Shown: positions 1-64,000 of the stretch, one piece after another
Layout: every line of letters starts with the position of its first letter
Position numbering within the stretch: the stretch's first letter is position 1
Origin: a bacterium
GTDB taxonomy: Bacteria > Bacteroidota > Ignavibacteria > SZUA-365
Assembly: GCA_020444325.1 (NCBI GenBank)
Contig: JAHLLD010000015.1
Span: 1 to 64,000, forward strand
DNA: 64,000 nucleotides
Reading direction: 5' to 3'
Position numbers and translations under genes: made by a program
The notes under the pieces: generated by a model
The model's input: the letters and a program-made list of their open reading frames with translations, nothing else
The model's database searches: none
Told to the model about the DNA's origin: nothing

Positions 1-125
1 GAAATCGATCGTCGAAATCGAAATCGAAATCGAAATCGATCGTCGAAATCGAAATCGAAATCGAAATCGATCGTCGAAATCGAAATCGAAATCGAAATCG
101 ATCTCGCACTCGCACTCGCCCTCGT
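1..125. repeat. 31-bp intergenic tandem repeat built from GAAATC hexamers
   Basis: The sequence reads as blocks of four GAAATC hexamers separated by the heptamer GATCGTC, giving a 31-bp higher-order period with about three units visible (heptamers at 7-13, 38-44 and 69-75). It decays into GCACTC/GCCCTC hexamers by 125. The array runs off the left edge of the window, so its full length is unknown. It shares the GAAATC and GAGGGC-type hexamers with the array at 2393-2482, so the two probably belong to one family. No spacers separate the units, so it is not a CRISPR array. Confidence 0.85.
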
Positions 126-130
126 ATCCC

Positions 131-186
131 CATAAAAAAACCCGCCCCCCTTATTGTATGGCACGCAGTAGAGGGGGGCGGGTTTG
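131..186 (-). terminator. Rho-independent terminator of the 291-695 gene
   Basis: A 13-bp perfect stem pairs 138-150 (AAACCCGCCCCCC) with 173-185 (GGGGGGCGGGTTT). On the minus strand it is followed by a run of seven T. It lies about 105 bases past the stop of the minus-strand gene at 291-695 and could also act bidirectionally. Confidence 0.75.
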
Positions 187-290
187 TTGCACGGAGGTAT
201 TATGCAATGAGAACGTTGTTAGGTCAAAGGTGCTACGCTTTTTGGTTACGGGTCATAGTGTTCAGGGTGTGCTTCCTGAGACTACATTGG

Positions 291-695
291 TCAATTCTTC
301 TTTGCGGGCTTGATGTACTGATTCAGAGCGGACCATGAGGGGGCAGAGGGCTCGCTGCCGCGATGGTCAAAGCGATACGAGATGTTGCTGCGGGCCGCAA
401 CGACCTGCATGGTGATGCCGTTGTCTTCGATACTGAGATAGAGCCCCTCGTCTTCACGGGCGTCGAGTACGGCGGAAACGTTATTCACATGATCGGTGTA
501 ACGGACAACGCCGTCGGCAAGCATGTTGTCGAACTGCAGGTGGTAATCGGCAAGCGTCACTGCCTGTTCATTGATAGTCACTGTGCCGTCGGTCGTCGGA
601 CACACCATGGTCATGGTGGCGCCGGGGTCCTGTGCATATGCTCCTGCGGTCAGCAGAGGCAGGGCGATCATTATCGAAAAAAGCATCTTACGCAT
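291..695 (-). CDS. Small secreted protein of unknown function
   Basis: This 134-residue protein has a clear Sec signal peptide (hydrophobic residues 4-17, cleavage expected after AYA-Q near residue 21). The remainder is a compact, probably beta-rich domain with one visible cysteine (residue 32) and no motif I recognise. A strong Shine-Dalgarno AAGGAGA at 703-709, about seven bases from the ATG, supports the start. The gene is alone on its strand, with a terminator downstream at 131-186. A periplasmic or surface location is inferred from the signal peptide only. No function can be assigned. Confidence 0.7.
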   Translation of the reverse strand: MRKMLFSIMIALPLLTAGAYAQDPGATMTMVCPTTDGTVTINEQAVTLADYHLQFDNMLADGVVRYTDHVNNVSAVLDAREDEGLYLSIEDNGITMQVVAARSNISYRFDHRGSEPSAPSWSALNQYIKPAKKN

Positions 696-886
696 CTTGT
701 ATTCTCCTTCGTGTTGCCGCGTATTCTCAAATTGTCACGGCCGTTTTCAATGTCACCCGATATATATGAAAATACCATGCCAAAGTTCCGTTTTGCGGCA
801 TATGGCCGTTAAACCGTGGGGCAGATTTCGTCCCTGTGAAAATTGTGAACTTTTTGTGAAATCGATTCACAGCTCTTACAAGGAAA

Positions 887-917
887 AGCCCGCCGCGCGA
901 AGGAATTGCGGGCGGGC
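887..917 (-). terminator. Terminator of the M16-like gene
   Basis: On the minus strand GCCCGCC and GGCGGGC form an imperfect GC stem followed by TTTT. It lies about 50 bases downstream of the stop codon at 965. Confidence 0.6.
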
Positions 918-964
918 CTGTTATGTGTTATAGCCGGGGCGTGTGAGGTGTCAGGGCCAGCGGA

Positions 965-2323
965 TCAGGGTTCCACGGCGTATTCGCGTTTGCCCATCGG
1001 AACGGCGCTGAAAAGCAGCTGATTGCCGTCGGTGAGGTATTTCCCGGCAACACGCTGGATGTCGGCGGAGATGACGGATTGCTGCTTGTCGTAGAGGAGA
1101 TACGGGAGCAACGGGTTTCCGGAGTACATCATACCCAGGTTGAGAAGATCACCGCGTCCGCCAAAGCCGTAAAAAGCTTCCTGGGGACTGAAGAAATCCA
1201 TGCCGATCTGATTCCTGGCGCCGATGATTTCCTCCTCCGTCGCGCCGTCAGCGGCAAGTGACTCGAGCAGCTGCATGATTTGCCGATACAGGGGTGTGAG
1301 CTTGGCTTCGGGTTTGACCGTGATGCTTATCCAGAAATTCCCACCGAGTTCCTGTGAACTCTGGTACGCTTCTGTCCGCACAATGGATGGATTGACCGAG
1401 ACCATCCCCTGTTGTATGAGGGAATGCGCGGAGCCATTCAGAATTTTCGCCAGTACCTGCAGTGCCGCCTCATCCTCGTGGCCGTATCGGACAGAAGGAA
1501 ATACCATGTGCAGGACATTGTATTCAAGCCGGTCTTCGCGGATAAAGGCGCTCTGTCCAATCGGTGTGAACGCGTCCGGAATGTCTTTCCACCGGGAAGC
1601 GATGCCAGCGGGAATGTCCCCGAATGCTTCCTTGATCATGCGCTTCACATCTGCAGCATCAAACTGTCCGCTGACCGTCAGACTGGCGTTCGAAGGCGAA
1701 TAGAAACGTTTCATGAAGGATTGCACATCTTCGATGCGGATGGAATCCAGATCGTCGGCCTCACCGATGGTGCTGTGACGGTAAGGATGCCCCTCGGCGT
1801 AGAGTTCATGGTAAATCTGCTGCCTGAATGAGCCGAGAGACTGTTTTTTGCGTCGCTCATGCTCACGGGCAAGCGCAGCGATGATAGCGTCAAAATACTC
1901 GATGTTGACGGTTTCAGTCGCATTGCGCATGCGATCCGCCTCTATCGTCAACGCCTTCTTCATCATGGACGCGGGGAATACCGAGGCGATATTCAGCCAG
2001 TCGACTGAAGTACGCGCCTGGATGGATACCCCAGCCATGTCGCGCAAGCGCAGCAACTCTTCCCGAGGAACGGCCTGCGTCCCTGTCAGAAGCAGTTCGC
2101 CCGCAATATTCGCAATGCCGGTTTTCCCCTTTGTATCACGCGAAGAACCGGCGCGATAGGCCAGGTTGACCGAAATCAACGGCAGCGTGCTGTCCGGATG
2201 CAGCACCACCTGCAGTCCGTTTGTCAGTGAAAAAACTTCATGAACCGGACGGTAGCTCTGTCCCTGCACCATGGCCGGCACACAGAGCAACACAATCAAT
2301 AGTATTGTCTTGTTCGTTTTCAT
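965..2323 (-). CDS. M16 (pitrilysin/insulinase-like) family protein lacking the zinc motif
   Basis: The 452-residue product begins with a signal peptide (MKTNKT..., cleavage near residue 20), which fixes the start at 2323. A longer reading frame continues upstream only through hexamer repeats. The fold follows the M16 pattern: an N-terminal domain (about 30-240) and a homologous C-terminal domain (about 250-440). Where active enzymes have HxxEH, this protein reads NIAGE at residues 72-76, so both zinc-binding histidines and the catalytic glutamate are missing. In bacterial M16B systems an inactive subunit of this kind usually pairs with an active one. No active partner is encoded in this window. 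A periplasmic, non-catalytic or partner role is inferred. Confidence 0.85.
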   Translation of the reverse strand: MKTNKTILLIVLLCVPAMVQGQSYRPVHEVFSLTNGLQVVLHPDSTLPLISVNLAYRAGSSRDTKGKTGIANIAGELLLTGTQAVPREELLRLRDMAGVSIQARTSVDWLNIASVFPASMMKKALTIEADRMRNATETVNIEYFDAIIAALAREHERRKKQSLGSFRQQIYHELYAEGHPYRHSTIGEADDLDSIRIEDVQSFMKRFYSPSNASLTVSGQFDAADVKRMIKEAFGDIPAGIASRWKDIPDAFTPIGQSAFIREDRLEYNVLHMVFPSVRYGHEDEAALQVLAKILNGSAHSLIQQGMVSVNPSIVRTEAYQSSQELGGNFWISITVKPEAKLTPLYRQIMQLLESLAADGATEEEIIGARNQIGMDFFSPQEAFYGFGGRGDLLNLGMMYSGNPLLPYLLYDKQQSVISADIQRVAGKYLTDGNQLLFSAVPMGKREYAVEP

Positions 2324-2392
2324 CCCATCAAAATACTTCGTCCCATCCATACCGCGCAATGCAGGAGAGAATACGAGTGCGAGAGCGAGAGC

Positions 2393-2482
2393 GAAATCGA
2401 GAGCGAGGGCGAAATCGAGAGCGAGGGCGAAATCGAGAGCGAGGGCGAAATCGAGAGCGAGGGCGAAATCGAGAGCGAGAGC
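2393..2482. repeat. Five 18-bp intergenic repeats (hexamer-based)
   Basis: GAAATCGAGAGCGAGGGC is repeated at 2393, 2411, 2429, 2447 and 2465, the last copy ending in GAGAGC. Degenerate hexamers extend the array to about 2371 and 2510. The array lies between the divergent M16-like and TonB receptor genes, upstream of the riboswitch. It stays open in several reading frames because its period is a multiple of three, but the signal peptide start at 2323 shows it is not part of the M16 protein. Confidence 0.85.
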
Positions 2483-2649
2483 GAAACGAAGCCGGAAAAT
2501 CGAAATCGATGGCGGTAGATCGATTCCCCTGCTGCTTACACGCCCGAAATTGTCCCATTCTCCGCGTAAATCCGTAAGATCCGTGAAAAATCCGTGTTCC
2601 CATTGAACACGGTCCATTTGACTTCGAGGCGTGTTTCGGTTATGTTGTG

Positions 2650-2739
2650 GGCTCTCGGGGTGCTGTCCGCGAAAAAATGGACAGCTGAGATCATACCCGT
2701 CGAACCTGACCCGGATAATGCCGGCGTAGGGAAGGAAGC
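2650..2739 (+). promoter_or_regulatory. TPP (THI-box) riboswitch aptamer
   Basis: The segment has the conserved TPP aptamer blocks in order: CTCGGGGTGCTGTCC at about 2653, CAGCTGAGA at about 2682, ATACCCG, GAACCTGACCCGGATAATGC from 2702 and CGGCGTAGGGAAG up to about 2735. The paired TGTCC/GGACA arm is visible. A terminator-like hairpin follows directly at 2748-2783, then a TonB-dependent receptor and thiamine pyrophosphokinase. The likely action is TPP-dependent transcription termination. The motif match is by eye. Confidence 0.93.
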
Positions 2740-2747
2740 TCCCCCCG

Positions 2748-2784
2748 CCGTTGTTCTGCTTCATGCAGGGTCAACGGTTTTTTC
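2748..2784 (+). terminator. Riboswitch expression-platform terminator
   Basis: CCGTTG at 2748-2753 pairs with CAACGG at 2772-2777, with an inner CTGC/GCAG extension, and a run of six T follows at 2778-2783. It starts within about 10 bases of the TPP aptamer and ends about 65 bases before the receptor gene. This is the expected geometry for ligand-controlled attenuation. Confidence 0.8.
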
Positions 2785-2848
2785 TTTCCTCCCCCATCTG
2801 AGCCGTGCCAGGGTCGAGTTCCAGTGTCACTCAAGATAGGAGTTTGTT

Positions 2849-5359
2849 ATGAGGACAGTCTGGATTCTCGCCCTTGCAGTTTTTGTTTCGCTGCAGGGTG
2901 TATCCGCACAAGACCTGAGCGGAACGGTACGTGACGCGCGTACCGGTTCACCGCTCCCAGCCGCCAATGTCGTACTCTCGCCAGCGGGCAATGCGCCCAC
3001 GGGCAAGGCGCCCACGGGCAAGGCGCCCATGGGCAGGGGCATGCCGACCGACCGGTCGGGGCAGTTTCTTTTCGAAGATCTCGATGCCGGTACGTACACC
3101 GTGCGCGTCAGTTATGTTGGCTACAGTACCTTCGAGCAGGAAATCTCCATCTCGGGGGATCGCCTGCTGAACATTCGCCTGCAGGCGAAACCGATGCCGG
3201 GACCGGAGATCGAGATTTCCGCCATGAAAGCGCGTGAGCGTTTTTCCCCGGTCACATTTTCCGAACTGAAGCGGGAGGACCTTGAAAGTGAGTACTTCGT
3301 GCAGGATATCCCCGTCATGCTGTCGGATCTGCCTTCGGTAACGTATTATTCCGAAGGTGGCAGCGGACTGGGATACAATTATCTCCGCATTCGCGGTTTC
3401 GATCAACGCCGCCTCGCAGTGATGGTCAACGGTGTTCCGCAGAACGATCCGGAAGATCACAATGTGTACTGGATCGATTTTGTGGATCTGCTCGGCAATA
3501 CCGAGGAAATCCAGGTGCAACGCGGTGCGGGAAGCGCATTCTACGGTCCCCCCGCCATCGGCGGCTCCATCAACATCGTCACCGGCGACTTCGCCAATCG
3601 AAAGGGCATCACCGTCAGCAGCGGCGCGGGAAGCTACAACACGCAGCGCTTTGCGCTTGCAGTGGGATCCGGTCTGGTGGACGACACCTACACCTTCTTC
3701 GGTCGGCTGTCGAGCATGAGCACTGACGGCTACCGGGACCATTCCTACATGAAAGCGAGCTCCTATTACTTCGCGGCCACCCGCTACGACGAGAATTTCA
3801 CAACGCGTATCAATGCGTACGGGGGACCGCTGGAAGACGGACTCGTGTACTACGGTCTGCCGAAATTCGCGATCGAAAATCGCGACCTGCGCCGGGCCAA
3901 TTACAATTACTGGGAAGCGGAAGACGGGGAATACACCTGGACGTCGCCCCGACGCAAACAGGAACACGAGAAATTCAGTCAGCCGCATTTCGAACTGCTC
4001 AATGAATGGAAAGCTTCCGATGCGCTGACGTTCAACAGTGCGCTCTTTTATGTCATCGGACAGGGGTATTTCGACTACGACGGTACGGGATGGACCGACG
4101 CCGCGTACTACCGCCTCACGACGGAATATGGCTTTGAAAACGCGGGCGATCCTCTCAATCCCATCATCCGTGCATACGTGGACAACCGCCAGGTGGGGTG
4201 GCTGCCGCGAATGACGCTGCAGCACGACGGCGGTACGATGACGGCCGGACTCGAACTGCGCTACCACCGCTCGGAACACTGGGGTCGCATTGAATCGGCA
4301 GGCGGACTTCCCGCCGAGCTCGATCCGAGCCGGCATTACTATGAATATCGCGGGGGAAAGAACATTGCCGCGGCATACGTACAGGAGCAGCTGCAGCTGA
4401 CCGACCGCATCAATCTGATGGGGAACATCCAGTACGTATTCAATCGCTATAAACTGTTTGATGAGAAGTATGTCGGTACCTCCTTCGATGTCGATTATCA
4501 TTTCATCAATCCGCGGCTCGGCATCAATGTCAATCTCGATCCGTCATGGAACGTCTATGGCAATGTTTCGTACACGCATCGCGAGCCCCGACTGAAAAAC
4601 CTGTATGACGCCGCAGAATCCAGTGGCGGCACCACGCCGCAGTTCGCACAGCTGGCCGATGGCAGGTATGATTTCAACAATCCGCAGGTGAAGCCCGAAA
4701 AGCTGCTCAACTTCGAACTCGGCACAGGCTTCATCGGGGAGCGTCACCAGATTCTGCTCAATGGCTACTTCATGGATTTCGAGGATGAAATCATCAAGAG
4801 CGGGGGGCTCGATCGCTTCGGCCAGCCGATTACCGGCAATGCAGATCAGACCCTGCACATGGGAATCGAAGTGGTTGCACGCTATCAGTTGCTGCGCAGT
4901 CTGATGATCGAGGCGAACGGAATGTTCAGCCGCAGCCGTCTTGAGAAATACACGGTGTTCGACACTGATGGTAACGGCGCGGCATTGCCCATTGAACTCG
5001 ATGGCAACCGCATCGCCGGTTTCCCCGAACAGCTCGCCAATCTGAAGCTCACCTGGCGTCGCTACGGATTCACCACGGTGCTGACGCTCAAGTACGTCGG
5101 CGATCAGTACACCGACAATTTCGAGGGCAAATACTATTCTGACGCATACGACGGTCGCGGACACGTGGTGGATCCCTACACTGTGCTGAATGCATCCCTC
5201 GGCTACCGCACTCCGCCGGTCCTGGGCTTTCGTGCCGTGGATCTTCGTCTCGCAGTCAACAACCTCCTTGACCGTCTCTACGCCCAGAGCGGGGAAGGCA
5301 ACCAGTTCTTCGTCGCGGCGGAACGGAATTTCTTTTTTGATATCCAGGTGCATCTCTGA
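2849..5359 (+). CDS. TonB-dependent outer-membrane receptor, probably for thiamine compounds
   Basis: The 836-residue protein has a signal peptide (cleavage near SAQ, residue 21), a carboxypeptidase-regulatory-like domain (about 22-110), a TonB plug (about 115-235) and a beta-barrel ending in the aromatic NFFFDIQVHL. Transport would be energised through TonB. Substrate assignment rests on the TPP riboswitch immediately upstream and the thiamine pyrophosphokinase gene 39 bases downstream. A receptor linked to thiamine genes and TPP riboswitches is known in Bacteroidetes. A 15-bp repeat encodes NAPTG-KAPTG-KAPMG at about residues 48-62 within the first domain. AGGAG at 2838-2842 supports the start. 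Confidence 0.9.
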   Translation: MRTVWILALAVFVSLQGVSAQDLSGTVRDARTGSPLPAANVVLSPAGNAPTGKAPTGKAPMGRGMPTDRSGQFLFEDLDAGTYTVRVSYVGYSTFEQEISISGDRLLNIRLQAKPMPGPEIEISAMKARERFSPVTFSELKREDLESEYFVQDIPVMLSDLPSVTYYSEGGSGLGYNYLRIRGFDQRRLAVMVNGVPQNDPEDHNVYWIDFVDLLGNTEEIQVQRGAGSAFYGPPAIGGSINIVTGDFANRKGITVSSGAGSYNTQRFALAVGSGLVDDTYTFFGRLSSMSTDGYRDHSYMKASSYYFAATRYDENFTTRINAYGGPLEDGLVYYGLPKFAIENRDLRRANYNYWEAEDGEYTWTSPRRKQEHEKFSQPHFELLNEWKASDALTFNSALFYVIGQGYFDYDGTGWTDAAYYRLTTEYGFENAGDPLNPIIRAYVDNRQVGWLPRMTLQHDGGTMTAGLELRYHRSEHWGRIESAGGLPAELDPSRHYYEYRGGKNIAAAYVQEQLQLTDRINLMGNIQYVFNRYKLFDEKYVGTSFDVDYHFINPRLGINVNLDPSWNVYGNVSYTHREPRLKNLYDAAESSGGTTPQFAQLADGRYDFNNPQVKPEKLLNFELGTGFIGERHQILLNGYFMDFEDEIIKSGGLDRFGQPITGNADQTLHMGIEVVARYQLLRSLMIEANGMFSRSRLEKYTVFDTDGNGAALPIELDGNRIAGFPEQLANLKLTWRRYGFTTVLTLKYVGDQYTDNFEGKYYSDAYDGRGHVVDPYTVLNASLGYRTPPVLGFRAVDLRLAVNNLLDRLYAQSGEGNQFFVAAERNFFFDIQVHL

Positions 5360-5398
5360 GATGTGTACGCAACCCATATCCGGCAGGCAGGAGCAGGG

Positions 5399-6112
5399 AT
5401 GGAACTCACACATGCTTCACCATCATCCACGAACATGATGCCGCATACCGATGACCAATACTCCCTTCTCGTCTGCAATGGCGAGCTCGCCGCACCAGAT
5501 GTGGTGCGGCAGCTTGCCAGCCGGGCGGATTCCATTGTCTGTGCAGATGGTGGCGCCAATGCCATGCATGAACTCGGCATTTTGCCGGATACCGTCATAG
5601 GTGATTTCGATTCGATCAGGGATGATGTGCAGCAGTCCCTGAGCGAGAGGGGGGTAGAACTCCTTCATCTGACCCGTCAGGATGATACCGATCTCGAAAA
5701 AGCGCTCATGCTGCTGCGCGACCGAAGCGTGCCCCGCGTCATCGTCCTCGGAGCCACCGGGAAACAGCTGGATCACAGTTTCGGGAATTTCTCCATCCTC
5801 AAACGCTATATAGATCGCATGCACATCGTGCTCTTCGACAGTGCGTTTCGCGTGGATTTCGTCCGCAGCGGAGCAAGCTATCGTGGCCGTGCCGGTGATC
5901 GCGTCAGTCTCGTACCGTTTCCCCGTGCTGAAGAGGTCACGTACACCGGCCTCCGCTACCCGCTCGACGCCGCCACTCTTGAACTCGGAGAACGTGAAGG
6001 TACCTGTAACGAAGCCCTCGGTGAAGCCTTCGACGTCTCCCTCCGTGCCGGGACATTGCTGCTTTTCCGTTCTCTGCATGCAGAACTGTATCTCCACCCC
6101 TTTCTCGACTAA
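5399..6112 (+). CDS. thiN: Thiamine pyrophosphokinase
   Basis: This 237-residue cytosolic enzyme would transfer pyrophosphate from ATP to thiamine, giving TPP. Family motifs are present: DGGAN (about 50-54), GDFDS (about 68-72), TDLEKA (about 97-102) and a G-x-T-G-K-x-L-D-H-x-x-x-N segment (about 115-128). I chose the ATG at 5399 because AGGAG lies at 5389-5393. A longer frame begins at 5363. It follows the riboswitch-controlled TonB receptor by 39 bases and probably shares its transcript, so imported thiamine can be converted at once. No PnuT inner-membrane thiamine transporter is encoded between them. Confidence 0.92.
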   Translation: MELTHASPSSTNMMPHTDDQYSLLVCNGELAAPDVVRQLASRADSIVCADGGANAMHELGILPDTVIGDFDSIRDDVQQSLSERGVELLHLTRQDDTDLEKALMLLRDRSVPRVIVLGATGKQLDHSFGNFSILKRYIDRMHIVLFDSAFRVDFVRSGASYRGRAGDRVSLVPFPRAEEVTYTGLRYPLDAATLELGEREGTCNEALGEAFDVSLRAGTLLLFRSLHAELYLHPFLD

Positions 6113-6151
6113 TGCCTGCCTTCCGCTACAGTTATGTATCACCGCTGTAGT

Positions 6152-6260
6152 GGCTTTCCTCCCATCACAGGGGCTTTCCTCCCATCACAGGGGCTTTCTC
6201 CCGTCACAGGGGCTTTCCTCCCGTCACAGGGGCTTTCCACCCGTCACAGGGGGCTTTCCT
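6152..6260. repeat. 20-bp tandem repeat, about 5.5 copies
   Basis: GGCTTTCCTCCCATCACAGG starts at 6152 and 6172. Variants with CCGTC start at 6192 (19 bp), 6211 and 6231, and a partial copy starts at about 6252. The array begins about 40 bases after the thiN stop and ends about 280 bases before the CIRCE element. It lacks an uninterrupted coding frame and an obvious hairpin. The 6260-6510 stretch that follows is AT-richer and shows nothing else I recognise. Confidence 0.85.
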
Positions 6261-6515
6261 CAGGTCCTGCGAGAGGATTTTAACCTATCCTAAAATTTCA
6301 GCGACGCTAATTAGGCCAGCCTAAATGGCGATTTAAAGGCTCCGAACTGCCATTTTGACTGTATGGACTGCCAAACGCTGCCTCTTGACAATTTCCGTAC
6401 GACGACGCGGCAATTCTCCAGCACGTAATGGAGCCTGAGTAAGCGCGATTGCGATATGTACGGGAATCTGGATTCCGGTAACTGGAATCGTAACAATAGT
6501 TTAGCAATCGATCTC

Positions 6516-6544
6516 TTGACTTTTGTAATTCAGCATATTATGTT
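6516..6544 (+). promoter_or_regulatory. Candidate groES promoter
   Basis: TTGACT at 6516-6521 resembles a -35 box. TATTAT at 6536-6541 or TATGTT at 6539-6544 could be the -10 box. The -10 region abuts the CIRCE operator, as expected for HrcA repression. The exact -10 box is uncertain because the spacing is either short (14) or the match is poor (17). Confidence 0.45.
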
Positions 6545-6569
6545 AGCACTCTGTAATTAAGAGTGCTAA
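6543..6569 (+). promoter_or_regulatory. CIRCE operator (HrcA binding site)
   Basis: TTAGCACTC, a 9-base spacer and GAGTGCTAA form a perfect match to the CIRCE consensus inverted repeat. It lies 55 bases before the groES start. HrcA is known to bind this element and repress groESL outside heat shock. hrcA is not in the window. Confidence 0.97.
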
Positions 6570-6624
6570 CAAATCGTCACCCACTATACAATCATACTCA
6601 AGTTCTAATTGGAGGAACATCGTT

Positions 6625-6918
6625 ATGGCAATGAATCTGAAGCCCCTGTCTGACAGGGTCATTGTTCGTCCTCTCGAGGCGGAAGAGAAAACCGCCGGTG
6701 GTCTTTTCATCCCCGATTCCGCAAAGGAGAAGCCTCAGCAGGGCGAAATCGTCGCAGCTGGACCGGGCAAGGTCAGCGATGACGGCAAGCAGATTCCGAT
6801 GGAAGTCAAGGTCGGAGACAAAGTGCTGTACGGGAAATATTCCGGGACGGAAATCAGCAGCGAAGGTGAAGACTTCCTCATCATGCGCGAAAACGACATT
6901 TTCGCCATCGTCGGGTAA
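6625..6918 (+). CDS. groES: Co-chaperonin GroES
   Basis: The 97-residue protein matches the full length of GroES. It caps the GroEL ring and closes the folding chamber. The N-terminal [12 protein letters not shown] block, the mobile-loop region (about 18-36, [18 protein letters not shown]) and the C-terminal [14 protein letters not shown] are all intact. A GGAGG sits 10-14 bases ahead of the ATG. It precedes groEL by 53 bases and is controlled by the CIRCE operator upstream. Confidence 0.98.
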
Positions 6919-6947
6919 GCAACGCAGACTGTATTTCATATTTATAG

Positions 6948-8609
<1,662 letters not shown>

Positions 8610-8631
8610 GCCGCACCATTCCAGTTGTATG

Positions 8632-8665
8632 AAAAAAGCCTCGTCCAATCGACGAGGCTTTTTTC
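8632..8665 (+). terminator. groESL terminator
   Basis: AAAAAAGCCTCGTC pairs with GACGAGGCTTTTTT around a four-base loop, ending in a T run. The flanking A and T runs make it bidirectional. It also ends about 30 bases from the stop of the opposing TPM gene. Confidence 0.92.
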
Positions 8666-8690
8666 ATATTGTCCTTCTAACATAACAGGA

Positions 8691-9608
8691 TTACCATCCA
8701 CCGGAAGAGCCGCCCCCACCGAAGCTCCCACCACCACCGCTGAACCCTCCGGACGAAAATCCACCCGAACTGAATCCGCCGGATGAGAATCCTCCGCTGC
8801 TCCAGCTGCCGCTGCGCGAGCGGTTCATTTTTTTCATCTTCTCCGAGAGCTTCTTTCCAAAGGAGGTTTTCGGGAGGAATATCTTGAGCAGTGGATACCC
8901 CGCCAGATAAAGCACGAACAGGATGGCGCCGAAGGGGATATCCCAGACGTTGAAGAACGCCGCCGGCACCGCGTAAAAGGGGATGAGGAAGGCATAGAGG
9001 AACCATCCCATGCAGCCCTCCGTCGCGAGTCCGATCACCGTGAACAACCCGACAATGCTGAGCCAGAAAATCAGGAAGAAAGCCATTCCCTCCATTTCAT
9101 TGTCGGATGAACGCGCGATCTCTTCCTGTGAAAGCGTGCCGTCGGCGGCTTCCATGATGGCCTGCAACCCCTGCCGAATCCCTTCCTGGAATTCCCCACG
9201 CCGGAACAGCGGCGTGATGACCTGGTGGATGATGTATGATGACGCAGCGTCCGTGACCGATGCTTCGAGTCCGTACCCGACCTCGATGCGCATCTTTCTG
9301 TCGTCCTTCGCGATAAGCAGGAGCACCCCGTTGTCGACACCTTTCTGTCCCAGTTTCCAGGTTTCGACGACGCGGATGGAAAACGCCTCGAGCGGTTCAC
9401 CCTCAAGGGATGGAATCGTGAGGAGTACCAGCTGGTTACCGGTTTTTTCCTCATACGCGGTCAGTGTCTGTTCGAGTTCGGCAACCGCATCGGTGCCGAG
9501 CAGGTGCGCGGTGTCATTGATATGACCGCTGAGATAGGGGATATCGAGCGCGCGCGCGACAAACACGAGTGCGATGAACAGAGGCAGAATATAGAGTGTA
9601 CGTTTCAT
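8691..9608 (-). CDS. TPM-domain membrane protein with Gly/Ser-rich tail (YgcG-like)
   Basis: The 305-residue protein has a signal peptide, a TPM domain (about 25-155, including the GNQLVLLTIPSLEG and DNGVLLLIAKDDRKMRIEVGYG regions), transmembrane segments (about 175-245) and a low-complexity C-terminus of repeated SSGGF units ending GGSSGGW. This is the usual YgcG-like architecture, with the TPM domain outside the inner membrane. Biochemical roles of the family are poorly settled. It starts nine bases after the stop of a second TPM gene, so the two form an operon. The LemA gene often found with them is absent here. Confidence 0.88.
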   Translation of the reverse strand: MKRTLYILPLFIALVFVARALDIPYLSGHINDTAHLLGTDAVAELEQTLTAYEEKTGNQLVLLTIPSLEGEPLEAFSIRVVETWKLGQKGVDNGVLLLIAKDDRKMRIEVGYGLEASVTDAASSYIIHQVITPLFRRGEFQEGIRQGLQAIMEAADGTLSQEEIARSSDNEMEGMAFFLIFWLSIVGLFTVIGLATEGCMGWFLYAFLIPFYAVPAAFFNVWDIPFGAILFVLYLAGYPLLKIFLPKTSFGKKLSEKMKKMNRSRSGSWSSGGFSSGGFSSGGFSSGGFSGGGGSFGGGGSSGGW

Positions 9609-9617
9609 GGCGCGGCC

Positions 9618-10277
9618 TCAGGTGTCGCTGGTGCGGAGGGAATCGTCGAGTTCGTTGCTGTCGTCAGGACGAATTTCCACGCCTCTGCGTTCGAGGAGCT
9701 GCCCGCATTTCCAGATTGCCTCAAGCATGCCGTCGGCGGGAGAACCGTTTTTCATCGCGTGCACGATGACCTGGACGATCTCATCCCACTCATCTTTTTT
9801 GACAAGCTCGTTGATTCCTTTGTCCCCGAGGATGCAAACCCTGCGCTCGAAAAGGGAGAGGAAGATCAGGATGCCGGTGCGTTCCCGCGTTTCAAAGACC
9901 TCTTCTTCGAGGAACGCGAGGGAAGCGCGCTCGTCGACGCGCTGCTGTTCCATCGCGTCCGGTATTACCGCACGCTTGAGCACAGGGACGTAAGCGACCA
10001 GCAGGCCTCCGAGTCCGAAGGCGAGTACCGTGATGGCGCCGACCTCTGCGAGGGTAAGCGGCAGCCACCAGTCCGTCCCGAGTGAAATCACCGAGAAAAC
10101 AAACAGCACGAGGAAGGCGGCAAGCGATCCACCGCGCAGCCAGGCCTCGGGATAGTTGTCTGCTCTGCCTACCACGTAGGGCACGATTTCGCCCGAGGTG
10201 CGGGATTCGGCTTCCTTCACCGCCTCGGCAATGCGTTTTTTGTCTTCCTCTGAGAACAGCTGTTCAGGTTTGATCAT
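9618..10277 (-). CDS. TPM-domain membrane protein
   Basis: I place the start at MIKPEQLF (10277). An open frame extends to 10418 but without family resemblance. The 219-residue protein has an N-terminal segment typical of the family (SEEDKKRIAEAVKEAESRTSGEIVPYVV), two adjacent transmembrane helices (about 50-100) and a TPM region (about 110-200, TGILIFLSLFERRVCILGDKGI). It is the partner of the YgcG-like gene that follows, and the pair probably acts together at the inner membrane. Its molecular activity is not known from sequence. Confidence 0.85.
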   Translation of the reverse strand: MIKPEQLFSEEDKKRIAEAVKEAESRTSGEIVPYVVGRADNYPEAWLRGGSLAAFLVLFVFSVISLGTDWWLPLTLAEVGAITVLAFGLGGLLVAYVPVLKRAVIPDAMEQQRVDERASLAFLEEEVFETRERTGILIFLSLFERRVCILGDKGINELVKKDEWDEIVQVIVHAMKNGSPADGMLEAIWKCGQLLERRGVEIRPDDSNELDDSLRTSDT

Positions 10278-10509
10278 GATGCTTCCGATACTGAATGATG
10301 AACAGGGAAAAATACCGATCATACCGCCAGCAGACAAGGCAGCAGCAACAGTCCGGGCGGCAGTGGCAGACAGGGCAGCTGATCTGCCAGTCGCCATCAG
10401 GTATGGGCGAAGCGACACGGGCGCACCTGCTTTCGCCTTGAATTTATGGCCCTGTTGCGTATTTTGAGAACTTATAACCGCATCCGTGAATTACTTGAGG
10501 GGTCCCCGT

Positions 10510-13449
10510 ATGAAGTTTTGCAAGGGTTTTGCCGCACTGCTGCTCGTGACCGTGTTGATGGCACCGTCACTGCAGGCGCAGATTGATCTCGAAGTGGACA
10601 GCGTTATGACATCGTCATTCCCGACGGTGCAGGTCAACGTCATCACCCGCTTCAGTAACGTGATCACCCGCGAATACGACAGCACGAACTTCCAGCTGTG
10701 GGAAGAAGGTTTTGCGCAGGGACCGCTGCACTACACATGTCCTTCACCGACGAAAAGTTTTTCCCTTACCATCGTCATCGCCGTCGGATCGACGATGTCG
10801 GCAGGGGACATCGGTTATGCCAAGGGGGTGGCCACACGTCTCGTCAACCGGATGAACGGACTGACGGATGAAGGGTCTGTGATGGTCTATGACGGGAATC
10901 AGCTCCTTCAGCAGGAATTCACACATATCAAACCACTGCTCACATCGCGCATCGATGCCATCGCAGGCAACGGTGGTGCAAACCACATGTGGGACGGCGT
11001 CTATGCCGGCGTCTCATACTGCGCCAATGACGGTGTGCATCCTTCACGTGGCGTCCTCATCCTTTCAAATGGAAAAGGTGATGGCGGTACCAAGAATCTG
11101 AACGATGTGATCCAGCTGGCGAAAACTGCGAAAATCCCGGTGTACTGCCTCGGTGTCAATGCGGTCAACAGCGACCAGGACATGAAAGAACTTTCGGCGC
11201 AGACGGGCGGGACGTATTTCTCGAATGCGGACCAGACTGTGCAGCAGCTCATCGATGATCTCAACGGCACACCGCCGTACTGTACGCTCGAGTACACAAG
11301 CACCAATCTCTGCCGTGACGGAGAAGCGCGCAATCTGATGCTGCGTCTGCGCAAGGACAATGACAGTACCGATGTAAATGACAGCTTCCCGCTGAGTGCG
11401 GATGCATCAACCAACGTCAGCGTTACGCTGAAGACGGATACCGGTACGGTGACGACCGGGCTGCCCAGTGACATCGCATTGCTGCTTCAGCCGGCAGTTC
11501 AGGGACAGCGTCTGTATGACGGCAGTATCTCCCTGCAGTTCGATACCTCGGCCCTGAAGCTGCAGGCCGTGCGTACCGCTGGTTACATGGCCGAAGGTGT
11601 GACCGCATCCCCCGCAATGACGGCAACCGGCGCGGATATCACACTCACGGGTACGGCCCAGCTTGACGGTGGAGGAACGCTGATGATGCTGGAGTTCGTG
11701 GGTGGTAACGTGACAGCTGCGACCGTCGTCAGCGTTGGTGTCGGCGACTTCCAGCAGAGTCGAGGCTGCCTCGATGCGACGCTCGCCTCTGCAAATATCA
11801 ACGTGCAGCCCAAGCGGGCATCCATCGCCACTGCCGCACAGCCAGTCATTTTCAACTGGGATGCTGCGGGGAACCATTACCTGCCGGATCCTGCCGCCGT
11901 GACCGTCGAGGTGACAAATGACGGTGATCTTCCGGTGAGCAATCTCAGCGCCACCTTCGGAGGAGCGCCCGAAGTGCGCCTGGCCTACAATGCCGGTTCG
12001 ACCGTCGCAGTCGTCCCCTCCACACTCGAGCCCGGCAAGAAAGGAAGCGCCACATTTTATGTGCAGGCTCTCCCACAGCAGTCAGAGGTGACGGCACAGG
12101 TGGATGCCACGGTGCAGTCTGCCGAAGGTGCCCAGGCGCTGCAGAAACTGTATCTCAACATCAAGCCTGCCGAATCCGGATACCGCCTCAGCTGTGAAGC
12201 CGATCAGATCGTGATCAACGGCGGTAATTATGAACCGGATCCCGCAGAAGTGCGCGCGACGATTACCTCGGCTGGAACGATGGACAGTCCGGCCGGCGAC
12301 GTCACCATCGTCCTGCCGCCTGAGCTGACCCTCAACGGTGGCAACGCGACACAGTCCTTTGCCTCCATGGCACCCGGCAATGACCAGACGCTCGTCTGGC
12401 CTATCGACTATCCGCACCCGATGACGGCAACCGATTACCCCATCATGCTTATCGCCTCCGCGAACGGTTATCCCGCAGACACCTGTCATACCACGCTGAC
12501 CGTCCCGGTGCTCACTGCCGTGAACCTGGAAATGCAGTGTGGTATTACTCCGGCCATCGCCGATACCGCCACGGGCTATGACGACCTCCGTGTTTCGTCT
12601 GTCGTCAGGAATACCGGCGGAGCGACGGCATACGGCGTCGAGGCAAGCCTGACATTGCCCGCGGGCTTCGTTCTCGGCAGCGGTGAGATGAATACCAAGA
12701 CTGTGGCCGACTCCCTGCAGCCCGGCGACTCCGCGACGGTAATGTGGACATTCGATTCCTTCCTCACTCTGGGTTGCGGTCCGCATCCCTACACGGTGGA
12801 TATCGATGTCACGACGAACCTGGGTGAAGATGCACAGTGTTCGGCGAACGGCGAACTCCAATTCCCCGACAACCTGCTCCCCGAAATCATCCAGGCCGCA
12901 CCGGCGGATATCGATACCGTGCTGAAGGGCGACGACGTGCAGTTCAGTGTGGATATGTTCGACTGGGAAGGTACGGTGCTGAGCTATTTCTGGTATGTCG
13001 ACGGTATGGTTGAATCCACCACCGGAAACAGTTTTGACTGGAATTTCGATACGGTCGGCGATTTCGAAATCATGGTCGAAATCTACGACTCGTGCAGTAT
13101 TGCGACCGATGAAGCCGTGACCTACACCTGGAACGTCACCGTGGTGAACTCCACCGGCGTTGCTGACGGTCCGGCTGCAGCGGGTGGCTTCGCCATCACT
13201 GGCAACTATCCCAACCCCTTCAATCCCGCCACGGTGATTGAATACCGTGTGGCTGAAGGACAGCATCGCGTACAGCTCGACGTGCTCGATATGTACGGCC
13301 GCGTGGTACGCACCCTGGTCGATGCGCAGTGTGCGGGCGGCACCTACCGCCAGAGCTTCAGTGCCGTCGATCTGCCGAGTGGAACATATATCGCTCGCCT
13401 GAGCAGCGGAGGCAGCGTGCAGTTTCACCGCATGATGCTTGTGAAATAG
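10510..13449 (+). CDS. Large T9SS-secreted protein with VWA-like and PKD-like domains
   Basis: The start at 10510 gives a clean signal peptide (MKFCKGFAALL..., cut after LQA) and is preceded by GAGGGG. The 979-residue product then has a von Willebrand A-like domain (about 80-260), several Ig-like or cohesin-like beta-sandwich regions (about 300-800), a PKD-like domain (about 805-870) and a Por secretion tail (last about 85 residues, NYPNPFNPATVIEY, ending MMLVK). The VWA metal site looks degenerate: the usual DxSxS reads AVGST. It is likely exported by the type IX system and fixed to the cell surface. Its ligand is unknown. Confidence 0.85.
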   Translation: MKFCKGFAALLLVTVLMAPSLQAQIDLEVDSVMTSSFPTVQVNVITRFSNVITREYDSTNFQLWEEGFAQGPLHYTCPSPTKSFSLTIVIAVGSTMSAGDIGYAKGVATRLVNRMNGLTDEGSVMVYDGNQLLQQEFTHIKPLLTSRIDAIAGNGGANHMWDGVYAGVSYCANDGVHPSRGVLILSNGKGDGGTKNLNDVIQLAKTAKIPVYCLGVNAVNSDQDMKELSAQTGGTYFSNADQTVQQLIDDLNGTPPYCTLEYTSTNLCRDGEARNLMLRLRKDNDSTDVNDSFPLSADASTNVSVTLKTDTGTVTTGLPSDIALLLQPAVQGQRLYDGSISLQFDTSALKLQAVRTAGYMAEGVTASPAMTATGADITLTGTAQLDGGGTLMMLEFVGGNVTAATVVSVGVGDFQQSRGCLDATLASANINVQPKRASIATAAQPVIFNWDAAGNHYLPDPAAVTVEVTNDGDLPVSNLSATFGGAPEVRLAYNAGSTVAVVPSTLEPGKKGSATFYVQALPQQSEVTAQVDATVQSAEGAQALQKLYLNIKPAESGYRLSCEADQIVINGGNYEPDPAEVRATITSAGTMDSPAGDVTIVLPPELTLNGGNATQSFASMAPGNDQTLVWPIDYPHPMTATDYPIMLIASANGYPADTCHTTLTVPVLTAVNLEMQCGITPAIADTATGYDDLRVSSVVRNTGGATAYGVEASLTLPAGFVLGSGEMNTKTVADSLQPGDSATVMWTFDSFLTLGCGPHPYTVDIDVTTNLGEDAQCSANGELQFPDNLLPEIIQAAPADIDTVLKGDDVQFSVDMFDWEGTVLSYFWYVDGMVESTTGNSFDWNFDTVGDFEIMVEIYDSCSIATDEAVTYTWNVTVVNSTGVADGPAAAGGFAITGNYPNPFNPATVIEYRVAEGQHRVQLDVLDMYGRVVRTLVDAQCAGGTYRQSFSAVDLPSGTYIARLSSGGSVQFHRMMLVK

Positions 13450-13537
13450 TTCTAGGCCATTTGGAAGGCGTTCAAGCTGAGCCGGAAGCCCCTCGGGTTT
13501 GCGAACCATTCAGCTGATGCAAAGATTGAATAAATGG

Positions 13538-13593
13538 AAAGATGGAAATATGTGTTCAGGCGCATGTTTCCATCTTTTCATTTTTCTATTTTT
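13538..13593 (+). terminator. AT-rich terminator after the VWA gene
   Basis: AAAGATGGAAATATG (13538-13552) pairs with CATGTTTCCATCTTT (13563-13577) with one G-U pair, followed by a T-rich run to about 13593. It lies about 90 bases past the stop at 13449 and before the M1 peptidase start. The base composition is far more AT-rich than its surroundings. Confidence 0.75.
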
Positions 13594-13624
13594 CCATCAT
13601 CCGACCAACAAGCAGCAGCCTGTC

Positions 13625-16066
13625 ATGCAGTCCTTCCTCCGAAGCTTACCCATACTTATCCTGCTCTTTTCTGCCATCCCTCTTTCTGCACAGCAGTATG
13701 AAGAGCGGGTACGCACGTATGATGTGGAGCACTATGATATTCGTGTGCGGCTTGATGAGGCGCAGCGCAGCGTTGACGGTGACGTACGCATTCATCTGAC
13801 GCCTTTCCAGGGGACGGATTCACTGCGTTTTGACGCCGTGAACATGGACATCCAGGACGTCGCTATTACCGGCAGTGCAGATGCGGGGATGGATCTGAAC
13901 TGGAACAGCGTCGCGTTCGGCTATGATTCCAGCACCTTGGCCGTGAAGGCCCCGTCCACCGTCGAAGGCTGCATTGTGCGCGTTCGCTACCGCTGCATAC
14001 CTGAAAAGGGGCTCTACTTCATTCAGCCCGATGCGAGCTTCCCGGATGACCCGAGGCAGATATGGACGCAGGGACAGGGCGAGGACAACCGGTACTGGTT
14101 CCCATCTTTTGATTATCCGAGCGACAAGGCCACGAGCGAACTGCACATCACCGTTGACACGGCACTGGAGACACTGAGCAATGGCCGACTGATTTCGCGT
14201 GTGGAGAACAGCGACGGGACCGCAACCTGGCACTGGTCGCTCGCGCATCCCCACAGCAGCTATCTCGTCATGCTGGCGGCAGGGAAGTACGAGCGTTTCC
14301 GCCAGATCGCGCGCTGCGAAGACGGGGAGGGGGCGATCCGCTACGTGCCCGTGGAATCGTGGTATTATCCGTCCGATGAGATGCACGATGTACGCAGAAC
14401 CTTCATGGATACCGACGACATGGTCACGTTTTTCAGCCGCCGGCTCGGTGTGGTATACCCGTGGAACAAGTATGCACAGATCCCGGTCGCACATTTCCTC
14501 TACGGTGGCATGGAGAATACAACCGCTACGGTGATGGCCGACGAGCGCCTTGTGGTGGACGCCCGGGCGGCGCTCGATTACGATCCCCAGCCATTGATCG
14601 CGCATGAACTGGCACATCAGTGGTTCGGCGATTATGTGACGTATGTGGACTGGCGGAACGAGTGGCTCAATGAAGGCTTCGCCACCTTCATGCAGCAGGT
14701 GTGGACACAGCACCGCTTCGGGGATGAAGACTTTCTGCTGCAGCGCTTCGACGGGATACGTTCGTTTCTGGACTGGACGGACAAGACAGGCAGGCTTCCG
14801 TTGCTCAATGACAGCCGCACTTCTGCGGCCAACACGTATTCGAAGGGTGCCGCGGTTCTGCACATGCTGCGCGACGATATGGGTGAAGATGCGTTCTGGC
14901 AACTGCTGCACCAGTGGCTCACGGATAATGCGTACGGCAGCGTCAACACCGAGAGCTTCCGTGCACTCGCTGAGGAGGTTTCCGGAAAGGATTATCACTG
15001 GTTTTTCCAGCAATGGGTGTACGGTGCGGGATATCCCGAAGTCGAAATCACACGCACTGTGCTGCCCGGTGACGCCGGCATTGCCATCACCGTGCGACAG
15101 ACCCAGGACACCGATGCGAACGGCAGCTACTTCCGTTTCCCCCTGCGCTACAAGGTGGCGGGGGCGGAAGGTGTGATACAGGTATCGGGTGCGCAGACGC
15201 TCGATACCATACCCGGAGGGAAGAATGTCCTGCCCGTGTTCGATCCCACACGGCTGCTCTGCGGACGCCTCCATGTGGATTATTCGACCGAGGAGCAGCT
15301 TCGTCTGCTGCAGGCAGACATTCCCGCACCATGGCGAGTACTGATCGCAGAGAAATTGCTGCGTGCACCGGATGCGCTCGATGCTTCCGGGAGGAGCGTG
15401 ATCTTCGGGACAGTGAAGAATGATCCCATTCCCGCCGTGCGGAAATCCATCGCAACCCCACTGGCGGATCTCGTCCGCAGACGGCTTCCCTGGTCAGGTG
15501 ATCTCCGTGACCTGCTGCTCTCTCTGCTGCAGGATGCGTACGCAGGGGTGCGTGCGACGGCGTTGAACGGATTACATAATTTCCACGATCCCATGTTATT
15601 GCCGGTGTTCTGGGAGATGCTTTCCGACTCGAGTTATTACGCCGAAGCGGCGGCCATGAATGGCGTGCTCAGTCTCGACAGCACCGGGAGCATCGACATC
15701 ATCCGCGCGCGCCTCGCCACGGAATCGCGCGGCGACGTGCTCGCGGAAGCGGCGCTGGACTGGGTGCAGCGATACCGTTACACCGAATTGATTGAGGACG
15801 TACGACAGCTCGCGGGGCCGGGACACAGTGCCGCACTGCGCGCAAAGGCCTTCGAGACACTGGTGCTGCTGCGCGTTCCCGGTGAAGAACTGCTGGAAAT
15901 GCTGCGCAGCCAGCTTGCCGAGCCTCGGGCCGTCCTTCGTCTCTTCGCCGCCGCAGCGCTTCGCCTGTTCCCGGCAGACATGGCGATGCCGCTGCTTCGG
16001 GCGCACATCGCCAACGAAGATAATCCCCGTGTCCGCGCGTTCATTCACGAACATTTTGGACTCTGA
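13625..16066 (+). CDS. Secreted M1-family metallo-aminopeptidase with HEAT-like tail
   Basis: The 813-residue protein has a signal peptide (MQSFLRSLPILIL..., cut after LSA), fixing the start at 13625. It then has the M1 N-terminal beta domain (about 25-200) and catalytic domain with GGMEN (about 294) and HELAHQWF at 327-334. The third zinc ligand is Glu350 in WLNEGF, the standard 18-residue gap. After about residue 510 the sequence becomes alpha-helical and HEAT-like. It would trim N-terminal residues from peptides in the periplasm or outside. No T9SS tail is present. A frame open upstream to 13499 overlaps the terminator and is not used. Confidence 0.93.
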   Translation: MQSFLRSLPILILLFSAIPLSAQQYEERVRTYDVEHYDIRVRLDEAQRSVDGDVRIHLTPFQGTDSLRFDAVNMDIQDVAITGSADAGMDLNWNSVAFGYDSSTLAVKAPSTVEGCIVRVRYRCIPEKGLYFIQPDASFPDDPRQIWTQGQGEDNRYWFPSFDYPSDKATSELHITVDTALETLSNGRLISRVENSDGTATWHWSLAHPHSSYLVMLAAGKYERFRQIARCEDGEGAIRYVPVESWYYPSDEMHDVRRTFMDTDDMVTFFSRRLGVVYPWNKYAQIPVAHFLYGGMENTTATVMADERLVVDARAALDYDPQPLIAHELAHQWFGDYVTYVDWRNEWLNEGFATFMQQVWTQHRFGDEDFLLQRFDGIRSFLDWTDKTGRLPLLNDSRTSAANTYSKGAAVLHMLRDDMGEDAFWQLLHQWLTDNAYGSVNTESFRALAEEVSGKDYHWFFQQWVYGAGYPEVEITRTVLPGDAGIAITVRQTQDTDANGSYFRFPLRYKVAGAEGVIQVSGAQTLDTIPGGKNVLPVFDPTRLLCGRLHVDYSTEEQLRLLQADIPAPWRVLIAEKLLRAPDALDASGRSVIFGTVKNDPIPAVRKSIATPLADLVRRRLPWSGDLRDLLLSLLQDAYAGVRATALNGLHNFHDPMLLPVFWEMLSDSSYYAEAAAMNGVLSLDSTGSIDIIRARLATESRGDVLAEAALDWVQRYRYTELIEDVRQLAGPGHSAALRAKAFETLVLLRVPGEELLEMLRSQLAEPRAVLRLFAAAALRLFPADMAMPLLRAHIANEDNPRVRAFIHEHFGL

Positions 16067-16297
16067 TATTAACTTTGACGGGGTGCAGGGAATCCGTATT
16101 TTTCATGGACGTGCCGTCCGGCATGTGAATGACGGACGGAATGACAGACTGCAGTCCATCCCGGAGCTGACGTTCTGGAGGCGCGCGTTTGTCGCATTGA
16201 CTTTGTAAGCATGCAATTCCTATATTTGTCTCTCTGAGCCATTTTTGAAGTTTTGCGAAGTTCCAAATACATATTGATGTTGGAGGTCTGATCGGCC

Positions 16298-18208
16298 GTG
16301 AAGAAGTATTCATTCCGGATTATCATGATCGTCGCGTTCATTCTGTTCGCCGGCTACCTGTTGTGGCCGACCTATAGTGATAGCGTATACCAGTCGAAGC
16401 TCGAGTCGTTGTCCGGTCAGGACAGCACCGAATATTTTGACGAAAACGAAGCATCCATTCGCAACGCGCGCGACAATCGCCTGAAGCTGGGTCTTGACCT
16501 GCAGGGCGGTATGTACGTTACGCTTGAAGTGGACATCGTCGAACTGCTGGGCAAGCTGGCGAAAAACGAAGACGAAAATCTCCGCGACATTCTCGCGGCG
16601 ACTAAAGAAGAGGCGCTTACCAGTGACGAACCGGTGCTGGATATTTTCCGCCGCCGTTTCGATGAAAAGAACATGCGCCTGAGCCGGTATTACGGAGACA
16701 TCCGGGATTCCAACGGCGAGGTGATGGACAAGCTTTCGGATGAAACCGAAAAGGCTGTCGAACGCGCACTGGAAATTATCCGCAACCGTATTGACCAGTA
16801 CGGGGTGTCGGAAGTCGCCATCACGCGCAGTGGCAGCCGCCGCATCATTCTCGAGCTTCCCGGCGTCAGTGACGAACAGGAAGTGCGTGGGCTGATCCAG
16901 GAAACGGCACAGCTCGAGTTCAAGCTGTTCGCCGACGACAACACGCAGCTCGCCACTGTCAAGCGTATTGACCGCGTGCTGCTCGGCAAGCCGCCTGAGG
17001 AAGAGGTCGACACGACCGCTGCCGCGGACAGCACCGATGCCGCCCTGGCAGACAATGAAGCTGCGGAAGATACCACGGCTGCAGCTGCCGACGCGGATCA
17101 GCTCGATTCCATCGCCAAGGCGAATATGACTGATGAGGAAAGACTCGACGAGTACAAGAAGGAAAATCCCTTCCTCGGACTCTTCATCCCGACGCAGTAC
17201 GGATTGTTCGCGACTGCGGATCAGAAGGAACGCATCAACAACATCCTCGACCGTGACGACGTGAAAAACGCGATTGCGGACGATCTGACCTTTGCGTGGT
17301 CGGCCAAACCCGAGCAGCTGCAGGACGGATCGGAGGTATATGAATTTTACATGCTCAAGCGCAAGCCGGAGCTTACCGGTGAAGTGATCACCAATGCGCA
17401 GGCGCAGATCGAACAGACCGGTCTCGGTGGCGCGGTGGTGACCATGCAGATGGATGCTGAAGGAGCCCGCGAATGGGCCCGCGTCACCGGCGCCAACGTC
17501 AACAAGCGCATCGCCATCGTGCTTGATAACGCCGTCTTCAGCGCCCCGAACGTGCGTCAGAAGATTATCGGCGGAAACTCGCAGATCGAAGGCATGGAGA
17601 ATATGGAGGAAGCCCGCCTCCTCGAGATCGTCCTGAAGGCCGGTGCGCTTCCCGCACCCGTGTCGATCATCGAAGAACGTACCGTGGGTCCGTCCCTCGG
17701 TGAGGATTCCATCAGCGCCGGTATCAATTCGTTTGCCATCGGTTTCGTCCTTGTGCTGCTCTTCATGGTGGTCTACTACCAGTTCGGCGGCGTGCCTGCC
17801 GATATCGCGGTGCTGTTCAACGTGGTGTTCATCCTCGGCATCCTGGCCGGTTTCCACGGTACTCTGACACTGCCCGGTATCGCGGGTATTCTGTTGACCG
17901 TCGGTATGGCTGTCGACGCCAACGTGCTTATCAACGAGCGTATCCGTGAGGAATTCGGTGCAGGCAAAACGCTGCGCGCCGCCATTGATGCCGGTTACTC
18001 CCGTGCATTCCCCGCGATTATCGACTCCAACCTGACAACACTGCTCACCAGTATCATCCTGTACCAGTTCGGGTCCGGCCCCATCCAGGGCTTCGCACTC
18101 ACGCTTGGTATCGGTATTGTCTGTTCCCTGTTCACCGCCATTGTCATGACACGCGTGATTTTCGAAATCACGGCCGACAATGCGCCGGGTCTGGTGAAGT
18201 TCGGTTGA
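16298..18208 (+). CDS. secD: Protein translocase subunit SecD
   Basis: The 636-residue inner-membrane protein works with SecF to drive late steps of Sec export using the proton gradient. It starts with GTG at 16298, with GGAGG at about 16282-16286. It has an N-terminal helix, the LGLDLQGGMYVTLEV motif (about 64-78), a large periplasmic P1 region, and C-terminal transmembrane helices with TVGMAVDANVLINERIREE (about 530-548). An Ala/Asp/Glu-rich stretch of about 50 residues (about 233-285) interrupts P1 and is not typical of SecD. secF follows after 49 bases. Confidence 0.96.
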   Translation: MKKYSFRIIMIVAFILFAGYLLWPTYSDSVYQSKLESLSGQDSTEYFDENEASIRNARDNRLKLGLDLQGGMYVTLEVDIVELLGKLAKNEDENLRDILAATKEEALTSDEPVLDIFRRRFDEKNMRLSRYYGDIRDSNGEVMDKLSDETEKAVERALEIIRNRIDQYGVSEVAITRSGSRRIILELPGVSDEQEVRGLIQETAQLEFKLFADDNTQLATVKRIDRVLLGKPPEEEVDTTAAADSTDAALADNEAAEDTTAAAADADQLDSIAKANMTDEERLDEYKKENPFLGLFIPTQYGLFATADQKERINNILDRDDVKNAIADDLTFAWSAKPEQLQDGSEVYEFYMLKRKPELTGEVITNAQAQIEQTGLGGAVVTMQMDAEGAREWARVTGANVNKRIAIVLDNAVFSAPNVRQKIIGGNSQIEGMENMEEARLLEIVLKAGALPAPVSIIEERTVGPSLGEDSISAGINSFAIGFVLVLLFMVVYYQFGGVPADIAVLFNVVFILGILAGFHGTLTLPGIAGILLTVGMAVDANVLINERIREEFGAGKTLRAAIDAGYSRAFPAIIDSNLTTLLTSIILYQFGSGPIQGFALTLGIGIVCSLFTAIVMTRVIFEITADNAPGLVKFG

Positions 18209-18257
18209 TCACGTTTCCTATTCGTACGCAAGTGAGCCAGGAGTAAATAGAAGTACA

Positions 18258-19178
18258 ATGAGAATCTTCACACATCTCAATTTCGATTTCATGGGCAAGC
18301 GCAAGACCTTCTATGTGCTGTCCGCCATCATTCTTCTTGCCAGCGTCATTTCGCTCGCCTTCAAGGGAGTCGAGTTCGGACTCGATTTCAAGGGCGGCAC
18401 CGAGGTCGTGGTGCGTTTCCCGCGCACTGTGGAAATCGACGAACTGCGCGGCTGGATGTCGACGTCGGATCTCGGAAGCATCGAGATCAAGTCATTCGGC
18501 ACCGACACTGACTATATTGTCCGCACCGAGCAGAAAGGGCAGGGCACGGAGATTTCCAATAAAATCAAGTCCATCCTTATCGAGCATTTTCCTGACAAGG
18601 GTATCGAAATCCTGCAGGAGAATATCGTGGAGGCGAAGATCGGATCGGAGATCCGCAGGGATGCCGTCATCGCGGTTTTCTTTGCCCTGATCGGGATTCT
18701 GATTTACATCGGTTTCCGATTCAAATTCATCTTCGCCATCGGTGCTGTCATCGCCCTGTTCCACGATGTGCTGCTGACGCTCGGGATTGTGTCCATGGTG
18801 ACGAACCTGATTCCGGGGCTCAACCTGGAATTTGATCAGGCCATGGTCGCAGCCTTCCTGACGCTGGTCGGTTTCTCGATTAACGATACGGTGGTGGTGT
18901 TCGACCGCGTCCGTGAAAACCTCAAGCTTTCGAAATCCAGTGCGTTTGAACCTGTACTCAACAAGAGCATCAACTCGACAATGAGCCGTACGGTTCTGAC
19001 ATCGACCACGACCTTCATCGTCATGCTCGCACTGTTGTTCTTCGGCGGTGAGCCGACGCGTGGATTTGCTTTCGCGATGACCGTGGGTGTGCTTACCGGT
19101 ACGTACAGCAGCATTTTTGTTGCGAGCGCGCTTACGCTGGACTGGACCAAGGCACGGAAAGCCAAAATCACCTTCTAG
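18258..19178 (+). CDS. secF: Protein translocase subunit SecF
   Basis: The 306-residue inner-membrane partner of SecD has an N-terminal transmembrane helix, the FGLDFKGGTEVVVRF motif (about 38-52) and the C-terminal five-helix block. That block includes TLVGFSINDTVVVFDRVREN (about 200-219), the conserved proton-relay region. Length and motifs are standard. Separate secD and secF genes are adjacent and probably co-transcribed. The STAS-domain gene follows within 10 bases, so it may share the transcript. Confidence 0.96.
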   Translation: MRIFTHLNFDFMGKRKTFYVLSAIILLASVISLAFKGVEFGLDFKGGTEVVVRFPRTVEIDELRGWMSTSDLGSIEIKSFGTDTDYIVRTEQKGQGTEISNKIKSILIEHFPDKGIEILQENIVEAKIGSEIRRDAVIAVFFALIGILIYIGFRFKFIFAIGAVIALFHDVLLTLGIVSMVTNLIPGLNLEFDQAMVAAFLTLVGFSINDTVVVFDRVRENLKLSKSSAFEPVLNKSINSTMSRTVLTSTTTFIVMLALLFFGGEPTRGFAFAMTVGVLTGTYSSIFVASALTLDWTKARKAKITF

Positions 19179-19187
19179 AGGTACTGT

Positions 19188-19529
19188 ATGAATATCCCCT
19201 CCTCAGAGAAGAACGGCGTTACGATTCTGGAACTGCAGGGGGCCATACTCGGCGGACCCGAGGCGAATGCCCTGAACGAGGAACTGCACCGACTTATTGA
19301 TGAGGGTAAAACCCGCATCGTGCTCGAGTGTTCCAAGGTGACGCTGATGAACAGTTCAGGACTGGGTATGCTCATCGGCGGATATACCACCATGAAGAAC
19401 AACGGTGGTGAACTGAAACTCGCATCGCTGAATGACAACGTGCGCAAGCTCATCGAAATCACGAAGCTGCACACCATATTCGCCGCGTATGCAACCGTGG
19501 ATGAGGCTGTTTCGAGCTTTGCATCCTGA
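19188..19529 (+). CDS. STAS-domain protein, anti-sigma-factor-antagonist-like
   Basis: The 113-residue protein is a single STAS domain like SpoIIAA/RsbV. The switch motif MNSSGLGML (residues 54-62) has serines 56 and 57, one of which would be phosphorylated by a partner kinase. Such proteins release sigma factors from anti-sigma kinases or take part in other partner-switching circuits. No kinase, phosphatase or sigma factor is encoded nearby, so the circuit is unknown. It starts nine bases after secF and ends before a terminator. GAGGTACTGT precedes the ATG. Confidence 0.9.
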   Translation: MNIPSSEKNGVTILELQGAILGGPEANALNEELHRLIDEGKTRIVLECSKVTLMNSSGLGMLIGGYTTMKNNGGELKLASLNDNVRKLIEITKLHTIFAAYATVDEAVSSFAS

Positions 19530-19544
19530 AGACGGAACCTGTGA

Positions 19545-22006
<2,462 letters not shown>

Positions 22007-22111
22007 TCTTTCCTTCCCTTCATCCCCTGAAGTGTTTCTCCTTACCGCATTGAGAGCGCGGGGCAATTGTCGCGTTTCGTACGTGACAACGACCGCGTCT
22101 GTTCGAGATGC

Positions 22112-23035
22112 TTACATCGTAATGTTCAGATACCAGCGAATGGATGTGAGCAGGAGCAGCAGGATACCCTCGCGGCGCGAGATGCGGTATCCCGTTCGCA
22201 TGAGCAGAACCACGATGATCATGAATACGGCGAGTAGTATGACATTGAAATAGGCGGTGTCGGTGATGTCGAGCGGACGGATGACCGCAGCGAGTCCCAG
22301 CACCCCCAGCAGATTGAAAAGATCGCTCCCGATCAGGTTCCCGACGGAGATACCGTGATGTCCCTTCACCACCGCGATGAAGGAGGTGGCGAGTTCGGGC
22401 ATGGATGTGCCAATGGCCACAATGGTGACCCCGATCAGCCATTGCGAGACGCCGGCGAGGACGGCAAGCGCCTCGGCGGCTTCGACAAGAAAGTGACTGC
22501 TGACGATAATGGCCGCAATGCCGACGATAATTTTGGGAACATCCCACCACTTGAAATTCCCGTGAGGTACCTCTTCATCCAGTGTTTCTTTCTGTACGAA
22601 TAGGAAAAGGATATAAACAAGCAGCAACACCGCGAGGATGGCACCTTCCCACCCGGAGAGCACTCCGTCGTAAAGAAACAACGTGAGCAGGGCGCCAGTA
22701 CCGATCAGCATCCCGCCGTCTCGCAAGACCATGCGCTTGCTGGTAGCGCATGCTCCAAAAAGGGAGACGCCACCAAGAATGAAACCGAGATTGAAAATAT
22801 TCGATCCCACTACATTCGCAACCGAAAGATCGGCCTGTCCCTTGATTGCAGCGGTTATGCTCACGGCGAATTCCGGTGCAGACGTACCGATCGCGACAAT
22901 AGTCAGGCCGATCACGAGCTCGCTGAGGCCAAGCTTGCGGGCGATATGCGAGGCAGATTCCACCACCCAGCCCGCGCCTTGCCAGAGTCCGATGATGGTC
23001 GCGACGATGACCAAAACATGTTCGAGAACCTGCAT
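22112..23035 (-). CDS. CaCA-family sodium/calcium exchanger
   Basis: The 307-residue inner-membrane antiporter has the two inverted alpha repeats of the CaCA family: GTSAPEFAVSITAA with DLSVANVVGSNIFN (about 50-83) and GTSMPELATSFIAV with GISVGNLIGSDLFN (about 205-240). The acidic residues in both repeats are the known Ca2+ ligands. About ten hydrophobic helices are visible. It resembles YrbG-type exchangers and would use a sodium or proton gradient to move Ca2+. It is transcribed towards the DUF1611 gene, with about 105 bases of unremarkable DNA between. Confidence 0.92.
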   Translation of the reverse strand: MQVLEHVLVIVATIIGLWQGAGWVVESASHIARKLGLSELVIGLTIVAIGTSAPEFAVSITAAIKGQADLSVANVVGSNIFNLGFILGGVSLFGACATSKRMVLRDGGMLIGTGALLTLFLYDGVLSGWEGAILAVLLLVYILFLFVQKETLDEEVPHGNFKWWDVPKIIVGIAAIIVSSHFLVEAAEALAVLAGVSQWLIGVTIVAIGTSMPELATSFIAVVKGHHGISVGNLIGSDLFNLLGVLGLAAVIRPLDITDTAYFNVILLAVFMIIVVLLMRTGYRISRREGILLLLLTSIRWYLNITM

Positions 23036-23384
23036 CGATGCCTGTTGAGATAATTCCAGGGAAAATCCGCCCGCGGTGCATTCAAGTCGCTTTCAGCGAC
23101 ATTATTTCCTGCTTTGCGCCGAATTTTACTGACCCAAAATGGCGAAAAATCGAACGGGCGACAACCCCATTAGTATTCGTCAGGGGGAGGAAGTGGGGAA
23201 TTTCCATCCCCAGTGGGGCATCAGTGGGAGAGAGTATTCCTCCCACCCGCCCGATGACCAGCCTTTTACCCCGGAAATACCCCCGAGGACCCTTCTGTCA
23301 GATTCCTGTAAGCTCAATAAAATTGGTCCTGAGAGCCTGTTTTCGCCAGCGGGAAAAAATATTTCACCGGTGGGTGAATAACGC

Positions 23385-23390
23385 TTGACT
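23385..23390 (+). promoter_or_regulatory. Candidate -35 box of the mraZ/dcw promoter
   Basis: TTGACT at 23385-23390 is identical to the candidate -35 box of groES. A -10 element would fall at about 23406-23413 but is not well matched. It would place RNA polymerase directly over the MraZ boxes that start at 23413. Confidence 0.4.
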
Positions 23391-23412
23391 ATGAACTCCA
23401 AATCACTCATTT

Positions 23413-23447
23413 TGGGAGAAAGTGGGTAGAAGTGGGAAGGAGTGGTG
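23413..23447 (+). promoter_or_regulatory. MraZ operator: four TGGGN-type boxes at 10-bp spacing
   Basis: TGGGA (23413), TGGGT (23423), TGGGA (23433) and a weaker TGGTG (23443) are spaced exactly 10 bp apart, each separated by five bases. MraZ is known to bind TGGGN direct repeats with 5-nt spacers upstream of its own gene, so this is the expected autoregulatory site for the dcw cluster. The third box overlaps the Shine-Dalgarno AAGGAG. The wider 23036-23380 stretch has GC hairpins and scattered TGGGG at 23194, 23214 and 23225 but no gene. Confidence 0.88.
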
Positions 23448-23458
23448 AATTTGTGTGA

Positions 23459-23923
23459 ATGATAGAGTATATGGCAGGATTCAAAGGAAAATATGAGCAT
23501 TCAGTGGACGAGAAGGGGCGCGTCAGCCTGCCTTCCAAGCTCCGCAAGAATCTCTCTCCGGAGGCCATGGATTCGTTTGTCATTACGCGCGGATACGAAA
23601 ACAGCCTTGATCTCTACCCCATGGATGTCTGGAACCAGGTGGAGCAGCAACTGCAGTCGAGTCTCAATGTACATCGTGAGCAGGACAGACGCTATATGCG
23701 CATGCTGCTCAAGTATGCACATGAAGTCGGACTGGACAAGCAGTCACGCATCATGCTCCCTTCAGAGCTGATGGAGCTCGCAGGCATCTCGTCGCAGGTG
23801 GTGATTCTCGGGTCGCTGCAGAAGATTGAAATCTGGAGTCCTGAGAACTTCCGCAGGTATGACGAGGAGTTTACCGATCAGTCATTTGAAGATGTGGCCG
23901 CCCAGGTGATGGGAGGCATGTGA
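23459..23923 (+). CDS. mraZ: Transcriptional regulator MraZ
   Basis: The 154-residue DNA-binding protein has two AbrB-like MraZ domains: GKYEHSVDEKGRVSLPSKLRK (about 9-29) and VGLDKQSRIMLPSELMELAGI (about 90-110). It would form a ring-shaped oligomer that binds the TGGGN boxes just upstream and tune the dcw cluster. The first ATG at 23459 fits the AAGGAG at 23437-23442 better than the in-frame ATG at 23471. The stop overlaps the rsmH ATG (TGATG). Confidence 0.96.
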   Translation: MIEYMAGFKGKYEHSVDEKGRVSLPSKLRKNLSPEAMDSFVITRGYENSLDLYPMDVWNQVEQQLQSSLNVHREQDRRYMRMLLKYAHEVGLDKQSRIMLPSELMELAGISSQVVILGSLQKIEIWSPENFRRYDEEFTDQSFEDVAAQVMGGM

Positions 23924-24909
23924 TGCAGCATGAAGATGACGGGTATCACATACCGGTACTTCTCGAACGGTCCATCGAGTTACTCGTTGGCTCCCCTGAT
24001 GGGTACACTCCGAAAGGGGACACCCCGGAACGGCGCTCCCCTGGCAGGGTGTATGTCGACGGAACACTCGGCGGAGGCGGCCATTGCAGCGTACTGTTAC
24101 GAACATTAGAACAACACGATCGTGTCTTTGCCTTTGATCAGGATACGGACGCGATAGAGCATGCACAATTGCTGTTCAAAGACGACAGGAGAGTCACTGT
24201 CGTTCACAGCAATGTGGTCCATCTGAGCGAAGTACTCGATAGCCACAATGTAGAGGAGTTCGACGGGATTCTGCTGGATCTCGGAGTTTCCTCACATCAG
24301 ATAGATACAGCGCAGAGAGGTTTCAGTTTCCGTTCCTCAGGACCTCTCGACATGAGAATGGACCGCGAGAGTACCGTGACAGCCGCCGAATATATTTCCC
24401 GATGCAGCGAAGAAGAGCTGGCAGATACGCTGTTCGCGTATGGCGAAGAGCGCAACAGCCGGAGGATTGCCCGTGCGATCGTACGGGAACGCGCAAGGAA
24501 GGCGATCACCGATACCGCACAGCTTGCGGATATCGTGGCTTCGGTCACACCGCATGCGCATCGCAGTAAAACCATGGCCCGCATTTTCCAGGCCCTGCGC
24601 ATTGCGGTCAACGGTGAGCTCGAGGTGCTTGAGCAGACACTCGATCAGGCGATGGAGCGGCTGCGCGTCGGAGGACGCATGGTCGTGATCTCCTATCACT
24701 CACTGGAAGACCGCATCGTCAAGCGTTTCATGCGCTACGAGGCGGCCGATTGCATTTGTCCCCCACAGTCACCGATCTGCACCTGCGGGAAAGTCAGCCG
24801 CATGCGCATCATCACCAGCAAACACGTGGAAGCCGATGAGAACGAAATACGTCGAAATCCCAGAGCAAGAAGCGCCCGCTTACGCGCAGCTGAAAAGATT
24901 CACGCGTAA
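23923..24909 (+). CDS. rsmH: 16S rRNA (cytosine-1402-N4)-methyltransferase RsmH
   Basis: The 328-residue enzyme methylates N4 of C1402 in 16S rRNA using S-adenosylmethionine. Family motifs are present: YHIPVLLERSIELL, VDGTLGGGGHCSVLL (SAM loop), ILLDLGVSSHQID and GPLDMRMD. GGGAGG at 23911-23916 supports the coupled ATG at 23923. A GTG three bases earlier is also possible. An 18-residue Pro/Gly-rich insert (about 26-44) precedes the SAM motif and is unusual. The 3' end overlaps the annotated ftsL start by 74 bases. Confidence 0.95.
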   Translation: MQHEDDGYHIPVLLERSIELLVGSPDGYTPKGDTPERRSPGRVYVDGTLGGGGHCSVLLRTLEQHDRVFAFDQDTDAIEHAQLLFKDDRRVTVVHSNVVHLSEVLDSHNVEEFDGILLDLGVSSHQIDTAQRGFSFRSSGPLDMRMDRESTVTAAEYISRCSEEELADTLFAYGEERNSRRIARAIVRERARKAITDTAQLADIVASVTPHAHRSKTMARIFQALRIAVNGELEVLEQTLDQAMERLRVGGRMVVISYHSLEDRIVKRFMRYEAADCICPPQSPICTCGKVSRMRIITSKHVEADENEIRRNPRARSARLRAAEKIHA

Positions 24910-25288
24910 CCGGCTGCAGCCTTCCCTGCAGGCGCTTCGGCAGGATATGCCGCTCGATGCCGTGCAGGCAGCTCCGCGTCGCAGGCGCGTGAAAGGACTG
25001 ACCACGTTCAACATCGTGATGATGCTCATCGTCTGCGCCGTGCTCATCACCGTGTACATCTCGAACGTGGTGACGGTGGACAGTCTGATGATGGAGCAGA
25101 TCGAACTGGAGAAGAAAGAGCAGATGCTGCTGCAGGACCGTGAGACCCTGCGGGCGGAAATCAATCAACTTTCGAGCTATAACCGCATACAGCGGATTGC
25201 CGTTGAGGATCTCGGGCTGGAACATGCCAATCACCAGCCATACTCCCTGACGGTTTTCGGAATCACGCCAGACAAGGTGAACAAGTAA
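24836..25288 (+). CDS. ftsL: FtsL-like cell-division protein
   Basis: The protein has a basic N-terminus, one transmembrane helix (about 58-80) and a periplasmic coiled coil (about 82-115, SLMMEQIELEKKEQMLLQDRETL), as in FtsL/DivIC. Position between rsmH and ftsI is the standard ftsL place, so I use that name although sequence similarity is low by nature. FtsL would bridge to FtsQ and FtsW-FtsI in the divisome. The ATG at 24836 gives 150 residues and an unusual 74-base overlap with rsmH. An ATG at 24950 would give 112 residues, a typical FtsL length. Confidence 0.85.
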   Translation: MRTKYVEIPEQEAPAYAQLKRFTRNRLQPSLQALRQDMPLDAVQAAPRRRRVKGLTTFNIVMMLIVCAVLITVYISNVVTVDSLMMEQIELEKKEQMLLQDRETLRAEINQLSSYNRIQRIAVEDLGLEHANHQPYSLTVFGITPDKVNK

Positions 25289-25295
25289 GACGCAG

Positions 25296-27467
25296 GTGCC
25301 GTTGGATACCTTCGATTACAGACCAGGACGTAAAGAGGATCTCCGCATTCTGCAGCGCCAGCAGAGTTCGGTACGCATGTACCTGCTCATGGTGCTGTTT
25401 ATGGCGGGCTTCTTTGCTATTGTGGTCAAACTCTTCACCATACAGGTCCGCGACGCGGAGAAGCTTCGTGAGATGGCGCGCATTCAGTATGAGAGCCGTG
25501 AGGTCATTCGTCCCATGCGTGGACTGATACTCGATCGCAAGCTCTCCATTCTTGCATCCAACATTACGGAGTATACCCTGTCGGCTGATCCCTCCGTGCT
25601 CGAGCAGCCCGATACGGTTGCCCGTTTCATTGCCGGCGCGGCGGGACTCCCCTATCGCAGGGTGCTCCGAGAACTCAGCGACACTACAAAGCAATATGTC
25701 ATTCTTGCGAAGCGGCTCGGGGAGCATGTCGCGGAGCGGTTCAAGGACTGGTCATGTTATGGTATCAGGCTTCGACCGATACCACGCCGCAAGTACAACT
25801 TCGATGCACTGGCCGGTCCGGTAATCGGATACACGAATATCGACAACCAGGGCCAGAGCGGTATCGAACTCGAGATGGATGAACAGCTTTCCGGGAAGGA
25901 AGGCTTCATCGTATATCAGCGTAACGCCCGCGGCATCCGTCGGCCTGAAGTCGATTACCCGAAAGTGGAACCGGTGAACGGCCTGAGCGTGGTGCTGACC
26001 ATCGACCACGTGTACCAATCCATCGCAGAGGAAGAACTCTCCCGCGGTGTGGAGGAGCATGAGGCCGAATCCGGCCGCTGCATCATTCTCGATCCCACGA
26101 CCGGTGAGGTGCTCGCGATGGCGAATGCGCCGAGCATCGATCCGAACAAACTCTCGGAATACAGTCCGGAAAAAGCCCGTAACCGCTCGGTTACCGACCG
26201 CTACGAACCGGGATCCACGTTCAAAATCGTCGCTATGAGCGCCGCGTTGAATGAAAAGCTGCACGATCCGGACGACCGCATCAACGCGGAAAACGGGAGC
26301 TGGAAATACCATCCCAAGCTTCCGCCGATTGAAGACGACCATCCATATGCCTCGCTGACGCTGCGCGGTGCATTTGAGCACAGTTCCAATATCGTTTCCG
26401 CCAAGCTGGCGGAAGAACTCGGTGACGAGCGCTTTTACAAGTATGCACGCAATTTCGGATTTGGCGTCAAGACCGGTATCGAGCTGCCGGGTGAGCTCAA
26501 TGGCCTGTTGCATAAGCCGCTGGACTGGGACGGCACGACGCTGAAGCTCATGGCGTTCGGCTACGGTCTCGATGCGACCGCGCTGCAGATTGCATGTGCC
26601 TACGCGGCGATTGCGAACGACGGTGTGCTCATGCGTCCGTTCATTCGTCGCTGGCTGCTCGACCAGGAACGGAATATTGTCGACGAGACCACTCCGCAGG
26701 TCGTACGTCGTGTGGTGTCGTCAGAAACCTCTCATATCATGCGCAGATTCATGCAGGGTGTGGTCGACAGCGGGACGGCGAAGCTTGCACGCATCGAAGG
26801 TGTGAACATTGGTGGAAAAACCGGTACCTCGCAGCGCCTGGTCGACGGTTCCTATTCCGACAAATCCCATGTCGCTTCCTTTGTCGGATTTTTCCCGGTG
26901 GAGAAGCCGCGGATTCTGATTCTCGTTATTCTCGATGCGCCAAAGCGCGGGTATTACGGTGGTTCGTCGGCCGCTCCGATTTTCCAGCGTATCGCGCTGC
27001 GCATCATCAACTCTTCAAGCGACTTCGCGAAAAAACCGGAACCCCTGTATGCGTCGTTCAATGGCAACGACAAAGTGCGCGTTCCGAACGTGCGCGGTAT
27101 GGGCATCGATGCAGCGCGCTCAGTTCTCAAGGCGCATGGGTTTCACACAGAATCCGTTGGTCACGGTACCGTCGTGGGCGCACAGCATCCGGATGAGAAC
27201 AGCTTCGCTTCACGGCGAACCACAGTCAATATCGAACTTGTCAGCCTGGACAGAGATACCACGAGAGGCATGGTACGCGTGCCCGACGTGGTGGGCATGT
27301 CGCTGCGCCAGGCCATGAATTTCATCAAAGGCATGAAGCTCGAACCGAGTCCGATGGGCAGCGGCGTCGTACGCACGCAATACCCTGAGGCCGGAACGCT
27401 CGTGCCGCGCGGTTCCCGTTGCACGATTGACGGCGAATCGCGTCAAGTCACCGCTAATCTGTACTAG
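25296..27467 (+). CDS. ftsI: Peptidoglycan transpeptidase FtsI (PBP3) with two PASTA domains
   Basis: The 723-residue protein starts with GTG and has a membrane anchor (about 28-48), a dimerisation domain and a transpeptidase domain. The domain's three active-site motifs are STFK (about 307), SSN (about 363) and KTG (about 508). Two PASTA domains close the protein (about 594-655 and 660-722, each opening VRVPxV). It cross-links septal peptidoglycan with FtsW. PASTA tails recall SpoVD/PBP2x-like enzymes rather than E. coli FtsI. It follows ftsL by seven bases and precedes murE by six. Confidence 0.95.
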   Translation: MPLDTFDYRPGRKEDLRILQRQQSSVRMYLLMVLFMAGFFAIVVKLFTIQVRDAEKLREMARIQYESREVIRPMRGLILDRKLSILASNITEYTLSADPSVLEQPDTVARFIAGAAGLPYRRVLRELSDTTKQYVILAKRLGEHVAERFKDWSCYGIRLRPIPRRKYNFDALAGPVIGYTNIDNQGQSGIELEMDEQLSGKEGFIVYQRNARGIRRPEVDYPKVEPVNGLSVVLTIDHVYQSIAEEELSRGVEEHEAESGRCIILDPTTGEVLAMANAPSIDPNKLSEYSPEKARNRSVTDRYEPGSTFKIVAMSAALNEKLHDPDDRINAENGSWKYHPKLPPIEDDHPYASLTLRGAFEHSSNIVSAKLAEELGDERFYKYARNFGFGVKTGIELPGELNGLLHKPLDWDGTTLKLMAFGYGLDATALQIACAYAAIANDGVLMRPFIRRWLLDQERNIVDETTPQVVRRVVSSETSHIMRRFMQGVVDSGTAKLARIEGVNIGGKTGTSQRLVDGSYSDKSHVASFVGFFPVEKPRILILVILDAPKRGYYGGSSAAPIFQRIALRIINSSSDFAKKPEPLYASFNGNDKVRVPNVRGMGIDAARSVLKAHGFHTESVGHGTVVGAQHPDENSFASRRTTVNIELVSLDRDTTRGMVRVPDVVGMSLRQAMNFIKGMKLEPSPMGSGVVRTQYPEAGTLVPRGSRCTIDGESRQVTANLY

Positions 27468-27473
27468 GTCACG

Positions 27474-29027
27474 ATGTTCAACCAGGTCGCAACCAACATT
27501 CATGCCGCACCAGCCGGCGTCAAGCTGTCGGACATCATCAGTGATGTTCCCGTCGTGCAGCTGTCGGGGCCGTGGGACGTCGAAATCGCCGGGATCACCA
27601 CTGACTCCCGCCGTGTGCGTCCAGGTTGGATGTTCGTCGCCACCGAGGGGGAACACGTAGACGGCCATGACTTCGTGCAATCTGCAATGGAACAGGGTGC
27701 CAGCTGTGTTGTCGTACAGCTCACGCAGTACGAAACCCGCCTTCAGCATCTGCTTACGCCTGCCTACAGCCAGCACAGCGGCACCACCGTTGTGATCGTG
27801 CAGGACAGCCGCGCGGCCATTGCGCTTCTGGCGGATCGTTTTCACGATTCCCCTTCGAAGGCGCTGACCACCATCGGTATTACCGGCACGAACGGCAAGA
27901 CGACAATCGCTTACCTCATCTCCTCTGTCCTGGAAGCGGCTGGCATCCGTTCCGGTCTCATCGGCACTGTGGCGTACCGTATCGGCAAAGAAGTGCGTCC
28001 CGCGCCGTTCACAACTCCTCCCGCGGAAATGCTGCACGAACTGCTCGCCGACATGCGCGATGCTGGTTGCGGTGCGGTCGTCATGGAGGTTTCCTCGCAC
28101 GCGCTGGCACTCGACCGTATCGGTGGTGTGCGTTATGATCTCTCGGTGTTCACGAATCTGACGCAGGACCATCTCGATTTCCATCGCACCATGCGCGAAT
28201 ATCGCGACGCGAAACAGCAGCTGTTCAGCCGCCATACCCGCGGAATCGCGCTGATCAACGCAGATGACGATGCGGGGAAAGACATGGGACGGGAACTGGG
28301 TCGCAGGCGGCACAGCTATGGGACGCATGGCAACGTGCGCTACCGCATTTCGGATGTCACCGCGAACACGCGCGGCACCTGGCTTACCGTCACCTATCGG
28401 GGTGAAGATTATCGCATCTCTTCGAAGCTGATCGGGGCGTTCAATGCCTGGAATCTTGCGGCGGCTTTCGCGGCTGGCGTGGAGCTGGGGATCGAGCCGA
28501 AGGTCGTGTTAAAAGGACTGCGGAAAATGACTACGGTCCCGGGACGGTTTGAGCGTCTGATCTCGAACGACGGGGTCACCGCCATCGTCGACTATTCGCA
28601 TACACCCGATTCCCTGGAGAAAGCCCTTCATGCCGCACGCAGTATCGCGCATGGCAAGCGGGTGATCACCGTGTTTGGCTGCGGCGGTGATCGCGACCGG
28701 GAAAAGCGTCCCCTCATGGGCGCTGTCGCGTCCGAGCTCAGCGACCGCATCATTGTGACCTCCGACAATCCCCGCAGCGAGGATCCGGAAGCCATTATCG
28801 CGGATATCCTCACGGGTGTGAAGAATCCCGAACTGGTCAAAACGCGCAGTGGACGCCGGGGTGCGATTCGTCAGGCGCTGAAAATCGCGGAGCCCGGTGA
28901 TATCGTGCTGGTCGCGGGCAAGGGACATGAGACATACCAGATCATTGGTGACACACGACGGCATTTCGATGATCGCGAGATTGTCCGCGCCTACTTCGAG
29001 GAAGCGCGCGGGGGAGTGCGGTCATGA
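27474..29027 (+). CDS. murE: UDP-MurNAc-tripeptide synthetase MurE
   Basis: The 517-residue cytosolic Mur ligase adds the third amino acid to UDP-MurNAc-L-Ala-D-Glu using ATP. The P-loop GTNGKTT is at about 138-144. The DNPR motif at about 431-434 is the known determinant for meso-diaminopimelate, so the wall is probably DAP-type. Domain order (N-terminal UDP-binding, central ATPase, C-terminal Rossmann) is complete. The last bases overlap murF by four (ATGA). Confidence 0.97.
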   Translation: MFNQVATNIHAAPAGVKLSDIISDVPVVQLSGPWDVEIAGITTDSRRVRPGWMFVATEGEHVDGHDFVQSAMEQGASCVVVQLTQYETRLQHLLTPAYSQHSGTTVVIVQDSRAAIALLADRFHDSPSKALTTIGITGTNGKTTIAYLISSVLEAAGIRSGLIGTVAYRIGKEVRPAPFTTPPAEMLHELLADMRDAGCGAVVMEVSSHALALDRIGGVRYDLSVFTNLTQDHLDFHRTMREYRDAKQQLFSRHTRGIALINADDDAGKDMGRELGRRRHSYGTHGNVRYRISDVTANTRGTWLTVTYRGEDYRISSKLIGAFNAWNLAAAFAAGVELGIEPKVVLKGLRKMTTVPGRFERLISNDGVTAIVDYSHTPDSLEKALHAARSIAHGKRVITVFGCGGDRDREKRPLMGAVASELSDRIIVTSDNPRSEDPEAIIADILTGVKNPELVKTRSGRRGAIRQALKIAEPGDIVLVAGKGHETYQIIGDTRRHFDDREIVRAYFEEARGGVRS

Positions 29028-30439
29028 ACATGAAGCTGCAGACCGTCCTCGAGATTCCGCACATGCAGGCGCGCAACTGTGAGCCGCTGCGTATGCGGAA
29101 CGTGCATAATGTCGTGACCGATTCGCGTAAGGCGCGGAAGGGCGATGTGTTCGTCGCATTCCGCGGGGCACGCGTCGACGCACACGATTATGTCGAAGAA
29201 CTTCTCGCGAAGGGTGTGCTGCTCTGTGTCGTGGAGAATCGCTGGTATCGGAAACACGCGGATCGGCTTGCAGGTCTGCCGCTTCTCATCGTACGCGACA
29301 CCATGCTGGCCTATGGTGACATCGCGCGGCTGTACCGTGCGCAATTCGATGTCCCTTTGCTTGCCATTACCGGCAGCAACGGCAAGACCAGCACCAAGGA
29401 AATGGTGTCCGCCGTTCTTCGCAGCAAATATGACGTGCTGCAGAACCCGGGCAATCTCAACAATCATCTCGGACTGCCCGCAACCCTTCTGCAATTGAAA
29501 TCCACCCATGACATCGTCGTCACGGAAATGGGTACGAATCAGCCCGGCGACATCGCCTATCTCTGCGGAATCGCGCATCCCACACACGGCATGATCACCA
29601 ACATCGGCCGTGCGCATATCGAGCGCCTGCAGTCACGCGAAGGCATTGCCGAGGAAAAGAGTGCGTTGTTCGCAGCCCTGGGACGAGAACACCTGGCCTT
29701 TGTCAATGCAGATGAACCGCTGCTGCGGGGGAGGCTCCCGCGCGGCGTGAAGAAACTGACCTTTGGAACCCGCACACGCAGCGATGTGCGCATCACCGGG
29801 GTAACGCTTGACGATGCGGGCCGGGCGACCGTGCGCATTGAAGCCCCGAAGTTCATCAAGCGTCCCGCCCTGCTGAAACTGCAGGCTGTGGGACGCCATG
29901 CCGCGTATAATGCGGCAGCGGCGCTGGCCGTGGGGTTCGCCTTTGGGTGCGGCATCCGCGCCATGCAGAAGGCACTCGAAGGCGTACGCAGCTATGATCG
30001 GCGCATGCAGATCACACGCCGCAGGGGTATCACCGTGATCAACGATACGTATAATGCCAACCCCGACTCCGTACTGGCGGCACTCGATCTGCTGCAGCAG
30101 CTGCATGTCGAAGGCAGTCGTTGCGTCGTGCTCGGTGATATGCTGGAGCTCGGCGCCGCCTCGGTGAGGGAGCACGAGGCGATAGGGGCGGGCCTCGCCG
30201 CGGCCGGGATTCCGTACGTACTCACCTTCGGGAAGCGTGCACGCTCAATCAGCAAGGCGGCTGCCAGTGTTGCGCGTCATACCGCGCATTTCACCGACAA
30301 GAAAAAGCTCTGCGAGGCGTTGGATGTCCTGCTCGACGAAGGCGACGCCGTACTCGTGAAGGGATCACGCAGCATGCACATGGAGGAAGTCGTCGAACAT
30401 CTTCTCCGGCGTAACACCAGCGAGGAGGCCACGCGTTAA
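29024..30439 (+). CDS. murF: UDP-MurNAc-tripeptide:D-Ala-D-Ala ligase MurF
   Basis: The 471-residue Mur ligase attaches D-Ala-D-Ala to the tripeptide precursor. The ATP P-loop GSNGKTSTKE is at about 116, and NDTYNANPDSV (about 340) and GDMLELG (about 370) are typical of MurF. It overlaps murE by ATGA and precedes mraY by two bases. The D-Ala-D-Ala ligase that supplies its substrate is not encoded within this cluster. Confidence 0.96.
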   Translation: MNMKLQTVLEIPHMQARNCEPLRMRNVHNVVTDSRKARKGDVFVAFRGARVDAHDYVEELLAKGVLLCVVENRWYRKHADRLAGLPLLIVRDTMLAYGDIARLYRAQFDVPLLAITGSNGKTSTKEMVSAVLRSKYDVLQNPGNLNNHLGLPATLLQLKSTHDIVVTEMGTNQPGDIAYLCGIAHPTHGMITNIGRAHIERLQSREGIAEEKSALFAALGREHLAFVNADEPLLRGRLPRGVKKLTFGTRTRSDVRITGVTLDDAGRATVRIEAPKFIKRPALLKLQAVGRHAAYNAAAALAVGFAFGCGIRAMQKALEGVRSYDRRMQITRRRGITVINDTYNANPDSVLAALDLLQQLHVEGSRCVVLGDMLELGAASVREHEAIGAGLAAAGIPYVLTFGKRARSISKAAASVARHTAHFTDKKKLCEALDVLLDEGDAVLVKGSRSMHMEEVVEHLLRRNTSEEATR

Positions 30440-30441
30440 CC

Positions 30442-31551
30442 ATGTTCTACGCACTTTTCGACTATATCAACGAAGCCTTCAATCCCCCCGGATTCGATGT
30501 TTTCCGTTTCATCACCTTCCGCGCGGCTGCGGCGGCAATTTCCGCCCTGCTGATCAGCTGGTTCATCGGTCCCCGCATCATCGCCCTGCTGAAGAAAAAG
30601 CAGATCGGCGAATCCGCCAAGGTTGAAGCGCCCGAGACGCACATGGTGAAGGCAGGAACGCCGACCATGGGCGGACTCATCGTACTGACCTCCATCATCG
30701 TGCCGGTACTCATCTGGGGTCAGCTGCAGAACACGTATGTCTGGCTCATACTGCTGGCAACCATCATGCTGGGCGCCGTCGGCTTCGTCGATGATTATCT
30801 CAAAGTCGTCCGCAAGTTCCCGAAAGGCTTGATCGGGGAATACAAGATCGTCGGACAGGTGATCGTCGGACTCATTGTCGGCGGAGTGATGTATTTCTCG
30901 CCGCAGTTCGAAGGATACAACTCCGTTACCACCGTGCCGTTCTTCAAGAACCTGGTGCTCGATTTCTCCCTCTTCTATATCCCGATGATCATCTTCGTGA
31001 TCGTTGCGACGTCCAACGCCGTGAATCTCACTGACGGACTCGATGGACTTGCCATCGGAACGATCAGCATCGCATTCATCGCGATCGCGTTCATCAGTTA
31101 CGCCGGGGGACGCGTCGATTTTTCGAATTACCTGAACATTATTTACCTGCCGGGCAGCGGTGAGCTGGCCGTGTTCAGCGCCGCGGTACTCGGGGCGGGA
31201 CTCGGTTTTCTCTGGTACAATGCATATCCCGCGCAGGTTTTTATGGGCGATACCGGTTCTCTCGCACTCGGTGGCGCGCTCGGTGTACTCATGGTCATGA
31301 TCAAGAAGGAGCTGCTGCTTCCTATCCTGGGCGGCATTTTCTTTGCCGAAACTGTTTCCGTCTTGATCCAGAAGGCCTATTTCAAGTACACCAAGAAAAA
31401 GTACGGGCAGGGCAAGCGTGTCTTCCGCATGGCCCCCATCCATCATCATTTTGAACTGCTGGGCTGGCCCGAGCCCAAGATCGTCTCACGTTTTTACATC
31501 GTGGCGATCATCCTGGCAATTCTCAGTCTCGCAACTTTCAAGGTCCGATAA
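30442..31551 (+). CDS. mraY: Phospho-MurNAc-pentapeptide transferase MraY
   Basis: The 369-residue polytopic inner-membrane enzyme makes lipid I from UDP-MurNAc-pentapeptide and undecaprenyl phosphate. Catalytic and Mg2+ motifs are present: DDYLK (about 117), NAVNLTDGLDGLA (about 193-205) and MAPIHHHFE (about 330-338). About ten helices are visible. It sits two bases after murF and two bases before murD, as in a tightly packed operon. Confidence 0.97.
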   Translation: MFYALFDYINEAFNPPGFDVFRFITFRAAAAAISALLISWFIGPRIIALLKKKQIGESAKVEAPETHMVKAGTPTMGGLIVLTSIIVPVLIWGQLQNTYVWLILLATIMLGAVGFVDDYLKVVRKFPKGLIGEYKIVGQVIVGLIVGGVMYFSPQFEGYNSVTTVPFFKNLVLDFSLFYIPMIIFVIVATSNAVNLTDGLDGLAIGTISIAFIAIAFISYAGGRVDFSNYLNIIYLPGSGELAVFSAAVLGAGLGFLWYNAYPAQVFMGDTGSLALGGALGVLMVMIKKELLLPILGGIFFAETVSVLIQKAYFKYTKKKYGQGKRVFRMAPIHHHFELLGWPEPKIVSRFYIVAIILAILSLATFKVR

Positions 31552-31553
31552 TC

Positions 31554-32936
31554 ATGCAGCGCGCATTTGATATCGCAAGTTTGAATGTCACCGTCATTGG
31601 TGCGGCACGCAGCGGCCTGGCGGCGGCGCGCCTGCTCAAACGCAAAGGCGTCACCGTTTTCCTGACAGAGCTGTCTCCGGTGGAAAAATATCCGGAAGCC
31701 GCAATGATCATGCAGGCGGAAAATATTGAGCATGAATTCGGCGGGCACAGTGACCGCGTCTTCACCTCCGATCTCATCGTTGTTTCGCCGGGTGTCCCTT
31801 CGGATGCCCCCATCATCGTCGAAGCCGAAAGGCGCGACATGCCGGTGATCAGTGAAATCGAAGTCGGCGCGATGTTCCTCGACGGTTCAATCATCGCGGT
31901 GACCGGAACGAACGGCAAGACCACCACCACCACGCTCACCGGCGACATCGCCGTGGCATCGGGACGCAGATCCCTCGTGGCCGGGAATATCGGGCTGGCG
32001 TTCACTGATGCCATCCTTCAGCACGAGGGTCCGATTGACATGGCGGTGCTCGAGATCTCCAGCTTCCAGCTCGATTCCTGCGTCACCTTCCATCCGACCA
32101 CCTCGGTAATCACCACCATCACGCCGGATCATCTCAACCGCTATCACGGGGATTTCCAGGAATACGTGAATTCCAAAATGCGGGTGTTCATGAACCAGGG
32201 TCCGGAAGATCGCCTGGTGTACAGCTACGATGATCCCGTGGTCACCGGCGCCATCAAGACTGCGCGTGCATCGCTGTATCCGGTCAGCTCACTGCAGCGT
32301 CTGCAGAAAGGCGGCTGGCGGGAAAACGGTTCGCTGGTCATCGACGCGGGTTACGGGAAGGAGACTGTTGCGGCCGTCGATGATCTGCGCGTGCACGGCA
32401 GGCACAATCACATGAATGTTCTGATGTCCGCTCTCGCTGCGAGGCTGGAAGGCATCAGCCTGGATGTTATCCGCGACACGGTGATGGATTTCAAAGGTGT
32501 GGAACACCGCCTGGAATTCATCTGCGAGGTCGACGGCATCAAATGGATCAACGATTCCAAGGCCACGAATGTGGATTCCGTGGTCATTGCGCTCAACAGC
32601 TACAGAAACAACTTCGTTCTCATCGCCGGGGGACGCGACAAGGGAACGTCCTACGAGCCGCTGGTAGACATTGTGCGTGAGAAAGTGCGCGCCATGGTCC
32701 TGATCGGCGAGGCTGCGGAGAGAATGGAAAAAGTCTTTGCGCCGGTCACGCGGGTGACGCGTGCGCGCGACATGCTCGAGGCGGTAAACATCGCGAACAT
32801 GGCTGCGCAGCCCGGCGACATCGCCATGCTGTCTCCCGCCTGTGCGAGCTTTGACATGTATGACAACTTCGAACATCGTGGACGCGTGTTCAAGGAATGC
32901 GTCCGCACATTCTGCCGGGAACCGATGCTGGCATGA
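31554..32936 (+). CDS. murD: UDP-MurNAc-L-alanine:D-glutamate ligase MurD
   Basis: The 460-residue Mur ligase adds D-glutamate to UDP-MurNAc-L-Ala. It has an N-terminal Rossmann domain (VTVIGAARSGLAAARLL), the P-loop GTNGKTTTT at about 117-125, EISSFQLD in the central domain and NDSKATN (about 332). The stop overlaps the ftsW start as ATGA, pointing to coupled translation. Confidence 0.97.
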   Translation: MQRAFDIASLNVTVIGAARSGLAAARLLKRKGVTVFLTELSPVEKYPEAAMIMQAENIEHEFGGHSDRVFTSDLIVVSPGVPSDAPIIVEAERRDMPVISEIEVGAMFLDGSIIAVTGTNGKTTTTTLTGDIAVASGRRSLVAGNIGLAFTDAILQHEGPIDMAVLEISSFQLDSCVTFHPTTSVITTITPDHLNRYHGDFQEYVNSKMRVFMNQGPEDRLVYSYDDPVVTGAIKTARASLYPVSSLQRLQKGGWRENGSLVIDAGYGKETVAAVDDLRVHGRHNHMNVLMSALAARLEGISLDVIRDTVMDFKGVEHRLEFICEVDGIKWINDSKATNVDSVVIALNSYRNNFVLIAGGRDKGTSYEPLVDIVREKVRAMVLIGEAAERMEKVFAPVTRVTRARDMLEAVNIANMAAQPGDIAMLSPACASFDMYDNFEHRGRVFKECVRTFCREPMLA

Positions 32937-34093
32937 AGCAGAAGACAGGACATATCGACCTCTGGGTATTTCTCAGCGTGCTTGCACTGATGATGTTCAG
33001 CGTGGGCGTAGTGTACAGCGCTTCGGTATCGATTTCCGGCGCGCGTCACGGCGGTGACTATAATTACCTCGTGCGCAGCCATACGATACGCGTCGTCCTC
33101 GGTGTCATCGCGCTCTTCGTCGGTATGTTCGTCAACTACCATTTCTACAAGTATGTCAGCAAGTATCTTCTGATCATCGCATTGCTGCTGCTTGGATACA
33201 CGCTGGTCGGCGGCACCATCGTCAAGGGTGCGCAGCGCTGGGTGACCTTCGGTCCCATAAGCTTCCAGCCTTCGGAATTCGCCAAGTTTGCCCTTGTCAT
33301 GCATCTGGCCGTCCTTCTCTCCTCGAAACAGAAATACGTCAGGGAATTCCGCGATGGCTTTCTGCCGCTGCTCATATGGATCGTGGCGGTGGTCGGACTC
33401 GTCTTTCTGCAGCCCAATTTCAGCACTGGCGCCATTCTGCTTTCCATCAGCTTCATGGTGCTGTTCGTCGGACGCGTCAAAATCGTGCATCTCGCCGGTG
33501 TCGCCATCGCGGGACTGCCGCTGGTACTCGTTTACGCGGTGTCCGCTTCGTACCGCTGGCAGCGCATCATGTCGTACTTCACCGGGGGAGGCGGGAGCGA
33601 AGCCGGGAACTGGCAGGTGTCGCAGGCGGTGATTGGACTCGGCAGCGGCGGCATTTTCGGTGTCGGCATGGGGATGAGCAAACAGCGCGAATTGTTCCTT
33701 CCGGAATCCTACACCGACTTCATTTTCGCCATTGTCGGCGAGGAATACGGATTTATCGGCGCTGTGCTGATCCTCGCACTGTTCGCTATCATCATGGTGC
33801 GCGGCATGAAAATCGCCAAGCGCGCGACCGACGATCTCGGGCGATTCCTGGCCGTCGGCATCACCTGCACCATCACCGTGTACGCCATCATCAATACCAT
33901 GGTCACGACGGGACTGCTGCCCACCACGGGGCTTCCCATGCCGCTGCTCAGTTACGGCGGTACGACCATTGTGTTCACCGCATACTTCCTCGGCGTGCTT
34001 CTGAACATCTCGATGTACACCCGAATTCGTCCGCGAGAAATCATCGTGCAGCAGGAAGAAGACGGTCCCAAAGTCGGAGAACTCTATCAATGA
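32933..34093 (+). CDS. ftsW: Peptidoglycan polymerase FtsW (SEDS family)
   Basis: The 386-residue polytopic protein polymerises lipid II at the septum with FtsI. SEDS signatures are present: QRWVTFGPISFQPSEFAKFA (about 100-119), QPNFSTGAI, where most relatives have QPDxGT, and GLPMPLLSYGGTT (about 335-347). I use the ATG at 32933, coupled to murD by ATGA. The frame open to 32897 lies within murD. The stop overlaps the murG start, again as ATGA. Confidence 0.96.
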   Translation: MKQKTGHIDLWVFLSVLALMMFSVGVVYSASVSISGARHGGDYNYLVRSHTIRVVLGVIALFVGMFVNYHFYKYVSKYLLIIALLLLGYTLVGGTIVKGAQRWVTFGPISFQPSEFAKFALVMHLAVLLSSKQKYVREFRDGFLPLLIWIVAVVGLVFLQPNFSTGAILLSISFMVLFVGRVKIVHLAGVAIAGLPLVLVYAVSASYRWQRIMSYFTGGGGSEAGNWQVSQAVIGLGSGGIFGVGMGMSKQRELFLPESYTDFIFAIVGEEYGFIGAVLILALFAIIMVRGMKIAKRATDDLGRFLAVGITCTITVYAIINTMVTTGLLPTTGLPMPLLSYGGTTIVFTAYFLGVLLNISMYTRIRPREIIVQQEEDGPKVGELYQ

Positions 34094-35202
34094 AACAGGC
34101 ACTGCGCGTCATATTCGCCGGAGGCGGAACGGGAGGACATCTCTTCCCGGGTGTCGCCGTGGCCGAAGCGCTGCTTCAGCTGCGTCCTGGCAGCAGTGTC
34201 AGCTTTGTCGGATCGCACAATCGTATCGAAGCGCGTGTGGTGCCGAAGCTCGGCTATGCCTTCGATCCACTCTGGATTGCGGGACTGCGTCGCAGCTTCT
34301 CACTGAGCACCGCGCTTCTGCCGTTGAAAATCATGGTTTCGCTCGTGCAGTCCTGGCGCATTCTCCGTCGGCGCAAACCACATGTGATCGTGGGTACCGG
34401 TGGATTCGCCAGCGGTCCATTACTCTACGTCGCCGCGAAAACCGGTCGTCCCACACTCATCCACGAGCAGAACGAGTATCCCGGTATCACGACGCGCAAG
34501 CTTGCCGCGGATGTCGATGAGGTGCATGTGACCTACGAATCCAGCGCCCGGCTCCTCAGGCAGGCGAAGCAGCTCGTCATGAGCGGCAATCCCGTGCGAT
34601 TGAGTCTGCAGAAGCATGACTCCGGTGACGCGCGCGTGCATTTCGGACTGCATCCGTCGCGGCGCACGCTGCTCGTGTTCGGCGGCAGTCTCGGCGCATC
34701 CGCCATCAATCGCGCCATGCGGAATCTCGTACCGCGTCTGGTGCGTGAAGAATATCAGCTCATCTGGCAGACCGGCGCGAAAGACATCGACGAGTACGCC
34801 AGTTTCGGTGCCCTGTATCAGGGACAGGTCGTGGTGCGGCCTTTCATTGACGAGATGGACATGGCATACTCTGCAGCTGATCTCGTGCTCTGCCGCGCAG
34901 GGGCGACGACGCTTGCTGAACTGGGCGTACTCGGACTCCCTGCAGTGCTTGTGCCGTACCCGCATGCAGCAGCGGACCATCAGACGCATAACGCCACTGC
35001 TGTGGCGGACAGCGGAGCGGCGGTTATGCTGCGCGACAGTGAACTCGACAGGCTGGAAGGAACGTTATTCACTCTTCTCGATGACGATCCGGCGCTGGCG
35101 CGCATGGCACAGGCATCGGCACAACTCGGTCGTCCCCAGGCCGCATTCCATATCGCCGAAGCGGTGATACGACTCGCAGAACAGAAGGAGGCCAGCGCAT
35201 GA
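34090..35202 (+). CDS. murG: Lipid II synthase MurG (GlcNAc transferase)
   Basis: The 370-residue peripheral membrane enzyme adds GlcNAc to lipid I, forming lipid II. Motifs are GGGTGGHLFPGVAVAEAL (about 11-28), GGSLGASAINR (about 198-208) and the donor-site block GATTLAELGVLGLPAVLVPY followed by DHQ (about 277-300). A much longer open frame begins at 33376 but is only an overlap with ftsW. The true start is the ATG at 34090 within the ftsW stop. Confidence 0.96.
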   Translation: MKQALRVIFAGGGTGGHLFPGVAVAEALLQLRPGSSVSFVGSHNRIEARVVPKLGYAFDPLWIAGLRRSFSLSTALLPLKIMVSLVQSWRILRRRKPHVIVGTGGFASGPLLYVAAKTGRPTLIHEQNEYPGITTRKLAADVDEVHVTYESSARLLRQAKQLVMSGNPVRLSLQKHDSGDARVHFGLHPSRRTLLVFGGSLGASAINRAMRNLVPRLVREEYQLIWQTGAKDIDEYASFGALYQGQVVVRPFIDEMDMAYSAADLVLCRAGATTLAELGVLGLPAVLVPYPHAAADHQTHNATAVADSGAAVMLRDSELDRLEGTLFTLLDDDPALARMAQASAQLGRPQAAFHIAEAVIRLAEQKEASA

Positions 35203-35663
35203 GTACCAACGAACGCGTCTTCAAACGCCGGCATGATTTCTACTACATCACGTTGCTCGTGTACGTCGCCTTTCTGGCCATGTATATCGTCATCACCGGC
35301 ACCATTACCGACAACACGTTGAAGTTCGGTTTCCACGATCCCGTCGTCTACATCATCGGCATATTCATTCTTCATGCACTGGTCATGCTGCTGGTCGGCG
35401 TCGTGCGCAACCGCAGCCTGGTGCTGACAGATGATGCCATGATATTCCGCTCCCGTTTCCGTGAGCGCAGTATCCCGCTTGAGGATATCGAACGTATCAC
35501 GCTCAAGCGCGACCGGCGGAAGCCGAACGACGGAAGTTTCGCCGTACTCAAGCTTCATGTCGCCGAACGTCGTCGCGTCGTGCGCATCCGCGTCGCCAAT
35601 TACGAGCATGAGAAAGAGCTGTACCAGATGCTGAAAAAACTCAAAAGCGAACAGAAGAAATAA
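35199..35663 (+). CDS. Two-TM membrane protein with PH-like domain, inside the dcw cluster
   Basis: The 154-residue protein has two transmembrane helices (about 16-35 and 48-69). A beta-strand-rich, basic C-terminal region follows (about 70-150: LVLTDDAMIFRSRFRE..., IPLEDIERITLKRD), in the style of bacterial PH domains. I do not recognise a named family. It overlaps murG by ATGA and has AAGGAGG ahead, so it is co-translated with cell-wall genes. murC follows after 63 bases. This is not a standard dcw member. A role in envelope synthesis or divisome anchoring is inference from position alone. Confidence 0.8.
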   Translation: MSTNERVFKRRHDFYYITLLVYVAFLAMYIVITGTITDNTLKFGFHDPVVYIIGIFILHALVMLLVGVVRNRSLVLTDDAMIFRSRFRERSIPLEDIERITLKRDRRKPNDGSFAVLKLHVAERRRVVRIRVANYEHEKELYQMLKKLKSEQKK

Positions 35664-35726
35664 CGAAGGAGGCCTGCCACGGCGGCGTTCGAGCGCAGCA
35701 AGGACGCAGCCGGGAGGACAAACGAA

Positions 35727-37109
35727 TTGAAGTTTGCGAATATTCACCATATCTACTTCGTCGGTATCGGCGGTATCGGCATGAGCGGGATCGCTGAAAT
35801 CCTTCTCAACCAGGGCTTCCGTGTATCAGGCTCCGACCTCTCGCTGACGGAAGTGACGCGGCATCTGCAGGACTGCGGGGCGACGGTGTACGAGGGACAT
35901 GACCCCGCGAATCTGCATGACGTCGACGTCCTGGTATACTCCTCCGCCGTGGCACTGGAAAACCCGGAAGTGATCGCCGCATTGGACCGCAAGATTCCGG
36001 TCATTCGCCGTGCGGAAATGCTGGCGGAAGTCATGCGTCTCCATCACGGCATCGCGATTGCAGGAACACACGGGAAAACGACGACGACCTCGATGCTCGG
36101 ACTCGTGCTCATCGAGGGGGAAAAGGATCCCACTGTGATAGTCGGCGGCAAGCTCCATGCTTTCGGCGGCACCAATGCGCGCCTGGGTGGCGGGGAATTC
36201 ATGGTCGTGGAAGCAGACGAATACGATCGTTCCTTCCTCAAACTCAATCCCACCATGGCGGTATTGACGACGCTGGAAGCGGAGCATCTTGACATCTATG
36301 CCAGTCTCGAGGATCTGAAAAATGCCTTTATCGAATTCGCGAACAAGATTCCTTTCTATGGCTTCATAGCCATGTGCCTCGACGAGCCCGTGCTGCAGGA
36401 AATTCTCCCGAGCATCAAGCGCAAGGTGATCACCTACGGCTTCAGCTCGCAGGCCGATGTGCAGGCTGTCGGACTCGTACACAACGAGAACCGTGCGCAG
36501 TTCACGGTGCTTTCCATGGGGAAGGAACTCGGGGAAATCAGTCTCGGTGTCCCGGGCGAGCACAACGTGCAGAACGCCCTGGCCGCCATCACCGTCAGTC
36601 TCGAACTGGGTCTCCCTTTCGAGAGCATCAAGAAAGCGCTCGACAGCTTCACCGGTGCGTTCCGCCGCTTTGAAGTAAAGGCCGATATCGACGGCATCCT
36701 GGTGGTCGACGATTACGCACATCATCCCACGGAAGTCAAAGTCACCCTGCGTGGCATCAAGGCCGGCTGGCGCCGACGCGTGGTCTGCGTATTCCAGCCG
36801 CATACCTACTCGCGCACACGTGATTTCCAGCGGGAATTCGGCGGCGCGTTCATGAACGCCGATGTGCTCATCGTTACGGACATTTACCCCGCCCGCGAGC
36901 GTCCCATCCAGGGCGTGACCGGTGAGCTGATCTCGGATGCCGCCCGGCAGTTCGGACATAAGAATGTGCACTACGTGCCGGATAAGGCTGACGTTCCGGC
37001 CACGCTGCAGGAACTGGTGCAGCCCGGGGATATTGTCATCACCATGGGTGCGGGCGACATCTATCAGTACGGCGCACAGTACATCACCATGCTTGAGGAT
37101 AAGGCCTGA
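35727..37109 (+). CDS. murC: UDP-MurNAc:L-alanine ligase MurC
   Basis: The 460-residue Mur ligase adds L-alanine to UDP-MurNAc. It starts with TTG at 35727 behind GGGAGGA. IYFVGIGGIGMSGIAEILLNQG forms the N-terminal nucleotide fold (about 9-30). The P-loop is GTHGKTTTT at about 113-121, and DDYAHHPTEV (about 328-337) is the conserved MurC/Mpl motif. Mpl is unlikely given position and length. murB follows after three bases. Confidence 0.95.
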   Translation: MKFANIHHIYFVGIGGIGMSGIAEILLNQGFRVSGSDLSLTEVTRHLQDCGATVYEGHDPANLHDVDVLVYSSAVALENPEVIAALDRKIPVIRRAEMLAEVMRLHHGIAIAGTHGKTTTTSMLGLVLIEGEKDPTVIVGGKLHAFGGTNARLGGGEFMVVEADEYDRSFLKLNPTMAVLTTLEAEHLDIYASLEDLKNAFIEFANKIPFYGFIAMCLDEPVLQEILPSIKRKVITYGFSSQADVQAVGLVHNENRAQFTVLSMGKELGEISLGVPGEHNVQNALAAITVSLELGLPFESIKKALDSFTGAFRRFEVKADIDGILVVDDYAHHPTEVKVTLRGIKAGWRRRVVCVFQPHTYSRTRDFQREFGGAFMNADVLIVTDIYPARERPIQGVTGELISDAARQFGHKNVHYVPDKADVPATLQELVQPGDIVITMGAGDIYQYGAQYITMLEDKA

Positions 37110-37112
37110 TTC

Positions 37113-38045
37113 ATGCTTTCCCTGGAACACATACGGAGTCTCTGCAGCGGTGAGTTGCGCATCAGTGAAGCGCTCGCGCCGATGACATCGTTCCGCATCG
37201 GTGGTCCGGTAGACATTTACATCGAGCCAGCGGGAAGCGATGAGCTGACCGCGCTCGTGCAGTACCTGCGTGAAAGCGATACGAGTTACCTCGTGCTTGG
37301 CAACGGCAGCAACATCCTGATCAGCGATGATGGATTCCGCGGTGTCGTGTTGAATATCGAAAAGCACTTTTCCGGTCTCTCCATCGAAGGTGATGTGATC
37401 ACCGCCGGTGCAGGTGCGCGTCTGAGCAAGTTCGTGGATTTCTGCGTGAAGAACGGAAAGTCCGGAAGTGAGATGCTTGCGGGCATCCCCGGCACACTCG
37501 GCGGCGCGGTGATCATGAATGCCGGCGCTTATGGAGGCGAGATCTCAGATTACATGCTGGAAGTCAGCGTTCTCCGTGATGGACGCGTTCAGTCGCTCGC
37601 TCCCGAGCAATGCGGATTTCGTTACAGAGGCTCGGAACTTCGTGGTGATATCGTTCTCAGAGCGCGCTTCCGTTTCCCGGAAGGTGATATGGAAGCGCTG
37701 CGCGCCCGGAGGAAGGAATTGCTGCTCAAGCGCAATGCCGCGCAGCCGGTGCAGAACCCGAATGCCGGAAGCATTTTCAAGAATCCCGAAGGGGATTATG
37801 CCGCGAGGCTTATCGAAGCCTGCGGATTGAAAGGACAGCGATTCGGTGGCGCTGTCATCTCCGAGAAGCATGCGAATTTCATCGTAAACGATGACGATGC
37901 GTCCGCCATGGATGTGATCAACGCCATGAATCACGTGCGCCGCACCGTGTTTGAAGAAACAGGCGTGGAACTCGAACCGGAAATTCAGCTCATCGGTTTT
38001 CCCGATGATATCATTCAACCAGTAAACTCGTCCGCCACCTCATGA
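37113..38045 (+). CDS. murB: UDP-N-acetylenolpyruvoylglucosamine reductase MurB (type II)
   Basis: The 310-residue flavoenzyme reduces UDP-GlcNAc-enolpyruvate to UDP-MurNAc with NADPH and FAD. FAD-binding segments LGNGSNILI (about 66-74) and AGIPGTLGGAVIMNAGAYGGE (about 124-144) are present. The catalytic serine lies in NAGSIFKNP and the Glu in LEPEIQLIG. The short length fits the type II class, as in B. subtilis. Its stop overlaps the ftsQ start (ATGA). Confidence 0.95.
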   Translation: MLSLEHIRSLCSGELRISEALAPMTSFRIGGPVDIYIEPAGSDELTALVQYLRESDTSYLVLGNGSNILISDDGFRGVVLNIEKHFSGLSIEGDVITAGAGARLSKFVDFCVKNGKSGSEMLAGIPGTLGGAVIMNAGAYGGEISDYMLEVSVLRDGRVQSLAPEQCGFRYRGSELRGDIVLRARFRFPEGDMEALRARRKELLLKRNAAQPVQNPNAGSIFKNPEGDYAARLIEACGLKGQRFGGAVISEKHANFIVNDDDASAMDVINAMNHVRRTVFEETGVELEPEIQLIGFPDDIIQPVNSSATS

Positions 38046-38881
38046 GACGAAAGAAGACCGTCAAACCCACCCGTTTCCGCGCCACCGGCGTCGTCACGTT
38101 CTTCGTGCTTGCCGGGATTGCCGGACTCGCTGTGCTCGCCGCGCAGTGGCGACAGGGTGTGCAGGGTGTGGATCTGCAGGTGAAGGGACTCCATATCGTG
38201 ACGGAAGCACAGATTCGCAAGGCTGCCGGGGTCAGCGACACCTCTGCGCTTGCGGAACTCGACTTGCTGACGATACGGCGCGCGGTACTCGATAATCCCT
38301 TCGTCAAGGATGCCGATGTGCAGCGTGCCCCCCCGCGCACTCTTCGGATTGATGTGCTGGAAAGAACACCCATCGCCATGCTGCTCAATGTGCAGGCGAA
38401 AGACTGGCTGATAGATGAAGACGGTTTCGTCCTTCCCGCGGTGCATTCTGCCGCGGTGCACGATCTGCCCGTGCTGACAGGAAGTGCGGACGTGCAGGAT
38501 CTGAAGCCCGGCGTGCGCATTAGGAATCCGAGAGTGCAGAAAGCGTTGCAGGTATTGAAAACCGCCGCGGCTATTGATCCTGCGATGATGAACATGTTTT
38601 CCGAGGTCAACCTCGATCAGAGGAGGGACCTGGTGTTTTACACCATGGAAGGTGGCGTTCCCGTGATTTTCGGATCGACCCGCAACAAGGAAGACAAGCT
38701 GCGATCGTTTGCCGCATTCTGGGAAAACGTCGCGATGAAATATGACCCCACGTCCCTCGAGTACGTGGATCTTCGATGGAAGAAGCAGGTTGTCACGCGG
38801 TGGCGCGACGCTTCATCCGCACCGGAACAGGCGCAGGTGGAATACGCCGCCCTGCCGGATACCAATCACGTCCAAGAATAA
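38042..38881 (+). CDS. ftsQ: Cell-division protein FtsQ
   Basis: The 279-residue inner-membrane protein has a short basic cytoplasmic tail, one transmembrane helix (about 17-36), a POTRA domain (about 40-112: VDLQVKGLHIVTEAQIRKAAGV... VLERTPIAM) and an FtsQ/DivIB domain. It links the divisome subcomplexes and binds FtsL/FtsB. Position between murB and ftsA is standard. It overlaps murB by ATGA and ends 27 bases before ftsA. Confidence 0.92.
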   Translation: MRRKKTVKPTRFRATGVVTFFVLAGIAGLAVLAAQWRQGVQGVDLQVKGLHIVTEAQIRKAAGVSDTSALAELDLLTIRRAVLDNPFVKDADVQRAPPRTLRIDVLERTPIAMLLNVQAKDWLIDEDGFVLPAVHSAAVHDLPVLTGSADVQDLKPGVRIRNPRVQKALQVLKTAAAIDPAMMNMFSEVNLDQRRDLVFYTMEGGVPVIFGSTRNKEDKLRSFAAFWENVAMKYDPTSLEYVDLRWKKQVVTRWRDASSAPEQAQVEYAALPDTNHVQE

Positions 38882-38908
38882 ATTCGCATACATGCTGAAG
38901 TACCGCAT

Positions 38909-40168
38909 ATGAAAACACGTTACCAGGGCGCCGGAATCGCAGAAAACATCGTTGTCGGACTCGACATCGGCACGACGAAAGTCTGCGCCATGATTGCCGC
39001 GAAAGACGCGGACGATCGTATCAATATTCTCGGCATCGGCAAGGCGGAGAACGAGGGCATGGCCCGCGGTACGGTTACGCATATCGACAAAACCGTACGT
39101 GCCATCCAGTCCGCCGTCATGGACGCCGAGAGGCAGTCGGGCATCAAGGTCCGCGCCGTCAACGTCGGTATCGCCGGCGATCACATTCAGAGCTTCCAGA
39201 GCCGCGGTGTCATCGCCATCAGCAATCCGGAAAACGAGATCACGCGCAAGGATGTAGAGCGGCTGCTGCAGGATACCAAGCGGGTTGCCCTGCCGTCGGA
39301 TCGCCGCATCATCCATGTCATTCCGCAGGAATTCATCGTCGACGGACAGGATGGCATTTATGATCCCGTCGGTATGGCGGGTGTGCGCATGGAAGCCAAC
39401 GTGCACATCATTACCGGCGGCATCACTGCGGTACAGAACATCTACAAATGCGTTGAAAGGGCGGGACTGGAAGTCAACGACCTCGTGCTCGAACCACTGG
39501 CATCGGCCAACTCGGTGATGAGCGAAGAGGAAAAGGAAGTCGGCATCGTGCTTGTCGACATCGGCGGCGGGACGACGGACATCGCCATCTTCGAGGAGCG
39601 CACCATTCGTCACTCCGCCGTTCTCGCCATTGCCGGCAAGAAAGTGACCGAGGATATCCGCAAAGGACTCGGCATTCTCAACGACCAGGCGGAGAAACTC
39701 AAGCGCGAGCACGGCTACGCGTTTCTCCCCGAAATCGTCGACGACACACCAATCATGCTCCCGCGTCTCGGCAGCCGCGACGAAATGCAGATCAGCCGCT
39801 CGCTGCTCTGCCAGATCATCCAGCCGCGCATCGAGGAGGTACTGGAAATTGTCGCTCTCGAAATCAAGCGCTCCGGCTATTCAAAGCATCTGCACAGCGG
39901 CGTGATTCTCACCGGTGGTGGATCCCTGGTCAAGGGAACGGCGGCGCTGGCGCGGGAGGTCCTTGGCATGCCGGTGAAAATCGGTATTCCATCGGGCTTC
40001 AGCGGCGGTTTCGTCAATGAAGTCGAGAATCCCATGTACAGCACCTGCGTCGGACTGGTGCTGCACGGCATGAAGAGCATTGGTTCCACGAATTTCGAAG
40101 TCGGTCTCCGAGGAGAGGGCAAGGCCGGCATCGTCAAGAAGATTATTGAATGGTTCAACGAACTATAG
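38909..40168 (+). CDS. ftsA: Cell-division protein FtsA
   Basis: The 419-residue actin-like ATPase anchors FtsZ to the membrane. Nucleotide-binding motifs GLDIGTTKVCAMIA (about 17-30), VDIGGGTTDIAIF (about 216-228) and LTGGGSLVKG (about 332-341) are clear. The C-terminus GIVKKIIEWFNEL is an amphipathic helix that serves as membrane anchor. ftsZ follows after 80 bases, which is long enough to hold its own promoter, although none is obvious. Confidence 0.97.
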   Translation: MKTRYQGAGIAENIVVGLDIGTTKVCAMIAAKDADDRINILGIGKAENEGMARGTVTHIDKTVRAIQSAVMDAERQSGIKVRAVNVGIAGDHIQSFQSRGVIAISNPENEITRKDVERLLQDTKRVALPSDRRIIHVIPQEFIVDGQDGIYDPVGMAGVRMEANVHIITGGITAVQNIYKCVERAGLEVNDLVLEPLASANSVMSEEEKEVGIVLVDIGGGTTDIAIFEERTIRHSAVLAIAGKKVTEDIRKGLGILNDQAEKLKREHGYAFLPEIVDDTPIMLPRLGSRDEMQISRSLLCQIIQPRIEEVLEIVALEIKRSGYSKHLHSGVILTGGGSLVKGTAALAREVLGMPVKIGIPSGFSGGFVNEVENPMYSTCVGLVLHGMKSIGSTNFEVGLRGEGKAGIVKKIIEWFNEL

Positions 40169-40248
40169 ATCGATTCCGAGAATGAAACACTTTGAAACAG
40201 TGAAAACCATACAGATTAACTCATCACCCACTTTCTGAGGAGGGCCTT

Positions 40249-41436
40249 ATGGCTATCTTATACGACAACACTGGTGACAGTCGGGCGAAGATCCGCGTCG
40301 TTGGTGTCGGCGGCGGAGGCGGCAACGCGGTGGAAGACATGATCAACCGCGGACTCGACAACGTCGAGTTCATCGCCATCAACACGGATGCGCAGGCGCT
40401 TGAGCGCAGCGGATCCAATTACTGTCTCCAGGCGGGCAAGAACCTGACCCGCGGACTCGGTGCGGGAGCGGATCCTTCGGTCGGCTATCGCGCTGTTGAG
40501 GAAGACAAGGAGGAAATCGCTTCCGTGCTCGCCGGCAGTGACATGGTCTTTGTGACCGCGGGCATGGGCGGCGGAACCGGCACCGGCGGATCTCCCGTCG
40601 TCGCGAATCTCTCGAAGGGCACCGGCGCACTCGTCGTCGGCATCGTGACCAAGCCGTTCCATTTCGAAGGCAAGCGCCGGATGGCGCAGGCCGAAGAAGG
40701 CATCGAGGAACTGCGCAAGCACGTTGACACGCTCATCGTCATCCCCAACCAGAAGCTGTTGTCGCTGGTGGACAAGGGTACGGCCCTGTCCGAGGCCTTC
40801 CAGCTCGCAAACGAAGTTCTGTACAATGCGACGCGTGGTATCGCGGAGATCATCGCCGTTCCCGGCCTGGTCAACGTAGACTTCGCCGATGTTCGCACCA
40901 TTATGCGTGATATGGGTGACGCGCTGATGGGCAGCGGCATCGCCGAAGGCGACAACCGCGCCGTCGAAGCCGCGCACAACGCCATCAGCAGTCCGCTCCT
41001 CGACGGTGTCTCCATCGGCGGTGCGCAGGGCGTCCTTGTCAACATCACCGGCGGCGAAGACATGTCGCTGGTCGAAATCGACGAAGCCGTTTCCATCATC
41101 ACCGAAGCCGCCGGCGAAGAAGCCAACGTCATCTTCGGTTCTGTCGTCGATCCCTCGCTCGAAAACAAGCTGATGGTTACCGTCATCGCCACCGGTTTCA
41201 ACAAGAAGCACGCGGGCGCCCGTCGTCCCGCCGCCTCACAGCCGCAGCGTCAGCAGCGCGCCGCGCACATTCCGACCGGTATCAACGAAATCCGCGAACT
41301 CGACGAACCCGCTTTCATCCGCAAGGGACTCTCCCTCGCATCCTCCCAGGAGGAAAGCGACGAGGAAAGCGGCAACCAGCGCATCGAAAAATCCAATCCT
41401 GATCGCCCCGCATTCCTGAGGAAGATCATGGACTGA
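40249..41436 (+). CDS. ftsZ: Cell-division GTPase FtsZ
   Basis: The 395-residue tubulin homologue forms the division ring. The GTP-binding signature GMGGGTGTG is at 105-113, with VVGVGGGGGNA near the N-terminus and the NVDFADVRTIM T7-loop region. A short linker leads to the conserved C-terminal peptide RPAFLRKIMD (386-395), the site for FtsA and other partners. GAGGAGG precedes the ATG. The last five codons and the downstream hairpins recur at 42286-42387, behind the toxin-antitoxin module. Confidence 0.98.
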   Translation: MAILYDNTGDSRAKIRVVGVGGGGGNAVEDMINRGLDNVEFIAINTDAQALERSGSNYCLQAGKNLTRGLGAGADPSVGYRAVEEDKEEIASVLAGSDMVFVTAGMGGGTGTGGSPVVANLSKGTGALVVGIVTKPFHFEGKRRMAQAEEGIEELRKHVDTLIVIPNQKLLSLVDKGTALSEAFQLANEVLYNATRGIAEIIAVPGLVNVDFADVRTIMRDMGDALMGSGIAEGDNRAVEAAHNAISSPLLDGVSIGGAQGVLVNITGGEDMSLVEIDEAVSIITEAAGEEANVIFGSVVDPSLENKLMVTVIATGFNKKHAGARRPAASQPQRQQRAAHIPTGINEIRELDEPAFIRKGLSLASSQEESDEESGNQRIEKSNPDRPAFLRKIMD

Positions 41437-41520
41437 GCCCGCCGAAGTCTCCCGCAACGCGGGACGAAGGCGGGCAGAAAGCCTGGAGAGATTACATCTT
41501 ACACTACCACAGCGCCCCGG
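41422..41520. repeat. Left direct repeat: ftsZ 3' end plus hairpins
   Basis: This 99-bp segment starts in the ftsZ codons AAG-ATC-ATG-GAC-TGA and continues into nested hairpins (GCCCGCC...GGCGGGC enclosing CTCCCGC/GCGGGA) and an AGCGCCCCGG arm. It aligns without gaps to 42289-42387, with 84 of 99 bases identical (first 56 bases: 53). Similarity continues weakly to 41546. The hairpins would act as the ftsZ terminator or an mRNA end. Confidence 0.88.
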
Positions 41521-41612
41521 ATTTTGTCTGGGGCGTCGTGGTTGTGCTGACGCAACGCACAAACTGTAACTGTGTTGCAAACAGTGCTGCGGGGGTTAAA
41601 AGTGGCTTGCAA

Positions 41613-41636
41613 AAACGTACGACAATACGTACGTTT
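41613..41636. promoter_or_regulatory. Palindromic operator of the yefM-yoeB module
   Basis: AAACGTACG (41613-41621) and CGTACGTTT (41628-41636) form a perfect inverted repeat with a six-base spacer, 20 bases ahead of the antitoxin start and just before its AAAGGAG. Antitoxins of the YefM/Phd family bind palindromes at this position to autorepress, so this is the likely operator. Confidence 0.75.
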
Positions 41637-41655
41637 AGAGGGAAAGGAGTTTCAC

Positions 41656-41898
41656 ATGCCCATACACACCGTATCCGACGCACGCGCAAACCTGTATCGC
41701 CTCATTGACCAGGCAGCCGAATCGCACGAGCCCATCGTCATCACCGGGAAACGCTCATCGGCTGTCCTGATCGCGGAAGAAGACTGGCGATCGATACAGG
41801 AGACGCTGTACCTGCTCTCCATCCCCGGCATGCGCGAATCAATCATCGCCGCCCGGAAGGAGCCACTGTCGAAGAGTGCAAGGGAACTCGACTGGTGA
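41656..41898 (+). CDS. Antitoxin, YefM/Phd family
   Basis: The 80-residue protein has the family N-terminal fold (MPIHTVSDARANLYRLIDQ, then EPIVITGKRSSAVLIAEEDWRSIQETLYLL), which dimerises and binds DNA. The C-terminal tail (about 55-80) would wrap the toxin. AAAGGAG precedes the ATG at 41656. Its stop overlaps the toxin start by four bases (GTGA). It pairs with the YoeB-like toxin that follows and is autoregulated through the palindrome at 41613-41636. Confidence 0.93.
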   Translation: MPIHTVSDARANLYRLIDQAAESHEPIVITGKRSSAVLIAEEDWRSIQETLYLLSIPGMRESIIAARKEPLSKSARELDW

Positions 41899-42158
41899 CA
41901 TGGACCGTCGTTTTCTCCACGCAGGCCCGCAAGGACGCGAAGAAACTCGCGTCCGCGGGATTGAAGCCCAACGCAGAGGCGCTGTTGGACATCCTCCGGG
42001 AGAATCCCTTCCAGACTCCGCCGCCGTACGAAAAACTTGTTGGTGATCTCGCAGGAACCTATTCCCGCCGCATCAATATCCACAACCGCCTGGTATACGA
42101 AGTCTTCCCGAAGAAGCACATCGTCCGCGTCCTGCGGATGTGGACGCACTACGAATAG
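41895..42158 (+). CDS. Toxin, YoeB/Txe family mRNA interferase
   Basis: The 87-residue protein starts with GTG overlapping the antitoxin stop. It shows the YoeB pattern: WTVVFSTQARKDAKKL at the N-terminus, PPPYEKLVGDLAGTYSRRINIHNRLVYEV in the middle and the C-terminal HIVRVLRMWTHYE, with His and Tyr of the active site. YoeB cleaves mRNA at the ribosome. Length and operon order (antitoxin first) are typical. No sign of truncation. Confidence 0.93.
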   Translation: MTWTVVFSTQARKDAKKLASAGLKPNAEALLDILRENPFQTPPPYEKLVGDLAGTYSRRINIHNRLVYEVFPKKHIVRVLRMWTHYE

Positions 42159-42288
42159 CAATTCAGGTACAATCGGATGGAGCGATGGAGGGCGCCCTAT
42201 CTTACCGATTCATTCGCATTCAGCCTCAATTTTGTGTTGCATATATGTTGCACGAATTCCTATAACTTCAGCTATAGCAACAAAACGT

Positions 42289-42387
42289 AAGATTATGGAC
42301 TGACCCCGCCGAAGTCTCCCGCAACGCGGGACGAAGGCGAGCAGAGCGCCCGGAAACATTAGATCTGATTCAACAGCAGCGCCCCGG
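42289..42387. repeat. Right direct repeat: copy of ftsZ 3' end plus hairpins
   Basis: AAG-ATT-ATG-GAC-TGA here encodes the same KIMD-stop as the end of ftsZ (preceded by CGT, giving RKIMD). It is followed by the same hairpin series seen at 41437-41520. The offset between copies is 867 bp. A GCGCCCCGG...CCGGGGCGC stem (about 42379-42403) ends the unit and may terminate the toxin gene and, on the other strand, the metalloprotease gene. The remaining DNA between 42159 and 42462 contains no gene. Confidence 0.88.
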
Positions 42388-42462
42388 CAATAAACCGGGG
42401 CGCTGTGATTATGTTTGTTCGAGTCTCAGGGGACTCTGGTCATTTCACTGGTGTTGACTGCA

Positions 42463-44103
42463 TCAACGCTCAACAACAAACTTGGTGGTCTCGGTACCGC
42501 TCGCTGAGGAGACGACGACGAAGTACAATCCGGGGATGCAATCCTGTGCGTCGAACGGGAGCATGAACGTACCGGTATCGTCGCCATATTCCTCGAAGCG
42601 TGCTATGACGGCACCGAGTGTGTTGACGACGTTGATGGTGACAGGACCAGGCTCGGTGACCCGGTACGAAATCGTCAGATCACCCTTGGTGGGATTCGGG
42701 TACACCGTCAGTGTGGCTGGCAGCGAGGGATCATCAGACCACTTGGTCTTGGGATTCAGGGTCTTGGAGGTCTTGTACACACAGAGGTCTGACCAGTCGC
42801 TGTTTCCATAGGTGTCGCAGAGGTTCTGCACCTGGAATTCATACGATGTATTCTTCGTCAACCCTGAGATGAACAGTGAATTAGTGCCCGGTGAGTAGTT
42901 GTCCCAGTTCGGCGAACCGACTTTCCTGTGCCGCACGTAATAACCGCCCACGTTGTGGTGCATGGCAGTCCACGTCAGTGTCGCGGTCGTGCGGGTTGGA
43001 TTGGGAACGCTTAGCATGGTTGGAGGCTCGCAATCGTCCGGGGCGCTGCAGGCGTCGGAAAATCGAAGCGAATACAACGGACTCGAAGACGTCGCAAAGC
43101 AGTCCTGCATGCGGAGCACCTGGTCGGGTGTGAAATTCGCCGTGACCTTTCCGTACATATAATCCATGAAGTTCATATACATAACGCCGGGGTAGGTCGT
43201 CGTGCATGCATCTGTCACGGCGCCGGTCCAAGAACTCAAGGTCAGACCGGTATTTGCCTGGTTGGGTGTATCGTCACAGTAGTCCGTTCCATTGCAGGCT
43301 CCATCGTCATCGCCCCAGATATGGTACAGGTTAAGGCAATGCCCGATTTCATGCGTGGCGATTTTGCCCTGTCCGCCATACCAGTTGGTGTCTGCAGAAG
43401 CTACCGAGGTGTAGTCGACGATCGCGCCATAGTACTTGCCGATGGACCAGGTAGGGAACCATCCCATGCCGAGTATGCCGCTCTCCATATCGCATACCCA
43501 AATGTTGAAATACACGGAGGGGTCCCAGGCATCAAGTCCGCCCGCGCTGTACTCCTTGACACTCGTTACATCGATCTCAGATTTGGTAGTATAGCGCCGC
43601 TCAATACCATTTGTCGGTGAGCCATCCAGCTTCTTCTGCGCCAGGCAAAACTGAATTTTGGTGTCCGCTTTCAGGGTGGACGGAAATGCCTGCATTGAAT
43701 GCATGTTAAGTGCTGCGTAATCCCTGTTTGTCAACTCAATCTGCTCCAGCACACGTGCTTCCGAAACGTTCTCTTCCGGGGTGTTGTAAAGGATATGTAC
43801 CACGACCGGAATGGTAATCGAGATCGAAGTTGGAGGGGGCGGCGTCGGAGTCGGTTTGGTCGGTTTTTTCCCGAGGCTTTCCACGCCTTTCTCCCGCTTC
43901 ATTTTTGCGGCATTCAACCGAAACTTCAATTTCTCTTCATACTGCTGAACGCGTGTTTCCAGTGTCGGGTCGAGCTTTTTCAGATGCTTGTACATTTTCA
44001 TCGTGTAACACCAGTCCTCCTCCTGCTGCGCCTGCGCGCGTGGAGCGAGAAGGATACAGAAAATGAAGAGTACGAATGTTGAAAGGGTAATCATTCGTCG
44101 CAT
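42463..44103 (-). CDS. Secreted M43-like zinc metalloprotease with FN3 and T9SS tail
   Basis: The start at 44103 gives a signal peptide (MRRMITLSTFVLF..., cut after AQA) behind GGAGA. The 546-residue protein has a basic Pro/Thr linker (about 78-92) and a metzincin domain with HEIGHCLNLYH at 251-261 and Met-turn YMNFMDY near 308, as in pappalysin/cytophagalysin M43. An FN3 domain (about 365-450) and a Por tail (about 465-546, VYPNPTKGDLTISY, ending KFVVER) follow. It is probably exported by the type IX system and active outside the cell. Confidence 0.92.
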   Translation of the reverse strand: MRRMITLSTFVLFIFCILLAPRAQAQQEEDWCYTMKMYKHLKKLDPTLETRVQQYEEKLKFRLNAAKMKREKGVESLGKKPTKPTPTPPPPTSISITIPVVVHILYNTPEENVSEARVLEQIELTNRDYAALNMHSMQAFPSTLKADTKIQFCLAQKKLDGSPTNGIERRYTTKSEIDVTSVKEYSAGGLDAWDPSVYFNIWVCDMESGILGMGWFPTWSIGKYYGAIVDYTSVASADTNWYGGQGKIATHEIGHCLNLYHIWGDDDGACNGTDYCDDTPNQANTGLTLSSWTGAVTDACTTTYPGVMYMNFMDYMYGKVTANFTPDQVLRMQDCFATSSSPLYSLRFSDACSAPDDCEPPTMLSVPNPTRTTATLTWTAMHHNVGGYYVRHRKVGSPNWDNYSPGTNSLFISGLTKNTSYEFQVQNLCDTYGNSDWSDLCVYKTSKTLNPKTKWSDDPSLPATLTVYPNPTKGDLTISYRVTEPGPVTINVVNTLGAVIARFEEYGDDTGTFMLPFDAQDCIPGLYFVVVSSASGTETTKFVVER

Positions 44104-44331
44104 AGTGTCTCCATGAGATACGTTGCGGGCTATGGCTGTATACCCCCTGTTCGCGGCATCACAACCGACTGCGCCCAATAGTGGATGTCTATATGAGTTG
44201 AATAAGGTCTTAAGAGTATATCGTCTTAAACAGAAGCAACCGCAATGGGTAGTACTACCTATTTCCATAGGGGGTAGCACCTATTTGGATTCATATGAAT
44301 CGGAATATTCGCGCTCTGGCTGTATAACAAC

Positions 44332-44358
44332 GGCACCCCGGAGAGTCTCCGGGGCGCC
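44332..44358 (-). terminator. Terminator of the lipoprotein gene
   Basis: GGCACCCCGGA (44332-44342) pairs with TCCGGGGCGCC (44348-44358) across a five-base loop, with one mismatch. It lies about 30 bases past the stop at 44390. Its sequence resembles the hairpins at 41509-41540 and 42376-42403, so one terminator family recurs here. Confidence 0.65.
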
Positions 44359-44389
44359 GTGGTAATGAGAGGGTTAGATTCCTACAGTA

Positions 44390-44977
44390 TCACTGTGCGT
44401 AGGATATCAACTCGGTGAGTACTTCGTCGTCATTGTCGTCGCTGAACAGACTGATGCCGGTCATGGAGTGCTCCCTGACGAGACCGATGTCGTCTGCGAA
44501 CCACCAGGTCACTTTGCGGCCACCGTCTACCGAAAGCTCATACTTCACCGTTTCATATGTCGTGCCCAGCACGGTGATGGTTTCGTGCGTGATCTCGTTT
44601 TCGTCGTAGACATGCTTGAACAGGGGGAACTCACCTTCACGCGGATGGTCTCCGAGTGAGTAAATTACTCCGGCGCTGTCGAGCAAACCGATAATGCGTC
44701 CCCAATCGGGATATTGCGGGGGCATGCGTATCATGAGAAAATCAAACAGCTGATCGCTCGACCAGGATGTGTCGATTTTGACCTCGACCGTTGCGTCGGG
44801 GCCAACAGTGCCTTTGTACACATTCGTGTGATACGTCCATACTGCGCCCCGGTTGAATGGGAAGTAATCTTTTTCCGTTGGGTCGGGGGTGACCGGGTCG
44901 TCATCGTCACAACCCGACGTGATCGCTGCGATGCTGATCAGAGCCGGGAGACAGAGAAAGATGAACAGGCGTTTCAT
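44390..44977 (-). CDS. Putative lipoprotein of unknown function
   Basis: The 195-residue protein has a lipoprotein signal peptide with lipobox ITSGC (residues 20-24), followed by an acidic linker DDDDPVTPDP. The body (about 35-190) begins YFPFNRGAVWTYHTNV. That opening is common in secreted proteins of this bacterial group but has no function I can name. The start at 44977 fits the signal peptide. The frame open to 45172 lacks homology. It would be anchored to a membrane through the modified cysteine. Confidence 0.75.
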   Translation of the reverse strand: MKRLFIFLCLPALISIAAITSGCDDDDPVTPDPTEKDYFPFNRGAVWTYHTNVYKGTVGPDATVEVKIDTSWSSDQLFDFLMIRMPPQYPDWGRIIGLLDSAGVIYSLGDHPREGEFPLFKHVYDENEITHETITVLGTTYETVKYELSVDGGRKVTWWFADDIGLVREHSMTGISLFSDDNDDEVLTELISYAQ

Positions 44978-45254
44978 TGTCGCTCCGCATAGAGAATGGC
45001 TGTGGAAAGGGAATTGAAATATACCATAAGGAATAAACAACTCTTGAACGATAGGGCGGATGTTTTGTTCCAGGGTATATTCGGGGCTGTTGTGCATTTC
45101 TTGTGATTCGAATGGAAATGGACTATTGTGCTTTACACTCCACGTTTGCAGCGGGTCAGTGAAATCGTCCAATTGCGGTGCGCAAGGTGCGCTTCCTGAA
45201 TTGTGCCACGCTCGGGACCGAAGACATGGGAGTGTCCTTGCATAAGGAACTCGT

Positions 45255-47549
45255 ATGTCCGATTCCCCTCGTGTCCGGCCCCATGCAGATCATGGCCCGA
45301 TCCTGTTTGCGCTCCCGCTTGTCTTCCTTCTTCTGCTCCGTTTCGTGCTCTCGTTTTTCCCGAAGCTCGGTTGGTGGGGACTCGATTACGTCGGCTACCT
45401 GCCGCTCTGGCAGCTGCTGACTATCACAAGTACATCCGTCGTTCTGGCTCTGCCCGGTGTGGCTGGTAATCTCTCGAGTGCATGTGCTTCCATTGCACGA
45501 GTGCTCTTTCCCGCAAATTCCGGAAAAGCGTTGTGGCGGCATGGTGGATTCGCCGTTGCTGTCGGGCTGCTCGTCTTCTCCCTCTCACTACCCTTCCCCT
45601 TTCTCGGAGGAGACGGCGTGCATGTCATGCGGCGCCTGTTTCGATTTCACGCAGGGGTGATCGGTGCATACGGACAAATCAGTACCGAGCCACTGACGGT
45701 ATTATTCTATGCAGGAGTGACAGGATTCCTATCAAATGCAGTGCGCGAGGGGAGCGTGAATCTTACCGGGTATACCATGCTGTTTCGAATCATCGGCAGC
45801 CTCGGTGCTACAGCGATGACCTTCACGGTCCTGCGGTATGCGGTCAAACTCGTCGAGAACGAGTTCGATCGTGTTCCTTTGCTGACCTTGCTGCTGTTCA
45901 CGGGGGGCAGTTTGTTTTTTTTCGGCTATGTCGAGTTTTATACCCCCGTTTTCATTATGTCCGCCTTCTTTCTGTTGAGCGGGATGTACGCACTGCGAAC
46001 GCAGAATCGGCCATTCCTTCCAACGGTTTTCCTTGCACTCGCGATCGCATTCCACCTTTCCGCTGTCGTTTTTCTCCCCGCCTTGTTGTTGCTGTGGTCA
46101 GGTCCTGCGTTGACCGGCCAGGCGTTGGATATGCGTTCACCTTCCGTACGCTTGCAGTTGCTGCTGCTATTGATGGGAATCGCTGCTGCGGTGATCGTAT
46201 ATGCCATGGGAATTCCGGGCCCCTGGATTCCCATCTCAGGAAATGTGACGAGCGATACACTTTTCTCTGTCGTGCATCTGCGTGACGTCGCGAATAATAT
46301 GCTGCTCACCGCCCCGGTCGCGGTCTCCACCGTGCTCCTGCTGCTTCTGACGCGTCGGCACAGCCTCGCCCCTGTACCATCGAACGTTCTGTTCGCAGGC
46401 ACGGCGCTGCTCTGGTGTGGCGTCCTGCTGTTATCGCAGCCGGCATTCGCACAGGACTGGGATATCTTCGCGATCTTCGGCCTGGCCGCCAGCGCTCTTG
46501 CCTGGCTCCTGTATCTGCAGGTTAGCAACCCGGTCCTTCGCGGGTACCTGCATGTGCAACTCATCGTGCAGCCCGCGCTTTTTCTGCTGCCCTGGCTTCT
46601 CCTGCACATGAACCAGGAAGGCGCCGTCGAACGGTACGCTGATCTCGCCCGGCAGTACTCCGGTATTCTCCCGTCTTCCGTGGTCGCGGGCTTTCACGAA
46701 ACATTACGCACAGAGGCAGTGTCGCGAGAAGCGGGAGACGAAGAGATACATCAGATTGCAGCGATGAATGCGCTGACCGAAGACCCGTATGAATACATGA
46801 AACTGCTTCGCGCGATTACGACGCGGAACCCCGGTGTCAGGCTTGCGCTGCCTGATGTGCGGTCCATGCTGCAGCGTATCACCTTGCTGCGGGACAGTGT
46901 TCTGGATATTCCCGTCGGGGAAGATGCCGAAGCGCGCGGTATCACACTCAGAATATTGTACCAGTCGCTGGTTATCGCCATGGGTGCCGTGCTGCCCTCC
47001 AAAGATCGTATCGCATGGCTCGAAGAAGGGGCCGAGGCAGCTGTCGTGCTCGGTCATTCTTTTTCGATACAGGCACAACTCGGGCATCTGGCCTTCGAGA
47101 CAGGGAACTATGACGGAGCTCGGGATTGGTACCAGCAGGCGCTGATCGATTCCTTATCCGCTCCAACGGACGGTGGGGCGGCGCTCTCCCTCCTCTACTC
47201 CAACCTGGGAATCGCACAATTCGATGCGATGGCGCACGATGCTGCCTACGCGTCATTCCTGCATGCGACAATGTATCCCGCGGCGCGGGCATCAGCATGG
47301 AGCAACCTGGGATTTGCCTGCTTTCGTACCGCAAGGATCACACAGGCGGTATCAAGTTTCGATCATACCCTGCGTATGGATTCAAGTGATGTCAACGCAC
47401 TGTATTGCCTGGGCCGCATTCGCCTGGAGCATCCGGAAAGCAGGGAAGCCGGCAAATGGCTGCTCGCACGCTTCCTCCTCCTCGAATCAGGAACGAAGCG
47501 CAGCAATGAAATTCGTCGCTGGCTGGCGCTCTCCGGTACCGGGAAGTGA
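45255..47549 (+). CDS. Polytopic membrane protein with C-terminal TPR repeats
   Basis: The 764-residue protein has about 11-12 hydrophobic helices in residues 15-460, then a soluble helical domain with three or four TPR-like repeats (about 560-750, e.g. AAALSLLYSNLGIAQFD, ASAWSNLGFACFRTARI, VNALYCLGRIRLE). The layout resembles GT-C-type membrane glycosyltransferases fused to TPRs, with a conserved-looking GGDGVHVMRRLF loop after the third helix. I cannot assign a family. AAGGAAC precedes the ATG. It is followed by the convergent EamA gene. Confidence 0.75.
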   Translation: MSDSPRVRPHADHGPILFALPLVFLLLLRFVLSFFPKLGWWGLDYVGYLPLWQLLTITSTSVVLALPGVAGNLSSACASIARVLFPANSGKALWRHGGFAVAVGLLVFSLSLPFPFLGGDGVHVMRRLFRFHAGVIGAYGQISTEPLTVLFYAGVTGFLSNAVREGSVNLTGYTMLFRIIGSLGATAMTFTVLRYAVKLVENEFDRVPLLTLLLFTGGSLFFFGYVEFYTPVFIMSAFFLLSGMYALRTQNRPFLPTVFLALAIAFHLSAVVFLPALLLLWSGPALTGQALDMRSPSVRLQLLLLLMGIAAAVIVYAMGIPGPWIPISGNVTSDTLFSVVHLRDVANNMLLTAPVAVSTVLLLLLTRRHSLAPVPSNVLFAGTALLWCGVLLLSQPAFAQDWDIFAIFGLAASALAWLLYLQVSNPVLRGYLHVQLIVQPALFLLPWLLLHMNQEGAVERYADLARQYSGILPSSVVAGFHETLRTEAVSREAGDEEIHQIAAMNALTEDPYEYMKLLRAITTRNPGVRLALPDVRSMLQRITLLRDSVLDIPVGEDAEARGITLRILYQSLVIAMGAVLPSKDRIAWLEEGAEAAVVLGHSFSIQAQLGHLAFETGNYDGARDWYQQALIDSLSAPTDGGAALSLLYSNLGIAQFDAMAHDAAYASFLHATMYPAARASAWSNLGFACFRTARITQAVSSFDHTLRMDSSDVNALYCLGRIRLEHPESREAGKWLLARFLLLESGTKRSNEIRRWLALSGTGK

Positions 47550-47587
47550 GGAATGATCCACTTTAACAATGGTCGTCTTTCTGCAAC

Positions 47588-48562
47588 TTACGCGGTGGAC
47601 TGACGGACTTTTTCCCTGGTGATAAGAACCACGCCGCCAACAATGATGATCGTCGCGATGATGATGCGTTCGTTGAGCAGTTCGTCGGCCAGCAGCCAGC
47701 CGAGGAAGACGGCGATGACGGGATTGACGTAAGCGTAGGTACCCACGCGTGCAGGCGTGCTGGCCCGGAGCAGCCAGATATACGAGGTGAAGGCAATCCA
47801 CGAACCGAAGACAATGAGATAGAGGATTGAGGCGAAGGAGCGCAGAGAGACGTCTGCGGGATTGAAATGAAAAGGTTCACCGAGGAAGGTTGAGAAGACA
47901 ATGAGTATCGCGCCGCCGGCGATCATCTGCACGGCGGTTCCGAGCAGGGGACGAGGGGAGTGCTGCGCAGAACGTGAATACATTGATCCGGCTGCCCAGG
48001 CCATGGTGCCGAACACCACGGCGGCCGCACCGATCAGATCCACTTCCCCCGTGCCAGTGATGCGCGCAGGATCGATAAGCAGCACCATACCGGCAAAGCC
48101 CAGGGCGAGTCCGAGAGCAACCTGCCAGGAGGGACGATGGGCATCCTTGACCCACTCGATGATCACGAACCAGAGCGGGATGAGCGCGATGATCAGCGCC
48201 GTGAGTCCGGAAGGCACGGTTTGCTCCGCCCATGACACCGCGCCGTTGCCTCCCGCGATAAGCAGGATGCCCACAATGCTCATCGACTTCCACTGCGCCA
48301 CTGTAGGTGCAGCCGTCCCCCGCACACGCAGCCAGGCGTACAGCACGGCACCGGCGATAAAGAAACGCACACCCGCCATCAGGAAGGGCGGAATCGTCTC
48401 CACTGCGAAACGGATCGCGAGGTATGTCGATCCCCAGACTACATACACTGCCAAGAATGCGAGCAGGATTTTCGTGGATTGTGAAGCCGGAGCAGTCGTG
48501 CTGTTGCGCAATTCCAATGGCCTTTCATGGGTGGATGCAACATCAATATGCACTTTCTGCAT
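47588..48562 (-). CDS. EamA-family (DMT) transporter
   Basis: The protein has about ten transmembrane helices arranged as two EamA domains (first motif FLAVYVVWGSTYLAIRFAVETIPPF; second domain after about residue 165). It resembles RhaT/YedA-type metabolite or drug exporters. The start is uncertain. An ATG at 48562 lies inside one of three palindromes, a TTG at 48517 follows AAAGG, and the frame is open up to 48628 through two further palindromes. I give the 48562 start. Substrate unknown. It is divergent from the T9SS cargo gene at 48754. Confidence 0.85.
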   Translation of the reverse strand: MQKVHIDVASTHERPLELRNSTTAPASQSTKILLAFLAVYVVWGSTYLAIRFAVETIPPFLMAGVRFFIAGAVLYAWLRVRGTAAPTVAQWKSMSIVGILLIAGGNGAVSWAEQTVPSGLTALIIALIPLWFVIIEWVKDAHRPSWQVALGLALGFAGMVLLIDPARITGTGEVDLIGAAAVVFGTMAWAAGSMYSRSAQHSPRPLLGTAVQMIAGGAILIVFSTFLGEPFHFNPADVSLRSFASILYLIVFGSWIAFTSYIWLLRASTPARVGTYAYVNPVIAVFLGWLLADELLNERIIIATIIIVGGVVLITREKVRQSTA

Positions 48563-48629
48563 ATTTCCCGGCAGTCTGTTATGCACTTTCTGCATAATTT
48601 CTCCGGGAGGATTATGCAGTTTCTGCATA
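48547..48629. promoter_or_regulatory. Three 17-bp palindromes at exact 33-bp spacing
   Basis: TATGCA-CTTTC-TGCATA occurs at 48547-48563 and 48580-48596, and TATGCA-GTTTC-TGCATA at 48613-48629. Each is a six-base inverted repeat with a five-base centre, and starts are exactly 33 bp apart. The array covers the 5' end of the EamA transporter and faces the divergent gene at 48754. The geometry suits a multi-site operator of a dimeric regulator, which is not in the window. Confidence 0.75.
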
Positions 48630-48753
48630 TTTTCTGCGTCTCTTCAAGTGGATATCCATCTCCGTTGCATCTTATTTCCTCTTCCCATAGCTTCCAGTAT
48701 ACATAGAGCAATTTCCTATACAGTCTGTCAGGCATCTTCCCGGGGGTGAATCC

Positions 48754-50307
48754 ATGTTCCGTAAATGTGCAATCGTGGTGCTGGCTGTTGTCTTTCCGCA
48801 TCTGATGCTGGCGCAGAACCCGGCACAACAGGAAATCCGCATAAGTGAAATTGGCGCGCAATCAGAGGTGCCACTGAAAATTCTGCACCGGGAGGGTGAC
48901 GGCTACTGGGTTTTCTGGAATAACGGCATGCGTCGTCTTTCCGAGGAGGGATTACCTGTCGGGGAGCAGAAAGGCTCCTACGGGTACAGTGGAGCTGGCA
49001 CCTTCATGGATGACGGCAGGCTCGTGCTGTTTCATTCACGGCCTGGTGGGGGAACAGAATTCCGGTTTCTGTTTCTTCAGGATACGGTCGCCATCGATAC
49101 CTCCGCCATGATGTTTTCGATAAGCTCGTATCGGGATGGTTCTGGCCATGGAACGTCATGGTGGATGAATCGGTCACATGCACATGTGATCTCGTATGAG
49201 AAAAAGGTGTTTGCGGCCTCGGGCTACTGGATGGGACAGTATAACATTAATGGAATGGAAGGGCGGTACGCGGAGACCACACTGCATATGTGGGATGCAC
49301 CTGAGCGTTCGTTGAACTGTCTGTTGAAATTCGATGCGAATTCAGGGGGCCGGCCATCAAATCTTCCAGCTCCTTTTATTGCACTCTTGCAACCTGCTGG
49401 AAACCGTGCACTTGTATATATCGAGAAGCACATTTATGGCGGAAATCGGCGCACTTTTCATACACTGAATCTCGTCACCGGAGAAATGAGACAGACTGCG
49501 TATGTCGATACCGTCGACTTCTATCACAGGGATTACAATCAGCAGCTACTCAAACAAACCGAACGGCAAATTGACCTCCTCTCACGAAACAGAGATGATC
49601 CGGGTATACGTGTTGACAGAATCGACACCGCCGATTATTTCATCCATGTGCGCTATAGGTTGGATCTTCCTGTAAGGTTGCATTCCATCTCGGATGGCTA
49701 TGGTGGACTTGTCAATGAAGAGGATCACGTCGGCAATATCCTTGATTACCAGGCAGCATCCCTGGGCGGAGGCCGGAAGCTGATCGTCTGGTCAGAAGAA
49801 ACAACGAATGACAGCTCGAACGTCTATGCAACGGTATATTCCAATGCCTGGAAGCAGCAGGGCTCCCACTTTCGTATCAATACGGAGACGGGCTGCCAGA
49901 ATATGGGTCCCTCTTTGATCATTCGACACGATACCGTTTTCGTGGTGTACTATTCAAACAGAGAAGGGCCATATCATGTCTATCTTCGGGCAATCACCAT
50001 CGACAACCTTCTCGATGCTTCCGCTCCCGCGCAACTGCCATCCGCATTTTCAATAGCGGCACCCTACCCGAATCCCGTGCCCGTGACGTCGAGGTACGTG
50101 AGCGTTCAGGTCGATGTGGTGAGGGATGGTGCCGTGGAACTCGCGCTGTATGATATGCTCGGACGCAGGAGGTCGATCCTGCATCGCATGCTCCAACGCG
50201 GGAGCATGACGATGCAGATTCCGATTGACGGACTTTCCCCCGGCATCTATCACCTTCGCGCAAGATCAGCGGATGAAAGCCGGTTCTCGCGATTGGTTGT
50301 TCGCTAG
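48754..50307 (+). CDS. T9SS-secreted protein of unknown function
   Basis: The 517-residue protein has a signal peptide (MFRKCAIVVLAVVF..., cut after MLA) and a long beta-rich central region (about 25-420) with repeated W/Y-G-x-F-type strands that may form a propeller. A Por tail follows (about 430-517, APYPNPVPVTSRYVSVQV, YDMLGRRR, ending RFSRLVVR). No enzymatic motif is seen. It is likely exported by the type IX system and anchored or released at the surface. It lies convergent to the next gene. Confidence 0.8.
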   Translation: MFRKCAIVVLAVVFPHLMLAQNPAQQEIRISEIGAQSEVPLKILHREGDGYWVFWNNGMRRLSEEGLPVGEQKGSYGYSGAGTFMDDGRLVLFHSRPGGGTEFRFLFLQDTVAIDTSAMMFSISSYRDGSGHGTSWWMNRSHAHVISYEKKVFAASGYWMGQYNINGMEGRYAETTLHMWDAPERSLNCLLKFDANSGGRPSNLPAPFIALLQPAGNRALVYIEKHIYGGNRRTFHTLNLVTGEMRQTAYVDTVDFYHRDYNQQLLKQTERQIDLLSRNRDDPGIRVDRIDTADYFIHVRYRLDLPVRLHSISDGYGGLVNEEDHVGNILDYQAASLGGGRKLIVWSEETTNDSSNVYATVYSNAWKQQGSHFRINTETGCQNMGPSLIIRHDTVFVVYYSNREGPYHVYLRAITIDNLLDASAPAQLPSAFSIAAPYPNPVPVTSRYVSVQVDVVRDGAVELALYDMLGRRRSILHRMLQRGSMTMQIPIDGLSPGIYHLRARSADESRFSRLVVR

Positions 50308-50337
50308 CACAATGAGGTCACGTGCGCTGTACTGGTG

Positions 50338-51945
50338 TCAGCGCAGGACCGTCATGCGCCTGGCGGTGCTGTATCCATTACTCCGCAGCTGGTAGATGTA
50401 CGTGCCGGGCCCAAGCGCAGAGGCGTCGAAGCGCACGGTGTGCGTGCCTGCGGGAAGGTATGCTTCCAGCGGCAGAGCAACGCGTCTCCCCAGCATGTCC
50501 GTAACCGTCAGGTTTACGTCCCCCGCAGTTTCGGTTGTAAAGGGGATGCGGGTTATGCTGCAGACAGGATTGGGGGCGTTTTGTCCGAGCCAGATTGATT
50601 GTGCAGCCGGTGGCGAAGCAGTGGCATTCGGTTGCTGATTGATGAGAACGCGGAAGCCGCGTGCATTATCGATGGTGAATGATTCCGCCGGTGTTTCATA
50701 GAGGGTGTCGGTAGCGATGGCGTACCACGTGATTTCCGTCGCGCCCCCACTCCAGATTGGCTGCGCCGCTGCCAGATATGCGGTGAACTCCGCCACGGTA
50801 ATGCTGAGCGTGGAATCCGTGCCGGGATCAATCCATTCCGTCTGTCCCCCGGCCGTCTGCGTTATCCTGTCATAGAAGCGCACTGCGTAGAACACGTCGT
50901 CGCTGTACAGCGACGGATCGAAACGTGAGACCCATGCAGCATGGTAGGGATCTGCGGGACGTGAGGGATGCCACGCGAAATGCATGACGCTGTCGAGCGG
51001 GGCTGTGTTCAGATTGAGATGAATACCATCATACGGAGCATACTGCTCGAACGGATAAGGTGCGTGCGCAAGGATGAAGATGCTATCGCTTCTGCCGCTG
51101 ATGTTCGGATTGGCTGCGCTGTGAAGTTCGATCCACTGTCCCGCTGCTACTCCGCGTTCGCGCTCCGCAGTGAGTGTGGCATAGAACGCTGTAACACCGT
51201 GGACTGTGAGTGACGCATCCATCAGGGATGGCAGCCAGGCAGCAGGAATGAATGGATGAGGCGGTGGTGCCGCAAGCTCATTGCTGAAACGGGCGAAGGC
51301 CACAACGTCTACGGTATCCGTGAGCGTATTCCCGTATCGATCCTGCGGTGTGCAGAGAATTTCGAAAGGACGTGCGACGAAGACGTGTTTCGAGCCGTCA
51401 TCCATCGCGTATGTGACCTCCGTCATGAAGCGGGCAAGCGTGTCCGCGTAAATCACAATGGGTGGGGACAGCTGCTGCAGCGACGGTACGGTGGGACGAA
51501 GCTCGAGACGGATAATGTCGCCGGCTCTCGTGCTGATGAAACAGAGTCGCACTCTGCCGTTCACAAACCTCGTGCTGCGAACGGAAAAATCTGAATCCGT
51601 TAATTGAATGATTCTCTCCCCGTCGACCTCCGTAACGATGTTGACCCAGGAGTATCCTTCCGGATCCTCGTTCCAGCTCCTTTTGGATGTGTCAATGCCT
51701 GCACGGCATCCACTTACCCCAATATCACAGAATGATCCGATCGAATCCCAGTTCGTGATGATGTTGCCGAGTGAGTCTTTGGCAACAAGCTCGAAGCAGA
51801 ATTTTTCACCTGCCCGGAGTCTGATCGTGTCGGTGGATACGATCTCAAAGGAAACACTCCTGACCTGCGCGTGCAGCGAAGATGCTTGCAAAAGAATGAT
51901 GGTGGATGCGCAGCTCAACAGCCGCAGAAAATGCGATACCCTCAT
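50338..51945 (-). CDS. T9SS-secreted protein of unknown function
   Basis: The 535-residue protein begins with a signal peptide (MRVSHFLRLLSCAS..., cut after LHA). Residues about 27-440 look like Ig-like beta-sandwich modules, some with the opening VSFEIVSTDTIRLRAGEKFCFELVAKDSLGN style. It ends with a Por tail (about 450-535, APNPVCSITRIPF, TVTDMLGRRVALPLE, ending RRMTVLR). No catalytic motif is visible. It is probably a structural or adhesive surface protein. Confidence 0.8.
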   Translation of the reverse strand: MRVSHFLRLLSCASTIILLQASSLHAQVRSVSFEIVSTDTIRLRAGEKFCFELVAKDSLGNIITNWDSIGSFCDIGVSGCRAGIDTSKRSWNEDPEGYSWVNIVTEVDGERIIQLTDSDFSVRSTRFVNGRVRLCFISTRAGDIIRLELRPTVPSLQQLSPPIVIYADTLARFMTEVTYAMDDGSKHVFVARPFEILCTPQDRYGNTLTDTVDVVAFARFSNELAAPPPHPFIPAAWLPSLMDASLTVHGVTAFYATLTAERERGVAAGQWIELHSAANPNISGRSDSIFILAHAPYPFEQYAPYDGIHLNLNTAPLDSVMHFAWHPSRPADPYHAAWVSRFDPSLYSDDVFYAVRFYDRITQTAGGQTEWIDPGTDSTLSITVAEFTAYLAAAQPIWSGGATEITWYAIATDTLYETPAESFTIDNARGFRVLINQQPNATASPPAAQSIWLGQNAPNPVCSITRIPFTTETAGDVNLTVTDMLGRRVALPLEAYLPAGTHTVRFDASALGPGTYIYQLRSNGYSTARRMTVLR

Positions 51946-52025
51946 GACAACCCCTCCAGGTTAGATTCATAAAATGTGATCTTATTATGATGAAATTCTC
52001 GGGCAACCGCAAGCAATGAGAAAAA

Positions 52026-52056
52026 GAACGGGACGGATGAAGTATCCGTCCCGTTC
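52026..52056 (-). terminator. Terminator of the first S8 protease gene
   Basis: ACGGGACGGAT and ATCCGTCCCGT form a perfect 11-bp stem with a GAAGT loop. On the minus strand a TTCTTTTT tail follows. The same terminator occurs at 54981-55011 as part of the duplicated unit. Confidence 0.88.
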
Positions 52057-52079
52057 ATGTTCGAGGTTATTCCGATGAA

Positions 52080-54737
52080 TTATTTCATCAGGATCATCTT
52101 TCGCGTTTGCGTGAAGACGCGATCGGACTCACGCTCGGTTGCGACAAGGGTATAGGAGTACACTCCCGAACTCAGGACAGACCCGTCGAATGCGACCTCG
52201 TAGCTGCCGGAATTCTGCTCGTTGCCTGCAACGAGTACGGCCACTTCGCGTCCAAGGGAATTGTAGACGCGCAGCGTAACGGTAGCTGGTGCGGGCAGAT
52301 CGTAGCGAATCATCGTCGTCGGGTTGAACGGATTCGGATAGTTCTGCGACAGGTGGAAACGATCGGGTACGCTTCCATCAGGCGTGATGCGCTTCTCCAT
52401 ACTGAACGGCACGGTGACAGTCGCTTCGGCGGAGGCCTGATTGCCGGCGTTATCCGTCACTGTGTATGTCACTGTGTAGATACGGCCGTTTCCGAGTCCG
52501 GAACGTTCCGCACGCAGTTTGAAGGCCACATCGTCGGTGCCGAAATCCGCGCTCTGGATGTCGTTGGGGAAGTCGCCGTCACCCAGTCCGTTGTCCGGCT
52601 CATTGCTGAGGATCGAAGTGAGTACGAAGGTCTCGCCGGGACAGTTGTCCGTTGTCGTGACATCCGCCGCGATGTTCTTCATCTTGTGATTCGGTGGCCA
52701 CAGCATGTCTGGTGTGAGGGTGAAGGTGATTGTGGGCGGCTCGACGTCGTTCACGGTCACCGTGAAATTGCAGCTGGTCTGGTTACCTGCATCGTCGGTT
52801 GCTGTACATGTCACCACCGTGACACCGACATTGAAGAACGACCCGGAAGATGGTGAGCACGAGTATGTGACACCGGGACAATTGTCGGAAACCGTCGCGG
52901 AGAAATTCACCACGGCACCACATTCACCGGGATCATTGTCGACCTCGATGGCTGCAGGACAGTTGATGGAGGGCGGCTGGGTGTCGTCGACTGTGATATC
53001 GAAGGAACAGTTGTCACCGGACGCCGTGGAGACGTTCACCGTGGTCGTGCCGACAGGGAAGTACGAACCAGATACGGGAGAGGTTGTCAGTGTACCACAG
53101 GTCTCGCTGGTCAGCGGCATGGGATAGTTGACATATGCACCACAGAGATCCGGGGCGTTCGAGACAGTCATATTCGGAGGACAGGTGAGATTACAAGGAT
53201 CGAGCGCCTGAATCGCAGCGCGTATGCTGGGTCTGGGACCGATGTTCTGCGATGCTGGATTCAAGCCGGACTGCTGCGGGGAGCCAGTCGACATCAGCAG
53301 ACTGCGCATCGCTGCCGGTGTCACGGGCGTGCCACCGTGCAATTCCTCCTGAATGCTTTCCACCAGTGCTACCGCTCCGGCGACGATTGCGGTGGCGCTC
53401 GAAGTACCACTGAATCCGCTTGTATACCATCGGTTCTTCCCTTCAGCAGAGTATGTCCCACCATATCCTGTGGTCATTACGGACTCGCCAAAGCCCTGCA
53501 GGTTGACACGGCTGCCGTAGTTGGAAAAACTTAATCGAGATCGATCCGTTGTCGATCCGCTCGGTGCTGCACCTGCACCCACGATGATGGCACCGGAATT
53601 GATGGAACCGTCGAAGGGATAGTGACCGCCGTTATTCATGCTGTATTCCGAGCCATCGAGATCCTGGCTGCCGTTCCCGGCTGCCTCAATGACATGGATG
53701 CCGTTCCCTACTGCGCTCACGATCGCATCGTAAACAGGCTTATCCCATTCTGATGGAACGAGACCGAACTGGGTGTTGCCTTGCCCGGGCCAATTTGGTC
53801 CCCAGGTCTGCTGCTCGATCAGGATGACATCACCCGCGGAGAGCGAAGAGATGGCACTCATGATTGCTGCGGCGAGATTGTATCCGTTATCCCATTCAAC
53901 AGGTGCAACGAAAATCTGAGCGGCATGCGCGCTGCCTGTCGTTCCCCAGCCGTTTGCGAGGCTGCTGATGATTCCGAGTACCGCTGAGCCATGCTGCTCA
54001 GCATTGAATGGATCGGACGCCGTGCGTCCCGCAGGAATGAGTGTGGTAGCCGAAGGCAGATCATCGTGATTGAGGTTCCAGGAATACTCGAAGTCGCATA
54101 TACGCACGTTGGCACCTGTTCCACCGGGCACGCTCCATGCGTAGGAATTGGCATCGATGCCATCCGTCGCTGCTTCGAGGTAGTTCTGGAATGATTCATA
54201 ATCAGGGGGAAGTGGCATGGGCGGTGGGAGTTCCATGTATTCCGCAAGCTCAACATCAGGAAGATCGTTCAACATATTCACCCATTCTTCCGGCGCATTG
54301 CCTTCGGGCCTGGAAAGAATGTAGTAGCTGTTCATGTCGGCAATTTCCTTGCCCAGATTCCGCTGTGCGTTTCCGCGCAACCGGTCCATTTCTTTTTCCG
54401 GGATAGGAATCATGCGTTCCCACCGGCCGCCTTCACTGACGACGCGGGAGAGGAGTATCCTCGATTGTCCACTGCGCAGATTGCGCTGAGGCCGCTCGAC
54501 GAGCACACCGGAAGGTGTCACGTTGAATCGGAGTCCATCGACAAATTTTACCTGAATGCGCGTCGCGTCGTCGCCGGCCCGCAGTTCTGTTACTCGTGGT
54601 TTCACGGCACGTTTTCGTGGTTTGAGTTCATCGCCCCCGCGTTCCTGTGCCATCGTAGGCCAGGTGAATGAAGTCAGTATCAGCAGCGCGCATGCCGCGG
54701 TACCGATACGACGATAGATGGATGATCTTGGTGTCAT
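52080..54737 (-). CDS. Secreted S8 (subtilisin-like) serine protease with HYR domains, copy 1
   Basis: The 885-residue protein has a signal peptide (cut near MAQ, residue 31), a propeptide-like region (about 32-190) and an S8 domain with an intact triad: Asp215 in VRICDFEYS, His249 in EQHGSAV and Ser446 in SGTSSA. The oxyanion Asn355 is in AAGNGS. Two HYR-type repeats (about 530-690) with DNCSFDITV and DNCPGVTY motifs follow, then further Ig-like sequence and a Por tail (NYPNPFNPTTMIRY, ending RKMILMK). GGAGGG precedes the ATG at 54737. It is a tandem paralogue of the next gene. Confidence 0.94.
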   Translation of the reverse strand: MTPRSSIYRRIGTAACALLILTSFTWPTMAQERGGDELKPRKRAVKPRVTELRAGDDATRIQVKFVDGLRFNVTPSGVLVERPQRNLRSGQSRILLSRVVSEGGRWERMIPIPEKEMDRLRGNAQRNLGKEIADMNSYYILSRPEGNAPEEWVNMLNDLPDVELAEYMELPPPMPLPPDYESFQNYLEAATDGIDANSYAWSVPGGTGANVRICDFEYSWNLNHDDLPSATTLIPAGRTASDPFNAEQHGSAVLGIISSLANGWGTTGSAHAAQIFVAPVEWDNGYNLAAAIMSAISSLSAGDVILIEQQTWGPNWPGQGNTQFGLVPSEWDKPVYDAIVSAVGNGIHVIEAAGNGSQDLDGSEYSMNNGGHYPFDGSINSGAIIVGAGAAPSGSTTDRSRLSFSNYGSRVNLQGFGESVMTTGYGGTYSAEGKNRWYTSGFSGTSSATAIVAGAVALVESIQEELHGGTPVTPAAMRSLLMSTGSPQQSGLNPASQNIGPRPSIRAAIQALDPCNLTCPPNMTVSNAPDLCGAYVNYPMPLTSETCGTLTTSPVSGSYFPVGTTTVNVSTASGDNCSFDITVDDTQPPSINCPAAIEVDNDPGECGAVVNFSATVSDNCPGVTYSCSPSSGSFFNVGVTVVTCTATDDAGNQTSCNFTVTVNDVEPPTITFTLTPDMLWPPNHKMKNIAADVTTTDNCPGETFVLTSILSNEPDNGLGDGDFPNDIQSADFGTDDVAFKLRAERSGLGNGRIYTVTYTVTDNAGNQASAEATVTVPFSMEKRITPDGSVPDRFHLSQNYPNPFNPTTMIRYDLPAPATVTLRVYNSLGREVAVLVAGNEQNSGSYEVAFDGSVLSSGVYSYTLVATERESDRVFTQTRKMILMK

Positions 54738-55034
54738 GGACCCTCCAGTATATACATGAAAACACCTCCTGCGCTCAACGGTGAGATGCAATCGGAAACG
54801 AAAAATATTATGTGAATCATAAAATTTACATTTATGGAGATATAATGTCAACAAATGAATGGGATGTCTCAGGCAATCACTTTGATGCCGCCCGCGTCTG
54901 ACTGTGAAGGAGAATTAAGTGAGAGCCTGCCCATATCGAACCTCCGATGTGAGTTGATAGTCAGAATGCGCATGGAAAAAGAACGGGACGGATGAAGTAT
55001 CCGTCCCGTTCATGTTCGAGGTTATTCCGATGAA
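54738..55034. other. Intergenic DNA between the two S8 genes
   Basis: This 297-base stretch holds the upstream region of copy 1, with an AT-rich patch at about 54790-54850 that could contain its promoter, and the terminator of copy 2 at 54981-55011. No gene is seen. Confidence 0.6.
54981..55011 (-). terminator. Terminator of the second S8 protease gene
   Basis: It is identical to the terminator at 52026-52056: an 11-bp stem ACGGGACGGAT/ATCCGTCCCGT with a GAAGT loop, then a minus-strand T-rich tail. It lies 24 bases past the stop at 55035. Confidence 0.88.
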
Positions 55035-57692
55035 TTATTTCATCAGGATCATCTTTCGCGTTTGCGTGAAGACGCGATCGGACTCACGCTCGGTTGCGAC
55101 AAGGGTATAGGAGTACACTCCCGAACTCAGGACAGACCCGTCGAATGCGACCTCGTAGCTGCCGGAATTCTGCTCGTTGCCTGCAACGAGTACGGCCACT
55201 TCGCGTCCAAGGGAATTGTAGACGCGCAGCGTAACGGTAGCTGGTGCGGGCAGATCGTAGCGAATCATCGTCGTCGGGTTGAACGGATTCGGATAGTTCT
55301 GCGACAGGTGGAAACGATCGGGTACGCTTCCATCAGGCGTGATGCGCTTCTCCATACTGAACGGCACGGTGACAGTCGCTTCGGCGGAGGCCTGATTGCC
55401 GGCATTATCCGTCACTGTGTATGTCACTGTGTAGATACGGCCGCTTCCGAGTCCGGATCGCTCTGCACGCACTCTGAAAGCCACGTCATCGGTGCCGAAG
55501 TCCGCGTTCTGAACGTCGTTGGGGAAGTCGCCGTCACCCAGTCCGTTGTCCGGCTCATTGCTTTCAATCGAGGTCAGCTCAAAAGTTTCACCGGGACAGT
55601 TGTCCGTAGTCGTGACATCCGCCGCGATGTTCTTCATCATGTGATTCGGAGGCCACAGCATGTCTGGTGTGAGGGTGAAGGTGATTGTGGGCGGCTCGAC
55701 GTCGTTCACGGTCACCGTGAAATTGCAGCTGGTCTGGTTGCCTGCGTCGTCTGTTGCTGTGCATGTCACCACTGTGACACCGACGTTGAAGAACGATCCG
55801 GAAGATGGCGAGCAGGAGTAGGTCACACCGGGACAGTTGTCGGATACGGTGGCGGAGAAATTCACCACGGCACCGCATTCACCCGGATCGTTGCCCACGA
55901 CAATCGGGTCGGGACAGGTGATGGATGGCGGCTGCGTGTCGTCGACTGTGATATCGAAGGAACAGTTGTCACCGGATGCCGTGGAGACGTAGACTGTCGT
56001 CGTGCCAACCGGGTAGAACGCACCCGATGCCGGAGTACTCGTGACGGTACCACATGTCGCGCTGGTCGAAGGATTCGGATAGTGCACCACTGCGCCGCAC
56101 TGATCAAAATCATTGGAGACGGTGATGTTCGATGGACACGACAGGACACAGGGATCGAGCGACTGAATCGCGGCGAGAATGCTCGGTCTGGGACCGATGT
56201 TTTCGGAAACGGGGTTCACTCCAGATTGTTGGGGAGAACCAGTTGACATCAGCAGACTGCGCATCGCTGCAGGCGTGAGGCCGGTACCTCCGTGCAACTC
56301 CTGCTGTATGCTTTCAACCAGTGCGACTGCGCCCGTCACGATGGGGGATGCGCTTGATGTGCCACTGAAGGTCGCTGTATACCAACGATTCTTCCCTTCC
56401 GCGGAGAAATGTCCTCCATAACCGGTGGTCATCACCCCGCTTCCGTACCCCTGCAGATTGACGCGGCTGCCGTAGTTGGAGAAATTCAGGCGAGAACGAT
56501 CCGTTGTCGATCCTCCAGGTGGTGCACCCGCACCGACGATAATAGCACCGGAATTGATGGAGCCATCGAACGGGTAGTGGCCACCATTGCCCTGGCTGTA
56601 CTCCGAACCGTCCAGATCCTGGCTGCCATTCCCGGCTGCTTCCACTACATGTATGCCATTCCCAACGGCTGTGACGATCGCGGTATAAACCGCGACATCC
56701 CATTCGGAAGGGACGAGACCGAACTGCGTGGTGTCCTTGTCAGGCCAGTTCGGTCCACGGGTCTGCTGCTCGATCAGCATAATATCACCCGCGGAAAGAG
56801 AGGCCATCGCATTAGTAATCGCCGCAGCGAGGTTGTATCCGTTGTCCCAGCGCACCGGTGCGGCATAGAAGTCCGCATCAAACGCGCTTCCCGTGGTTCC
56901 CCAGCCATTGTCGAGGCTGCCCATCTCACCGAGTACCGCCGTACCGTGATCATCGGAGCTGAAGGGGTCCTGCGCCGTACGTCCAGCCGGAATGAGTGTG
57001 GTAACGGAAGGAAGATCGTCGTGGTTGAGATTCCAGGAATACTCGAGATCCACGATGCGTACATTGGCGCCAGTGCCTCCTGGAACGCTCCAGGCATAGG
57101 AATTCGCATCGATTCCGTCCGTCGCGGCTTCGAGGTAATCCTGATCGGATTCATAGTCGCCGGGGAGCGGCATGGGTGGAGGGAGTTCCATGAATTCAGC
57201 CAGTTCCACATCCGGAAGGTCATTCAGCATGTTCACCCATTCTACCGGGGCTGTGCTTTCCGGCACGGAAAGAATGTAATAGCTGTTCATGTCGGCAACC
57301 TCTTTCCCCAGGTTGCGCTGCGCGTTTCCGCGCAGCCGGTCCATTTCTTCTTCCGGGATAGGAATCATACGCTCCCACCGGCCGCCTTCACTGACGACGC
57401 GGGAGAGGAGTATCCTCGATTGTCCACTGCGCAGATTGCGCTGAGGCCGCTCGACGAGCACACCGGAAGGTGTCACGTTGAATCGGAGTCCATCGACAAA
57501 TTTTACCTGAATGCGCGTCGCGTCGTCGCCGGCCCGCAGTTCTGTTACTCGTGGTTTCACGGCACGTTTTCGTGGTTTGAGTTCATCGCCCCCGCGTTCC
57601 TGTGCCATCGTAGGCCAGGTGAATGAAGTCAGTATCAGCAGCGCGCATGTCGCGGTACCGATACGACGGTAGATGGACGAGATCGGGTTCAT
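55035..57692 (-). CDS. Secreted S8 (subtilisin-like) serine protease with HYR domains, copy 2
   Basis: This 885-residue paralogue has exactly the same length and domain order as copy 1. The triad is intact: Asp215 in VRIVDLEYS, His249 in DDHGTAV and Ser446 in SGTSSAS, with AAGNGS for the oxyanion. The first about 105 residues after the signal peptide and the Por tail are nearly or fully identical to copy 1. The catalytic and first HYR domains differ at many positions, suggesting different specificity. GGAGG precedes the ATG at 57692. Export by the type IX system is likely. Confidence 0.94.
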   Translation of the reverse strand: MNPISSIYRRIGTATCALLILTSFTWPTMAQERGGDELKPRKRAVKPRVTELRAGDDATRIQVKFVDGLRFNVTPSGVLVERPQRNLRSGQSRILLSRVVSEGGRWERMIPIPEEEMDRLRGNAQRNLGKEVADMNSYYILSVPESTAPVEWVNMLNDLPDVELAEFMELPPPMPLPGDYESDQDYLEAATDGIDANSYAWSVPGGTGANVRIVDLEYSWNLNHDDLPSVTTLIPAGRTAQDPFSSDDHGTAVLGEMGSLDNGWGTTGSAFDADFYAAPVRWDNGYNLAAAITNAMASLSAGDIMLIEQQTRGPNWPDKDTTQFGLVPSEWDVAVYTAIVTAVGNGIHVVEAAGNGSQDLDGSEYSQGNGGHYPFDGSINSGAIIVGAGAPPGGSTTDRSRLNFSNYGSRVNLQGYGSGVMTTGYGGHFSAEGKNRWYTATFSGTSSASPIVTGAVALVESIQQELHGGTGLTPAAMRSLLMSTGSPQQSGVNPVSENIGPRPSILAAIQSLDPCVLSCPSNITVSNDFDQCGAVVHYPNPSTSATCGTVTSTPASGAFYPVGTTTVYVSTASGDNCSFDITVDDTQPPSITCPDPIVVGNDPGECGAVVNFSATVSDNCPGVTYSCSPSSGSFFNVGVTVVTCTATDDAGNQTSCNFTVTVNDVEPPTITFTLTPDMLWPPNHMMKNIAADVTTTDNCPGETFELTSIESNEPDNGLGDGDFPNDVQNADFGTDDVAFRVRAERSGLGSGRIYTVTYTVTDNAGNQASAEATVTVPFSMEKRITPDGSVPDRFHLSQNYPNPFNPTTMIRYDLPAPATVTLRVYNSLGREVAVLVAGNEQNSGSYEVAFDGSVLSSGVYSYTLVATERESDRVFTQTRKMILMK

Positions 57693-58072
57693 GGAACCTC
57701 CGTCTATATGAAAAATATATCTGCTGCCGCTCTGAATGGAGAATGAATTTGTTTCAGGCGGATGTCGGGATGTCTGCCTGTCTGTTCTGTTCGAGGACGG
57801 GCAGTCGATCGGGAGGGCTGATGTCCCCACATGGCTGGATTGCCAGTGGAGAAACCGATCAGTCTTAGGGGATTGTCACGATTAAGTTGCACATAAAATG
57901 TACATGCCTGTGGACGCAATGTCAACTGTCCCTGCGCTTTCACCTCAGTTCCATTCTTCACGCTGCTCTGGAACAGCATCATAGGCGAATGCAAGAATTG
58001 CCTTGTGCGTCAATCCCTGCACCTCTATTTTCCCGATTCACCACTTTTTTTATCAGGTAAGGAAGTCCAGCC
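57693..58072. other. Divergent intergenic region
   Basis: These 380 bases separate the second S8 gene (minus) from the VOC gene (plus). AT-rich segments at about 57705-57725 and 57880-57905 could hold promoters for each. No repeat, riboswitch or RNA gene was recognised. The first 40 bases resemble the region upstream of copy 1, and then similarity ends. Confidence 0.5.
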
Positions 58073-58510
58073 ATGACGACTGCAAACATATATCTGACAT
58101 TTCAGGGTACCTGTGAGGAGGCCTTCGAGTTCTACAAATCCGTTCTCGGCGGAGCGTATGACAACGTGAGCCGGTTCAAGGAGATGCCGCCGCAGGAGGG
58201 CATGCCCCCGATGCCGCCGGAGCTTGGTGACAAGCTTATGCACATCTCACTGCGTTTCGGGGAGACGGTGATCATGGGCTCGGATTCCGGTGGTGGCTGG
58301 GGACCGGATATCACTGCAGGCAACAATTTTTCGATTTCCCTGAACGCGGACAGCAAGGAAGAGGCTGACCGTCTCTTTGCCGGACTTTCCGCGGGTGGTA
58401 CCGTCACCATGCCCATGGGAGACACCTTCTGGGGTTCATACTTCGGGATGTTTACCGACAAGTTCGGTGTGGGCTGGATGGTGAGCTTCGGCACAGGTGA
58501 ACAGTCCTGA
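58073..58510 (+). CDS. VOC-superfamily (PhnB-like) protein
   Basis: The 145-residue protein has the PhnB-like glyoxalase/bleomycin-resistance fold: YLTFQGTCEEAFEFYKSVLGG at the start, MHISLRFGETVIMGSD in the middle and TFWGSYFGMFTDKFGVGWMVSF at the end. Many relatives are DNA-binding-like or metal-binding proteins of unknown substrate, so enzymatic activity cannot be assigned. AAGGAAG precedes the ATG. It is a separate unit from the metal-efflux genes that follow. Confidence 0.9.
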   Translation: MTTANIYLTFQGTCEEAFEFYKSVLGGAYDNVSRFKEMPPQEGMPPMPPELGDKLMHISLRFGETVIMGSDSGGGWGPDITAGNNFSISLNADSKEEADRLFAGLSAGGTVTMPMGDTFWGSYFGMFTDKFGVGWMVSFGTGEQS

Positions 58511-58640
58511 TCATCACCCTGCTCAACAGCTCAGGAATCGACAGCGATGAAACGGAGGGCGCAGTTGGCGTCCTCTGTTTCACTATATATAGTATGTCTT
58601 TGCCTTGATCGCGGTTGTCTGCCTGCGTAATTTGTGCGCG

Positions 58641-58982
58641 ATGAAATTTTGCTTGATGCACATACTGACAGCGGCCATCCTCTATACCAGCGCCATGGGC
58701 GTGGGACTCCTGCACGGGCATCCTCATGGACATGCCGGGGAATCCGCAGTTGCAGCCGCGTCGGATCATCACGATGGACATGCACACGAATCCGGCGAGC
58801 CCTGCTCGCGCAGTGACTGTGACAGCCGGAACTGCTGCAATACACACAGTCATCATCTGATCGCCATCCGTTCTGTTGCCGTCAGCAATGACGATGGTGT
58901 GCTCGGTTTCCGCTGCAGCATCACGCAGACTCCCCTTTCCTCTTTTCCCCACGACATCTTTCATCCTCCGGAGCATTGCTGA
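58641..58982 (+). CDS. Small His/Cys-rich exported protein upstream of metal efflux genes
   Basis: The 113-residue protein has a hydrophobic N-terminus (MKFCLMHILTAAILYTSAMG) that looks like a signal peptide or anchor. Histidine-rich clusters (LLHGHPHGHAGES, DHHDGHAHES, THSHH) and a cysteine motif (CSRSDCDSRNCC) follow. Such composition suggests metal binding in the periplasm. No named family is recognised and no strong Shine-Dalgarno is present, so the start is uncertain (58605 also open). It precedes the adaptor of the RND efflux system by about 160 bases, which supports a metal-related role. Confidence 0.6.
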   Translation: MKFCLMHILTAAILYTSAMGVGLLHGHPHGHAGESAVAAASDHHDGHAHESGEPCSRSDCDSRNCCNTHSHHLIAIRSVAVSNDDGVLGFRCSITQTPLSSFPHDIFHPPEHC

Positions 58983-58992
58983 CATCGTGGTG

Positions 58993-59011
58993 TCCCCGCC
59001 ACCGGCGGGGA
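58993..59011. terminator. Short GC hairpin after the His-rich gene
   Basis: TCCCCGCC and GGCGGGGA form an eight-base stem with a three-base loop, about 10 bases past the stop at 58982. No T run follows on the plus strand, so termination is not certain. Confidence 0.45.
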
Positions 59012-59079
59012 GTAAACTTCATGTCATCATTGTGAATTCGCGTCACCGGACGGCAGGCAGCCCAATCCCGTTTGCGTGA

Positions 59080-59093
59080 TACCGATATCGGTA
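59080..59093. promoter_or_regulatory. 14-bp palindrome upstream of the efflux adaptor
   Basis: TACCGATATCGGTA is a perfect palindrome 47 bases before the adaptor start. It could be an operator for a metal-responsive regulator, but no such regulator is encoded in the window. Confidence 0.45.
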
Positions 59094-59139
59094 CACCCTC
59101 GGTGCGTTCGCAAAACCAACGCTTTCACAGGAGGAAGCA

Positions 59140-60699
59140 ATGCTCATCATTCCCATTCGTGCTGCACGCGCGCGCATTATTGCAGCCAGTCCAGCGTTCC
59201 GTGCCGTTGTATTCTGCAGTTCCCTTATCCTCGCAGCGCTGTTCTCGGGCTGCGGTGACAGCGCAGAACAACATGCACACGAGAACAGTCACGCGGCTGA
59301 CCACCAGGACATTCAGGCGGAACTCCTGCGATGGAGTGAAAACCTCGACTGGTTTATTCGCTATGAACCGCTGGTGGCAGGAGAGTCCTCGCAGTGGACC
59401 TTCCATTTGACGGAACGCCGCAACGGCAAGCCGCCCGAAAACGCGGGTGTGCTTCTTCGCGTGGAGTTCGCGGATGGAAGCACACGGGAGATCAAGGCCA
59501 GGCAATTGCAAACAGGGATTCATGTATTGACGATGACGCCTCCGGCACCGGGGTATGCGCAGTTGCTGCTTACCTCCCGCAGCGATGAGTTCACGGATAC
59601 GCTGCGCCTGAAGCGTCTGCCCGTCTTTGCCACATTCGAGGCCATGCGCGCAGCAACACCAGATGAAGCGGAGGAGGGGATAGTGTTTACACGCGAAGAA
59701 GCCTGGAATATGGAATTCCGTGTCGAAGAAGTGCGCAAGCAGCGCATCCCATCGATCATCAAGACAACAGGGCACCTGCTTTCCCATCCGTCGATGGAGC
59801 TTTCGGTGTCCGCGACAGCTTCGGGTATCGTTCGGTATCGCCTGCAGCCGCTGGTCCCGGGTCAGCGCGTGGCGAAAGATGCATTACTTGCCGTGATCGA
59901 GGGTGGAGAGATGAGCGAGGATAACCTCGTGGCCCGCATCGCCGATGCGGAAGCGGAACTCGGGAATGCGACGCAGGAATATGACAGGGTACGCGCTTTG
60001 GTGGCGGACGACGTCTTGCCGATAAAACGACTGCAGGAGGTGGAGTTGCGTCTCCAGCAAGCACGAACCGCTGTGCGCACGCTCACGGCAAATGTGAAGG
60101 ACGGTGCCAAGCGCATCGTTTCACCGATTGCGGGATACATACGCGACGTCGGCGTTCCCAACGGTGGCTTCGTGCAGTCCGGACAGCGGCTGCTTACTGT
60201 AGCCCGCAATGATCGCATGCTTCTCAAAGCGGAGCTGTATCAGAATAATTATGCGCAGTTGCCGAACATCAACGGCGCCACATTCAGAACCGATGACGGC
60301 CGCAGTTTTGACATACGCGAATTAAATGGGACGCTCCGCGCCCGCGGCGCTGCGGTCGATGCCAGTGCCTACTCCATTCCTGTGTACTTCGAAATTGACG
60401 GCGCGTCACTGCTGCCCGGGGAATTCGTCGATGTGTACCTCCATGCCGGGGAAGAAAAGGCGCGGCTCGTCCTGCCCATCTCCGCGCTGACCGAGGAACT
60501 CGGGACCTTCGCCGTGTATGTGCAAACGGGAGGGGAGCGGTTTGAAAAACGGCAGGTGCGTGTGGGAACCGGGGACGGAACGTACGTGCCTGTGCTGGAG
60601 GGCGTGCAGGAAGGGGAACGCGTCGTGACGCAGGGGGTGCATGCCGTGCGGCTCGCGGCATCGGCGGGACAAATCCAGGCGCACAATCATGAGCATTGA
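59140..60699 (+). CDS. Periplasmic adaptor of heavy-metal RND efflux (CusB/CzcB-like lipoprotein)
   Basis: The 519-residue protein has a lipoprotein signal with LFSGC (Cys38) and a His-rich stretch HAHENSHAADH (45-55). An extra N-terminal beta domain (about 60-170) precedes the usual membrane-fusion order: a barrel-sandwich domain split by a coiled coil (about 265-320), beta-barrel and membrane-proximal domains. It ends HNHEH. It would link the RND pump to an outer-membrane channel, which is absent here. AGGAGGAA precedes the ATG. The pump gene follows after 12 bases. Confidence 0.93.
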   Translation: MLIIPIRAARARIIAASPAFRAVVFCSSLILAALFSGCGDSAEQHAHENSHAADHQDIQAELLRWSENLDWFIRYEPLVAGESSQWTFHLTERRNGKPPENAGVLLRVEFADGSTREIKARQLQTGIHVLTMTPPAPGYAQLLLTSRSDEFTDTLRLKRLPVFATFEAMRAATPDEAEEGIVFTREEAWNMEFRVEEVRKQRIPSIIKTTGHLLSHPSMELSVSATASGIVRYRLQPLVPGQRVAKDALLAVIEGGEMSEDNLVARIADAEAELGNATQEYDRVRALVADDVLPIKRLQEVELRLQQARTAVRTLTANVKDGAKRIVSPIAGYIRDVGVPNGGFVQSGQRLLTVARNDRMLLKAELYQNNYAQLPNINGATFRTDDGRSFDIRELNGTLRARGAAVDASAYSIPVYFEIDGASLLPGEFVDVYLHAGEEKARLVLPISALTEELGTFAVYVQTGGERFEKRQVRVGTGDGTYVPVLEGVQEGERVVTQGVHAVRLAASAGQIQAHNHEH

Positions 60700-60711
60700 G
60701 AGGAGGCGCAT

Positions 60712-63700
60712 ATGCTGAATGCCATCATACGATACGCACTGGAGAACCGGACAATTGTACTGGTAATGGCACTGCTGCTGTTTCTGGCAGGTGCCGTCGT
60801 GGTCACACGCATGGAAGTCGATGTCTTTCCCGACCTGACGGCGCCCACGGTCGTCGTCATGACGGAGGCGCAGGGGATGGCGCCGGAAGAAGTGGAGCGC
60901 CTTGTCACCTTTCCAGTCGAATCCTCCATGAACGGGGCGATGAATGTACGTCGTGTACGCAGCAGTTCTGCTCCAGGGTTCTCCGTAATTTGGATTGAAT
61001 TCGACTGGGGTACCGACATTTACCGCGCGCGGCAGATTGTCTCCGAAAAACTGACGACGGTTGCATCGGCATTACCGGCAGGAGTGGGAAAACCCGTACT
61101 CGCACCACAATCCTCTCTGCTCGGTGAAGTCATGCTGATCGCGCTGCGATCGGATACCGTGGACGCAAGGGAGTTGCGATCACTGGCGGACTGGGTGGTG
61201 CGTCCCAGACTGCTTGCCGTCGGCGGCGTGGCGCAGGTCACCGTCATCGGTGGCGAGGTCGCACAGTACCAGATCCTGATAGAGCCGCGCAGACTGAAAT
61301 ACTACGGACTTTCGCTCGATGATGTCATTGCTGCAATGGAAGGGGCGAACACCAACGCCGCCGGTGGAATCCTGAACGAATACGGGAATGAATATCTCAT
61401 TCGCGGAATCGGGCGCACGCGGGATATTGAAGAACTGGGACAGAATGTTATTCGCGTCGTCGGAGACGTTCCGGTACGCATCCGCGATATCGCTGAAGTT
61501 CGCATCGGCGACGCGCCGCGTATCGGTTCAGCATCCCTGGATGCGGCGCCAGCCGTACTGCTTACACCGACGAAGCAGCCCGAGACCAATACGCTCGATC
61601 TTGTCGAACGACTCGACGAAGCACTTGACGAACTTCGACGCACGCTGCCGGAAGGCGTGGAGATCAACACAAGTATTTTCCGGCAGTCCACTTTCATCGA
61701 AGCGGCGATAGGGAATGTCAGTCGTGCCCTGTTCGAGGGCAGCGTCTTCGTGGTGATCATTCTCTTTCTTTTCCTGATGAATGTGCGCGCTACGGTGATT
61801 ACGCTCACGGCTATTCCGCTTTCCCTGCTTTCGGCCATACTTGTGATGCATGCGTTGGGTTATACGCTCAACACCATGAGTCTCGGTGGTATGGCGATAG
61901 CAATCGGTTCACTCGTCGATGACGCCATCATTGATGTTGAGAACATCATGCGGAGGCTGCGCGAGCGGAATCGACTTCCCGGACCGGAGCGGTCGTCGAT
62001 TTTCTCTACTATATATAATGCTTCCGTGGAAATACGGAGTTCCATTCTCAACGCCACGCTTATCATCATTGCGGCGTTTGTCCCGCTGTTCTTCCTCAGC
62101 GGAATGGAAGGACGCATGCTGCGTCCCCTCGGTATTTCCTTTATCGTATCGCTGGCAACATCACTGCTCATTGCGGTTACCATTACGCCGGCACTCGCGA
62201 GCAAGCTGCTGACCAGGGGACGTACACTTGCGGTCTCGGAGCCCCGCGGCGTACGATGGCTCAACCGGGTGTATGAGAAACTTCTGCGGCGCGTGATGCA
62301 GCATTCGCGTATGGTGTTTTTCGCGTCAACCCTGCTTTTCCTCGGGGCGATCGCGGGTCTCCTGAGTTTCGGGCGAAGCTTCCTTCCTGAGTTTAACGAA
62401 GGCTCGCTGGTGATTACTACCGTCGTGAAGCCGGGTACGGGACTGGCGGAATCGGATTCCATCGGTCGGCATGTCGAGCGCATACTGCTCGAGATACCGG
62501 AAATCCAGACGACCGCAAGAAAAACCGGCCGTGGCGAACTCGATGAACATGCCCTCGGTGTCAATACTTCCGAAATCGAAACGCCGCTGCACATGCAGGA
62601 GCGTCCGCTCACCGAAGTCCTGGATGATATCCGCGGCCGTCTCTCCCGCGTGCGAGGATTGGTGTTTACAATCGGCCAGCCCATTGGTCACCGCATCGAT
62701 CACATGCTCTCAGGCACGCGCGCCAATATCGCGATCAAACTCTTCGGTCCTGATCTCGATCGGCTCGCTTCGATCGGTGGGCACATCAGGCAGCTCGTCA
62801 CGACAGTTCCCGGTGCGGCGGATGTATCGATGGAACAGCAGGCACGCATCCCGCAGTTGCAGATTCGGCCACGGCGCAGCATGCTTGCGAAATATGGCAT
62901 CACCATTCCCCGCCTCATGCGCTTTGTGGACGTGGCTTTTGCAGGCATGCATATCTCTGAGGTCTATAGTGGTCCACGCGTCCATGACCTCGTTCTGCGA
63001 TACAACGATGCCAACCGGATGAACCTCGACGAACTCCGATCCACCTTGATCGAGACCGGGGCGAGATCGGCGATGCAGCACAGTTCCGAGGATGCGATTG
63101 AGGAGTTCTCCGGGAAAATACCGCTCTCGTATGTCGCAGATGTCGTGTCCACCAACGGTCCAAATACCATCAACCGGGAGAACGTCCAGCGCAGGGTTGT
63201 CATCTCCGCGAACGTCGACGGCAGAGATCTGCGCAGCGTGGTCGACGACATGCGACGTCTCATACAGCAGGAAGTGGATCTGCCCGAAGGGTATCATGTG
63301 ATGTATGGTGGACAGTTTGAGAGTGAATCCGCCGCGTCTCGTACCCTGTTGCTTGCCTCATTGTTGTCGCTTCTCCTGGTGGTATTGCTGCTGTACCAGG
63401 AGTTTCGTTCACTGCCGCTCGCGCTTGTCGTGCTCCTCAATCTGCCGCTCGCACTGATCGGGGGGATACTCAGTATCGCCGTGACTTCCCAGGTGCTCAG
63501 CATCCCTGCTATCATCGGTTTTATCACGTTGTTCGGTATCGCGACCCGCAATGGCATCCTGCTTGTTGCCCGGTACGAACGGTTGCGTATTGAAGGGCAG
63601 GGGATGACCGAGCGCATCGTGCGTGGATCCGTTGATCGCCTGAGTCCCATCCTCATGACGGCACTGACTGCCGGACTCGCTCTGATTCCGCTCGCGCTTT

Positions 63701-63864
63701 CAGGTGGCACTGCAGGCAACGAAATTCAGAGTCCCATGGCAAAAGTGATACTCGGTGGCCTTCTCACTTCAGTCGTTCTCAACATGTTCGTGATCCCTCT
63801 TGCCTATGCTTCCGTCGACCGCTGGCGGCCAGAACCCGGCAAAACTGCACAAAATCCCGAATAA
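60712..63864 (+). CDS. Heavy-metal RND efflux pump (CusA/CzcA family)
   Basis: The 1050-residue inner-membrane protein has the RND plan of 12 helices and two large periplasmic loops. The N-terminus FPDLTAPTVVVMTEAQGMAPEEVE is typical of the HME class. Helix 4 carries the proton-relay acidic residues in GSLVDDAIIDVEN (about 400-412). HME pumps export Cu+/Ag+ or Zn2+/Co2+/Cd2+. The motif looks more CusA-like than CzcA-like, but the metal cannot be fixed by eye. It follows the adaptor by 12 bases and probably shares its transcript. Confidence 0.95.
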   Translation: MLNAIIRYALENRTIVLVMALLLFLAGAVVVTRMEVDVFPDLTAPTVVVMTEAQGMAPEEVERLVTFPVESSMNGAMNVRRVRSSSAPGFSVIWIEFDWGTDIYRARQIVSEKLTTVASALPAGVGKPVLAPQSSLLGEVMLIALRSDTVDARELRSLADWVVRPRLLAVGGVAQVTVIGGEVAQYQILIEPRRLKYYGLSLDDVIAAMEGANTNAAGGILNEYGNEYLIRGIGRTRDIEELGQNVIRVVGDVPVRIRDIAEVRIGDAPRIGSASLDAAPAVLLTPTKQPETNTLDLVERLDEALDELRRTLPEGVEINTSIFRQSTFIEAAIGNVSRALFEGSVFVVIILFLFLMNVRATVITLTAIPLSLLSAILVMHALGYTLNTMSLGGMAIAIGSLVDDAIIDVENIMRRLRERNRLPGPERSSIFSTIYNASVEIRSSILNATLIIIAAFVPLFFLSGMEGRMLRPLGISFIVSLATSLLIAVTITPALASKLLTRGRTLAVSEPRGVRWLNRVYEKLLRRVMQHSRMVFFASTLLFLGAIAGLLSFGRSFLPEFNEGSLVITTVVKPGTGLAESDSIGRHVERILLEIPEIQTTARKTGRGELDEHALGVNTSEIETPLHMQERPLTEVLDDIRGRLSRVRGLVFTIGQPIGHRIDHMLSGTRANIAIKLFGPDLDRLASIGGHIRQLVTTVPGAADVSMEQQARIPQLQIRPRRSMLAKYGITIPRLMRFVDVAFAGMHISEVYSGPRVHDLVLRYNDANRMNLDELRSTLIETGARSAMQHSSEDAIEEFSGKIPLSYVADVVSTNGPNTINRENVQRRVVISANVDGRDLRSVVDDMRRLIQQEVDLPEGYHVMYGGQFESESAASRTLLLASLLSLLLVVLLLYQEFRSLPLALVVLLNLPLALIGGILSIAVTSQVLSIPAIIGFITLFGIATRNGILLVARYERLRIEGQGMTERIVRGSVDRLSPILMTALTAGLALIPLALSGGTAGNEIQSPMAKVILGGLLTSVVLNMFVIPLAYASVDRWRPEPGKTAQNPE

Positions 63865-64000
63865 TCAATATGATAGAAAAATATACGATGATGTAGTGTA
63901 AGGTCAGGTACTCTGCTTTCTTACAAAACTGTAATGCAACTGAAAGGATTTCGTAATGTAGGGTTCAGTCCGCTGTAAGGTTGATGTGCTAGACTGCGTA
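63865..64000. other. Intergenic DNA at the right edge
   Basis: This 136-base AT-richer stretch contains two TGTAAGGT octamers (about 63897 and 63976) but no recognisable gene or terminator. The next gene lies beyond the window. Confidence 0.5.

Follow-up and report, generated by a model that had tools for sequence, protein, structure and literature searches.

The window, the whole 64,000-nucleotide stretch of bacterial DNA analysed here, carries a dcw cluster whose order, read from an NCBIfam scan, is ftsI-mraY-murD-ftsW-murG-(gene under study)-murC-murB-(ftsQ position)-ftsA-ftsZ. FtsI and FtsW are family matches under curated cut-offs, murE and murF are assigned by eye and position only, and the protein at the ftsQ position matched nothing in NCBIfam at the cut-off applied. 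Behind ftsZ, at 41572-42158, a two-gene module resembles by eye a Phd/YefM antitoxin with a RelE/YoeB toxin. The features around the gene under study are as follows.

34090..35202, + strand: murG, encoding lipid II synthase (TIGR01133, E 8.8e-85, above cut-off)
35185..35191, + strand: Shine-Dalgarno sequence AAGGAGG, 7 nt 5' of the gene start (direct reading)
35199..35663, + strand: gene for a 154-residue, two-helix PH-like membrane protein (ORF with ATG start; class-wide family; dN/dS)
35727..37109, + strand: murC, with a TTG start, 63 bp 3' of the gene (TIGR01082, E 3.4e-164)

MurG makes lipid II, the last building block of the cell wall. The start codon of the gene behind murG shares bases with the murG stop TGA (35200-35202) in an ATGA overlap. 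An earlier note on this DNA had singled out a gene for 154 residues between murG and murC, overlapping murG through ATGA and provided with a strong ribosome binding site, and the ORF and a reading of the sequence confirm each of these points. It had also described E. coli as passing directly from murG to murC; K-12 does so, the two genes being adjacent with none between. The window sequence around the gene shows neither a sigma-70-like promoter nor a terminator-like site, which fits a single transcript but falls short of proof.

Purifying selection on the gene is evident from comparison with eleven relatives of the same family, against which dN/dS is 0.09-0.36 (about 0.1-0.2 for close relatives) and third codon positions hold most substitutions. 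The window's own genome has a single copy. A search among relatives found the gene in 51 of 61 genomes (own genome included), and a profile built from 39 members detected it in 196 of the 245 genomes of the class (Ignavibacteria-type bacteria), 240 of which have a detectable MurG. Outside the class, a phylum survey returned the gene only in family f26 (three genomes), together with a single weak, unlinked match (G185). The 80 named contigs that carry it are mostly from Ignavibacteria, Ignavibacteriae, Ignavibacteriales and Bacteroidetes/Bacteroidota MAGs. A chance ORF is ruled out by purifying selection and class-wide conservation, and a local insertion or assembly artefact by the independent genomes. 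The genomes G044, G145, G425, G428 and G456 have no MurG match despite 94-100% estimated completeness; in all of these except G425 the PH gene likewise has no match. The missing MurG could reflect an absent contig or real loss. This co-loss was left out as evidence because one absent contig removes both genes.

AlphaFold2 predicts one layout for both the window protein (mean pLDDT 80) and a relative, L104 (pLDDT 87; at least 90 at 117 of 165 residues): a single strand comes first, then a pair of membrane helices, six further strands and a C-terminal helix. In the window these predicted elements are encoded as follows.

35214..35228, + strand: predicted opening strand of the PH domain, residues 6-10, ahead of the hairpin (both AlphaFold2 models; structural alignments)
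35235..35306, + strand: predicted membrane helix 1, residues 13-36, in which D13, Y15, Y16, Y22, Y29 and G34 are conserved (model; conservation)
35340..35408, + strand: predicted membrane helix 2, residues 48-70, with a nearly invariant D47-P48 at its start (model; conservation)
35415..35657, + strand: predicted strands 2-7 of the PH domain plus C-terminal helix, residues 73-153; the segment is basic, and R86, R124-R126, R129 and R131 are conserved (model and fold comparison; conservation and charge)

Both models form the seven-stranded, two-sheet barrel with a C-terminal helix cap that characterises a PH-like fold. Among the structural matches listed, the best for the window model is 3fss (Z 8.7, 2.5 A, 78 residues aligned) and the best for the L104 model is 2yf0 (Z 9.1, 2.9 A, 81 residues aligned); for both models the top matches listed are uniformly PH-like domains, the bacterial PH proteins 3dcx and 3hsa included. 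The Foldseek E-values, the best being 5e-3, are weak, and a Z of about 8 may reflect nothing more than a common arrangement; the fold is therefore called from how uniform the list is and from the topology. Since the structural alignments begin at residue 1-6, the first strand is apparently part of the PH domain, and in the models the membrane hairpin appears to be an insertion after it. DUF2244, a two-helix bacterial PH family, and the related DUF1200 have been described without the first strand (PMC2817789).

Across 39 diverse members, D13, Y15, Y16 (Y/W), Y22, Y29, D47, P48, R86, R129, R131 and L141 are invariant or nearly so, and R124 and R126 are strongly kept. Mean charge over 79 members is -1.7 for the loop and +13.7 for the PH part; by the positive-inside rule, this acidic loop and strongly basic PH part predict that both ends are cytoplasmic. 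For comparison with the YdbS layout of two membrane helices before an intracellular PH domain, the helices and the domain are predicted by the model and the orientation from charge only. Together, the two models, the fold comparison and the charge agree with the previous description of a two-helix, PH-like protein with a basic, beta-rich C-terminus.

A known family is out by sequence: no model reached its cut-off in Pfam and NCBIfam scans of the window protein and 79 members, and a PDB sequence search returned no chain matching the window protein, so that its designation as unrecognised stands. In architecture, one close likeness is to YdbS of the bPH_2 family (DUF304), which also has two membrane helices and one bacterial PH domain in about 150-160 residues (PMC8657885, PMC2817789). 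YdbS, however, is paired with YdbT rather than MurG, and bPH_2 is absent both among the families listed for the window protein (E up to 10) and among the 25 families listed for the 79 relatives (E up to 0.1). PF08000/DUF1696 (3dcx, 3hsa) shares the fold over about 80-88 residues (Z 7.7-8.2) but forms rings, is described without a membrane hairpin (PMC2817789) and has 6-13% identity. As a lineage-specific addition to a conserved cluster, the gene recalls the extra actinobacterial dcw genes ylmD, ylmE, sepG and divIVA (PMC8092295), which differ in lying at other positions and in encoding proteins unrelated to this one. None of the open-access papers searched describes a PH protein linked to murG. 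The gene is lineage-specific, of known architecture rather than a new kind of protein, and apparently represents an undescribed family of that architecture.

Gene order ties this family closely to murG. In a first set of 30 loci, murG lies directly upstream in all 29 for which the contig reaches that far, and murC is next in 28. A second set comprises 80 named loci, picked by protein sequence alone with context ignored. In each of the 77 where this can be checked, murG lies upstream of the gene and on its strand, and in each of the 76 testable for murC, murC comes next after the gene. The earlier note had offered absence from this place in all relatives as grounds for giving up its proposal, and these counts clearly show the opposite. 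Over 139 loci, the median distance from murG to the gene is +2 bp; the two overlap in 55 of these, by exactly 4 nt in 30, and are more than 50 bp apart in 20. Purifying selection and the recurrent position in relatives also speak for a stable gene of this lineage, though not a universal one, as families f11 and f18 lack it.

The linkage extends beyond the cluster. Six genomes (L166-L171), from another clade, have a dispersed cluster, in the sense that no other dcw gene of the query set was found within ~7 kb of murG, and in them the gene is still directly behind murG. As the pair stays together there while the remaining genes are scattered, the gene is linked to murG as such, independently of the other cluster members, although exceptions exist. 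Distances between pairs of MurG proteins correlate with those between the corresponding gene products (Mantel r 0.83 over 108 loci, with 0 of 999 permutations reaching r), which indicates joint vertical descent; such descent alone predicts the correlation, which is no proof of interaction.

Because the gene adjoins murG even where the wall-gene cluster is broken up, its product probably works with the MurG step of wall building. The main idea of the earlier note, a role in envelope growth or division, survives in this form, its focus shifted from division to MurG by the six dispersed-cluster genomes that keep the pair. Synteny and fold lead us to propose, tentatively and at a little under an even chance, that the product is an inner-membrane adaptor that recruits or regulates MurG via its basic PH domain. 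The two helices, joined by a short loop, would leave both ends and the PH domain in the cytoplasm. Held at the inner leaflet, the PH domain could bind MurG, acidic lipids or the phosphate moiety of lipid I/II, with R86, R124-126, R129 and R131 as candidate lipid-contact residues. The protein might thereby recruit MurG to its lipid substrate, tune its activity, or place it beside other wall enzymes, and predicted translational coupling would keep the two proteins in proportion. A bolder and doubtful version would make the PH protein a receptor or regulator at the membrane, devoted to MurG, in most of the class; lipid II synthase would then amount to an enzyme of two subunits, the second of which reads the inner leaflet or the lipid substrate.

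Several observations count against the adaptor. In families f11 and f18, the gene is absent, murG is kept and murG-murC are joined as in E. coli; no member of either family matched the gene profile in the survey of 245 genomes of the class. Some f21 genomes and one f2 genome also have murG-murC joined, with no room for the gene. The gene is dispensable in such families, and as an adaptor the PH protein would accordingly be an accessory. Elsewhere (L051, L053, L054, L055, L058 and G039) the gene is present but away from murG. MurG residues near the region taken to be membrane-facing show no clear difference between genomes with and without the gene, a weak test because the positions used misfit E. 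coli numbering (A75, R79, N82, R85, S116).

The protein might instead serve envelope protection or permeability in the manner of YdbS, STM3941 or EbsA, sitting in the murG operon only for growth-proportional expression and making no contact with MurG. Weak family matches lean this way. STM3941_fam (NF041635), likewise of small proteins, scores 18.4 bits against the window protein (E 0.0015, cut-off 40) over residues 20-106, which take in the helices and the opening PH strands, and has weak matches in 55 of 79 members, the best at 3.1e-5. The EbsA-like family (PF17255) gives 15.4 bits, below its gathering cut-off of 25.9, over helix 2 and the first PH strands, with weak matches in 31 of 79 members; bPH_6 (PF10756) gives 16.7 bits, below its gathering cut-off of 22, over the PH strands, with weak matches in 8 of 79. 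These sub-threshold families are the nearest, and a clear match to one of unrelated role, which the earlier note would have held against its case, was not among the results. A search with STM3941 in the window's own genome and in controls gave no match anywhere, controls included, and is hence uninformative. Two-helix PH proteins have also been linked with bacteriocin transport (PMC8657885). A plain passenger, however, should not remain with murG once the cluster has dispersed. The STM3941, EbsA and YdbS genes, moreover, are not known to be tied to murG, nor YdbS to the dcw cluster, and we regard this explanation as unlikely.

A second alternative, quite unlikely in our estimate, draws on a gene that in one clade comes immediately after the PH gene and encodes an exported, C-terminally anchored protein of ~200 residues; the pair would form a two-protein envelope device, with the murG link secondary. 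The gene is conserved downstream of the PH gene at these positions.

L046 1974-2552; L050 1965-2561; L052 1968-2612; L056 1925-2548; L057 1974-2564: exported-protein gene

Similar ORFs follow the PH gene in L047, L054, L055 and L058, in the last three after its separation from murG, and in the dispersed-cluster genomes L166-L171 an exported protein of ~200 residues with a C-terminal helix is usually next after the gene. The terminal helix reads 'EPVVFVAAAVTTVVLLFTVRS', and no Pfam family was found among the members scanned. The window's own genome holds a weakly similar 185-residue ORF (L164 1489-2046; G000:C6, - strand), which lies directly upstream of a gene that by eye resembles BamD. Its resemblance to the exported protein is, however, confined to the C-terminal helix (E 0.008), and murC is what normally follows the PH gene in the window and the named loci. 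Slightly less probable still is a ring-forming, divisome-linked PH scaffold serving cell division rather than lipid II synthesis: PF08000 domains do form rings and have been proposed as parts of membrane-associated assemblies (PMC2817789), but in dispersed clusters the gene sits with murG and not with an fts gene.

Few bacterial gene clusters are as well studied as dcw, yet a gene tied to murG in most of a class has no Pfam or NCBIfam profile of its own. If its product does recruit or control MurG, it would show lipid II synthesis tied to the membrane through a separate protein, in a lineage whose wall growth has hardly been studied. Families with and without the gene offer a ready natural comparison.

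The interval from murG to murC also takes in other genes. In L082, L091, L107, L125, L126 and L129, a MORN/YwqK-like repeat protein (by eye) of ~170-270 residues is encoded between murG and the PH gene. In L093, L110, L114, L115, L123, L127 and L128, a half-size TauE/SafE membrane protein of 120-140 residues is encoded between the PH gene and murC (PF01925, 1.9e-23 in L128), and this half-size protein may work as a dimer.
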